Positions 1 to 64,000 of a DNA stretch of 64,000 bases are shown piece by piece (positions within the stretch are counted from its first letter, which is position 1; each line of letters opens with the position of its first letter). The notes under the pieces were generated by a model. The model did not search any database. It saw nothing but the letters and a program-made list of their open reading frames with translations, and was not told the origin of the DNA. The DNA lies in contig NC_136008.1 in NCBI RefSeq assembly GCF_048128805.1, positions 15,665,572 to 15,729,571 of the forward strand. Direction: 5' to 3'. Position numbers and translations under genes: made by a program. This DNA is from Centroberyx gerrardi. Taxonomy: Eukaryota > Chordata > Actinopteri > Beryciformes > Berycidae.

Positions 1-50
1 CTTCTTTAACACAGTAAATGAGAAAGCAAAAGCAACACTTTCCAGTCTTA

Positions 51-405
51 CGCTGCAAAAACTGACAAGATCTATCAAGCTTATTTCATTATCTTTAGTC
101 AAATTATCTCACTGCACTGGCAGATAATCTTGCTGGTTTCAATGAATTTCACTTGATTCATGCCAATATGACTTCTTTCAAGAAATCATCATAAAACAAT
201 GAAGAAAATCTGGAAACAAGAAACTTTCTCCAAGTCCAATTTCACTTTTCATAGTAAATGTCCTGAAGCAAGTTACATTATCCTGAAAAAAAGTCAAATT
301 TGTTGAAACCTGTAAAATTATCTGCCAGTGCAGTAAGATGATTTCACACAAAAAATCCTACAATAAGCTTGATAAATCTGGATATAAGATTAAGTTTTTG
401 CAGTG
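51..405. mobile_element. MITE-like DNA transposon with long terminal inverted repeats, in a pde11a-like intron
   Basis: About 355 bp. The left end begins CGCTGCAAAAACT and the right end, read on the minus strand, begins CACTGCAAAAACT. The two arms stay similar for about 100 bp: both carry ATCAAGCTTATT and CTGCACTGGCAGATAAT. TA dinucleotides at 49-50 and 406-407 would be the target duplication. There is no transposase frame, so it is non-autonomous. Ends of the CACTGCAAAAA type are common in fish MITEs. Arm divergence shows it is not fresh. Confidence 0.7.
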
Positions 406-731
406 TAGACCCTCAATGAGAACAAGAAAAACTCCCACAAAAACCAATAAGAGGAAAAATTGGGAAGGGCCTCATGGAGAGGGATCCCCCTTCTAGGACG
501 ATCAGATGGGCAGTGGATGCAAACAAATATTAAATATCGAATGGAGCATAAACAGAAATGAACAGAATGAACAGAGAATGAATGCTGGGGTCGACATCCA
601 CACCACTCCTGGCGCCATGCCACTGTGGAGCTTTCTGACTAAAAGATGGGTTCCATAGGCTGCGGAGAATGACTATTTAAACATAGTATAATTTATTTTT
701 ACCTAAAAAAAAATGTCATTGCTTTCTGCAG

Positions 732-3663
732 ACAGCCGGTTTCCAGGAACTCCTGTCCGACGCAGAGATACTGGCTTTGATGGTTGGCTGTCTGTGCCAT
801 GATTTGGACCACAGAGGCACCAACAATGCATTTCAGGCCAAGTAAGTCACTGGGGTACAACTGAGGTACAATGATGGACTAGGTGTCTCAGGTGGATTTA
901 GCTCCACTACTGTGTTTTCCCCTGCAGGACAGGCTCTGCTCTGGCACTGCTGTATGGGACGTCAGCCACGCTGGAGCATCATCACTTCAACCACGCAGTC
1001 ATGATCCTACAAAGTGAGGTGAGACCAATATTACTTATATGTTCACCAATTGGGCATTATATAAGTCAGTCTAGGCCATATATCTGTCTTCCTTTTGTGG
1101 TCTTTCTTTGCTTTTATTGACTAAGCAGCTGAAAGTGTGTAATTGTAACATGGTTGATACTCTGTACCACAACAAATTTGTGTAAACTTACTCCTACATA
1201 AAAATAACATTTAAAACTTTAAAATTTGAATAATTATTTACTATAGCCATTGAATTGGATCCTTTTCAAGTGAAGGATCAAATTAGTTGGTGCATAATTA
1301 ACTTTCCTTGTCACATGGTGCCGGTGGGTGGGTGGTTTGCGGTTTGAGCCTGGCTGCTGAACACAAAGTGCCTGCCAGTAGCCAGTGACCACTCGTGACA
1401 TAATGAGGCTGCTTTGTCTCAGGTGTAGGTCAGATCTTAGTTTGATCACCAGGAACTGTGTTCTCCATCGATTTCTTTTAACAGAGGACAGAGAAAGTCT
1501 ATACCCATTGCTAATTAACATTGCTAATGGGAGCTTCACTGACAGTGAAAGATGAGTTTACCAATACATCGTCTTAAAGAAGACATTGTAGGCAGAGTTA
1601 CTTCCCTGCTCTTGTGTCTTTGCCTACTGTAGTGTGTGTATTGCTTTTTTTTTTTACACAGGGTCACAATATCTTTGCCAACCTCTGCTCTAAAGAGTAC
1701 AGCAACATGATGCAACTACTGAAGCAGGCCATTCTCTCCACAGACCTCACTTTGCACTTTCAGTAAGTGGGCCTTTTAAAATGAGCTTGCTAAATAGTAA
1801 AACTGAAATAGATTATTACAGATTATTAGATAGATTATTACAACTGAAATTGAAGTGTATTTTATTATGTTTTATTAAAAAGATGTGTGTAAAATGTCAT
1901 CTTGGAGTACATTCTGTAAAATATAGACTTTCCTCTGCCTCTGAACAATTCTTGTATCCTTGACTGTCTCTCTGCATTATAAGGCGCAGGACTACATTCT
2001 TTGAGTGTGTTCTGTCTGGAGAATTCAGCTGGACAGATGAAGGACACCGAGAAGTTCTCAGGTATCTGTTATTTTACAAAATAAAATGTCCTTTGCAAAA
2101 ATCACTTTATCTGTGAAAAGCAAAACAAACAGCTATAAATGAGCCTTGGTGCCGTCCACAGGTCTATGCTGATGACAGCATGTGATTTGGGTGCCGTCAC
2201 TCGTCCATGGAAGATATCCAAACAGGTTTGAGTCCCTACCTCAACATTTCTCACATCTGTGCTTTCAATTTTGAGGACTTGGAGCCATAAGAATGTAGGT
2301 GGCATTGTGGCAAAAATGTGCATAGTACAATGATAGTACAGTGCAGGTAATGCCATGCAAAGAACAGTCTATCAACCAGGCATTCGAGTGACACAAGTTT
2401 TGTCTCACAAAATTCTTTAATTCTATTTATTTCTACTTCACAACATTTGAAAAAGGTGGCCACTGCAGTATCAGTTGAGGATGAATGCAGGATAGATGAT
2501 GTCTGGAAAGCAAAGGCATCAGTGATGCCTGTCCAGACCTGACAGTGCCTGCCACTGTAGACAAAAAAGCTCTGACTGAGCTCTAGTACAGAAAAACTTC
2601 ACTGAAATCATGACCAAAAGTGAATTTTTGCATGAAAATATCACAAAATTGCATCAGACTTACACCCTTTCTGGCTCTGAGCGCTTGGTTTGATGTCAGA
2701 AGTCTTACTCGTTGTTTCTTCATAGATAATGATGATTTCCATTGATATCCCAAGGTTGCAGAGCTGGTGACCAGCGAATTCTTTGAACAAGGTGACAGGG
2801 AGCGGTCTGAGCTGAAGCTGACTCCAGCGGTACGCACAAAGCCACAACCTGCAAAGTCTCATCTTCCACTGGGATTTTAGAGCTCTGTCCGCTTGTATGA
2901 AGAGCCATCAAAGCTAAACTCCTACCATGATCATTTTGGCTTGCACAAAGATTTTTGTCTTATACTCAATCATTATTATGGATTTGAGTCTAGTTCACAA
3001 TCTAACCCTCCTGGGGACTCAAACCATAGGTCTTTTGTCAAACAATTGTTGCAGTTTGGTAAGGCATTATGATTGTTTTTGATGGTGGATGATAATAACC
3101 GAAGCTTATCACCTCTCTGTAGGCCATATTTGACCGCAATCGCAAGGATGAATTACCTGCCTTACAGCTGGAGTGGATTGATGGGATCTGTAAACCCCTT
3201 TACCAGGTAGATAACCCTTGAGGAAAACTTCATTTCAACCTTGATAATTGTGAATTATTATTTGGGAGTTGTTAATTTTCCCCAGAGGATCTGAGAGATC
3301 AAGTGTGTCGTACTGTGTCTCTCCCAGGCACTGGTGAAACTGAACAGGAAGCTGCAGCCGATGGTCGACGGGATAGATGCCAACAGAAGGAAGTGGCAGG
3401 AGCTCTGCTCATCCTATCAGCAGACACGCAGAGCCTCAGTGTCCAATCTGAGCCCTGAACCAGGTCAAAATCCCATGTTAAGAGAAGATACAGAAACAAA
3501 TCAACACCCAGAGTCCATAGAGATCCCGAAGTCTGGTGAAAATGCCAAGTTTGGGTCAAATTCTAAGTGCGATCAGGATCTGAGGTGCAGTCCAAACACA
3601 GATTCCTGTCATGATCAGGTGCCAGTTGGCAACATGACAAATGGACAGCTCTTAGAGGAGTGA
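732..3663 (+). CDS. pde11al: PDE11A-like dual-specificity cyclic nucleotide phosphodiesterase, C-terminal part (8 exons)
   Basis: Partial gene running in from the left edge. Coding exons: 732-841, 928-1018, 1662-1762, 1984-2061, 2162-2225, 2755-2829, 3123-3206, 3328-3663 (TGA at 3661-3663). All have AG/GT borders and the frame stays open for 312 residues. The product is the class I PDE catalytic domain: the metal-binding [10 protein letters not shown] motif in the first exon, [10 protein letters not shown] in the second, TACDLGAV (metal-ligand Asp) in the fifth, and [10 protein letters not shown] with the invariant substrate-binding Gln in the seventh. As I remember the families, the match is closest to PDE11A ([23 protein letters not shown]), which hydrolyses cAMP and cGMP. 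The GAF domains and the first part of the catalytic domain lie outside the window. The tail after the catalytic core (about 80 residues, Ser/Pro/Asp/Asn-rich) looks longer than in mammalian PDE11A and unrelated to it. The 2755 acceptor has a weak pyrimidine tract but keeps frame and homology. The 'al' symbol (HOXA-linked fish paralogue) is inferred from position. Confidence 0.93.
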
Positions 3664-3891
3664 AGCAAGAACCAGAGTAAAGTAAGAGTTTATCCACTAA
3701 ATAACTCATGTGGGCTCCCTCCCATATCCTGTGATTTTCTAACACTTGCAGTAATCTAAAATGATCCAAAACCTGGGTAATGGACCTGCAGTTTTCACCT
3801 ACTGAACATTTTGCTTTCCCAAGTGTCACTGTATTAAACTCAGGCATGGGATCAGTTCCCAGTGATTAGTCTCCATTGTAAGGGCAGTTTC

Positions 3892-3892
3892 C

Positions 3893-3975
<83 letters not shown>
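3892..3975. repeat. (ATCT)n tetranucleotide microsatellite
   Basis: About 21 nearly perfect ATCT units, probably within the 3' UTR of the pde11a-like gene. Such purity suggests it is length-variable between individuals. Confidence 0.97.
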
Positions 3976-5664
3976 ACTTTTCTTCGCTGAGATGTGTAAT
4001 GGTAGACCATTGTTGAAACCAAAGAGGGCCACTTATCAATGTGTTGTAAAGGGAACTGCCTCAGAAATGCAAACCCATTTGAATGCCTTTACAGAACAAA
4101 AAGGAATCACTGTGATTTCTCTCTCTCTGTCACATAGATTTCCATTATGAATGTAGACTGGAGCATGATCTTGTTCCTGAATGTTACCAACTCATAGGCT
4201 TTCTTACCTCAATCGCAAGTCTTTGGTTGCATGGCATTATTTTTAATCTTTAGGTGTACACAGCCTTTGGCTGTTAACTGGTTCTGTGAATTGCATGTAT
4301 CTATTATATCAATACTGTGCATTGCTACTTTTGGATGAAAACCTTGTATCTCTTAATAATCTCTTCAGGAATTAAAAAATGTGACGGCCCAATGGTTAGA
4401 GGACTTGATTGTGTAAGGAAGCTCACCCATTGAAATCCTTGGGCTGATAGTGGGCATTTCCTTAAGAATGAGTGTTTGTGTGTGTGTAATCTCCTTCCTG
4501 AAACCACTCAAGGCTTGCCTGGTAAAATAAAATCGACATCAATGCACACATGGTTTTGAAATGGTTTTATGGGCCCTGTGATGAAAACATTAACTTGGTA
4601 CTTAAAGGACCATAGAAATTTGCAGATCAAGTAAAAGTAGGAAAAATGCCAAAATAAAAGTTACAAGGTTCTCATACATCAGAAACTGTATATATGTACC
4701 CATTTGTTTGTCAACTGTTTGCAATTAATCATCACAGTGTTTTGCAATCCGGACTGGATAGCATGCTGATATGTTGATTAAGAAAATGCATGTTTCATCT
4801 TGGTGTAGATGTTGGACATTATCTTGATGCCTTTGATTGCCATATGAGATTTGCTTTGCATGAAATTAATGAAATACTCCCAGAGTGTTGTTGAGAATAT
4901 TGTTGCTGCACTATTGTTGTTGAGAACATAGATCTCTATTTTCAACCACAGACTGTACCAAAATTAATATATTCATTATTTTTCATATACTGGGCTCTAT
5001 ATTTATGCAAGATATTATTGGCATTTTCTCTTGCTATTTATACATTGTCCACTAAGAATACATACTTAATAGAAGACAAGAAAGTGTTGAATTCCAGATA
5101 AAAGGGATAGACTGATTTTAAATCTATCTCCAACTGGTTTTGTGAATAAAATGCTTTGGCATGGAAATTGATCATTTAGTGTGATTTGTGGTTTATTCAT
5201 TTATGTAACTAAACTAACTCATTATGATTTCCATGACTACGGTTGCTCATTCTTGATTGTTACTTACTTAGAATAATTCTGCTGTAGTGGACAATATAGT
5301 AAAGTTTGATGGGAAAGGTGGGAGAAAGATGACGTACAACAACAACATGGATCATGAACTAGACTCAAATCCATAATATTGTGAATACATTAAACGCTTT
5401 GGCCTTCTAAGCTATGATGTGTACACTTGGTAGTTTTATTCACAGAATGGAATATATGATCCGCCTTGAGCAGAGTATAAACTTGCTATGACCTCAACTG
5501 CTGCATAACTGTGCCAACAAAACACAAACAAACAAAAAAAACCCTCCAATGGCTCGTTAAGTGCAATGCGATCGATGCTTATTATTGCCTGAGAAGTATT
5601 CTTGGAGGATTGTGATTGTAATAGCTAAATCTAATTTTCCAGAGAGGATTCTAATCTACAGTTT

Positions 5665-5730
5665 TAATAATAATAAACTTTATTTATATAGCACTTTTAT
5701 AAACAGGTGCTTTACAAAATGAATAAGATA
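5665..5730. repeat. Dispersed fish repeat fragment (TTTATATAGCAC...GTGCTTTACA type)
   Basis: The segment has (TAA)n followed by TTTATTTATATAGCAC and GGTGCTTTACAAA, a short inverted-repeat motif that recurs widely in fish genomes, typically at the 3' end of old retroposon fragments. Family assignment is from memory only. It is truncated, with no flanking duplication visible. Confidence 0.45.
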
Positions 5731-5925
5731 AATCAATAGATAGAAATAGATAGAAATGGAAACAAAGACAAATGAGAATAACATAAAAAAGGAGACAGGC
5801 GAAATTGCAACAGGGACAGAACATACTGATGAACATCATAAAGAGGCTTCACTGTTCTGTTATGCAACAATGCACTGAAACTTTGTTCATGATATCAGTT
5901 TGCCAGTCCCGACTCCCTAATGACC

Positions 5926-6346
5926 ATGGATGAAGACGCTATAACAGGCTGTTTTTGGTGGTTCTACCACTTTTGTTGCTGTGCCACCATCGAAGTGGAT
6001 GAGACAGGCTACGAGAATTTGAAAGATGATAAATCAGGATGTACAGACAGATGTAGGAAGGAGGCCAGAAACACCAACTCCCCACCTGTGAGGAATGAGG
6101 TGCCAAAGGAGTCTTAATCCAGACTCAGCAGGTCATTTGCACCCAGCAGGTCAGTGGATATTGTCGCATATCACTCCATTCAAGACAATGTCATATGGTG
6201 TTTGTCTATTACTGATCATCCTTAGCTCACTTGGTAAATTGTTTCTCTTCTTTTGTTCAGATGAGATGAAAGGAGAAGACTCATACCTCAAAGTTATGTT
6301 TATGCCATATGGATTTTTCAATGGAGAATTGGATTTTGCATATTGA
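5926..6346 (+). other. Possible small unidentified gene (two open stretches and a poly(A) signal)
   Basis: An ATG in good context (ACCATGG, 5926) opens a 63-codon frame to TAA at 6115-6117. It encodes an acidic start, a Trp/Cys-rich hydrophobic patch (CFWWFYHFCCC) and a charged tail. A pyrimidine-rich tract ending TTGTTCAG at 6260 precedes a second open stretch, 6261-6346, that reads EMKGEDSYLKV... to a TGA; AATAAA follows within about 15 bases. To join the two, a donor inside the first frame in the right phase is needed, and the candidates near 6040-6053 are weak. I recognise no family. It may be a short lineage-specific gene or a chance arrangement. Confidence 0.2.
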
Positions 6347-9300
6347 AAAACTGAATAAATAAGGAATTTGAATTTTTGATGTTCTTTAATTGTATTCTTG
6401 GTTTAATACTATAGTTTTGTAATGGATGAGGAACAGAGTGAGCAAAAAATCTTTTCATCTTTTCATCTTCCACTAAAATGTTAAAATGAACATTTTCAAA
6501 ATCATCTCAAAGTGGAACCAATGGAACAAATCTCCTGTAAAAAAAAATTACCTGGATAAAACATTTCCAGCCTGAACGGTGATGGATGCTAAAAGTTATC
6601 CCATGCACAAAGCAGCGACTCCAACAAAGCACAGCCACAGCAGTACAGAGAGCATATTGTAGAGAGAATGTTTACATATTCATACAGTCTCTTTTACATC
6701 CCGTTATTCATCTGCGGAGAGTGTTTGATGTTGATTTTAATAAGGCAGTGAGGTGAGGCAACAGCAGCAGAAGTGTGTAAAACTCAGAGCAGCTCAACAC
6801 GCACACAGCCGCCAGCCGCCTAGCCAGAGCCAGAGCCAGAGCCGGGCCTTAATCTATAATTTAACATGGATTGAGTTTATTCTCCTCAGGGTCGATGATC
6901 AGGGGAGAGCCGGATGGAGAGAGGAGGGAGAGCCTTCCAACCTCGTTTTTGATACAGGGCCCGGCTCTGCTATAGTCTTTGATCTCTCTCGCTCTCTCTT
7001 TCTCTTCCCACCCCCACTGCCCTCTCTGTTTCTCTCCTTCTGTTTGTCTCTTTTCTCTCTCTCTGTCTGTCTCTGTCTCTCACACACACAGACACACACA
7101 CATAGACGCAAATGCAATCTCTCTCACTATCCACACTGACGTTCGTACACGCTCACAAACAGAACGAGAACGCCAAATGACTCAGGTTAAAACAAACATC
7201 CTCAAGAGACTTGATGTAATGTTTAATAACCTCTAAGATATTCATAAACACATTTGTGTATACAGAGTCATTAGTGAGGAGAGGGAGGCTAAGAATAACC
7301 TAACCTCTTTTAACCTCTCAGAATGAGTTATAGGTATTGAATGCTATTTGCGTAAACATATAATGAAACCAGCCTTTATTACAGCTTTGTAAATCTAGAG
7401 GAAATGTCCTATATCCATTTTTAGAAACTAAATTGTGGCAAGCAAAGCAATGCAAATACAATAGAGTATAGACCATAAATATTAATACACACTCTCAATA
7501 CAACTCTAATGGTAATGTACCAGGAATAGCTTTGTTCGCTTCATTACTATTTATTATATTATAATGTGTATGTTTTTTTTATGATATGGCATGGAAACTC
7601 TATTATGAGTTTTAAAATAAGATAGCACTGAAATGCATCCGTTGGCTTCAATAATCACATTTCTGCCAGCACATCATTAAGGTTAGAGCTTGTACACACC
7701 CAGCTGGACACTAGTAAAGCTAAAATACACACAACAAACTCTAGTTTTACAGCTAAAATACCAAACAAATGCAGAAATAATTGAATGCACAAGAACACAT
7801 TGCGCCTTGTAAGAAAATTCAGGTGACTTTTGCTTAATTTTTTTAATTAAAGGAGAATGGGTGATCCATCATATGTATCTATAAGCCATCTCTTTTATGT
7901 GAGACTGTAGGAAGCTGGGAGACAGGGGAGAGGACTCTGGTCTAGACATGAACTGAGGCATTTCTTATAATCATAATAGTTTAAGATAAGGCACAACACG
8001 TCAGTGGATACTTGCACTGAAGGTTGATAAGTATATTGCATGTCTTTTCATGTTTGTCATATATTCACACCTGTAAACAGTTGTCTGTGTTAATCTTGTA
8101 AACAAACTAAAAAATGTTTTGATTTTTTAGCAAAATCCAATAATGGTAGCTTCATCTTATATTTATTGTGTAGGTTTTTTTGTGTGTGTATATTGATATG
8201 AAGATAATCTATCTAAAGGTATCCTCTCTATTTTGTCTATATTAATGGATCATGTCATATTCACACACATCACACACCAAGCAACTTTGAATGTTTTCTA
8301 TATTGAACAGGTGATTTCAAATTGACCTGACAAAGATCCACCATGGATGTAAATGTCTGATTTTTGCAATAAAAGAAGTACATTAGGAGACTAAGGTGGG
8401 TGGGCTTTACCTGTCAGAAACAATCCTTCTATACCATCACTGGGCAGCAGATGGTTCTCTACAGAGCAAAGACTTATCAGAAAATGTCCAAAGAAGTGAG
8501 GAGCAAGATGTCACTATGAAGTACGGTGGGTTGTAACCTCATGATTCTCTGTTGACATGAATATAGCAATAGGGCTGTTTTTCATCTCTGGGTGAAGAGA
8601 GAAAGGCACAGCCAGCTTTTAAACAACCCTTTGAACCTTTATGGCTCATCATTATTTCACTCTTTTTCTGGCTGTGGCTCATCAGCTAAGTTGTTTGGAC
8701 TGTCCAGAACAGATGCTCATGACTGACTGTCCTGACAGGGCAAACTAACTCAAGATGTGCTGTACTGATTAACCTTTGAACCAACCACTGTACTCAGTCA
8801 ACACCACCTGCCTTGATGTGGGAGAGGAAGGCTCATCCTGGGACAAGTGGAATGTGCCTGAAACAATTTAGAGAAACAGGAAAACATGGCTGCGCGCCTC
8901 TGTCTTCCCTGGACGGGCTGTGGTTGATTGTGAATGTCGAATCGCAGGCTCACATCCGTGGAGCCAAATCCCTCGCTGCAGGATTTAGATATCCTCTGTG
9001 CGGAATAGGCTTGTGTTGATTCCCCAACTGCCGAAGGCTGTTTTTAAATCAAGCATTCAAGCGGTCTTTGAGTGCAATGCAGAGACACACGGCTCATCTG
9101 AAGGTGCTCCTCTTCAGCAGTCACACGATGAAGTCCTAGACTCAGTGGAGACTCATGCGTGTTTTCTCTTTGCCATTTAGTGCGTTGCCTTGTCTGGCTG
9201 TCTGTCACAATCAAAGCATCCTCAGTGTTATGACTTGGGGATGAATAATTGAGGCGGCTCACTGGTTATGTAATAGTCAACTCAGTGAAGCATCAGACAA

Positions 9301-10380
9301 TGCTGTAGTCTCAAACTGTGCTGCAGACTGAGACAGACATGTTACAACAGGTTGTTCATATCTGTTGTGTATGCGTTTACTTTGATTTAATATTATGTAT
9401 CGGATTGGCATAATTACAATGCACACTTTAAATAAGGAAAGCATTATATCAGGCTTTTCTTTTGCTCTTGACATAAACAAAATGAACATGTAGATGTGAC
9501 AGTTAGTGCAACACCCACATCACAGTGTCTCTCTCCATGGAGGCACAGACTCAGGGCACAGAGCTCACACTGCACGTGTTTTTAGCAACGCAATAGCCGG
9601 CAACAGCGATAGGAGTCCTTGATGTAGTTAACAATGAAAAGTGTTGCATGATAATGAACATATTTGCTGGTGACCCTCTGTTTGGCAGAGGAAAGAGCAA
9701 GCAGTCATCTCTCTGAGGAAGTTTTTCTGAGACCATCTAATTGGAACTGAGACGAAAAACAAACTGTTCTAACACTTAAGTCTTTTTATGCAAGTGGGTT
9801 TACGTAATACACATTCACTGACTACATGGATTTGATAGACATCGTAAGTAAATCTGTTTCTAACGAATTGTTTACTTGGAGCTCATTTACTTTTATAAGA
9901 CACAAATCTTATTAGAGCATATTAGAGTCAAGGGAAGTGTAATCCAAGATTAAGGAAGTCATTTGAGGCAGTTGAAATGAGGATATTTCATGTTTTGTGA
10001 CGTAGGAAAATTGCATTTGGATGTGACAGCATTTGAAACTTTGTTCTGTTTTGTTTTTTGAGTGTTACTTGTAGTTTAGGTCATAATATTTAATTTCTGT
10101 ATATAAATATTTCTGAATATGTTCTTTTCAACCCTGCTGCTACTTGACATTTATTTTAGTTTTGCTCCCTCCAGTGGTGAAGAACAGCACTGACATTATT
10201 GACTAGCAAGTTGACAATATCCTCAACAAATTACTTGTGGAAATCAAGTTGAATGGAAAGTTGTAAATTAAGGACTTGCATATAAACAGCAAAACTTAAA
10301 AAAAACAAACTATGTAATAGCTCAACACTCAGTTGAATTACAAAGTTGAAAACAGCTGAATTGCAAAGAGAGACTGGCTT
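6347..10380. other. Intergenic DNA, no gene recognised
   Basis: AT-rich, no frame with recognisable homology. 6985-7105 is pyrimidine-rich and then (CA)-rich low-complexity DNA that creates long meaningless frames on both strands. The rest shows no feature I can name. Confidence 0.6.
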
Positions 10381-10387
10381 TGAAGAG

Positions 10388-10451
10388 AAGAGAGAGAGAG
10401 AGGGGGGGGAGAGAGAGAAGGGGAGGGGGGAGAGAGAGAGAGCAGGGGAGG

Positions 10452-10497
<46 letters not shown>
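10388..10497. repeat. (GA)n purine tract
   Basis: About 110 bases of GA/GGA repeats interrupted by G-runs; a pure (GA)n block occupies roughly 10455-10496. It accounts for the repeat-encoded frames on both strands here. Confidence 0.95.
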
Positions 10498-10499
<2 letters not shown>

Positions 10500-11624
10500 G
10501 GAGCGTGTGCTCTTGACCAATGCCATGGAATTGACCAGAGACTTAGAAGAGGAGGAGGGCGGTACCAATAGGGACCCCTATCCCGCTGACAGCTGGGAAC
10601 GCCCCTCCCTGATGACAGGCCAGCGCTGGATTCCTTCAATGAAAAGCCCTTTGATTGTTGGCAGGAACTCCTCTGGTTTGGCTGAATGGATGTCAGCCCT
10701 GTCAGAGTGATGGACGGGCGGGTATTTCACCCCTGATAGAAACAAGCCCCCTCCAGCGAGCCGCTAACTCTCAGAGAGCAGGACCTCTGCCAGTCAACTT
10801 CTAACCTCTTCTCAAACAGATGGAAGCAACCACAAAAAAGATGGAAAAGTGTGAGACTGATGCAAAGTTAGCCATTTCTAGTTACAGAAAAAAAAATCCT
10901 GCTAAGTCAAGAGTTATTTCAAGGAGGGTGACAGTTTCCTGGACACTCATTCCTTGTTTTTCAAACAGTAGTTAAAAGAGACTTTGAGTTTATCCTTCAG
11001 TCTGCTGAATATCATTCATAGGCCTTGTCTATTTGAGCGCATCGATAAGGAGCACAAACTTGAATCAGAATAGCTTCATAATAATAAATAAAGCAACAGA
11101 GATTGAGCTCTTTGGGTTTCATTTGCAAACACAGGGAGTTACTAGTGTTGACTGTTCTACAGGCAATCACTCCATTATTCAACAAGGCCGGAGAGACTTT
11201 TTTTGAACAAATTTGCCTCTCTGCCTCTCTCAGAGTTTTAAATATTGGCACAAAAATTTGATTTTACTGCATATGTATATAGTTTTGCAAGAATGATCCA
11301 AAACTGTTCACAAGTTACAAGTTATGTTAAAACCATTCCTGTGTCCCTGCCTGACTCTGGTGCCATTTCTCTGCAGGAGCTCCTGGCTTACCGCAATGTT
11401 GATCATGAATTGCAGCCTTAAGCGGCCCCAAGGAGTACACAGCACCATAATCAGCATGTACGTCAAGACTAGCCACACAAGAGCAAAACAGCAGAGCAGC
11501 ACAGGTCCTGCCCACACTGAGTCATCACGCTTTGCCTGTGAGAAGCAATTATAAACGCTGCAAACAAATACACCAAACTCAAACCCCAGGTCAGTCAACA
11601 GTATTTCTCTTTTCTCCCTCTGTC

Positions 11625-11673
<49 letters not shown>

Positions 11674-14404
11674 TATACACAAAATACATCAACTCAGCTG
11701 TAATTGTTTATATTGACTTCAACTTAGCTCCGAGCCCCACGCCATGAATCACTGCCAGCAGTCATCGTGGCAGATCTTCACACAGCGGTGGTCCTTTGCA
11801 TCGGAGAGTGTGAGCTTTGTGTTTGTGTGGGCATCAAGCCAACTCTGACCTTAGCACATATGAAGGCAAACAGGAAATCTCTGTCTACACAAGCTGCTGT
11901 CACCTGTCATCTCTCCCTCTCCCTGATTAAAAAGTCACTCTTGATTACATTAAGCATTGCTGGGATACAAAATAGGTTAATATAGTTATAGAGTTGAATT
12001 AATTCATATTTTGTTAGTGGTGGATCTGCCCTAAAGGTTGATCTTGACCTTTTTTTTTTTCAACATGAACCTAAAGGGGAATACTGCTCAATTAAAAAAA
12101 ATGCACATTCACACTTTTAATAATATGTTATTCCCATTAGGTAGAACGGTCAAAACAGTAATTACAGAACTCACTGTTATCTGTGATTTGATATATCTGC
12201 TGCTACACCGATAATGAATGGGATCAAATTGTGGACACATAAAAAAGTTTAACATCCAAATTGGCTTTCTATAAAAGTAGTTATATTGGTTCTGAAACAG
12301 AAAATATATCTTGATCCCCTGAAAATCATTCTATTGTCACAGTCACTTTCTCCATATATTGATTTGAGGGGAAATTTGATAAAAAATAAATAAATAAATA
12401 AATACCTTCAAAAATAAGACCATTGAGTTCACAACTGAAGGTTGTCTGAAGTCAGTATTTTAGAAATGAGCGACTCTCAAAGAATTCAGTCAGGTTCAAC
12501 CTCGACTTGCTTCAATACGTTGTTATTCTTTCTGTTAGCTGGCAGCTGTGGCAGCGTTTTCATCACTCTGACTCAGTGTGACGGTGAAGCACACGGCTCA
12601 GTGTAACACTAGCCCATCCCTTGATCCTTGTAGTCTTTTTAAAATACACACATAATTGTCTGTTTATTTTGTTTGGTTGGCACTTCACACAATTGATTTA
12701 TGTGTTGTTCACATATTCCCGTCAGGAGCATTATTGGGTAAAAAAAAAATTGGGAGATAGAGCAAGAAGAGTTTTCTGATTAATTCAAAATACGAAAATA
12801 TGTCCCAGTTAACTTCTTAAAAGATTCAGAATGAATTTTAATCTTTATTGTTATATTCTTGACACAGCTCAAAGATGGATTCGTAAGCCAGCCATCTGAC
12901 TATCATGAACTGACAAATCAACAGTAATGAAGATTTGTAGACTTTCTTTTCCAAAAGATGTCTCTACTTTCCTCACCTTGGGCACAGCAGGCTTTTCCCT
13001 CCAGCTGCTGCTGGTTAAGTTATTATCAAGTCAAAACCAAAGTCACCCTTGGGTGACAGAGGGCACGGCTAACTCCTGTAGATCATTACATTCCCAACAT
13101 AACAAAGCCATCATGAGTATTTATCGGTGTGATCCCCAAACGGTCATATTTAACCTACCATGGTAATGGATTTATGGAGATATCTTCATTCATCCTCCTG
13201 TATAACATAGAACAGAGGAGGAGGAGGAGTCATGGGAATAATTAAGTACAAACATATATGAAAACAAAAATGCGAAATGTTGAACTACCAGTGAGAATAT
13301 GGATACATTTATTTTCTAAATGTATCCATATTCTCACCGGTAAAACATCCTTTAGTTGTTGTATAGTTTGAGTAACAGCAAATATTTCTAATGGATACTA
13401 AACTGAGTTAAACTGTCCTCTTTTTCCTCACTAGACATGATTTGTTTCAGCTCTCTTGCACCATGGGCATGGACTCAGTTCCCCCTCAGAGAAAGAGGGG
13501 GATGGGGAATGTGAAGGTCTGAGAAACTCAAGACCTCATGGCAGCGTAGCACTCAGCCATCACAAGCACTTAACGTCTTTTAAACATGTTGCAGAGTTGT
13601 TTACCATTGGCTCAGTGTGAACAAAAGCTGGAGCCCCGGCGTCTCCACATTAACAAGGCCCATCTGAGAGCATGAGGGGAAATATAAGCCGGCCTGTGCT
13701 TGCCACTTCATTTCCTGGCTGGTAAGAGCCTGTTTCCTGTGCATCAGCCTAAACATGGCATTTCACCGGGGGGAGTTTGCCACTTGTTCCCCCAGAGTTT
13801 CCCCTCCTCCACTCTTGACTTAGCCCAAGTTGGATTCTCAGCTGCAAACAATTTCTTTTCAGGACACACTGAGTAACGGTTTCCAGATTAGCCCTTGATA
13901 GGATTCAAATTGAAAAAGACATTTTGGAGGATGGACAATGTAAATCAGCTTCACGTTTGTCAGGTCCAGGCAGTTGTTCAAGAGAAGGCAGCGGTTGTGG
14001 TTTTTCAACGCTCTACACCAAAGCATGGAAAGCAAGCTATGGAAACAAATTTTCACACCCAGCAGCTGTTCCACGGCGAGTATGAGGCTGTCTACTCGGG
14101 GAAGAGCTGTCTCGCACATGAACACTGGTGGCTTTGATAGGAATGAGCTCAGAATCGGATGCCGCAAATGTGGGACAAACATTACACACTGTCTATTTTT
14201 TTTTTTCAACAATTTAGAATGCTTAATTTCCACGTTACTTCCCATATAATCTGGAATTTGTTCCCTCACGCATCACCCTGAGACACACGCATACATTTTA
14301 CTCTCGCTCACAAGGCATTTTTATGAGAGGAGTCAGAGTTCAGGTGCAGCCCTGAGGCCAGGTAGGGGTTCAATATCTTGTTCAAGCACACAACAACAAG
14401 CATA
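10498..14404. other. Intergenic DNA, no gene recognised
   Basis: No coding homology. Contains a (TC)n/(AC)n microsatellite at about 11631-11672 and the 13287-13341 hairpin. Around 14353-14395 GGGGTTCAATATCTTGTTCAAG resembles the CTTGCTCAAGG box of old fish retroposon tails, as do 28578-28602 and, reversed, 17882-17905. Confidence 0.55.
13287..13341. repeat. Near-perfect short hairpin (25-bp arms, 5-nt loop)
   Basis: Left arm 13287-13311, loop TTTTC 13312-13316, right arm 13317-13341. The arms pair at 24 of 25 positions; the only mismatch is at the fourth base (A against G in the reverse complement). Homology of the flanks stops abruptly at both ends. It does not look like a known transposon end and has no coding frame. 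Confidence 0.9.
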
Positions 14405-14759
14405 CACACAGAAAAATAAAGGTGCAGACTGGAACCGAAAATGGTGTGGAGTGATGCCATAGAAGAACCATTTCTGGTTCCACAAAGAACCTTTCAAGAA
14501 CCTTTTAATATTATATTAAATTCTATTATATTCTTAATTCTTAGTTATTGGATGGTGGGTGATGGCATAAATGAGGAAAATAACCAAACCCCTCCATATT
14601 ATATATTGTGCAATTGCAAATGAGGCTATACAAGGGCAGATAAACAAAAACATAATGCAGGCGTCTAAGCAAAGGAAAGCAAGGTTCTCTGTGGAACCAG
14701 AAATAGTTCTTCTATGGCATCACTCTGAAGAACCATTTGCACCTTTACCTTTCTGTGTG
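14405..14759. mobile_element. MITE (non-autonomous DNA transposon) with TA target duplication
   Basis: The left end starts CACACAGAAA and the right end finishes TTTCTGTGTG, flanked by TA at 14403-14404 and 14760-14761. Terminal inverted repeats are about 85-90 bp, both carrying AAAGGTGCA, GTGATGCCATAGAAGAAC and TTTCTGGTTCCACA. The AT-rich centre has no transposase frame. The TA duplication suggests mobilisation by a Tc1/mariner- or Harbinger-like transposase; the family is inferred. Arms differ by a handful of changes, so it is moderately young. Confidence 0.85.
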
Positions 14760-14761
14760 TA

Positions 14762-17700
14762 GATATTGGCTATCACAGTTTTCCAACCATGGACCTTATG
14801 GTCCATTCAAACACTTTTGCTGCTGTACCACCGCAAAATCAAATACAACTTAGCAATTCCCAAACCTGAGGTAATTGTCTAAAGCCATAAGCTAAGCTGA
14901 CTTTTAGTTTCTTGGAATAGACTATCACTTGCTGTGGCCTGTCTCCATCAATTAGCCGGATCTCACCACAATGTGTTCCTGTCCCTTTGTTTATAGTCGC
15001 AGGGTTCATTACTAACAGGACCCGCTTACACTACTCTCTTCCAGATGGCAAGCAGGCAGGCAGGACCGAAGAGTTGGTTAGTCCCACCATGAGCACTTAG
15101 CCCTCAGATAGCATGGGGCCGCTGGAGGCCAGACTGAGCTGAAATGGTTCATGGTCAAAGGGGATAGAACAGTCAGATTGGGGCTCTTTAGTATTTTTGG
15201 CCGAGGAAGAAAAGCTTCAGATTCCCAGGACCCAGAAAGCAAAGCCCTCTGTAGTGCGGGGAAAGCTTGTATGCTGCCATGTGGACACAGAGGGTTTGAT
15301 TGCAGATGGACCAGTTCCTGCAGCCAGAGGGGGAGAAACGTGCGGTAGGGGATTGAATCTGATTGGATGTGGAGCAGATCTAAAGTTCAAAGCCCGCAGC
15401 TGTGACAGAGAGAAAGAGTGAGAGGTCAACAGACTGTGTTCGGTGGTTTGTGGAGCCGCACGTGATGAGAGTAGACAGTCAGCAGCTGCACAGTGACAAA
15501 CAGACGTTAAGTGTCTGACCATTGGTTACAAAATTCATATTCATGCAGTTAATACATAAAGGAAATTCTAATTGTATGTAAAAATCTGTCGGTAGTACCC
15601 AGTTGCATTTTGTAAAATGGGAAATTGTTTTTGTAAGGCTTAGAAATAGTTTTCTGGAATTAACAGCTTATTTGTATCAGTCATGGAGAAACAAAGTCAT
15701 AACAAATCTGCCACCTTTTGACAAATGATGTCAAACTGCTGCCAATTATGACTTTAATGCCATGGAACTGTGATGGATTCAAAATTAATCATCATCTGCT
15801 TTTCTTTCACCTCTGTCATCAAGTTGAGCTGTTCCTTCCCTTTCTCCTTCCTTCTTTTTCTGCCACTTTTCTCTCCCTGCCTAAAAAGGAAGAACCAAGT
15901 CAAGGGAGTGGTCCCTCTTTTGGTTCACTGGATGGTGACTGGCAGCTGTGAAAGGGAACACTTAATGGTGAGACAAACCGAGATGGAAGGGGATGTGTGA
16001 CAAAGACAGGCCACAAGAAGGCAAACACCCTCCTTGCAGACAGCACTGATCATCGCTGTATGAGTGACCAGTGGAGAGCAATCCATCAAGAGACCCAGTG
16101 CATGTGAGTATTTGAGTATTCGTGTCAAATTACATTTAAAAAAAACAGTGCAATTAATCAAGACCAAACACCATTTCAAAAGCACTCTACTCTGCTACAA
16201 AACATTGCTGCTGTTAGATCAAAGCCTTGTGTCTTCACAAAGTCAACTCATCAGGCATTGAGAAAAAACAGCCTGATTTTAAGACTGTGTTTTTGAAATT
16301 TGATCGTGGAAATGGAATGGTTTTTATGGGCCTTAGGCTCATTAAACCTAGTCTGGACCATTTAACCTTCAGCTTAAGTTAAAACATGAAAATCACCTAA
16401 ATTGGAGGTACGAAAAAATAGCTTAACTATATCAATTTCATGATGTTCAAAAGAGTATATCCTTTTCATAATGTTTATAATGCTGTCAGTACAAAAGTAT
16501 ACATAATTTATTTGTTCATTTAATTTGCTTATTTGATTTACAGGACAACACGTTCAGCTGGGCTGACAATATTACATTTACTTATTTACTTTTTGTTAGT
16601 TTTAGAAATTTTTGGTAGTGATCTGGTAATAACAAAGACAATCCTGCATTGCAAAAAGGAGAACATAGGCAGGGGAGTGCACTGGCTCTGATTTTAGACT
16701 TATTCTTTAATCATCCCACCTTTCTCTCTCTCTCTTTCTTTCTCTCTCTCTCTGTCTAACTTTCCACCCTCCCATCACCTTACCCCCCTGCCGGTCCCTC
16801 TAAAAGCTACAGACAAAACCAGGCCTGTGAACTGACTGACACATTCCTCCGTGTGCCTCTGAAAGGACCTCATTTAACGTTACTCACGTTTTTCTCTGCC
16901 TGACGCCCCGAGTCAACTAGCTCCATCAGCCACAAAATTCAGAAGAACAAAACACCCGCACAGAGAAAAGAAAGAAAAGCAGGGAGAATGGCACACAGAA
17001 TGACTGGGAGAAAAGGAGAAGAAGAAGAAGAAGGGGGGAAATAGTCTTTTTAGGTTCAAAGACACTCTTTCTCCCTTCCACTCTTATCCATTCACTTTGA
17101 GCCACATTGGCCCCCGGGGGAAAGAGGGTTGTTCCTCATTGGTGCCATTCACCTGTCAATCATGCTGTTACAGGATCTGATGGGCTCCATGTTGTGGAGC
17201 GGAAACTACCCAGCCAAGAGGCACATGGGATGAAATCACCACCTGTTTATGCTGGGAACAAAGCCACCTCCACTGTCCAACTAGAGCCGCTCTGAAACTT
17301 TCTTCTTCAGCCCAACTGAGTCTAAAACTTTATTTTTGCTCTTCCACCCATGATTTTCTTTTTCCTTCAGTTCCATCTGAAACTCTTCTGCACAGCTGAA
17401 CCATCAATTTTAAATGGTTGCAACAGTTCAACTTCATTTATGTATATAAATCCATGTATTTATTTATTTTCAGTTCATGTTTGACTTATGTGATAAATTC
17501 CTCATTAAATTCTGATGTATTTGGGATGACTACACTATAAAGTATAGTACAATATTTGTATTTTGACAACTACATAGTTATTCAATAGTACCTCTTCACC
17601 ACAGAAGAGTCAGTTGTAGCACAGTAATGCCATATTACACTCAGTAATGATGTAATGAGTAATGAAGAATTTGCTCTTTTCACATATCACACTATCAACA

Positions 17701-18528
17701 TAAGGATGCTCTTAATAGGGATGGATCCAGGCTGTTATGGGGATCAAACCTGTGACACTAACATGGTTAGGGCATAGTGGGGCATGCTGGTGGAAAGAGA
17801 GACCATACCAGGACTGCTCTGTTACTGAAAGGCCATAGGTTTAACTTTTGTGACAGCCAGTATTCATGCCCGTCAATACATCCTTGAGCAATACACTGAA
17901 CGCCTACAGTATCTGTTCTAGGTGCATTGAAAATGGCTGACCTGCCCTCTGCCTTCTGGCAAGACACGTACATGGGAAAAAAATACCCCTCTTAATTCCA
18001 CAATATGTAATATGGCAACACAGTGCACTAAACATGGACATTTTTGGTTTGAAAATTAATATCGCTTCTGACCTAAGTGAAACCTGTAGTGAAATGAATA
18101 CCGGTAAGATGCATTCCTATCATGACAGGTCAGGCGTAACTCTATAGACACAAAGCAAAGCGACCCCCCCCCACCCGAAGCCCTCCATGCCAGACCGAGG
18201 TATAGAATAACTGGGGAGAATGTTTCTGAGGGCCACGATAACTGCTCTGAAACTGGAGACAGATCAACTGGAAGCAAATCCAGGTGGTCTGCTATCCCGC
18301 TTCCTCTGTTCCCAGTGAAAAATCACTTTCCTTTCTGCCACTGCTGGATCCATATAGAAGAACATATACTTTATAGACCCAGATTGATCCGGTATGTGGC
18401 TCTGAATGTGATCCGAGGACGGCTTGTGGAGTTGATGAAGGTGCTGAGGGCTCCTGCCGCGGTGGCAGAGCTGGTGACAGTAAAGCATCTCAGCTCAGAT
18501 ACTGCTGACCTTATTCCAAATGTGGTTT

Positions 18529-18585
<57 letters not shown>

Positions 18586-21060
18586 TTGCATTGGGGTAAT
18601 GATCTCCAAGAAAGCACAGTGTAAAAACGCAATCAATCAGTAATGACCTCATGTAAATCGCTTTCCTACCCCGACCTGCCATCAGCTAATACTATTTCAC
18701 TGTGAGAGAATTGAACGCTGTTCTTTACACAACCAGATCCATGCTCTGTAAGAATAACAGGACCTACATGAACGTCCTGGGTCTGGCTGTAACCCGAGAG
18801 CCTCGGGGTGGTACTGAGGGAACGCCAGGGACCCGGTGTGTGAAAAGGGTCCAGTCAGCTTTGGCCCGAGCCACACAGACGACCACTCACTTCATCCAGA
18901 GCCCTGCCCAGCGGGACGCAGCCATCTGGACTCGTTTCTGCTCCGACAGGGTGGCTCTCCTCAACGCCCTCTGTGTGACTGGTACATTCACAGCGGGCCC
19001 CAGGAATGTGCTTCTCCAGGAGGGACTGAGCAGATTTAGGGGGAGGGGGGGGGGGGTGATGGCGCAGAGTGATCTATCATTTCACCCTGTACGTTGGAGC
19101 ACGTCATTTCATCAACATCTGTATTTCATTTTTAGTGCGCTGATCAGTCTTGGGTTCAGTTCCTTTGGTTTTAGGCACAAAAGAAATGCTTCAAATCACT
19201 CTGAGCATCATTATTCACTTTTTGTTGAAACTTGTAGGCTACAAACACATGTAATACATAAAATATGTTCGAAATAACATCTCAAAGATTTCTCTAATTC
19301 CCTCAGGCTGTCACTCAGGCTACTCCCTTGCTTTCAATGTTTCATAATCACTAAACAGCACCATTACTATATTCATTCCCTATGCTAATTGGGTTGTGAT
19401 ACACTGAAAGAAACTTTAGGGGTAATTTTAATTGGCAGTTTTGAAGGGTAAAATAATTGCGCTATATGTTCCTGCATTGAGAATAATAATAACTGTAAGG
19501 AAATATTCTGCCTTGTGTTTCGGGTGCAAAGAACATTTCCCAGTTGTGTTTCCCAGCTGAAATGCCCTGAAGGCTGCCCAGTGTTTCAAAGAGTTGGGTT
19601 AACAGAACCAAAAATGATCCATACTGTAGCAGAGTAGTACGCCCAGACAGGACCCCCATGCATGTATTACTGCCATTCCCGCGCCTACAGCGACAACTCG
19701 ACCCTATTAGCAGTCCAGTTACTATGGTAACTGTTACTAAAACCCCAACAGGCCAACAGGCAGGGGTCAGAGGGCAACAGTGGGTCATATGGCAGCTAAC
19801 ACACATGTCTTCCCTCGGTTTCTGGGGTCTACTCAGGGGGAGAGACACTCTGACACATGCAGATGAAGATGTAATGTAGGGCTGATGTGATTCTCTGTGT
19901 CAAAATGTTTGCTGTAGTGTTCTTGCTGATGAATGTATCTAAACTCAGAGAAAGAAAAAACCTGTCCCGGGTTTTCATATTGAAAATTGTAGCTCCTGCG
20001 CTGGCTGAATACTTGAATAAATATAAATTCTGGTTGAATATTACAGTATACTGCTTTGGTTAGAACAGTGGACAATGCAGAGTGCAATTGAAAAAAAAAA
20101 TGGGAAAGAAAAGCAGCTTTTTCAAAAATCACTCAAAAATATCACCACAGATTTCAACACTCATTTTCACAAGGGAAACATTTTCTCTAATAGCTTTAAC
20201 AGAAGTTGATGTGGAAAGGGGGAAACAATTTGCAATGGGAGTTGCTGGAAACAAAGACAGAAAACAGTGTTTTGTTGTTGAGAATATCTCCAACATGGCA
20301 TTAATAATTAATCACAGAAAAAACACCCTCTCACCACCTTGGGTTTGTTGGTGGTGAACCTGCGATTCCTGACTATCAGATCATCAGTCGAGCTCCTATG
20401 TGAAGTTTACATTGCACTGGGAATTGGATGGGGCATTACGTGGCAAGTCCCAATGACCAAGCATTGATCTGCAACCTGCATGAGTCCTGTGTCCCGTCCC
20501 TTTTGAGACTGTGATCAATAAGCTCCTTTCCTGGAGACGATACACACCACATTCATCTTCCACGCGGCCGCCTGCCAGCCTTTCCACTGGAACCACTTTT
20601 AATCACATCCCCTGGGCCTCCCAAGTGTTTTCTCATTGAAAGTGGCTGGGATACGAAAGTGAGACATTAATTCTCAGGCTGTGATAGAAGACCATGTGCT
20701 GCTTTTACTGTAGGCTTCCCACTGGCATGTTACACTCTTACGGTGCTTGCATAAGTACATTTCATGGACAAATGTGTTTAATGTTATGCAACCCAGACAT
20801 GAGGATTTAGTGGTATCAGAGACAATTCCTATGTGGATCCACCTTCCGGTAAAAGCTTTTGTTCCGCTGCCTTTTGCTATGAGCTTTCACCACAAATCCA
20901 TTCTCATTACTTAATTGGTGGGAGCGAGAGCATCGAGCTCCGGCTTGCTGAACCTCACAGCTGAACACAGACAGGCAGCGTCACCTAGTGGGATGTTGTA
21001 AAATGGTATGGAATAACTTGGGGAAAATGGTAAACTTGGAACAAAGAGGAAAGCGTGTCA
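14762..21060. other. Intergenic DNA, no gene recognised
   Basis: No coding homology despite several open frames, the longest at 18702-19277. Contains a (TG)n block at about 18531-18583 and a G-run at 19038-19058. 17705-17960 has an internal CCTTGAGCAATACACTGAAC box reminiscent of degenerate fish SINE or LINE tails, but I cannot fix its ends. Confidence 0.55.
18531..18583. repeat. (TG)n microsatellite
   Basis: About 25 TG units with GCG interruptions at both ends; it gives poly-Val/Cys and poly-His/Thr frames that are not genes. Confidence 0.95.
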
Positions 21061-21064
21061 GTGG

Positions 21065-21180
21065 TATTTCATTTGGCCAATCAGCAGCTTTGGCTCTTCT
21101 CATTGGCTAAAAGGGAGCTGTCAATCAAACCCTCCAGAGGTTGTTTTTCTGTGATCCTCTCAGTGCGGTTCAGGAGGTCC
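21065..21180. promoter_or_regulatory. CCAAT-rich promoter-like segment upstream of cbx3b
   Basis: GGCCAATCAG at 21075-21084 and an inverted box, CATTGGCT at 21101-21108, followed by TGTCAATCA at 21119-21127: closely spaced NF-Y-type sites in a GC-richer patch. It lies about 0.8 kb upstream of the cbx3b CpG-rich promoter. It could be an alternative cbx3b promoter or the remnant of a divergent partner promoter. Confidence 0.35.
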
Positions 21181-21258
21181 TGGAGTAAAGATCCTCTCCG
21201 TGAAAACCTATGAGCTTATCAATGGTTCTAGCAATGTAGTGTAGCTGTAAAATACCAA

Positions 21259-21380
21259 TAAAAAAATATTTTAAAAAGCAGCAATAAATAATAAAATAAA
21301 TAATAATAATAAATAATAATAATAATACTACTAATAATAATTATAATAATCGTAACAATAATAATAGTAATAATAATAAT
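21259..21380. repeat. (TAA)n-type AT-rich repeat
   Basis: Imperfect ATA/ATAATA repeats, roughly 120 bases, between the CCAAT cluster and the cbx3b promoter. Confidence 0.9.
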
Positions 21381-21879
21381 GTTAGGTGAATGTTCTATAT
21401 TATCCTTTCATCCTTCCTCACTATCTTGCCTGTATTTGCAGTTTAAGCAGCCTGCATTGAATCCTGGACAGTCAAATAAATTAGATATCTTTACTGTGAG
21501 AAAATATGTCCCGAGCTGTATAATTATTATACCTAAACATCCACACACAGAATATCTGGAGCAGGTATAGACTACTCTGGGGTATGGTGAAATCCCTGCA
21601 TCTGATATCATTTGGCACCTAAACATCTCTGGGTACAGAGTGGAATTACTGATGACTGACAAGATATTCTCATTTAGCCAGTGTGATAAATTATTAGACG
21701 TACAGCAGCTCACCAATCTATCTTGCACACAACTTTTTTAAGAGGGGACATTATACCTGAATACCCTGAAATAAATTTTGAATGGTTTGATCTTTGCTCT
21801 CTTTTACGGTGATAAAAGCCACTAGATCAAATGTGGAATCAGTCAGGGCTTAAGGCATGGCTAGTGTCCGTACCTTGCC

Positions 21880-22330
21880 ATACCCAGCTGACGCCCATGG
21901 GTGGCAGGGCTGTTCCGGACCACTGGACGGGACGGACGAGCGGACTGCGCTGTGATTGGTCGGCGACGTGCGCGTCCCCGTCGTCTCCTCCCGGTTTTCC
22001 TGGCATGACCTTTTCCCTTGGCAACCACTTCCTCCGAGCATCCACGGCCATCTTTAATTTTAACTCATTGATGAAAAGTTATTTTCCTAATGTAAACACG
22101 CCGACCGACACATTTGCGCACAAAGCAACATCGACGGCGTTGTGTGCAGGTAGTTTCTGCCGACAAGCTCCAAAAATAACAACACCGCAGTTGGCTATCC
22201 GCCGAGATAAAGTAAACACCGAAAGCGTACGTGCATATTGTTCATTACAGCGTCTTGTGCATCATTCAGACAGGTTTTCATTAATGTTTTCCGCCTGCTG
22301 TTCGCACGCCGTGTTTCCAACTCAGCTGAC
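21880..22330 (+). promoter_or_regulatory. CpG-rich promoter and likely 5' non-coding exon of cbx3b
   Basis: A marked rise in CG dinucleotides relative to the flanks, with an inverted CCAAT box (GATTGGT, 21954-21960). The cbx3b start codon sits one base after a splice acceptor, so a non-coding first exon is required and this is the only CpG-rich candidate upstream. A possible donor is GCAG/GTAGTT at 22149-22151. The 168-codon frame here is taken as a CpG-island artefact. Confidence 0.6.
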
Positions 22331-22658
22331 CCAGTGAACAATACAGATGTGTAGATACAAACGTGTTACATATCTCATCTGAGGAGTAGTATGTGCTTCC
22401 GAAAGAAACAGCAGGTGGAGCGCTATAATAAGTGTGGATGGATCATTGTCTGAAGGGCACAACATAGTGTTCACTACTGCCATGTTGTTCTGCAAATATT
22501 TAAGCAGCAGGGGGACGAAAGTGTTGCATTTTGCATCATTTTTGAGTTTCAGGAAAGAAGTAGATCTCTGAACTTTCTGTCATGTTTCCCTATGCATGTG
22601 AGTGGCCTGACATCATATGAGCTAGTTGGAAATCGTCTGTTTATTCTTTCATGGCAGG

Positions 22659-24894
22659 ATGAGAAAGAAACAGACTGTCAAACAGAGGAAGACTGAGGAG
22701 ACTACAGTTGTCCAGGAGTTTGTGGTGGAAAAAATAATTCGCCGCAGGATCTCTAATGGAAGAGTGGAGTACTTCCTCAAGTGGAAAGGCTTCACTGAGT
22801 AAGGGAGATATTAGAGTTAAATCATTTAGATACTTGCTGAAATTGTCAATTTTTGTGTATGTATGAATAGGAAATTGTATTCTTTTCACTATGCTACCAG
22901 TAATTGATTTTAATATCTTTTTAGTGCTGACAACACTTGGGAACCAGAGGACAACTTGGACTGTCCTGAACTCATTGAAGAGTTTCTGAAACACCTGCAC
23001 CTGTCTGCGGAGAATGAGGAAGAGGATCTTGAACAACAAGAGCCAGAGTTTATCCCCAAGGAAGAATCGGCTGAACAGGAGACGGAAATTGTGAGTGTGT
23101 GAGAGTCGTGGTGGTGGAACGTCTATGATTGCATGTTATTTCCATGTTATTCACTGAACTTCCGCACCTAAATTTGAACAACAAGAAAATCTATCTACTA
23201 TCATGCTCTTTTTTTTTTATATAGTCTTACAGAACCTACTTTTAGCTTTCAGTCAGGAAACTAACAACTAGTATTATATATAATTCTGCTATTTCTCTAA
23301 AATAAATATGATAAACATGATAAATTACTTATAAGGACTATAAACAAATCAGTTATTTACCAATACAGTAAACATGCAGGAGTCTTTTAGTGAAATTGGT
23401 GCAGAGACGTACTGACAACTTAAAGGATTTTACAGTATGAAATGAAATACATGGTACAAGTACATCAGGATCACACGTTCAGTGTAAAGGGAAAACACAA
23501 GACATAAAAAACCTACAAAACACATATGGACACTAGACTGTTGCCATATGCATATATGCAACATTTTATAGCTGTGTGTGTTCAAGCCATATGGCGTACA
23601 GCTTGGTTGCAACTGTAGAGGGAATTGAATTGTGAGTGAGTTCATTGGTGATGGCGGGCCATGAGGAAGTTATACTGAATAAAATGACATTTATAAAATA
23701 AGTGCTTGAGAAGCTACATTCAGTGCATTTTCACAAATATCCATCTTCACAAGTCTAGTATTAGTCTTAAACTCTTATTTTTCTTCAAACAAGTGATCAA
23801 ATCTGCAAATGGGATAAATTCACTTGTTTCCAATAAAAATCATATTGATTCAAGAATTATCTTGAGTCTAACATTATCTGATACTAGCGGATTGATCTAC
23901 CTTATATCAAGATACTGTCCCTTGTTCCTAGAAAATTCTTGAAATGAGTGCAACTGCATTGGAAACAAGCGAAACTCTCTCACCCTGTTTTGCTTCTACT
24001 TGTGTGGTTATGTTTTTTGCAGTGTTTCTGGAAGTGAAAGCAGCTACATTTCCTTTTTTTTGTATTGAGCATATACAGTAAAAAATACCACAAGTAGGGT
24101 GTGTCTTGACGCTGACGTTGTCTAACTGTCTAACTGCTGTTGCTGTTGTTTGTGTTATTCTTGTCCCGGTCCTGTGTGCAGTCGCAGCAGCAGGCCTACA
24201 CCGAGCAGAGAGACAGGGACGCCCTTGAGCCAGATGATGAGCAGTCAGAAACCCCCAATAGCCTCGGCACTTACCTCGAGCCTGAGTGCATCATCGGCTC
24301 CACAGACAGACAGGGAGAGCTCATGTTCCTAGTCAAATGGTAACTCCGGTGCTTCCTCTTTTCCTCTGTCCTTGAGCGAATGCCAACAGCTGAGTAGATG
24401 TGCAGCGGAGCGGAACAGTTTGTTGGACGGCAAATGCAAAAAATGGTTTTGCGTTTAAAATAGGGATAAGCATTACTTTTGTAAGTGTGGTAAGTGACAG
24501 CAGGCAAATAATTCTGAATCTGAGGAAGTCCTCTTGGATGTTTCATATGTGTAACCACAGTAATGATAGACTGGAATGGGCCAAGTGCATAAAAATGGCA
24601 GTTTTAAATTGATGTTATTCAGTCCCTTTAGCCCATACCACAGAATAACTTAACTGCAAGAGTGTGTGTTGCAATTCGGACACTTTTCATTCATGGATGA
24701 GCATGAAACGAAGACATGAAGACCGGGAGGCGGCCATCTTTAAGCACCCGGTCCATTGTGTGTTTTCCCCACAGGAAGAACTCGGACGATGTGGCCCTGC
24801 TGTCGGCCCGGGAGGCGAGCGCCAGGTGTCCCCAGGTGGTCGTCGACTTCTACGAGCAGAAGCTGACCTGGCACTGTGGAGATGAGGAGCAGTG

Positions 24895-24895
<1 letters not shown>
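22659..24895 (+). CDS. cbx3b: Heterochromatin protein 1 family protein, CBX3 (HP1-gamma)-like, divergent
   Basis: Coding exons 22659-22798, 22925-23090, 24182-24339, 24775-24895 (TGA 24893-24895), giving 194 residues. ATG 22659 lies one base after acceptor CAG (22655-22657); an earlier ATG at 22651 is intronic and closes after three codons. The chromodomain (about 20-69) has [26 protein letters not shown] and [11 protein letters not shown], so the aromatic cage for methyl-lysine (F21, W42, F45) is intact. The chromoshadow domain (about 133-190) has [27 protein letters not shown] and LTWH. HP1 proteins bind H3K9me and dimerise through the shadow domain to recruit partners. Odd: the hinge (about 70-132) is strongly acidic and Gln-rich, has no KRK/Lys cluster, and the conserved RGFxRGL before the shadow domain is reduced to LGTYL. 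CBX3 identity rests on FVVEK/DADNTWEP and on synteny with snx10 and skap2. AATAAA occurs at 25423-25428 and 25433-25438. Confidence 0.92.
23700..24024. mobile_element. Degenerate CACTGCAAAAA-type MITE fragment in cbx3b intron 3
   Basis: The right end GTTTTTTGCAGTG (24012-24024) resembles the right terminus of the 51-405 element. The interior has AATCTGCAAATGGGATAAATTCACTTGTTT, a phrase I associate with fish MITEs of this kind. The left boundary is not clear, so the coordinates are approximate. Confidence 0.4.

Positions 24896-24942
<47 letters not shown>
24896..24942. repeat. (GT)n microsatellite directly after the cbx3b stop
   Basis: About 23 GT units beginning immediately after the TGA codon, hence within the 3' UTR. 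Confidence 0.95.
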
Positions 24943-24944
<2 letters not shown>

Positions 24945-26675
24945 ATGGGTTTGTGTACAAGAGCATGGAGGTGAACTGATAAACAGCTGTGTTCAAACCT
25001 GAAGCTTAGTTTAACCTCCATCGAGTGTCCTCCTTCAGCTGACATTAGAGGCACGCTGTGTGAAATTATGTCCCGCTGCAGGTAGATTTACGAATTCTGG
25101 CAGGCGCGAGAACCTCAGCGGGGCTGAATTTTAAGTGCTCTCAATCCCGTGGTGCTCAATGAGGTCACTGTGCCTTTGTGGAGAACATGATGGAGACTGA
25201 AACTAACCTTTGTGTGGAGCGATTGATTAGGGGTCGAACTAACCTGTAGCAGCTTTGGTCTTGTGTCATCATGTAGCAGACACAATCACTGTGGACATGT
25301 GTTTTGTTTTTCAGACTTATTGTTACATAGTATTTACTATTTTACACTCCTATTTAGCTACAAGGATCTTCCTTTGGGACGGGCCCTTGGTTGTCTAATG
25401 TATGCTTTATATCTTATATAGGAATAAACTAGAATAAACAAACTACTGTCAGAACCGTACCTCCAGTCCATCTACCCATTTGGTTAGCTGATGATGGTAG
25501 ATCTGTTGTTCGAACATGTGTGTTGTTTGAACTTGTATTGTGTGAGGTGTTTATAGCCAAACCTTTAACTGTACCCCCACTGTGTCTCTGTATAACCCTT
25601 GTGGTTGATGTAGATTATTTGAAAATGGTGCCCACCAAATATTTTTCCATATTTCCGATCAGCTGCTATGTACCAAATCTTTTTGTTTGTGTTCTGTTGT
25701 ATCTTTTTTGAATCCTAACAAGAAGGTCTTGTTCAATTTTTAAATAACTATTTGGTCTGTTACCTTTTCCCAACGTGATGCCCTGGCAAAATTATTCAGC
25801 AAGGCTCAGTGTTTCTAAAGTAAATCTAGTGAGATTTACATCTGTTGAGATTTGTAATTTTTGTGCGCCTACAGTGGTTAACAAGATTGTTAAATGTAGC
25901 ACTTTATAGATATGAGACTGCCCAGTTATTCAGGGCATTGTCTTCCAGTAATTATTCAGGCCCATGTGCGATACCTGTAATGTATCCCGATGGCACTGTC
26001 CTGACTTGACATATCTCCCATGACTAGACTGTTATGGGACAATCAGCTGAACCTTAAACCTCTTAAAACATACCTGCTACTGAATTACTGTAACTGTTGA
26101 CCATGGATCTGTGAAGTCTGTGAATAAAGGAAACATTCTGTGACGTGTTACTCTTGATGTTTTTGACTTCACGTTTGTCACATGCTGAACCATCTGATTA
26201 AGAACAATAATGAAAGTGACTATGAAACAATGAAAATGATTATCAGTTATAATATGATGATACTCAGTATGAAAACACATACCTTAACCTTAGAAGAATG
26301 CATTCTACAACTGTTGTAGAAGACATTTGATTCTAACTAAAAATCAATACAGCAATAGACACGTGAGAAGTTCAGTAGCTGATGTGACACATGCATGTCG
26401 GCACAGGTGACCATAACAGCAGATTTGTTATGCGATAATCAGCAGGAAGATATTGTTGTGAATATGTTCTTTCATATCTTTTATTTTTATTGGAAGTGGC
26501 AGCAATGGTGAGGAGCTTATCTCAGCCTTATGACTTTATTTTGAAACCTTTGCTCTTGGACAATAAACCTCAGTGGAATAAAAGGCAGTGGCACTACTGT
26601 ATGCTCAGAGCGCAACAATACAGAGTTGACTGTTAGATTCAAACTTGTAGAATCAAAGTTTGGATGATGAGAGAA
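24943..26675. other. cbx3b 3' UTR and cbx3b-snx10b intergenic space
   Basis: Unique AT-rich sequence. AATAAA at 25423-25428 and 25433-25438 probably ends cbx3b; another (GTGAATAAAGG) is near 26124. AATAAAAGG near 26576, upstream of the proposed snx10b start exon, could pass for a weak TATA-like element. Nothing else recognised. Confidence 0.45.
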
Positions 26676-28924
26676 ATGATTGATAACTTGGTGAGCGAGG
26701 TAGGTGTGAAATCATACTGTAGAACTGATGAGCTGTTCATGAGTTTGACAAGTGTTTAAAACTTAGACAAAAGACAAGAGATCTTAGAATATCACGTGCC
26801 ACAGTTTGAGTTCAGAGGCTTCAAATCCTGGTACAGCGCTGCCTCAAACCACACCGTAAAACAGATGAATTATTTCTGTTTTCTCTGGAGCAATAAAGGA
26901 TACTTGGCGGGGTTTTCCTATTCTGCATTTTTGTGTGCTGATGATTGTACTTCCTCTATCTGACAATAAAAAACTTCCCTTTTTCACAAGACAGTGCATT
27001 CTGTCTGAAGTTGCAGTGTCTCACCTCCCTTCTCCATGCAGCAGGTCATCAGCGTCTGGGTGCGGGACCCGAAGATACAAAAGAACGACTTCTGGCACGC
27101 CTATATAGACTATGAAATTTGTTTACATGTAAGTATGAAGATAAAGCTAAGTTGTTTTGATCTCTACATTCAAAGTGTGAGCCTTATTGTAAATGTCTTG
27201 TGTTTTCCCTCAGACTAACAGCGTGTGCTTCACCAAGAAGATCTCATGTGTGAGGAGAAGATACAGTGAGTTTGTGTGGCTCAGGCAGAAGCTACAAGCA
27301 AACTCCCTGCTCATGTAAGTCCATTTTACTGTATATTTAGAATTGGTGGTGACTTGACTGACAGCATCAGAATTAACAAAGTAAACTTCCACTTTAATTT
27401 TTTCTGTTTACAGTAATCTGCCCCAGTGATGCCAATAATTTTTAAGGTGTATTTGAAGAGTTTCGGTCCAAAATGAGATATCCACCATTTAAAAAAAAAA
27501 AACAGATGGTATTTGGATAGGCCAGTGTTATTCAACTAACTATCAGGTGACAAAAAAATAGATGTTCAATAAAGTGTCACTTGCCTATTTGGTGAAGAGT
27601 ATCAGTATCACTTGAGTATCACTTTTTAGTGACACATTATAGTCACATGATAGGAAGTTCAGTATCAACACTGGACTTTACAGATAAAGTGTGACCAAAA
27701 TGACACCCACTCTCCCATATTGACTGCTGACATAAAGGTTAAGCACATTATGGGTTAGTAATGAAATTAGGGGGATCTTAAGTCATTTGCTTATAAAATT
27801 GTTGTTGTTGTTTTTTTTTTTGTTTTTTTGAGGACAGAATCATTTATGTTTTTCAGATGTTGCCTGATGGATTTCAGGTAACAATTTTTTTTTTCTAAAA
27901 TGGATATACAGCATTTTGGAATGAAACCCTTCATTTGTTTCATGTGCAGGGTGCAGTTACCAGAGCTGCCCCCCAAAAACCCCTTCTTCAGCCTGAACAA
28001 CGCCCAACAAATCACTGACAGGATGAAGGGGCTCCAGAAATTCTTGGAACAGTAAGAGCGATTTTCACACATCTCACAGATCAATAAACGGATGAACTTT
28101 CACATAGCACAGCACACAGTAGACACAAACATAACATGACATAACCAGTGTGTCTGATTGTTAACAAGCTCCAGGCCATGTGACTGCTGGTTTATGAGGA
28201 TGAAGTGAACCGAAGAAGTATAAATGTACAGTTTTATCACAGTATAGAGCAACAACAACCCAAATCTGTTTGTTCCTCTAATTCCCCAGGATCGTCCAGA
28301 GCCCGCTGCTGTTGTCGGACAGCTGTCTGCACCTCTTCCTGCAGTCACAGCTCAGTGTGTCCAAGATGCAGGCCTGTGCTGCAGGAAGGACCCACTACTC
28401 TGTGGCCCAGGCCGTCCAGCGCTGTGGCTGCAGCCTGAGACGCTTCAACTCTGAGGAGGACCTGCAGAAGGACCTCAGCACCTCCTGTGACTCTGACTCA
28501 GACAGGTATCATAATGTGATATTTTAATGATCCCTGTACAGAAATTCTCTTTTTGCTTTCACAAAAAAATCCCGTTTCTTGCTCAAGGACCCTTCAGCAG
28601 GGTGGAGTCTCTGTAACTGCTGGCTTTTTTTCAATTTGCTTTTTCAGCAGTAGGGCAAAGTACACATTACAATAAAATCTTGCCGATATATTTTCCTGTT
28701 CAGATTAAATGAGAGCTCCCTATACTCCCATTATTTCATGAATTGTAAACTGAAATTCCCCCTCCATCCCCTATTCCCATTTCTGTTGTTCCAGCTCAGT
28801 GTTTACAGATCCAGAGCCCAGGAGTAAAGACATAGCACTAAACAAAGCAGAGACCGCCGCTTCACTTGATGTAATGGGAGCGAGCCAGGAGGAGGTGCTC
28901 AGCTGTTCGTTTGGATCTTTATGA
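26676..28924 (+). CDS. snx10b: Sorting nexin 10 (PX-domain protein)
   Basis: Firm exons: 27042 (or 27045)-27128, 27214-27314, 27950-28051, 28290-28505, 28795-28924 (TGA 28922-28924). The proposed start exon, 26676-26690 (MIDNL, then a strong GTGAGC donor), is tentative; with it the protein is 216 residues. The PX domain fills most of the first 130 residues: [34 protein letters not shown] and [13 protein letters not shown]. The Arg residues of VRDP and CVRRRY and the Tyr of IDYEI match positions altered in human SNX10 osteopetrosis. SNX10 binds PI3P on endosomes and works with V-ATPase in acidification, osteoclast function and ciliogenesis. The C-terminal tail is Ser/Asp-rich (CDSDSD...) as in SNX10, then diverges. 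The order cbx3-snx10 on the same strand matches mammals. AATAAA at 29459-29464 may end the transcript. Confidence 0.93.
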
Positions 28925-29223
28925 AAATATCATTATCATAACACCGGAGGAAACATTAGAGCCTATACACTTGTGTCTTGTTTGAAGAAGAAAGTAGCCT
29001 GTTACTCTGTGTCACACTGCACTTTTTTGTTTTGTGGTTGTTCTTAATTATTTCAAGTTTAAAGCATGTCATAGTTTATTATGCTCTTGTTCAGCTAATT
29101 CAATTTGAATGATGTAAATAGTAATCAATGCGTAGCCATACATTTTCATCAGTAAAATGTCCATAAAGCATTGTTGTTTACCAGTGTGTTTTTGTATGGC
29201 TGTCTTAAGGAGGTAGCAACAAT

Positions 29224-29240
29224 TTGCCACAAGATGGCAG
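29224..29240 (+). promoter_or_regulatory. CTCF-like motif downstream of snx10b
   Basis: TTGCCACAAGATGGCAG; the 14-base core at 29227-29240 fits CCASYAGRKGGCRS at 13 of 14 positions (consensus from memory). Confidence 0.45.
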
Positions 29241-29998
29241 TATTGCTACATCCAACTATCTGTTTTGTGCACGCACTAAACAGTTTCCACATGGTGTCAT
29301 TAGCTATATTTACTTCATAAACAAATCTAAAACAGTATTATGAATCATGGTCATACACAAGGTGTGATTTGCCAGAGGTGCACAAATAATACTGTGATGT
29401 CTTCACTATATACAGTGGCAGTCTAATGCATTGTGTCTGTGCCTGACCTCATCTTCCTAATAAACTACAGTGTCTGGGAAGCTTGTCATCTGGTGGCCGC
29501 TGCATGCTTAGCAGTAAGACGTGTGTAATAGGGTCTCTAAAGAGTTATCAGACCGTCCTCCTGTCAGGTGTGTGTCTGGTGGGAGGTCCTGTGGGATCCC
29601 AGTGGACCCGCTCCTGTCTGAGAGGGCTACCAGGTAGACAGGCTGCTCTGCTCCCTGCTCAACAAAATGCCAGCTGCACTGACAAGCCACCTCTCTCTGT
29701 CTGCCTCTCTCTCTTTCTCTATATGTGTATAAGCCTATTTTCTACAGTCACATGCCTCTGTCGCCCTATGTGTGTGTGTGTGTGTATGTGTGTGTGTGTT
29801 GTGTGTGATGAACACACATATGCGTTCCCACAGCGAGCAGCACCATGCTTATGCAGAGGTAATGACCACTAAACAGAGTGATGGCAGACTGACATATCTG
29901 CACAGCTAATTAGATTAGCGCGTCTCTCTGCAGGGACTGTGATATTCATCATGAATTCAGAGCAGGAACAGACAATGGGCTTGTGGCGGGGAAGCAGA

Positions 29999-30014
29999 GG
30001 GGTGACGTCACCCC
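29999..30014. promoter_or_regulatory. Perfect palindromic CRE/ATF site
   Basis: GGGGTGACGTCACCCC, a 16-base perfect palindrome centred on the full cAMP-response element TGACGTCA, in a GC-rich patch of otherwise AT-rich gene-free DNA. Confidence 0.5.
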
Positions 30015-30166
30015 CGACCTGCTCCGCTCTGAGCAGCAGAACGGCCCGGACAGTAGGAAAGCCCACAAACCTAAATTGGGAGTAGAAAGAAGGCATGACG
30101 TCTTCCCAGAAGGTGTCTTGTTAAATTCTAATTTTGATGTTTTGTGCTAGGATAAATGTGTGTGTG

Positions 30167-30199
<33 letters not shown>

Positions 30200-33100
30200 C
30201 CATGCACATCCACACATGCTAATATATGCATGTGTCTGTCAGTGCTTGACTGTGTGGGGCAGCATCGCCCTGCACCTACAGAGCACACAGGTACTGAGGC
30301 TGTCAGGGCTGCAGGCGTTTGGTGTAGCTTGATATTCAAGAGGAGTTCGTTCCTCTAATACATACAGACAACACAGCTAGGGTCTTAAACAACGGTTCAT
30401 TCACACACACGCACATACAGTATGTGCACATGCATACACAAAGCAATGCTTGTTTTACCCTCTCATAGCTCTATCATTAATGCCTTTTCATAAATTGTTA
30501 TTTTCTAGGCTTACGGTGTGCAAATTTACTCATCCTGCTTTATAGAATATTCTGGGAGGATCATTTTACACACTTAACGGTCTGCCATTGAAGAAATAAT
30601 AATTCAGATGTGGTCTGTGTGGAGGAAATTACACTATTATACTATTCTATATGTCTTTAATATCTGTACTGTACTCTCTTTGTATTATTATGAGAGCTCA
30701 TCTCTGTGTGGAAATTTACAAACTGCTGTTCAGCACATCTCTCATGCCTTTGACCTGACCTGAGACAGATAAAACAGTGGCTAGTTGAATTGGTCCTTGT
30801 CTGCACTGGAAATCTTTTATCTCCGGAACCTGGCCATTCTATTCATCATGTATCAAGCATGATACCATTTCTCAGTTGAATGCTGTCTCTGTCTTCAGTA
30901 ATTTTCCATTCTCCACCAGTGAGATAAACAAAGGTTCTGACCAGAGAAGGCCTTGAGTGTCCGGTTGGAACTGGATTTTGTCTTGCACAGATGCACCCTA
31001 ATCGTAGACCGTTTCAAGTATAAGAATGTGCCGGACTTCTCATGACTCAGCTGTTTCTACTACATGATTATAAAAAGGGTGGACAAAACACATTGGTTTG
31101 CTCTTTGCCTCACACTCGTTGGGTGGGCATTGTGCCTTGCAATAAAGATAACAGAAGGACAACTTCTCATCTCCAAGTCTCTTTATTACAGAAAACTTCC
31201 ACTACAGTCTGCTCAGTCCAGACTTAAAGCAATATTTCACTTGAGGAGAATATTTGTCACTTAGCACTCATGTCCCCATAGGAAATACTAGAAATACCAC
31301 CAACATTGGCATCTTTCTTGCACATATGGTTCACCAATACTGTTGGCGAATACAGATAATCAGGGCAGCTAATGTTAGAGGCTGACTGCTCATAAACTCA
31401 TCAAAGTACACATGTTAAAATGTACAGCAAGTAATATCACTTTAAGAAAATAATTCATGTGAGGCTTTGAAACCAACAGTTACATAGATAATGTCTGCTG
31501 TGTGATCTTAAAATAAATCATGCATGCATGTGAACATGCCAATGAGTTTCCCCCCCGGTGAGACTACGTTAATCTCTTGGCTCACTAACAGCCTGCTTTT
31601 TTCTACACATGTGCTGTGGATTGAAACGTTTACACTGCTGGTTTTAGTCTGACTTGTCCAGGAGTATTGACTCCTCTTTTAATGGTCTGCTTCTCTGGTC
31701 CACTGGCTGTTAACCTTGAGCCGCTGTAGCCTTGCCTGTCAGTGTTGCTCTGCTGCCATGACAACACTGACACATTTAAACCCATCAGGCCTCCAACGAT
31801 CGATTGGCTAACAGCTCCCTGCTCTGCTAAATGTTGCCTGACCCCGAAGAGGTCAAATGGAGCGAAAACGTAGGGAGCAAGTACAGTCCCTCTGACTGTT
31901 TGCAGGGTGATTTTCGGCTGGCCATTACCAGAATTATTTAGAAAAGTACACAAAATTAAATTCTGTTTAGATTGTTATCAGAAATGCCCCAGCTCTGTTT
32001 ACTGTGATTACTCTGTTTACTGTTTGCCACGTAGAAATAGTAGAAGATAAGAGAGAGCAGAATGGCCCCACTGGGAGAAGCCCATCTGCCTCAGACCAAG
32101 TCAGCACTTCTTTCTGCTACGACAGCTCAAATAACCTCCACCTCGCCTCTGCGATCTCATGCTTGAGTTGCCATTTCCTCCACTGTGTAATTAACACAGA
32201 ATTACAAAAGCAAAAATCCATTTTACGTGATGGAAAAACCAAATTGTCCAACTTGAGAGTAACAATATGAAGTCCCAATCAGGTTTCTCACTGAACAGAC
32301 TGCGTAGAGTCAAAAACAAATGGAAGTATTGAGGGAGATATGCTCCAGTGGAGGCAAATTACAGATAAATCAGAGGCTGCTCATGCATTTTAAGTGCCAC
32401 ATTATACAGGATCCATTAGTAGCAATAGGAGTTCAGCACCACTTGAGATATTAAATCTCTGTGACTGCGGCTCTGTGGAACCGGGATGAGTCGATATCAG
32501 GGAAAGCCAGCTGCACAGCCTATAGATAGGAGATGAGCTAAGGAATGAAGCCAGAGTTGTACACCGACGGCAATCATACGATAATGGCACAGGGTCGGTG
32601 ATACTGCTGTGTAGCTTGTTATACAGCGGGTGTAAGGTAAAAATGTGGTTCAACCTGCTACACAGAAGTGACTGGTTTGGGATTCGCACACAGCAATCAT
32701 TCACGAGGCAATCAAATTAAGTAGGAGCAGATGAAGGATCAAGGTGAGTGTTCTGGAAGTCAGGAATTAATTGAATTATTAATAACATACACCTCAACTC
32801 TGAACGTTTCCCAAGGTCTCCCACGTTGCATGCCAATATCCAGCACTGATTTACTGATGGCCACAAAAATCCTGCTACCTGACAATGAATTCCTGGATTC
32901 CTGACGCCACCACATCTGTCCTTGTAACTTGCCTGTGTGTGTGTGTATGTGTGTGTGTGTGCGTGTGTGTATCTGTGTCTGTCAGTGTGTATGTGTTCCA
33001 AGCCAACCCTATCTTAACACCCACTCCAATCTGTGAAAAAACACTCACTTTTCAGTCTTTTCTCAAGGCTGCAACATTTTTCTCTGTCAGTCAATTGTCA

Positions 33101-36100
33101 GAGATGGAAATGAGCTGACTTAAGAGCTATCCGTCATTCATCAAATCCGACAGCCCGGCTACCTTTCCTTGGTTCTGCTTGGCTATACCTGCTATTTCCC
33201 CTGCACATGCTGTCGTCGTTTTCTGCATGGATGTAGCAATTACTGGGAAGGAGCGTGATCACTGTACCAAGGCAAGCAACAGCTTCTCATCTCCTGAAAT
33301 CTAGGGCCTATCAGCGTGAAACCAACTCTTCTGCCTCAAACACAGGGCCTGAGGGGAAAAGGGAAGTTGAGATCACTGCATCATAATTTCCACCCCGAAA
33401 TAATATGGTGTGTAAAAGCAGAGACACGTTCCCTTTGGAGCCTGCAGCTGACAGCAGGCGGATGTGAGTAAAGGGCCTTGTGTTGCATGTGTACATACTT
33501 ATATATTCACAAATATTCATGAATGCATGCTAAAACAAACACGTTCAATGAATAGAGTGAGCATATTGTACAAGCATACTATGTAGCGGTTCACTTTAAG
33601 CATTCACTCCAGCCACAGAGGTCCTAAAGGCTGTAATGAGCTTACACAACACTGTGAGAGCGAGGCTTTGACATGAAATGTGAGTGTTGCAGAATAGCTT
33701 TATTCCGTCTGAATCAGTAGGTTTCCACGATGTGTTTTTGCTCATCTTTAAATGATTTTGTGTCTCGGCACAGGGGAACAGCCCCTCGGTGTGTCACAAG
33801 ATCATGTGTGAATAACAACCCCAGCAGACTAATGTCTTGTTAGAGATGAGGAACGAGGACAGGGGGAGCTCTTTGGGCGGACCAGGTTCAGCGGATGGAG
33901 AGAAGCCCGGTGGTGGCAGCGAGAGGACGACAGAGGGTGGAGAAATGGAGGGGAAAAATGGAGGGGTAGAGGGCACTGTCTCTCGAGGCCTCTGTGCTTC
34001 ACTGCCAGTGTGTGTAAATCAGCAGGCAGCTCACGGCTGCAATGAGGTAGAAAATAAAAAAAGCATAAAAATGTCCGAGTGAAATAAGAGGCAAGGAGAA
34101 ATCTTTTATGATGAGCCTAAATTCTCCTTACTCTGCAGTAGATCCACTGGCCGGCTCAGCTTGTCTTCTCCAGACACCGTCCATCATCCCAATGTCCGCA
34201 TATAGCCACAAATTACTCAAATTACCCCACCTGCTATTCATGTAATACATATGTAATGAGTATCCTAAATTCACATGATTATCATTCATGGTATGTTAAT
34301 AGGCCTATGTCAAATTCATTAATATGCACGTAAAATGGTAACTGTTGTGGTCTGCCAAACCAGAATGTCTGAAGTTCTGCAGATATGGTGCAATGCACAT
34401 AAAGTCCTGGAGAGAAGTTTACTAAGATACTAAAAACAAGGAGTATTGAATATACCCTATCTTATTTATGCTGTTTATCACATTTAGTCCCTTGAAAAAG
34501 AACAATTTCCTTTACATTTTCCTACTTTTCCCCACCCTTTATCCCTCAGCATAACTGCAGACCGAGCTAAATTAAGAGAATGAATCAACACTTTCTATCA
34601 ATGAATATTAAGACATTGTTTAAGTCAAGATAGCTGCCAACTGCTCTAATGAAGGGCAGAGTGCTCATTATATCATTAGACTTACAGCTGTGCTGCAGCT
34701 GCTGTTAGTGTCTCCTTTCTCATCAGCAGATATTCTACACAACCTGCTCAAATGGTTATTTCTTCTACCATTGCCCTGTATAGCTTCGCTCTCTGCCTCT
34801 CTACGGTGACGCCTGCCCCCAGCTCAGAGCGTGCTTGAATCAGTCTGGGATCTACATGGTCCCTCTGTACTGATGAGCACACCCACGAGTACCATGATCA
34901 CTAAATCAGTTCAGGTTCGCTTGACAAGGCGTATACCTACCTGTTCTATGTACCACAGCCAGCAGTGACACTAAATGGGAGTGATGGCAGCAATCTGCTA
35001 TCCAGTGACTCATCCAGTTAGTTCAGCAAGCCCCAGGTAACTCAACCCTCATTCTTTCAGTTCCTTTTTCCTGCGTCAGGGGCTGTCTCATGCAAAAGCT
35101 GCTAAATTAGGAGTTGACACTGAGCTGGAACCTCCAGGTCATTACAACCAGGGGCATCTAACTCTGTGGGGGGTAAAGGAGGAAGAGAGAGGGAGGGAGA
35201 AATGCAATAGAGAGAGAGGAGTGATCAGCTTGCACAGGATTGGCAGGCGGGCAGCTGCTGTGAAGCGTTCAAAGTACAGTGTGGGGAAGGCTGTAATTAC
35301 AGTTAGAGCATCTCTCACATTTCTGACCTCCCTTGATTACAACCTAGCCTCCCAGACCATTGAGGGTCATTACTCACCTCACTAACTAGTGGAGTAAATC
35401 AGTGGCGGAGCACTGACCTGATATTAGAGCCATACTGCTGGGCAGCCAGAGAGTAAACAGGGCCAGAGAAAGGAGGCTGGAGCCTAGTAAATAATGTGCG
35501 AGCAGACGGCACAGGGGCAAGGCGTGGGAGATGTTTATAGCAGGTGGACAAACACCTGTCACTTTGATGAGCCTGATTTATCCTGAGTGACATGTCAGCA
35601 CATAGCTCTCCCCAGCCTGACAGCCTGGACCGCCAGCCCCGCACCGGCCCACACTGAAACGCGAGACCTGTTTGTAATGGTGATGCATACAGTAAGTGAG
35701 AGGAATGACAAGCTCCTCTGTTGCTAGAGCAATAACAGATATATCAGCCTTAAATATCGGCTGGAGCGCGATGACGTTGGAGGCATAACTCAGCATCCTC
35801 TGGGTGGTTGATGTTGGTGTTTGGGAGAAAACTGGACTCTTTATACCGTCTCTGTCCTCGGCCGGAGCCGCCACTTGAGTCTCCCCTCCTGCTCCTGAGA
35901 TATACAGGTCTTCCCTCGACACCGCTGCCTGCTGCTCCCAGAAGGCAATTAACAAGCAGCAAGAACAGACACCGATAACGTGGGCGAGAAGTGGGTGTGG
36001 TGCTCGGAACAAATGACCTGTCTAGTCCCATTTATTTACTAGCCTGCCACCAAACCCGGCCTGCAGCTCATAATATCACACATTGGGTATTGAAAAACTG

Positions 36101-38785
36101 CCGAAACCATTGGAAATCTCACTAAGCCTCATTCTTTTAAAGTGACTTCACAAACCTCTTTCACTGCTGGATCATCTGTGCAGCCACAGCACCAGAAATT
36201 GGATTACATTACTATTCCACAGAAACATTACTAATCCACAGAATAGGAATGGATTCCATCTTTAGCCTACATCAGCTGACTGACAATCAAACACAGTTAA
36301 GGAAACTGTGTCCATTATGGCCCTCAAAACCTCCTGTCATCTTAATTAGCTTTCACTGTAAATACACCATGTCTTCTGCAATATCATAAGGCAGCTGAGG
36401 AAATCTGAATTTGTCAGCTACATGAGTTGTATCAACGGAAACTGACCTCAATTAAAAGTGACTTCCATTTAAAAAAGTGTCTATTCCAGATTTAAAGATT
36501 TAGACCAGGGGAGAGGCTTTAATGGAATGCTGACAGAGGGCCAGTTGGAGAGGTAATACATTTTCTGCAGAATGCCTGGGGATACCACATAAATAAGCCT
36601 GTGTTATTCCCGACAGAAACTCTCTATGATGCTGTGTGGTGATCTACGACTGAATAACCTGGTTAAAGAGCAGCAGAACAGCTGACAGCTTGATCAAGAC
36701 TACCTCTCTAAAGTGGTGTAGATCAAGGCTTTGGCCATCCCACCAATCCAATGGGTGATGGTATGAAAGGATGCGGTATTCCTCACTGTAGATGTGCAGG
36801 TATTGCTGTAGGCAAATTAGTGTACTGCTATTCCCCCTGGGGTAGTTCACCCAGACTGTATGCATAAAGGGAGGATAAGGACAGAAGGGGACAGACATCA
36901 GAGGGTTACGTATAGAAAGTAACAAAGATACATATTGAAGTTAGTGGGATGTGTCAGAAGCAACTACATGAACTCTGTGCAGTCAGTATCTTATGTCCAA
37001 GAAAGTATCCTGTCTGCAAAGAAATTGGTTTTATACTTCCATCATCCTTCTCAGCAATTCTTATTTCATTTATTACTCAGCAGCTCAATCTATATATTTG
37101 GCTGGTAAAAGTGTATCTTTATGGTTGCAAGTATTAATTAGTGATATTCTGGTATCATTAGTGTAATTTAGTGCCCAGTAGATTAATGGCACAGTGGCAT
37201 TTATCTATGAAACATTATATCTTGATGTTAAATTGCAATAAAAGGACCTGTATATTCTGAGGATATGGCTGTCCAAATCCGAGGGGGGATGGGGGTGTAG
37301 TTGACATCCATTAAGGAAATCCTTTATTGGCACATAAAAGTGAGAGGCAATATTTAGCCTAACTTGCCTTTGGCAACCTAACCCATAGCCTAACATTAAG
37401 AAGAGGACTCTTAGGGGAAATACCAAACTTTGTCACCGGTAAAAAAATATTTGTGTTTATGCATGAAATCCACAATTGAACATCAAAACCAAACCATGTA
37501 TAACAGTTTCACAATCGAGGCTACCCAAATTATTGAATCATGCAGTCCCAGTAAGCACATTATGAGTAATGTATTGTAGAAATGTCATTTTACAGTCTTC
37601 ACTGATTGCACATCACAGTATTTCACTACATCCCTTTCCGCCCCTAAAACAAAGCCTCTCCTCTCTCTATATCCAATGTAGTATATTCAATAACTAATTA
37701 TGGTAATTCATTACATCTCCAATTAGCAGAGAGGCTTTATTGCTGCACTATACCATAAAGAGCAGGATTTATGTCGGCTTTGAATGTCACCCAGAGGACA
37801 GAGGAGTAGCGCATCATTCAAGAGGAACAAAACAGAGAGACAGGAGCAAGGGAAAAAGAAAGGGAAGAGGGAGAGAAAGATACAGTGAGTTATTGGTTAA
37901 TGAATGTATTTTCTTTCCCATTTTCTCACAACCTTGAGCAAACCTTGAGAACGCACCTTTGTTTGCAGCCAACTGAAAAAGAGAGTGAATTGCCCTGAAA
38001 GATTAAATTGTCTAAGTTTTGGTATTTCACTGACGAGACTGCAAAAAAATATGTAGTGTATGCATGCATCCTCCACGAGATATGCCCGGTTAAAGCCACC
38101 TCGCCTGCTGTCAAACGGCCCCTCAGAGGGCGATAAGCGGCCCTGCTCTCCGTGTGGGTGGCTGTCTTATTAGTGCGCCTCACCATTTCACTCAGGCACA
38201 CAGCACAGCCAGCCATCTGCCACACCGCGCTCCTCTGCCCAGCCGAGTCTCTCAGGTGCCGTAAAAAATGGTGTCCCTTTGAAGCTTGGACAGAAAAGTG
38301 CTGACCACATAACTAAACTCTCATTTTACCAGAAAAAAAAAAAATCACTATCCATTCATCCAGGAAAAACAAGGTTTGCATTTATACATATTTACTTTGT
38401 ATAAAGCATGTAATACTGGCAGTACTCTCAGGGGAATTCCTCATGTGATTTGAAGCGCATTACACCATATAAATAAAATGATTAAAAATAGATAATTGAT
38501 ATACTGTGCCTGATATCCGGGCATGTTGTGTTTCCTTTCACCCAGCAAAGATTACCGCAAACCTCCAGCACACTGGTATCCAAATGAATTTCCACAATGG
38601 ACCTCCCTTCTCCAAGTCTCTGCTGTTAACTGTCATTATATTGTTTCTTCAGTCTGTGAACAATATGCTTTCACAAATCATTTCAAGGTTTGTTGTCTCA
38701 AGGGGAAAAAAAACAATTGGCCTGTAGTGTTTCTGCTTTGAGCGTCTCTCTGACAAAGGTCATCTCTGACCTTTGCAGGGACTCT

Positions 38786-38801
38786 ATTGCCACCTTGTGG
38801 C
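38786..38801 (-). promoter_or_regulatory. CTCF-like motif near the skap2 3' end
   Basis: On the minus strand GCCACAAGGTGGCAAT; the core matches CCASYAGRKGGCRS at 12 of 14 positions. Confidence 0.3.
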
Positions 38802-39223
38802 TTACCTAGCAGGTTTTCTATTAAAAGATGCTCTGACACAACGGATATTTTTAAATCTTTATTCAACTTGCCATTTGCAAATAGTCAAAGTTTGCCCAAG
38901 CAGATCATGAAATGTTTTTGTGAACAAATTGTATCTCAGATAGAAAATAAATACAAGCAGTGCAAAGTAAAATCTATTTAAGCAAACATGGATCAATGTT
39001 TTGATCCAATCATCAGTCTTTCACGCTGGAAAATGGAAATGTTCCTGAAAAACAACACAAAATATCAATAACAATACACAGAAGTTATTCCAGTTACATA
39101 TTTTAGTTTTGAAATCTGAATGACATAGCAAACAAGTAGAAAAATGAACTTGTTTATCGCAATCTTGCTCTTATTCCATCCATGTTTGTCATGTCAGGTC
39201 TCAGCGACTTACTCCGGTTGCTT

Positions 39224-40458
39224 TTACATAGCATACAGCTCCATGAGGTAGTCTTTGGGGACAATTCCTATAGCGCCCTTCAGCTCTCCAACCCACCAGC
39301 CAAAGCTCTGATACTCCTAGGAGAAACAGGACAAAGGGGAGACACAGAGAGTAGGAGGAAGAGTGGGAGAAAGAAAAACATTTAATCAAAATCTCTCAGT
39401 AATACAGATCATACATACATTGTTTATTAATGCATTAAGTGCAGCAGCTAAATCCTTGTGACAGTGGACACAGTTTGACAGACTGGGCAAGCTTCAGAAG
39501 TAGAGGAAGCAGCACTCTGGCTTGTGGTCAAAATGCTTGTGACTTTGAGATTGGACGGTGTAGCTAACAAATTAAGTCAGAATCAAAAAATCAACAAACA
39601 AGAGAACAGAACAGCACAAACGACACCCAACACTCTTCTTGCCACCATCACTATAACATCACCTGTTTGTTTTTTCAAGTTCTTTTCTCTCTTTTCCTCT
39701 CACTCCCATCCCCAGAACAATCCCTACATCCCACTGACAACTTTATATTTCCTGTCTCGGTTCCTGGTGTCGGTTGTGAGGCTGCGCACTTCCCTCCATT
39801 CCACGCGAAAACCTCAGCGCGCACAGAGCACATCACACATAAATCTGTCACGGCATGACAAGTAATAGCTCCAAATGGCTGTCAGCATGCTGAGATGTAA
39901 GGAGGGCACTGTGAGGAGAGATCTGAGACGAGCAGAGAATACCCCTCTCCCTTTGGCCAAGAGCCTGACCTCACATCAAAGTCCTCCCAGGACATGAATC
40001 ACACTGGAGATCACATGCTGCCAAGGCCGAAGGAAGAGGGACCTGCACAATGTTTCAAATCCATGCCAAAACTCAGGGATGAGGAGAGGCAGGGGATGTG
40101 TGTGTTCATTCCCATGAGGGAGAAATGGATGTAGTAGTCCTATAGTATTAGACACAGGGAGATTAGGCTAACAGTAATGGCCAACATTGACAGTTGTCTG
40201 GCGACAGACCATTCATCAAGCCAGACAAAGGTGCTTGGCTTACTGTCCATGTCACAACACTATAGTCAGACAATGATGTGAATACAGCAAAAAGTAATTA
40301 CTACACCTAAATAATTAACAGCAAATTAAACATCATACATAAATTACTCCGAGACACAAACACTAAATGTCACATTCATTTCATTAATGTGTCACATGAT
40401 GAAAATGACATTTTGTCCCCAAGCCCCTGGAGGACAATATAGCAGATTGACATGAGTT

Positions 40459-40501
<43 letters not shown>

Positions 40502-43500
40502 ATAGTGTATGTGTGTGTGTGTGTGTGTGTGTATGTAGGTGAGACAAAGAGAGTGTGTGTGCATATTATGACTTCCTGCCGCTAGCCTTTGAAAATGGCA
40601 ACACCTCATTGTGTAGTTCTGCTCTGCAGTGGCTGACAAATAAGTCATGCTTGAGTGAGTGCGGGATACAACACGAGAACACATATACAGAGGTGTGGAA
40701 GACTAATGAGAGCCTGAGGAAGGGAGCGCGGACCCCACACTGTGACAACGTACACACCAACACTAATACACTAAGTTGGCCAATACCACTGTCCCAGAAC
40801 TTTGTTCCTACTGAATGAAATACTCCGGTGCTGATGCATCAGTTGTGGAACAGGGACAAGTCCAGCGATCTGTAGCCACAATAACTACAATAGCACTGTA
40901 TTATGTTTGGACAGCGTTTACATCTTAGCAACCACTCCAGCCACTTAAGTTAAGTGAGATGCTACATCTCTAGATTAGTTTTATGTGCTGTGAGGTGCGC
41001 CATGTTGGGAGGGGTGCTGCTGCTTATCCTGACAACACACTCCCTCAGTCCGGCCTTATAATCAGCACCCGGGCCTGACTGGGGGGTCTCCCAGCTGTAA
41101 CACTACAGCTATTTCTGGACTGTGGAATGGGGGAGGGACCCAGGGAAGAGGGAGAAAGGAGAATGAAGGAGGAGGGAGGGAGGTGGGGGTGGAAGGAGTC
41201 GGCTGCCCCTTCAGCTGCAGCTGGCTGCTGCAGTCCAGACAGGTTTTATGGTCATTGCCCTCCCAGCAGGCCACAACCCCCAACACCAAGGTTTCAGCTA
41301 ATGGCACTCCCAGTCTAAGTGAAAGGGCAACTTGATTCCTGGTTCTTTTCCACACAAGAAAAAAAGGAGTAATAAACAGGCAGTTGGCCAATGAGCATCC
41401 ATAGGTCTGTCTGCTTTGTGCATTGGTCTCTTCCCATGCTCCTGATTGAATAGGAAGTCATTATCAGCTGATGTGATAATACTGGTTCATCCAAAAGAAT
41501 AAAATACTTTATTGGTGTATTTTTGAATAGTGTACTTTTTTGAATATTTGGAACCTGGCAGTCACAACATGTTTTTAAATCGTCATTGCTTTTAGTGGCC
41601 ACTAGATGGCAGACTTGAATTTAAAGTGGACTACAATGTGTCTCAGTTGACCACATACTCCACAGAAACCAGACCAACTCATGTGAAGCAGAAAATAAAG
41701 CCAATCTGTGCATATTTCACACATTTTCATACAAACCACGCAGTCGACATCCATCTCAAAAGTACATAACTCCTCGACTTATTTGCGGTGTGTGTTCAAC
41801 AAGTTTGTTAAATGTATCACAACAAAATCCAATACTGTGTGTATATGAACCCGTTCAACACAAAAGGGCTTCTGTTTAGTTACATAATAAAGGTAAAGAA
41901 CGGCCTCTCAGTTCTCCACACCCGGCACCCACGCCTAGCCGACAAGCCTCGGAAATTGTGCGTCCACTACACGTCCTCACCTGCTCTGAATAGAGTGGCG
42001 GACTGCGCCTGGGTTTCCTGAGAACACACATTCCTATTAAAGCCCTGCCTGGCGAGGTGAGAGAGACGTCTGAGAGGTGTGTGGGCTGAGGCCTGCTCAC
42101 CGCCTGGCATGGCAGCAGTGGCAGCGTGCTGAAACGCTCCAGATGGAAGTGATGGAATGGCGCAGCGTGCCAGCTAGACCCAGCCTCCGCCAGCAGCACT
42201 AAAACAGTTTCCGTTGTGACACAACTAATCCCCATCACAGTGCCAGAGTGAGGATCTACCCCAGCCTGCCTCTCACCATCAGCCATCCACCTCCAGGCTG
42301 TGCGCCAGGTGCTGCCAGTAAAGGATATGAACAGTCAGTTCCTCTGAGGACCTAGAAATAACTCCTCACTTTAGGTGGTCTGGTGCCGGCAGAACCTCTC
42401 TAAATATGAAAAGAATCTCATAACACTTGCAGTACAGTTGGGCTTGTGCTAATGCTGGCTTTACCGTGCATCAAGAAACCGCTAACTTAGGGACAAATTA
42501 ATGTTTTACCTCAGACAAGAGGGGTCCCACCAACCGTACCTTGCTCAGGATGTAGATGGCATCTCCTCGTCTGAAGGACAGCTCATCTGGCCGGTCTCCT
42601 GAACAGTCCCATAAGCCCTGGTAGAAGTTCTGGTAGTCTGTGCTCTTATTAACTGGGCAGAAAGGGGCAAGAGGATAATAACAGATCAGGCACCTTATTT
42701 TCTACTGGCTCTAATCACTTCCCTTGAGTCTACAGGTTTAACACGGTAGTGATTGTAACTCTGCTGCAAAACCAACAGGAGGCAGTGGAGAGCCAATAAG
42801 AGAATAGGAGGCACCATGTGCAGCCAGAGGCTGGCAGGCTGGATAGGTCAGAGCCTCTTGGCATCTCCTGTTACCTCTCTGCCAGTTTAGTGATCTCCCT
42901 CCACGGACTGAGTGCACAAGCTCATGAAGCTGGTAATTTACTACATTGTGGTGGCCCTCACTGGAATGGCCTGTTAATGTTATAGGGATTTCACAGATAT
43001 GCACATGACTCTTAATTGATGGCTTCTTAGATCATGGTTGAAAACACAGAATTGCATTTGCACCCACATCATATGAAAGAATCACTTATTTTAAGACAAA
43101 AAGGAAGTTGGCTAAGTTAACGGAGTTATTTCCAGCATTGTGTTAACTTTCAGTTTGCATGCTGACAGAAACTTCCCCTCTGTAAGCCTCACTTCTTCTT
43201 CCCAGTGGCCTATAAAGTTAAGCTTGCTTGTTAACAAAAGAAGCCAACATATGACCGAAAGGTCATATGTTGGCTGCTTCAGCCAATCCACTATCCCTTA
43301 CACCCATAGTGCAATTTACTATACTCACTATATTCTATATCCACAAACAAATAAAAATAGTTCTTATATCGGTGCAGTTTGTTGCAACCAGCCACAAATG
43401 TCAGTGTTGCGTACCTGCAACAGGAGGAGCGGGTTTGCTCAATGGTTCCACCTTTGGAGGAGGCTTTGGAGGAGTTGGCATGTCTTCCTCTGGGGAAAGA

Positions 43501-46500
43501 GACAATATTGCTGCATGAGCAAAAATTTACTTAACAGATTACAGTGTACTCCTCTACTGACATGCAGCACCACCAAAGGGATTTGGACTTCCAGTCGACA
43601 AAGATAAACTTGCAATGACAGAAGAACGCTTCACAGGGGGAAATTAAATTATGTGAAAAAAGGCGGATACAATATGTTCATGATCTGTAGTGCAACACAG
43701 ATTGACACAGCGATAAAATTTTGCGGGGAAAAGTAGCTTTGGGGTCGGACCTGGCAGTTCTTCATAGATGTCATCGTCGATGGGCTCAGGCTCGGCTGCA
43801 GCAGGCCCAGCAGGGCCGACATCATCATACATCTCCTGATCCTCCTCCTCTTCCTCTGGGATGATGCCTGTCATGTCTACATAAGAGAAAACATGCACAT
43901 ATATCACACATGGATTCATGCAGGCACACACAGAGAGTACGGGGTGATAATATATAGAGAATTTTGTCCATAGTTGGATTTGCGCTCATAAAGAAACAAA
44001 GGTGGGTGCTACTGATACTATAGAGTGTGATAATGTGGTCACATAATTGAAATTGTTCAAACCTTTCAAAACAAAGTCTATCTGTTTCACCCATTCCTCC
44101 GCCTCTTTCGGAGATGACGCACAAAACTGTGATGAAAGAGGAGAGAAATGAAAACTGCAGTCAGTCCAATATGCAGTTATACATATATTAATTAACATAA
44201 ACAAATAATACTGCATTTATGCATAGTAAAATGTTCCACATGGAAGAGCCTGAATGTGTTAGAAACAGTCATTTAGGCTTTTTAAATATGCGTGTCAGGT
44301 TGAGCCATTGCAAAGGTAGCAGTGTCAAGTGAATGAATAGGTTTTAAAAATAAAGATTTAATGAAGTGCAAGTACACACGTAACTTGCCAAGTTTTAAAC
44401 ATGGTACATCTCAAGTCCACATTTGGTTTTCATAGAAGGGTTACATTTAGACTACGGACAGTCAAACTATCGCCAAGAGACTAGCTTACCTGATAAACTC
44501 GCTTGTCAGGAGCCGAAATTTCAAAGCAACAGTCTTTCTTTGAATCTTTCCGTAAGGTGCTGTTCATTTTGACATTGTACCCATCAATACCAAACTCGCC
44601 CTTCTGCTGCTTGTCTGTTTAAAAAAGGTTCAAGACAGCACTAATTGTTCAGAAAGAGACCATCATCAAAAATCTGAGAAACAAAAGCAGAATACCAAAT
44701 ATCCATCCACTTTGATATTTCATCCAACATGTGTTTCATAATAGAGCCATGCATCTTCAACTAATATCAATGGGAAAAAAACAACCTGCAAATACCTTTC
44801 TCACTGCCATAATAGTAGAATGTATGGTTGCTTAGAGCACACCATCTCTTCTGCCACTCGGTGCCAAAGAAGCTGTGATCTACAAAGGAAAAATAACAAA
44901 GCACAAAAGAGGCACATCATTTATGTTTTTTAGGTAAATTGCCCCTCCCCTCCAGCAAAATAAATTCTTAATGTGTATCTTATGAACAGGGAACCCACCC
45001 TTCCTGCGTTTCTCGAGGTATCCTGCCTTAAACACAGACAGGAGGTCCTGAGCCGCCACAGGTGGAGACTGCTGGGCACCTGGAGAGGAGGTCAGAGGAG
45101 AAACTTCAGTTTAGCACTTAAAAATACTACTGCTTAAGTGTTACAGCGATTCGAGGTTTGAAAGTGGCACAGCAGAAATGTCCCACTATATCATAAATCC
45201 TAATGCTACTGTCAAGTCCTTTCAATATGATTTTAATATCTGAAAGTCACATGTGAAAGTCAAATTTAACGTTAGGTATGATCAGATGGGTTTTTGGATA
45301 CTTTGTTTATCATGTACTAGGTTGATTGTTGTTAAAATTGATAGCAGAGGCCCTGGAAAGTACACTGAACAATGTTTTGCTTCTCAGTAGAGGAGATTCC
45401 CTATGCAGAGTGCAACTTCAATGCAAATGTTCAACTGCTGTGTCAAAGTTGCTTTGTGTGAAAGAGTGGCCATAAAACTGGCAGCTGCTTACAGCCCATA
45501 AAACCCGGACCCCTAACCACCATTTCACAAGGCTTTCCCTGATACTCCATTTAAAAAGGTAAATACAAAATCTTGTATAGATTACCATGGCGGAGCATGC
45601 ATGGTTAAGGCTACTGTATATTGAGGAATGTGTTTTCTCAAACTACAGCCACGGCAGTAATTTTCGGTCCCTATAGGCTGTGACTGGGAGTAATAAAGCA
45701 TGCTCTAGCTGTCAAAGAGGTGGGGTGAAAGGGGAGGTGGGAGTAGCAGTTGTGCCCCCAAATTGCTTCCCAAGTATGTTGCCAAGTTACAGTTGGAATG
45801 TCTGCCTCATTGTGGCCCTCAAAACCACTTTCTCCAAGGTGCAGACTTGAAGTTTTGTGTATTTATTCATGCCAGGATGCAATTTTCAATCGTTTAATCC
45901 ACCACAGGTTCACAGTTAGCAGGCATCCAAAGCTAAGTGGCTTACATTACCTTCACAACCCTCATCATCCTTGTCTGCGCGCTCTGAATGCAGCGACCCT
46001 CCATCATTGTTGCTGTCAACCTCGTCCTCATCATCTGTATCTTCTCCACCTAGTGGGGTAGAGAAGGTGCTGGGTAGTGATGGCGAAAGTTATGGTGCAA
46101 TGTATGTAAATACAGACCTCAGAAATACCCAACAAGAAAGACTAACACTCACTTTTGTCCTTGAAATCCTGTGGGAAACTGTTTGGGAGACAATAAATGG
46201 ATAAAATAGCTTTCATATTTTGCATCAGCAGCAAGACTCAGAATAATGAGTGATATTTTGTAACACAACTCCAACACCAGGAAAACTGAGATGTAGAAAG
46301 TGTGCACGCATACCCCAATTTGACATCTTTTATCCGTTTAATGAACACCTCCCTCTTCTCTTTTGCCTTCTTGCTCAAATTTTCCGCTTTCAACCCATCA
46401 GAGAGGAAGGTTTCTAGATCTAAAAAAAAAAAAAAAAGGAAGGTAAAGTATTTACATAACCTAACACCACAATTAAGTTTATTAGTCTACTGATTGTCAA

Positions 46501-46943
46501 CAATTAATGCTTGAAGCCAGGTGGTAGAAGCCTGCTGGCCAGTCATTTGGGCCCAGTGACTGTTGGAGATCATGTTAAATTTCAGAAAACTACGCCCACA
46601 CAACAGCAGTTTCCAGCTTTGACTGTGCATTGTTTGATGCTTTTCCGCAGGAGCTAATACCAACAGTGTGGTGTTTTGCTGTGTGAGCAGCAACCGGACT
46701 CGCCCCACTGAACTAGTGCACTTGACTGATGGTAAAACAAAACTCAGTCATCCATGTTGTGTTTGCGCTTCCTCTTTTACAAAGCGGTCTCTTAAAACCT
46801 GGGGTTACTCAGATAAAGCCCTTAAGGACAGGGGAAAACATTAGCCTACACACACACACACACACACACATAGATGGAATAATTTGGGATTTGTGTTAAG
46901 TACCTGAAATAAGCGTCGTTAACTCCTCGGGAATCGCGCGCAT
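39224..46943 (-). CDS. skap2: Src kinase-associated phosphoprotein 2 (SKAP2/SKAP55R adaptor)
   Basis: Twelve coding exons, 5' to 3' on minus: 46943-46904, 46419-46314, 46178-46153, 46049-45951, 45079-44999, 44879-44796, 44614-44490, 44126-44063, 43876-43751, 43489-43415, 42652-42540, 39316-39224 (TAA). They sum to 1032 nt, 343 residues, with matching phases throughout. The N-terminus ([19 protein letters not shown]) is the helical dimerisation region, shorter than in mammals. An acidic linker is followed by the PH domain (about 107-211: [60 protein letters not shown]). Candidate Src-family phosphotyrosine motifs are MYDDV and IYEEL. A Pro-rich linker precedes the C-terminal SH3 (about 282-341: [25 protein letters not shown]-type [16 protein letters not shown]). 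SKAP2 links integrin and immune-receptor signalling to actin through ADAP/FYB. Position and orientation, tail-to-tail with snx10 and beside the 3' end of HOXA, match mammals. Intron 11 is the largest, 3.2 kb. Confidence 0.96.
40454..40555. repeat. Compound (TG)n microsatellite in skap2 intron 11
   Basis: Two (TG)n blocks (about 40464-40500 and 40508-40532) separated by GAGATAGTGTA. Confidence 0.95.
41596..41612 (+). promoter_or_regulatory. Consensus CTCF site in skap2 intron 11
   Basis: TGGCCACTAGATGGCAG; the core at 41599-41612 matches CCASYAGRKGGCRS at all 14 positions. It is the best CTCF match I found in the window. CTCF sites beside HOXA mark domain borders in mammals; occupancy here is inferred. 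Confidence 0.6.
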
Positions 46944-47088
46944 ACTGATCGGCGTTGACTGGCAGCGATGGACCGTCCAGCAGGGGAAACTAACTTCACA
47001 CAACACGGAAGCAACGGTGGGCGCAGGGACGCGGAAGTTACCATGTCAATTATTTATCACTGACCTGCACTGTAACTGTTCAGCTGCA

Positions 47089-47090
<2 letters not shown>
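46944..47090 (-). promoter_or_regulatory. skap2 5' UTR and promoter region
   Basis: Sequence just upstream of the skap2 ATG is richer in CG than its surroundings (CGCGCGC near the start, GGGACGCGGAAG near 47025). It ends at a (CA)n microsatellite (about 47091-47139). No TATA box evident. Confidence 0.4.

Positions 47091-47139
<49 letters not shown>
47091..47139. repeat. (CA)n microsatellite upstream of skap2
   Basis: About 24 CA units about 150 bp upstream of the skap2 start codon; another shorter (CA)n lies at about 46851-46870 in skap2 intron 1. Confidence 0.95.
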
Positions 47140-47142
<3 letters not shown>

Positions 47143-48595
47143 TCACATGTGATACTTGGTGAAGTTTATTAGTAGCTTTTATTATTTTTTTAATCCTAAC
47201 CGCTGATGGATTTCATTCACTGTTGGCAGACTGGTAAAAAAGACAGTGGGTGATGCTTTAATGGACCAGCGGATCTTTACGACTAATAAAGTCAAGGCAT
47301 AATGTCATGATAATATTTTTGATTGATCCCAGATAACATTTCTCTGGCACTTCAGGCTGCTTATATCCAATTCCTCCATCCTCGAGCAGGAGACACACTG
47401 GGAGTGTCTTTTTTTTTTACAATCATACTTTCATTTTATGAATATGTCAACATTGTAAATCTAAAGAGGGATAATTACCACTACACAAGACAATTATATA
47501 GAACTGTTTGCAGATTATAGAGGTCTTCATAGTTGATACCTTTTTTGGCTGTGAGCAATAAAACTCTGTGAGGTAGCTTACCTATAACTTAATGCAGATT
47601 CACAACACTCCTGCTGCACTTTTATCTCAATAAATTACCTTTAAAGGTTGGCTTCTTGTGTAAGAGACTTTTCATCAGTTTCCATTGCTCTATCAATGAA
47701 AAATACAATTTCCCATGGTATTTGATGTGTCCATCAACGCACCACAGGCCTATGTATGATCTTCTGAAGCAATGCCTGCAATAATAAACCCCAAAAACAC
47801 TTAAGATGGTCAGAAAATAGTGAATCAAATGACTCTGTTGCAGCCCTCATCAAGTATAAGTTGTGCTCAATGATGTATTCAAGGAAAGGAGCCTGTTGTC
47901 ATATTGTTTACAGAACTGTCAGTCATTCATTAGTCATCTTCTGACAAGCTGTATCACCCAATCCAGGTTAAAAGACTGAGCCTTTGAACTGTATAGCCTA
48001 TTGTTCGGGAAATACCTACAAGTGAGACAGAAATGTCAGTGCAGCTGTGTGTGAAGAGCCTCAGCCCTGCAGCTGGTGCACAGTGTTTGTTGCTGCTGCT
48101 CGCTGGAGCTGAAGGGAGAGCGGTGTGCTGCCGGACAGACAGATTCTCTCAAGACATGTTTCACGTTGTTTCTGTCACTCCAGGTTCAGTCCTGCAGCTT
48201 TGTAGAGACGGACATGGACTTCCTTACAGTATCCAGTGTTTATTAAGTTTCTCATTTGTCCTAACTGGAGAGGAAAGAGTGTATTTGATGATATAAACAT
48301 TTAAGATGATGAAAGAATAGACAATGGTAGAGCATACACAGACTGTGCTGTGTGGTTCCAATACTTTCCCTTTATATCTTTCATGAAACATTTAAATCTT
48401 ATAGGTCCATATTCATAAAGCTTCCCAAATAGGAGCTGGAAGTTATTGTCATGTGACCCAATTAAACCTCAGATCAGTACTACTTTTCTGATATTATTTA
48501 TGCATACATTTTCTGATGTCACATCCTGTTCGGCATTATCTGAGCAGCCAATAAATTCTTTATGAGGCAGAATCACTCTATGGTCATTCAAAACC

Positions 48596-48612
48596 TGACC
48601 CCCTCCTGACCC
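48596..48612 (-). promoter_or_regulatory. DR5 retinoic acid response element candidate
   Basis: On the minus strand GGGTCAGGAGGGGGTCA: two identical RGKTCA half-sites spaced by five bases, the arrangement bound by RAR/RXR. It lies 2.3 kb 3' of the hoxa2b stop and between hoxa2b and skap2, the relative place of the well-known Hoxa1 3' RARE in mammals. Confidence 0.6.
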
Positions 48613-48655
48613 GCCAGGACTTCCACCCTGTTGGGTGAGGAGATGAGAGGCAGCT

Positions 48656-48668
48656 TGACCTTTGACCT
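48656..48668 (-). promoter_or_regulatory. Perfect DR1 nuclear-receptor element
   Basis: On the minus strand AGGTCAAAGGTCA: two perfect AGGTCA half-sites with a one-base spacer, 43 bases from the DR5. DR1 sites bind RXR heterodimers, COUP-TF and HNF4. Confidence 0.6.
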
Positions 48669-50884
48669 GTGTGTGCATGTGTATGTGTGTGTGTGTGTGT
48701 GTGTGTAGAGGAAGGGATCTACAGGCATGGTGTTCTATCTAGTTTCCCACAAAGCTTCATCTAGTTGCCTGTAGGCTCACAAACGTCTCCCTCTGATTGG
48801 CTCCCTTCCCTTTCATCAAACTCATACAGGTTTGCAATCCACTATAACAGCATGTTGTCCAAGCCTCACTCATTTGGTGAATGAAGTAAAACTGAACTAC
48901 ACAAAATACATAATTAAAACATATAGCAATTGAGATATCAATCAAGAAACCTCTTAATATAGTAAAAGAAAGAGAACAATATCATAATGGCCCAATCTGA
49001 TTTATTTTATGCTCACAAAAAGAGACAGGCCGAATCTGTGTTAACAAATACGTTTCCTGACTAGTGTATGGGGAAAAAAAGCATAGGGATTTTTAATGGA
49101 ATAAAACAACAGGAGATATATAAGGCTTAGGGTTATTATAGCCTTTAGACATTGGTCATACTACTAACACTGGTCCTAAACAGTGGAGTCCTATACGTTT
49201 AGAGTCAGCTCAATGGCTGCAGCACCAAACCAACGTTGACTGACTGGCTGCCTTGTGGGCTCACTTGGATTATCCTACTTAGGTGGTGTTTTCAAACTGC
49301 GCACAATTAGCCATCACTTAATATCATATCTCAGCTGGAATGGTAGTTCACCACCTCACCTCACCTTTTATTAGCGCTGGGCCCAGCCGAGGAGTCGAGA
49401 GTAAAACATAATTAGAAAGAAAGCCAATAATCTGCAATTAACTCTATAAATTCATCCTATCACTTATAGGCTGTGTTCAGCAGATTTGATCAATAATTTT
49501 TTCGTCATTTTTGGAACAAAGTAGGCTGTACCTTTTCACACCGATGATTTATCAAACCTTTTTTCCCCCCCAAGCCTATAAGAATAACAGCAACCACTAA
49601 AGCTGGCAGACGCCTCTCTATCTGGGCAACGAAGCCGAGTTTCAACTGGTCAATACGAGGAACTCTATGAACACTTTTGGGACGAAATCAGCAATTTTGC
49701 ATACATTAACATTATAGCCCATTACCTACGGGAAATAAAGTGAATAAATACCGAGTGCTATTTGACTTGATATCTGAGGATGTTGTTCTTAACTATTATG
49801 GGTTCAACGCCCAATGAAAATATAATTCATAGCCTACACAGCCAATTAATTAAAAAAAAAATCTCATGTAGACTGAAATGAATGACTCCTGTACAGAAAT
49901 TTTAAATATAGAAAGTTTTGAAAATGACAAGGGCGCAAGGGCGCGATTCTTAATTCAAGGAGATTGTATTACATTGCGGACCAGGCTATAAACAAGCACC
50001 CTCAGCGCTGTGAGTTTTATAGGCAATAAAATTTAATTGTAGAAAGCCAACAAAGTCATAGCTTTTGGCCTGGAACTCCTAGCAGGCAATTCCCACTGCA
50101 AAACCCTTTTTCTGGGCTCATGCATGCACCGAGGCAATGAATCTCTTAAATGTCTTCTATTCTGATGATGAGGGACTAAAAACACTACAGGCCTATTAGC
50201 TCCAAATTCCTCTGCCTTAATAAAACTTTTCTCATAACCTACTACTTTACAACGACTCTCATGAAAAATTTAGACTGGGATTCCTATATAATACCATTTG
50301 TAGGCTATTTCATTTGTATTTCATTTGTGTTTTACCATGCACATATGACTAATTGTGATTTAGGCAGTTCGAGATTATAAAATGAACAGTAGCTACTAAT
50401 CATGCTAAGTTTCACGATAGGCATCATTTAGAAAAGTCCCTGTGGACTTTGTGCGTTAATTGTTATAAATAGCGTATTTTTTCCCCTTTGAATATTGAGA
50501 GAAACTATTTAGTTTAGACACAATTTATCTCTCCTATACCCAATACTCAACGTCCTCCTGTGTTTCTAATGTAAGCAAACCAATAGGCTCTCCAAACTTT
50601 CTTATTGTGAAATAAGACAATAGAGCAACTGATTACAACCAATGTAAAGTTTTATTGCAAGAAAATATTCTGCTCAGTTGTAGTCTAAATCCATATAAAA
50701 ATAAACTGTGTGATGTCCTCTCGCAGCCTAATGGAATAAACAGACCACAGGATAGTTTGCTGTTTTTTTTATTAACTTACCTTATTTGCGAGATCTATCA
50801 ATGATTCCCCCCACGCTAAAACTGACTACATAGATTAAACAGAAGGCTTTGAATAAAAACAAAAACATTTCTATTGATGAATTA

Positions 50885-52430
50885 TTAATAGCTCAAGTTT
50901 TGCAGGTCGATTGTTGTGAGGGTTTCTGAGAAAAGGTCAAAACTTTCGGTTGATAAAGGCATGGGGGGACTTAGTGAATCTGACAAACTTGGAGAGAAAG
51001 AGGAGGGTGATGAGAAAACTTGGAAATCCTGCAAAGAGACGTCCAGGCCCGGGGAATTATCATTGTCCGGGCCTATTGTCGACACGCAGATAGGAACAGT
51101 GGGTGACGGGTTTGGAAAATGTTTCAGATTTTTGTCATTGCTGTTTAAAGGCGTAACAGCCGGGCTTTGGTTATCCCCATTGTGCCCATTCTGAGACTGT
51201 TGTGAAGTTAAGGTATTTTGGTGGAAATACCTCTCCCTCTCCCTCTCCAGAAGCGTCCCGGGCGCGCTGCCGTTTGCCGCCTGCTCAAACTCGTCCTCCG
51301 GCCCGTCGTCCAGACACGCGTATTTCCCCTCGCTGTCCCGGTTCTCCTTGCAGTGGGTTTGCCTCTTGTGCTTCATCCTCCTGTTCTGAAACCACACTTT
51401 CACCTGCCTCTCCGTTAAATCCAGTAATGCCGCTATTTCCACTCGCCTCGGCCTGCACAGGTATTTGTTAAAATGAAACTCCTTTTCCAGCTCCAGCAGC
51501 TGAGTGTTGGTGTACGCCGTCCTCAGCCTGCGGGATGCCCCTCCGCCGCCGCCGCCGCTCTCTAGTATCTCTGGAGAACCTACAAAAAAATAATAAACGA
51601 ATGAGTAGAAATTTTCATTAAATTCAGAGGCTGGAGATCAAAAATAAAAATGTAACAGGCTAGTTGTGTGTGGGGTAAAAAGAGGCTCTGTAGGGTGAAA
51701 CTTGTGGCGAACAAGCAACGGGGACTGGGAAGATTTATGGGCCCCGGGCAGAATATGATGGGTCTGCGTGGACAGGACGGAGGCTGAAGATTAATGAACA
51801 TGCCAGCTGCCGGCCCGTGTAAGAATAATCTATCACTCTCCATTACTGTCAAACATTAGCACTCTTACACTGCATCACAAGTCAGCGCGTTACTTGATGA
51901 GATTAAGCATGCTTAAATCAAAATCCGTATACGGGCTCAAAGAGACGCCCACGCTGCAGAAGACAGGCCCGGGCTCCAGCTCTGCTAACAGAGGGGAATA
52001 TGTGGGGGAATCCTCAGACAATGAGGAGCCTTTGGATGGAGGTTATTAATCATCATGTCTTGCCTTGGGGGGAGAAGTAGAGTGGTGGAGAGTCAGTCGT
52101 CGTCGCAGCAGCAGCAGCAGTGTGGTTTCTCTTGATGCTTTTCTTCTCCTTCATCCATGGGTACTCCGGCGGTGAGGATGCAGCCTGCAGCGGGCTGCAG
52201 CCATTCACAGCCTGCTTTGAGCGGCTGTGGCGTGGGTGGCTGCCCGGGTTCAGGCTGGGGATGGTCTGCTCAAAGGGAGGAGGAATCAGTGTCGACGGTG
52301 AAAGCGCCGAGCTCTTGATTGATGAACTTTGAAATGCATCACCGACAGGGTTAGTGAGAGATGTCAGGCACTCAGCGAGCGACGGCTGGCTGTTGATAAA
52401 ACCACTTTCTCGCCCAAATTCGTAATTCAT
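50885..52430 (-). CDS. hoxa2b: Homeobox transcription factor Hoxa2b
   Basis: Two coding exons: 52430-52064 and 51579-50885 (stop at the low end); 353 residues. The start is MNYEF, the family's conserved N-terminus ([28 protein letters not shown]); a frame extension nine codons upstream is ignored. PBX-binding YPWM is at about 90-93. The homeodomain, about 138-197, has [17 protein letters not shown] and helix 3 [16 protein letters not shown]. The C-terminus [10 protein letters not shown] is HOXA2-type. It patterns hindbrain rhombomeres and second-arch neural crest. The exon 1 end is notable: no GT donor fits, whereas CAAG/GCAAGA at 52067-52058 gives a GC donor that joins in frame to the TTTGTAG acceptor (51586-51580) as FSPQ-GSPEI, the junction I remember from fish Hoxa2b. 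Exon 2 encodes a Gly-rich linker just before the homeodomain. Candidate regulatory sites lie in the intron and just upstream. Confidence 0.96.
51731..51851. promoter_or_regulatory. Candidate rhombomere-4 type HOX/PBX + MEIS module in the hoxa2b intron
   Basis: Three HOX/PBX-like sequences on the + strand, AGATTTATGG (51731-51740), TGATGGGTCT (51756-51765) and AGATTAATGA (51788-51797), are followed by a PREP/MEIS core CTGTCA (51846-51851). In tetrapods an r4 enhancer with several HOX/PBX sites and a PREP/MEIS site lies in the Hoxa2 intron; equivalence here is inferred from location and motif content. Confidence 0.45.
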
Positions 52431-52665
52431 CTCCTCCTTCTTTTCTTGAAAATTCACTGATTACAGGGTAATTTAGAGGGGTCTGAAATAATCAAAAATA
52501 TTAAGCAATTTCTGCTAAACTGGATATAGTCGTATGGAGACCTCTATGCCATAAACTATTGCTTTCATGAGGACATGGTTGGAATCAGACCGTGTTGCTT
52601 GTCACATGATTGCATCTGCCCAATGACAATTTGGGGTTTTTATCAAAAGAAGCCACTGTCCTCTG

Positions 52666-52675
52666 TGATTGATCG
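52666..52675 (+). promoter_or_regulatory. HOX/PBX bipartite site upstream of hoxa2b
   Basis: TGATTGATCG, one base from the AGATTGATCG site of the paralogous Hoxb2 r4 enhancer (from memory). It lies about 240 bases upstream of the hoxa2b ATG, in a block containing other ATGATTGCAT- and TATCAAAAG-like motifs. Confidence 0.4.
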
Positions 52676-52832
52676 AGAAAGTCGGAGGGGTAACGCCTCA
52701 TTCTGGGGGTAGGGGTTGCTTTATTTACACATTTTTTGGGGTCAGTTTGTTCACTACTGCCCCCCTAAAATGCAGCCCGTGTTAAGAGCCGTGCCCTATG
52801 CGCGTCCACGCAGTCGGCAGCGCGTTTGAGGC

Positions 52833-52858
52833 CGTGTGTGTGTGTGTATGTGTGTGTG

Positions 52859-52898
<40 letters not shown>
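52833..52898. repeat. (TG)n microsatellite in the Hox cluster
   Basis: Interrupted TG repeats (TATG and TAGG breaks), about 400 bases upstream of the hoxa2b ATG. Confidence 0.95.
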
Positions 52899-52901
<3 letters not shown>

Positions 52902-53117
52902 CTGCCTCGTGCATTTATTCGAAGCATGACACCCCACAAATCACTTCAGCAGCCACATTTATGTCTCATAATGCAACGACGCCCACAGTCGTTATCAGCG
53001 CCAACACGTTAATCTTGAGACTTCTTGAAAGCCTGAGAGCAAAGCTGCAGCAGACATCCAACACTCTCAAACAGAGCAGAGCAGAGCAGAGCCTCTGTCC
53101 ACCCCTCCCCCTAACAC

Positions 53118-53119
<2 letters not shown>

Positions 53120-53190
<71 letters not shown>
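53120..53190. repeat. (GA)n microsatellite in the Hox cluster
   Basis: About 35 uninterrupted GA units upstream of hoxa2b. Confidence 0.97.
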
Positions 53191-53195
<5 letters not shown>

Positions 53196-55411
53196 TTAGT
53201 TTTCAATAGATTTCAATCTGATACGTTCATTAGATTTTGGCACAATTCGATCCCATACTTTACACTATAGCCTCTATGGGCAAAACCGTTTATTAGCCAA
53301 TACCTGTTATAATTTTACACCTATTGAAGCCTATAATGTAGGTTATATCCTATTGGGAAAAAAAGGTAAATGCCTCTTTGTGCCCTCTGAAGTCTAACCT
53401 ATAGGTTTTTGCTTGACATTTTTTATATTTAACAAGCGTTTGTCATCATAACATAACCTCCACATTTTATAGCTTATTTCTAGCTTCCTATTACAGCTTC
53501 TATTTCATTTATTTTATTTAGGGATAAATGTTCACCTGGCTGTCATACATGTCAGCAGTGTTGGTTATTATGCCAACATAGCAGGAATTAGAGATGATTT
53601 GGCACTGTATGGTCCTATAAGCAGAGAAAAGGTGGGGATCTCGGGCTGTTTATGGCTCAGACTCTAAACAAAGAGCCCTGGTAGCCTGTGTGTGATCAAT
53701 CTTTCTCGCCAAAAGGTCTGACAGCTCCGTGCCCTAAGAACACATTTAAACCATCTAACACTCACTTAGATCATATATGGCCAGGAAGAGGACAACCACT
53801 CGCTACTTTGGGCTGTAGAAGACATTTTCATCTTAGACATTTCTTTCAGGAATTTTCTCAAAGGCACGGACGACAAGCCCCGGCCATTTCGCAGTAAGCT
53901 GTTTGTTTACTGTCTTGACAATAAATCAGCAATCCACGTAAGACGACAATCTGCCACTTTTTCGTTTGCAAAAAAAAAAGGACAATACTGGCGCAGAAAA
54001 GAGCACAAAAAAGAGGAATGGACTTGGTTAGTGGTGTAGAAACGAATGGATCCGCTTTTGCGTAGGATCAGTTGTTTGCTGAGGTGAGTGGGTGTTGGCA
54101 TTCAGCTAAAAATCCCATTCACCCCCATACCTTTCTCTGTCAGCTATCAGATGGTAAAGTCCTTCTCTGGCCTGTTCAGGTTTTAAAATAATTCATCTTT
54201 ATTTGTTTGTAGTATATATTTGATTTAGCTGCATATAATAGGCTAGCATATTTTAACGAATACATATTTATAAGAGATGCAGCCTGAATGAAACAGACAT
54301 TGATCTTGTAACTGAACAAATATAGGCTACTCTAGGTTATAATGATATAACATAATTGAAAGATAAATAATGTCAATTGTGAAGTCATCATTAGGGTTCA
54401 CAAATGATTCTGCTTTTAGCCGTATTTCTCCACTGTGCAGTAACCTACAGTAGCTATGGGTTATTGTCTAGCATGTATACAGCTAAAACCTTGTAACTTG
54501 TTTTTTATTTCTTCTCGTAATAAATAAAAAAAACCTGAAAAATAAAATATAGGCTCTGCAGTATTCACCTGGTTAGAGTGTATAGATTTAAATAGACACA
54601 GGTGTAGAAACAGGCCAATGTTACAAAGAGAACAAAGAACCGTCTCAAAACAAAAAAAATCTAACCTATTAGATTTACCAGAGCCTAAATACTCCTATAG
54701 ACTTAAAAAAAAAAAAAAAAAACATTGAACATTATATATATAGACAGATTTGATTTATTTCTGCTGGTATAGTTCCCAGCTGTAGACATAGGAAGATCTT
54801 TTTCTCATTTGGTTGAACGAATGAAGACAGAAGTCGGTGCTGTGTGTGTTTGGATGAGTTTGGCTGAGGAGAACCAGCCACGTTTACCGTCTGTTCCTGA
54901 AGCGACAAGACATCTGGGAAGCAAGCAGGCAAAACAGACTCATGATGACTTGTTTAGAAAAAGATTTAATTCATCGTGTTAGGCTATTGTGCAGTGGAAT
55001 TATTTTCTTTAATGTGTGTAAGTGTGATGCAACTGATTAAGACTGAAAATAAATTACAATAAATACAATAATGAACAATTACCGAGTGTGCATCTTTTTT
55101 TTACATCTTTCAATCTGAAGATGATGTATAGTTTTGATTTTCTTATAACACAATGCCACATTTATAACACATTTATAACATATAGGCTACACCTAATGTA
55201 TATGTAATATTTTGAAATTATATTTGCTGAAATGATCATGTGTAAATGTGAAAATGGTCAGGCCGTTTGAAAGTTTTTATTGCATCTCGTTTCCGTCATT
55301 ACTTCTGCTTTACAGATCATATTCCAGCTGAAAAGACGGATATGTTCCAGCTGACCCGCATATTAGCTGTTTCCCCGCTCCCACTGGAAAACACATTTAG
55401 CATCAAGCTGC

Positions 55412-55451
<40 letters not shown>

Positions 55452-56213
55452 TGAGTGTGTGAGTGTGTGACCTAAAAAGCAGTGTTCACGATGGGATTTT
55501 CATTAGAATTTTATTTATTGAACCCTCTGGATTCATGCTAAGATTTTAGAGATACTTCAATCCATGCATTACAGGCCTGCACTCTAAATTGTTATGCATG
55601 TTGACATTTGCTGAAGTATCATGATGACTTGAAAACAAACTGATATGGTAATAATGGTTCAGTTGGATTCCGGGCCTATTTGGCCACGCAGGAAATCAAG
55701 AAATGTGAGGGATTATTCAAGGAATGTTTGGGGCTATAGCAACAGAATAAAGGAACATATGGACAACCTATTAAGGAATAAATCTCCTCATATTGATGGC
55801 AAAATCACAACCCATGTTATAGCCACATTGACCATGTTTAAATATGGCTGCCAGTATAGTCCCATAGAAGAGATGCCCCCCTACCTACACAGCTCACCTT
55901 GTTTTCCAAATAAAATCCCACCAATAAGAGAATCTGTCCATCATTTTGACTCAAGTGTGCACTTGTCCACTCCTAAATGCGATTTCAAAGGCAAATAAAT
56001 TTGTATGCTCATGGTTTCAGGTAAAGGTTTTGGAGCAAATGAGTGTTAGCCAGACTGATCATGTACTTCAAGTTGATGTGAGGGGGGAAAAAACAGGAGA
56101 CAATGCAGGGAAATGTGTGGGGGATGGGAAGAGGCTGCTTCCAGCTCTCCAGGGCTACAATAAACTAGAAATTTATATGAATAAAGAAAACTCAGATGTG
56201 CTGAAGAGACAAG

Positions 56214-56271
<58 letters not shown>

Positions 56272-56613
56272 TGGACGTGTGTATTAATCTAAGGTGTCAT
56301 CGGCTTGGCTCATCAGGAAGGTAAATTATTTTGAAGAAAGAATATACACAAATATATAAATGTTTACCTAGTAACACAACACAGAATCAACCTCTCTCTC
56401 TGCACTTTGGGATTCACTTTCAATAGAACAAACTACTGAAGGTGAGGATGAATGGATGAAATAGACTCCCAGGTGCTCATGACTGGTGACTGTCACTCAC
56501 TATTGAAAAGTGTGAATAGCAATCATGCTTAATGTCCTTGCAATTTTCCCAAAAAGGATGAAAAAAGAGACTTAACTGAGCTGCATGTGCATGACCTTTG
56601 GGGGGAAGGAGGG

Positions 56614-56652
<39 letters not shown>

Positions 56653-56907
56653 TGGTGGTGGTGGAGGGGTAGGTTTGGGGTATCTCTCACTTTTTAGAAC
56701 CGCAAGTTCATAGCTCAACTGGGACTCAAGGGGGTTCAATCCACTTCCTGGAAAACGGGAGGTGGCTACATGCCACTGCAAATGTGCGTGTGTGTGCACG
56801 TGTGTGTGTCTGTGTGAGCATGTGCATGTGTTTGTGTATGAGTGTGTAACTCACTTTGTTATTATGATTTGTTCTCCTCAGTCATGGTCAATGGGGCCTC
56901 TGGGCCC

Positions 56908-56910
<3 letters not shown>

Positions 56911-56977
<67 letters not shown>
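56911..56977. repeat. (GT)n microsatellite in the Hox cluster
   Basis: About 33 uninterrupted GT units followed by (GA)5; the longest dinucleotide block in the hoxa2b-hoxa9b interval. Confidence 0.97.
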
Positions 56978-56989
<12 letters not shown>

Positions 56990-57459
56990 TATGTATTGGA
57001 ACATGCATGTATGTGAGCACGCTTTGTATGTAGCTGCATGTGTGTTTGTGTGATTACATGTTTTCACCAGAGATGCGGTTTTGTTTTTCACTACTATTTG
57101 AAAGCACATGAGGTACAGTAGTATGAGCAGAAGGTTTCGGTCTCCCACTGTTATCATCCCATCACTTGATATATCATTTTGTGCTGTTCTCAGATAGGGC
57201 AATAAAAAGTGTAAGAACCCCTGGCCAAACAGAATCCCTCTTTAATTAAATAAAGGTCTTTAAAAGGTAATTTAAGCTATAAATGACCATAAAATGCAAC
57301 ATAACATGCAGCAGTAATAGGCATTTTATGACGAAAATGATACAACTGGCGCAGGCCTGTATGAATAGGGAGTGGCCTCGCCGGGTAATAGTACGCCCCG
57401 ATGCATTCAGCCCGTGTGGAGTGAAAAGACTTTAACATTGTTCCTCAGATGAGCCGCTG

Positions 57460-57473
57460 CCTCCACCTGCTGG
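57460..57473 (-). promoter_or_regulatory. CTCF-like motif inside the Hox cluster
   Basis: Minus strand CCAGCAGGTGGAGG matches CCASYAGRKGGCRS at 13 of 14 positions. In mammals several CTCF sites separate anterior from posterior HOXA genes; this one lies between hoxa2b and hoxa9b. Confidence 0.4.
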
Positions 57474-59488
57474 CTGCCAGACAACAGCAGCACCGACTGG
57501 ACTCCACATTAAAGATTAAACACATGAACACTATCATCAGGACAGATATAACTAGTCCTGTTTTAAGTTTTTTGAGTTTTAGGTTTTTAGATTGTTAGCT
57601 ATACTTTTTTTTTGTATTATTATTATTTTTTTTATTGTCGTTTTCTAATTGCTCACTTTAACAGAATGGTGCGTTTACTTGGAAACTATTTCCACTATGT
57701 GAAACATGAAGTGTGTGTCTGCTGACTGTCTGCTGGCTGGCTGAAGACTGTTCTCCACTGGTCTCTAGTGCGACAAAACAACAAACGGATGTTTCAGCTC
57801 CGAGACAGTCTAATTGTTGGTGGACAGTTGTAAAGTAATTAAAAGAAGAAAAAAAACAGACTGCATGACAGGCTTCGAGTTTTATGGAGCTTTCCTGGAT
57901 TTAGACCTTTCAAGACAGACCCATCTGCACACCCCCCACCCCCCACCCCCCCCCCCTCTCTCTCTCTCTCTCTGTCTGTCTGTCTGTCTCTGTGTTAAGC
58001 CATAGATTTTTGTTTTAGGACCATCTTGCAGCAATATCACATATTTGACTGTTTGCCCAAGCCTCATTAGGAATGTTGGGCAACTGCTGTCACTTTCTTT
58101 CAGCCCTGAACATCCACGATGCCTCCGCGTGCTTTGCTCTCTTCACACCTTATAAACAGTTAAAGCTGTGATTGTGCTTTATTGCAGCGTGGCATCCAAT
58201 CTGCTTTGAAGGGCTTTGAAAGGGCTTGGCTTGGCCTGGAAGGCATTTATTATTCATGTTGTGATCCAGACTTTAATGCAATGCAAAATGCCAGTGTTAA
58301 TTATTTGACTGTAATTTTTTTATTTTTTATTTTCTTTTACATTGTTTTCATTTGCTCTTTCTTTTATGACTTTGGCTGTATTTTGACTTGCAACATCTTT
58401 GTATGCTGTTGGTCTGAAATGTTTTATTTTTTTTCACGATGCTGCTCTCTTGGCCAGGTCTCCTGAAAAGGAATTTCTTAATCTGAATGATAGTGGTGGT
58501 TAAATAATGGTAAAATAAAAATGACAATAAAAATAACATGCTTTAAAACTTTATGTCTGGTATTTTGTTCACTTACAGGCAGCTACGAATCTCCAAAGGG
58601 AAAACGTTATTGGCTATCGCCCTCATCTCCACAGTTAGTATTTTAAAAGATAAATACAACTGCAAATGGGAGGCAAAGGCCTTTCTATAAGAAAATAGTT
58701 GGACTGGACTTTTAAGGTTTTCGTTTGTGACTGATTTGGGTTATCTGTGCCATAAAGCCCAATGGTTACAAACCAGGATTTCAGAATAGAAAGTAAAAGT
58801 ATAATCTGTTTCTGTAATGTGTACAAGTTTTACAATCCATTGCATTTTTTATGACAAAAGTAAAAGTGATCCTTTTAAACTTCCCAACTCTTTTTTAGGT
58901 TAAACTGTGCAATAAATTAAATAAGTAATAGCAGCCTACAGCTATAGTAGTATTTCATATTTTGTGTAATGTATATCTTCATGTTGTAAATATATTAAAT
59001 AGTATCCTAGGCTAATTATTTGAAATAATGAATATCACCTCGGAGATGTCGTGTGCTATACAAACTACTCTTTATTTTAGATAAGACCAGGTACGACGAG
59101 GTATTTTAAGTGTGCACAGTGTTGTCCTATTTTCACAAATGCATCAAAACTTAACGATAACAAAAACAACAACATCGAAATTGCAAAAACAATAACAATA
59201 ACTTAATCTTATGCAAATAGGTAGTTGAAAGACATTCAGGTAGTCAAGGATAATTTCATGCAAGGAACAAATGGCCTAGTTAACTATTTCTGTGCGCCAA
59301 ATACAACACATCTAAATTCTGATAAGATACTGAATGTCCTCTCACAAACATGAAACACTGAACATCATAGAAAACGATCCAGCAGTTTTTTTTTTATAAC
59401 AACACAAGCTATACAACAACATGTGTAACAGGTCAGGAATATTAAGGACAGAAACCCCAGGCTCAACTCCACCATCAGTCCAAAATAA

Positions 59489-60809
59489 TTAATTGTCTCT
59501 CCGCCGGTCTTTGTTTCCTTTCTTCATCTTCATCCTGCGGTTCTGAAACCAGATTTTGACCTGTCTCTCGGTCAAATTCAGGACTCTTGCTACTTCGTAT
59601 CTACGGTCCCGGGGGAGGTACATATTAAACAGAAACTCCTTTTCCAGTTCGAGGATTTGGTGCTTTGAGTACGGGCAACGCTTTTTTCTGGTGGATTTTG
59701 CGTGAAGCCAGTTGGATGATGGGTTATCTGGAAATAGGGGGTCAAAACCATGAGACAAGAGAGTTCAGCATTGCTCTCAGTATATGACTCACAACAGAAC
59801 TAGCCTACTGCAATTTATTATCCAATTTGGGAAGGACATGCCATTGTAAGATAATACAGTCAGATCAGGACTATGTTGGCTCAGAAGTGAGTTCTTCAAA
59901 TCATCTTGAAGTGAAGCAGCCTTGAAAAAGTGTATATTTTTACTGAAAGCTATAACATGAGGCTGTCTGGCCTTGACAATAGCAAAATCCGAGCCTAACC
60001 CTGTTCAAAATAGTGTGCAGCTACACAGTGGAGTGCACCCACCACCCTGCAGAATGTGGATCTTATTTTCCAACAGATCAACTCACTGACCGACAGATTT
60101 TATCCACTGTATATACTCTCATCATAAGATATTTGCTAAAATGATGGATAATATTTTAGGGCCATTCTCGACTAAATTGGGCCTGTGACATCCGACATGA
60201 ATCCTCCATCTCTTATAACGCCCTCACCTACACTAAAATGAGAGTCTGCCATAATAATGACCACAATAAGATCAAAATGCATCACTTACTTGCATCTATT
60301 TCCCTCTTTTCTTCAGCTGGCGGGCTCTGCTCGACGGGTTTAGACGTGGATGTCGTCGTATCGCACGCAATCTCCGTGAGGGACGCTCCGTTTTCAATGT
60401 CAGACAAAAGAGGTGTGTGCGTCTCCAAAGTTGTACATTCAGCGCTCCCAATCACAGGCTCGGATTTGATATCATAATGCATGGTTGTGGACGGTAATCC
60501 CGTTAAACACAAGGACGCAGAAACTGGGTCCAACGCCCAGGAGCGCGTAAACATTCCATCGGTGTCTCCGGTCGTGTAATGGTGATGTATATAGGTTGGA
60601 GTTGCTGTGCTTGGAGGATGGGCCGAGATGGGACTCCAAGATCCACCAAAAATAGAGGATTTCGCCTGCAAAGGGCAAGACTCTTGTCCGCCATATTCAG
60701 TCAGCATCGCCTGCTCCACCCCTGCAGCTGATGAGTACCTCGGTGCCAGATCTTCCTGCTCGGGAAGAACACGCGAGTCAACATAATAACTTGTTCCCAA
60801 CGTCGACAT
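59489..60809 (-). CDS. hoxa9b: Homeobox transcription factor Hoxa9b
   Basis: Two coding exons: 60809-60290 and 59727-59489 (TAA 59489-59491); 252 residues. The start is [12 protein letters not shown], the conserved HOXA9-type N-terminus; eleven upstream in-frame codons are ignored. Exon 1 ends at a GTAAGT donor (GCAA/GTAAGT) and exon 2 starts after TTTCCAG, giving [14 protein letters not shown] at the junction, which contains the PBX-contact Trp. The homeodomain, about 186-245, has [38 protein letters not shown] and [16 protein letters not shown]: AbdB class, paralogue group 9. A Pro replaces the usual Thr in MYLTRDRR and Ser the usual Thr in PYTKHQ. It acts in posterior axial and fin patterning. 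The intron is 562 bases, and miR-196 lies 1.3 kb upstream on the same strand. Confidence 0.96.
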
Positions 60810-63326
60810 GGCAAAAAAATGCAAAGCGTTACAGTGCTGCAATATTTAGAAAAAAACACATTCATTGCATGGTCGCCTGCTGCTTTCCTGCACCAGGAGC
60901 TCAATGCGTCCAGTAAGTTGAACCTTGCCCAAGACTGGATAGGGCGCCCCAAACACGTGACCGTGGGACAGAACAATAAATAATAAATCAGCCTGCTGCT
61001 CAACTAAATGGCCACCATTTTCCCCACCATATTTTAATAGCAAAACCCTACGCCTTTATTGGGATATATTTCGTTTTATAAGCAATAAACGTTATGATTT
61101 TTGTCAAGAGATCTTGTGTTAGTGTAATCGAACATACTTGTGATTGGGGGTTTGGCAACAGAGGTAACATCACTTTAAAGCCTCTAGTTGTGAAAATACT
61201 AAACAACCAATTACCTTTAAAAAAGTTTTATATACATAAAATCCCAATGGGTTCATTTATTTAAAAAAATCATAAACTTATTATGACCCAATAACCAGAA
61301 AACTCTTGTTTTGGAAAGGAAATGTTTGGTTGCCTTACTTGTTAGTGGTTGGTATATAAAAGATTTTCAAGGTTTAAAAAAACAACAACAATAAAACAAG
61401 CTGATCTAAAATGTATTTGAAGGCCTATTAGAGTTCACAATGCCAGAAAGTTGTGAACCAAAAGATGCACATTAGGGTGTCTGCAATAAGGTCTAGGTCT
61501 ACTTTTAAGGCAATCTAAAACGGAAAGTGGGGTGAGGTTATTTGGGTGCTATATAACAGTCCGTTTTATCACGGGCAATTGGGTTGTTTTTCTTTAGGTT
61601 ACAACCTGGCTGTCTAAGCTAAATATCACCAATAAAGCCCATCCTTTGTGTCCTTTCTCTGGCGCAAGCAGACGCATCCGGCTTTTACGGCGAGGCGTTG
61701 GGACAGACTGCAATGATCATAACCGAGGCCTTGTCTGTCCTTTCCCCCACTCTGCACATACAAGCCTAATCCTCTTACTTTTGTACTTCTTGTTGTTTAG
61801 ATATAGTGGCTCAAACTGCTATCCACATGTAGACTTATAGACATGATGCAGAAAAGAAATGTAACCTTTTCCACCCAAGTTGATGATTCTGACTTTACTT
61901 AAACAGATAGCCCATGCGTAAATAACAGTCATATGGATCTAGCTTCATATTTTTACAATGAAAACCCACAGTAAAATTTGTCCGTATCAATAATATTCTT
62001 TACGCACAGCAACAAAACACATCATGCTATTTCATTTTTTTGGAATAAAGCATTTGTGTAGTTGATGCAGTCTGTGTCGAATGATGAAATTAATCAGTAT
62101 TTCAAAGTAATTCAGTTTTCATGATGCGACGAGTTTTACTGAGGTAATCAAGGCAGTTTCGTGTTGTGGGAGAAAACAAATATAGCCCAACAACATGAGA
62201 CTACCTAAACCACTCAACAGCCCACTCTCCTCTTGAGGAATATGCTCAATAAAGTTTTTTTAAGATGTGCAAAATGATGTAATCTTTTGTCCTATAATAA
62301 GCCTAACTGTGGCAATTTCAGAAAACCGAAAATGGCCAAAAGATCAGCGTTCATCAGGCAGATTCCATTCGTGCTGTATCACGGAAATCATATAGTCTAA
62401 TATTCATATTAAGTGCGGCAATTTTGGCAGGATTTTGCCGCATTTTAGACCATAATGTTCAAACCAGCCTCCCCAGACACTGCCGTGTCTAATTAATACA
62501 TAGAAATGACAATTGAACAATTTTACCTACGATGACTATCTAATTAAATCCTCGGGAATGTGTATTGCCATTTTGGCAATAACAACCCATTCGCAATACC
62601 GCAGCCAAAGAAATCTCTGGTGTGAACTAAACATGTGGTTCACAGGTAGGCCTAATGTCAGAGAGAAAGCAAGAAAGTGTGCACAGCCGCCAGACACCTA
62701 TTACAGGCCTGTAGCCAAACTCTGTGAAGGACATCACCCTCTACTATTGTAATAATATTTACTGTGCACTAAGCGGACCTAGTTAATAATACAAAGGCAT
62801 TAGCACCCGTAGGCTATAGGCTACCTGTGCCAGCTTGCCCAAATATGTAAATAGCGCGCAACTCCTATTCTTTCTTTTTGGATACAATAACAAGTCTGCA
62901 GTTGCAGGGCATGATTTTATTAATTTGACCAGCAAAATGTGCAAATATTTATCAAACCTCTTGGGTTCTTTAGATGTGACATAAAAGCCTATGTTACTAT
63001 AACATGAAAAATCCCAAGGGTTAGTCCAGCATGCAAATTCCAATGGTTCACTCAAGTTGACTATACAATATGTACAAGCCTAAAGCTCTGAAACGTGTCA
63101 CATACTGAACATTTTATACACAATGGATTAACGTTACAAATGTAGCCATTTATAAATACATATCCACGACAAATAAAACAGATGTGAAAATAAAATTTTC
63201 CAAAAGAACAACAATCAATAAGTTAGCAATAGGGTCCTGTTTTCCAGGGACATTCTCACAGTTGGGCTTGCTCTGCACAGGCAGCCTTGCCATGGATGGA
63301 GGAGGGCGCCAAACACCCGCACAGTC
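60810..63326. other. hoxa9b-hoxa10b intergenic region
   Basis: Contains the hoxa9b 5' flank (CACGTG E-box within AAACACGTGACC, 60952-60963), the miR-196 hairpin and AT-rich unique sequence. 61030-61100 holds several CDX/posterior-Hox type motifs (CTTTATTGG, TTTTATAAGCAATAAACG). No protein-coding homology seen. Confidence 0.5.
62149..62207 (-). ncRNA. mir196b: miR-196 precursor hairpin (mir-196b position)
   Basis: Minus strand, between hoxa10b and hoxa9b, the classical miR-196 location. The mature 5p arm is 62207-62186; its first eight bases, TAGGTAGT, carry the intact miR-196 seed and the whole 22-mer differs from miR-196a only at position 9 (C for U). The 3p arm is 62170-62149 and contains CACGAAACTGCCTTG, resembling known miR-196b-3p. 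The arms pair along nearly their whole length with one bulge and two mismatches, round a 15-nt loop (62171-62185). miR-196 represses Hox8-group and other Hox mRNAs. Confidence 0.9.
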
Positions 63327-63601
63327 TCATGAGAAATTGAAGTTGTTGGAGAGCTCTCGGATCCTATTTTCCCGGCTCATTTTTTTCAGTTTCATCCTCC
63401 TGTTTTGGAACCAGATTTTGACTTGCCTGTCAGTGAGGTGCACACTGCGGCTGATCTCCAGACGACGCTCTCTAGTCAAGTACATGTTGAAGAGAAACTC
63501 CTTCTCCAGCTCCAGAGTCTGGTGCTTGGTGTAGGGACAGCGCTTCTTTCGGCCACTCTTAGCTGTGAGCCAAGTAGCCGTACTTTCGATCTTCCCATCT
63601 C
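63327..63601 (-). CDS. hoxa10b: Homeobox transcription factor Hoxa10b, homeobox exon (partial)
   Basis: Last coding exon only, 63601-63327 (TGA 63327-63329), preceded on the minus strand by acceptor TCGTTGCAG and starting in phase 1. It encodes about 91 residues: a [16 protein letters not shown] lead-in (the W-containing PBX motif is TWL where paralogues have NWL), then a homeodomain with [38 protein letters not shown] and [16 protein letters not shown], and the C-terminus [17 protein letters not shown], diagnostic of group 10. Exon 1 with the N-terminus lies past the right edge; 63602-64000 shows no coding sequence and is intron. Hoxa10 acts in posterior axial and fin or limb patterning. Confidence 0.96.
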
Positions 63602-64000
63602 CTGCAACGAAAATAAGACAGGTATTAGGCAACAGGTGTGACCAAAACAAAAAATCAAATCTAAGACCACAGAATGTTTTCAAGGTTTTCGACATAGCCT
63701 CGGCTATATGGGCAAATATGAAATACGAATAGGGCTGAATCATATCATTGGGTGAAATGATAATTTATCTAGGTTAAAGTTAGCCCATAACCAAAATCAG
63801 TAGAACCTGGAACTGTCCAATATTTAAAAAGATGACCCGTTTCAAATGCTCTCAAGTTTAGACAGTAAAGATAAAGCAATGTTTAGTGAATGGATTCCAC
63901 TGGATGAAGTGTCACCTATACTACATACTAATATTTTTTCTTCATAATAGGCTATATAGACCTAACGACTGATTTCTGTTCTATTTATTTGGCAAGTAAT
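63602..64000 (-). other. hoxa10b intron (to window edge)
   Basis: AT-rich, no frame matching a HOX10 first exon, so the exon 1 donor must lie beyond 64000. Confidence 0.6.

Follow-up and report, generated by a model that had tools for sequence, protein, structure and literature searches.

A DR5 and DR1 motif pair between skap2 and hoxa2b of Centroberyx gerrardi as a candidate retinoic acid response enhancer

Background

The mouse Hoxa1 3' RARE is a DR5, GGTTCA-CCGAA-AGTTCA (chr6:52153426-52153442, mm10), whose conservation is marked as far as frog in Table 2 of PMC7259794, with fish left unmarked in that table. A second survey found no obvious homologue of this element in the fish examined, and reported at what is likely zebrafish hoxa1a a DR5 of the opposite sense (PMC4009813). 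The Hoxa1 row of the same Table 2 (PMC7259794) contains a second DR5, GGTTCA-AGAAG-AGTTCA (chr6:52175533-52175549, mm10), which the table marks as conserved to fish. By their coordinates, the two mouse elements are about 22 kb apart. We take the second of them to lie on the Hox-cluster side of the 3' RARE.

The mouse Heater is located between Hoxa1 and Skap2. On either side of it, some 50 kb 3' of Hoxa1, are H-AR1 and H-AR2, two regions bound by RAR/RXR (PMC4510006). The mouse e-site enhancer overlaps the Skap2 TSS, and its deletion lowers the retinoic acid-induced expression of Hoxa1; it is said to carry three Rara peaks, given in that report as data not shown (PMC6649716). Expression of mouse Skap2, which is listed within the Hoxa1 TAD, is changed in the Aldh1a2 knockout (PMC7259794). 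Next to the paralogous gene, a RAR-bound DR5-like site in intron 4 of zebrafish skap1 drives retinoic acid-dependent, hoxb1b-like expression, and the TR4 motif, a superposed DR1 and DR2, is the second of three top motifs in RAR ChIP peaks from zebrafish endoderm (PMC8608873).

Elements for Hoxa2 expression have been described in exon 1, in the intron and upstream of the gene (PMC5831782), and in human a superenhancer region for Hoxa2 has been placed some 1.5 Mb from it (PMC10762089). One review calls it unknown if every predicted RARE of the hindbrain Hox genes is active (PMC6767176). In neoteleosts, HoxAb is given as the sole cluster in which conserved non-coding sequence does not peak towards the anterior end; the data sets behind this result took in 3 kb past both cluster ends, and the figure may not count the flank beyond hoxa2b (PMC2080641). 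The literature that we covered contained no report of the DR5/DR1 element described below.

Results

Gene content of the window

The window, by which we mean the whole 64-kb stretch of Centroberyx gerrardi DNA that was analysed, carries skap2, followed by hoxa2b and then two more homeodomain exons; skap2 and hoxa2b are both on the minus strand. The features on which the gene layout is based are as follows.

39.2 to 46.4 kb, minus strand: skap2 coding exons lie between these positions (tblastn)
46310..46420, minus strand: second coding exon of skap2, ends approximate (tblastn, 73% identity to human SKAP2)
46904..46943, minus strand: likely first coding exon of skap2, then a GT donor (single candidate, pattern search)
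46944..50884, no strand: skap2-hoxa2b gap, 3.9 kb
50885..52460, minus strand: hoxa2b overall (two open frames)
50885-51637, minus strand: hoxa2b exon 2, open frame with homeodomain match
52053-52460, minus strand: hoxa2b exon 1, open frame with YPWM
59489-59764, minus strand: homeodomain exon, read as hoxa9b
62141-62216, minus strand: mir-196 precursor (Rfam RF00256, 69.8 bits)
63327-63764, minus strand: homeodomain exon, read as hoxa10b

The query for the skap2 exons, in both the tblastn and the pattern searches, was a human SKAP2 sequence. The likely first coding exon is spanned by a small CpG-rich stretch (46900-47099, CpG observed/expected 1.07) that is probably the skap2 promoter. We assigned the name hoxa2b from gene order and sequence, and the exons at 59489-59764 and 63327-63764 are presumed, from their sequence, to be hoxa9b and hoxa10b. 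The mir-196 precursor sits between these two exons, as expected for mir196-Ab. At the skap2 side of the window, an open frame on the plus strand (3295-3663) resembles a coding exon of another gene. The gene set as a whole fits a teleost hoxab cluster; the hoxab BAC of Senegalese sole holds snx10b, skap2, hoxa2b, hoxa9b, hoxa10b, hoxa11b and hoxa13b, among others (PMC9774920, as listed in Table 3).

The interval that corresponds to the mouse Hoxa1-Skap2 region has shrunk in the window to the 3.9-kb gap. Searches of 46944-50884 with the hoxa2b and hoxa9b homeodomains drew no homeodomain-like stretch, so the gap contains no hoxa1b homeodomain relic, a result that covers homeodomain relics only. 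This much of the initial annotation is supported: the motif pair lies between skap2 and hoxa2b, and no hoxa1b homeodomain remains there.

The DR5 and DR1 motifs

A new scan for half-sites recovered GGGTCA-N5-GGGTCA and AGGTCA-N1-AGGTCA on the minus strand, 43 bases apart, exactly as first reported. A further half-site on the same strand lies nearby.

48454..48459, minus strand: fifth same-strand half-site, GGGTCA (motif match)
48596..48612, minus strand: DR5, GGGTCA-GGAGG-GGGTCA, candidate RAR/RXR element (half-site scan)
48656..48668, minus strand: DR1, AGGTCA-A-AGGTCA, perfect consensus (half-site scan)

The DR5 is made up of two direct RGKTCA half-sites with a five-base spacer and the DR1 of two such half-sites with a one-base spacer, the DR1 consensus being of the type recognised by RXR, COUP-TF, HNF4 and TR4 receptors. 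Both repeats read 5' to 3' in the coding direction of hoxa2b and skap2. The DR5 precedes the likely skap2 start codon by 1653 bp and follows the hoxa2b stop at a distance of 2273 bp. The CpG-rich stretch at the start of skap2 does not extend to the pair, and the DR1 borders a TG microsatellite. The fifth half-site falls just beyond a 210-bp span, within which the maximum number of half-sites observed is four. It is overlapped by GGTCACATGAC (48448-48458, minus strand), which is similar to MITF/TFEB-type E-boxes. Searched with consensus forms, 48300-48900 yielded no Pbx/Hox, Meis, Krox20, Maf, Tcf/Sox, HNF1, CTCF or Oct site, and gave, as raw counts, three Cdx-like matches and one GATA-like match.

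Neither repeat is significant alone, because 0.23 DR5s and 0.23 DR1s are expected per 64 kb; at least one DR5 was present in 23 of 100 dinucleotide shuffles and at least one DR1 in 22 of 100. The window has six RGKTCA repeats when direct, inverted and everted arrangements with spacings of 0-8 are counted together. The only direct ones are our DR5 and DR1, and there is no other DR0-DR8 of RGKTCA anywhere in the 64 kb.

The frequency of such a pair was estimated from 128 Mb of simulated sequence under each of four background models: order-4 window, order-2 window, order-2 gap and order-1 local (601 bp). In these counts, calculated post hoc once the pair had been noticed, the number of DR5s that began within 100 bp of a DR1 was 0, 0, 0 and 2 in the order of the models just given, and four same-strand half-sites within 73 bp arose 11, 7, 7 and 48 times, or 0.0055, 0.0035, 0.0035 and 0.024 times per 64 kb. 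When the window was simulated 400 times at order 4, no DR5 fell within 100 bp of a DR1, a DR2, another DR5 or an IR0, and 75 bp never contained four half-sites on one strand. Extrapolated to the several hundred Mb of a fish genome, the rates from the 128-Mb runs give dozens of four-site clusters by chance. The DR5 and DR1 are unremarkable singly and unusual as a pair, and it is as a pair that the observation is stronger than the initial annotation made it. DR5-like sites with one mismatch number 5 in the window, against 5.25 expected; since this is the chance level, the window has no wider RARE array.

We compared the DR5 with published elements by means of a weight matrix constructed from 11 distinct rows of the 12 DR5 rows in Table 2 of PMC7259794 (one row duplicated another). 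The window DR5 ranks first among all window positions, whether the spacer is ignored or included. Its half-site score of 17.6 compares with 14.9-20.5 for the 11 published conserved mouse RAREs, and the next-best position, a site with one mismatch at 61273, scores 14.91 and just touches the published minimum of 14.86. The second half-site of the window DR5 starts with G, a position at which 10 of the 11 published DR5s used have A.

Comparison with described elements

Like the mouse Hoxa1 3' RARE, the window element is of the DR5 type and lies towards Skap2 from the first Hox gene. The mouse element adjoins Hoxa1, which was not found here, and the two DR5s differ in the spacer and in the variable half-site bases. 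Nine of the 12 half-site bases are equal, eight of them forced by the consensus, and the elements share one of the four free half-site positions and none of the five spacer bases. The window DR5 has neither the core sequence of the mouse element nor a near match to it, and nothing in the 64-kb window is within three mismatches of it. Because the spacer, the free bases and the mismatch search all fail to match, there is no sequence support for descent from the Hoxa1 3' RARE, and the pair is probably not an alignable orthologue of that element. The second DR5 of the Hoxa1 row is also an A-cluster DR5, and it has nine of 12 half-site bases and three of five spacer bases in common with ours, but just one of the four free half-site bases is equal, and again the 64-kb window holds nothing within three mismatches of it.

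The window DR5 does share with the Hoxa1 3' RARE a location between skap2 and the first 3' Hox gene, though this location is not specific, because other RAR-bound mouse regions would collapse into the same gap. H-AR1 and H-AR2 are RAR/RXR-bound, have several DR motifs and lie 3' of Hoxa1; they differ from our pair in bordering the Heater, a region of non-coding transcription, some 50 kb from Hoxa1. The e-site, which has reported Rara peaks and acts on Hoxa genes, resembles the candidate pair in being tied to the 5' side of Skap2, and differs in overlapping the TSS and working through a long loop. The skap1 intron-4 RARE, on the HoxB (hoxbb) side, is likewise a site for nuclear receptors that flanks a Hox cluster towards a SKAP gene. 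It differs in being intronic and 25 kb from its cluster, in its conservation between zebrafish and human, and in having been tested by transgenesis. Of the proposal that the pair occupies the slot of the Hoxa1 3' enhancer, the shared interval therefore stands and its specificity does not. The further step of identifying the pair with that enhancer is unsupported, given no common spacer base, one of four free bases and two surveys without a fish homologue.

Discussion

What we observe directly is the two motifs with their spacing, how rarely such a pair arises in the background models, and the arrangement of the genes around it; the pair belongs to a known kind, that of the RARE-like candidate. 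Our tentative reading, to which we give a little less than an even chance, is that the pair is a candidate RAR/RXR enhancer that would serve hoxa2b, skap2 or the two together, and not a recognisable descendant of the Hoxa1 3' RARE. It is suggested by an exact DR5 and an exact DR1 that are the sole DR0-DR8 repeats in 64 kb yet stand 43 bp apart, a combination rare in four models; by a DR5 score that is within the published range and the top of the window; and by the precedents for RAREs in SKAP-side Hox flanks, in skap1 intron 4 and at the mouse e-site. The TR4 motif in zebrafish RAR peaks also fits a DR1 beside a DR5. The same reading is weakened by the second half-site that starts with G, by the site at 61273 that reaches the bottom of the published range, by the post hoc computation of rarity, by the position of the DR1 beside a TG microsatellite and by the lack of an anterior conserved maximum in HoxAb, and also because the Hoxa2 elements described in PMC5831782 and PMC10762089 lie elsewhere than next to the gene on its 3' side. 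The HoxAb result (PMC2080641) additionally hints against strong conservation of the pair.

We regard it as somewhat unlikely that the pair has no retinoic acid function, being either a run of half-sites that is neutral or due to chance, or a target of other receptors only, such as HNF4, PPAR or TR4 at the DR1. Consistent with this are the expectation of about 0.1-0.3 copies of each repeat singly per window, the dozens of four-half-site clusters per genome extrapolated from 0.0035-0.024 per 64 kb, the one-mismatch DR5-like sites at chance level, the absence of an anterior maximum of conserved non-coding sequence from HoxAb (PMC2080641) and the doubt left by a review over the activity of all predicted hindbrain Hox RAREs (PMC6767176). 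The pairing is nevertheless rare under every background model tried, and its setting, the flank of a Hox cluster, is one with known RAREs. Transposable elements with nuclear-receptor half-sites are known in other genomes, and in principle the pair could be part of a copy of such an element. A blastn search with 48380-48780 found no second copy within the 64-kb window, and we consider this origin very improbable. The same segment had no match among plasmid sequences, and hoxa2b gave nothing confirmed among prokaryote and viral contigs; as such collections are not built to include fish, these blanks carry no weight on conservation.

Three further readings would connect the pair with a described element. 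That a retinoic acid enhancer of the HoxA 3' end outlived hoxa1b and passed to hoxa2b and skap2 seems unlikely to us; the sites would have been rebuilt from GGTTCA/AGTTCA to GGGTCA/GGGTCA and a new DR1 added, so that function was kept while identity was lost. Descent of this sort is compatible with the sequence difference because sites can be rebuilt. It is distinctly unlikely that the pair is the counterpart of the mouse e-site, by analogy with which it would be a skap2-anchored element controlling skap2 together with Hox genes close by. Of the two genes skap2 is the closer, its likely start codon being 1653 bp from the DR5 and the hoxa2b stop 2273 bp; the e-site lies at the Skap2 TSS with claimed Rara peaks and a deletion that lowers retinoic acid-induced Hoxa1 (PMC6649716), and Skap2 expression is altered in the Aldh1a2 knockout (PMC7259794). 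On the other hand those Rara peaks are given as data not shown, and the window pair is not part of the CpG-rich stretch where skap2 begins. Quite improbable, finally, is an orphaned Hoxa1 3' RARE, descended directly from the unduplicated HoxA cluster, retained after the loss of hoxa1b and now driving hoxa2b. The DR5 type, the general interval from skap2 to the first Hox gene and the gap without a remaining homeodomain are as such an origin would have them. Against it are the five spacer bases with none in common, the single free half-site base shared with the mouse element, the window without a site within three mismatches, two surveys that do not find the element in fish (PMC7259794, in its Table 2, and PMC4009813) and a position common to other RAR-bound mouse regions.

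If the pair is the candidate RAR/RXR enhancer that we tentatively favour, RAR/RXR on the DR5 would confer a retinoic acid response, and RXR, COUP-TF, TR4 or HNF4-type receptors on the DR1 may tune it. From its place in the gap such a compact enhancer could control hoxa2b, the promoter of skap2 or the two of them, and the RARE could have newly arisen or been rebuilt after the 3' side of the hoxab cluster had collapsed or while it did so. Receptor binding, a response to retinoic acid and the target genes are in this account what we infer.

Should the pair reflect chance, it would be an example of a motif in the right neighbourhood that is easily misread as an orthologous enhancer. If it binds RAR in embryos, retinoic acid would act at the 3' end of a cluster that has lost its group 1 gene, and one could test directly if the regulatory inputs of Hox genes are a property of the cluster flank or of a single gene.
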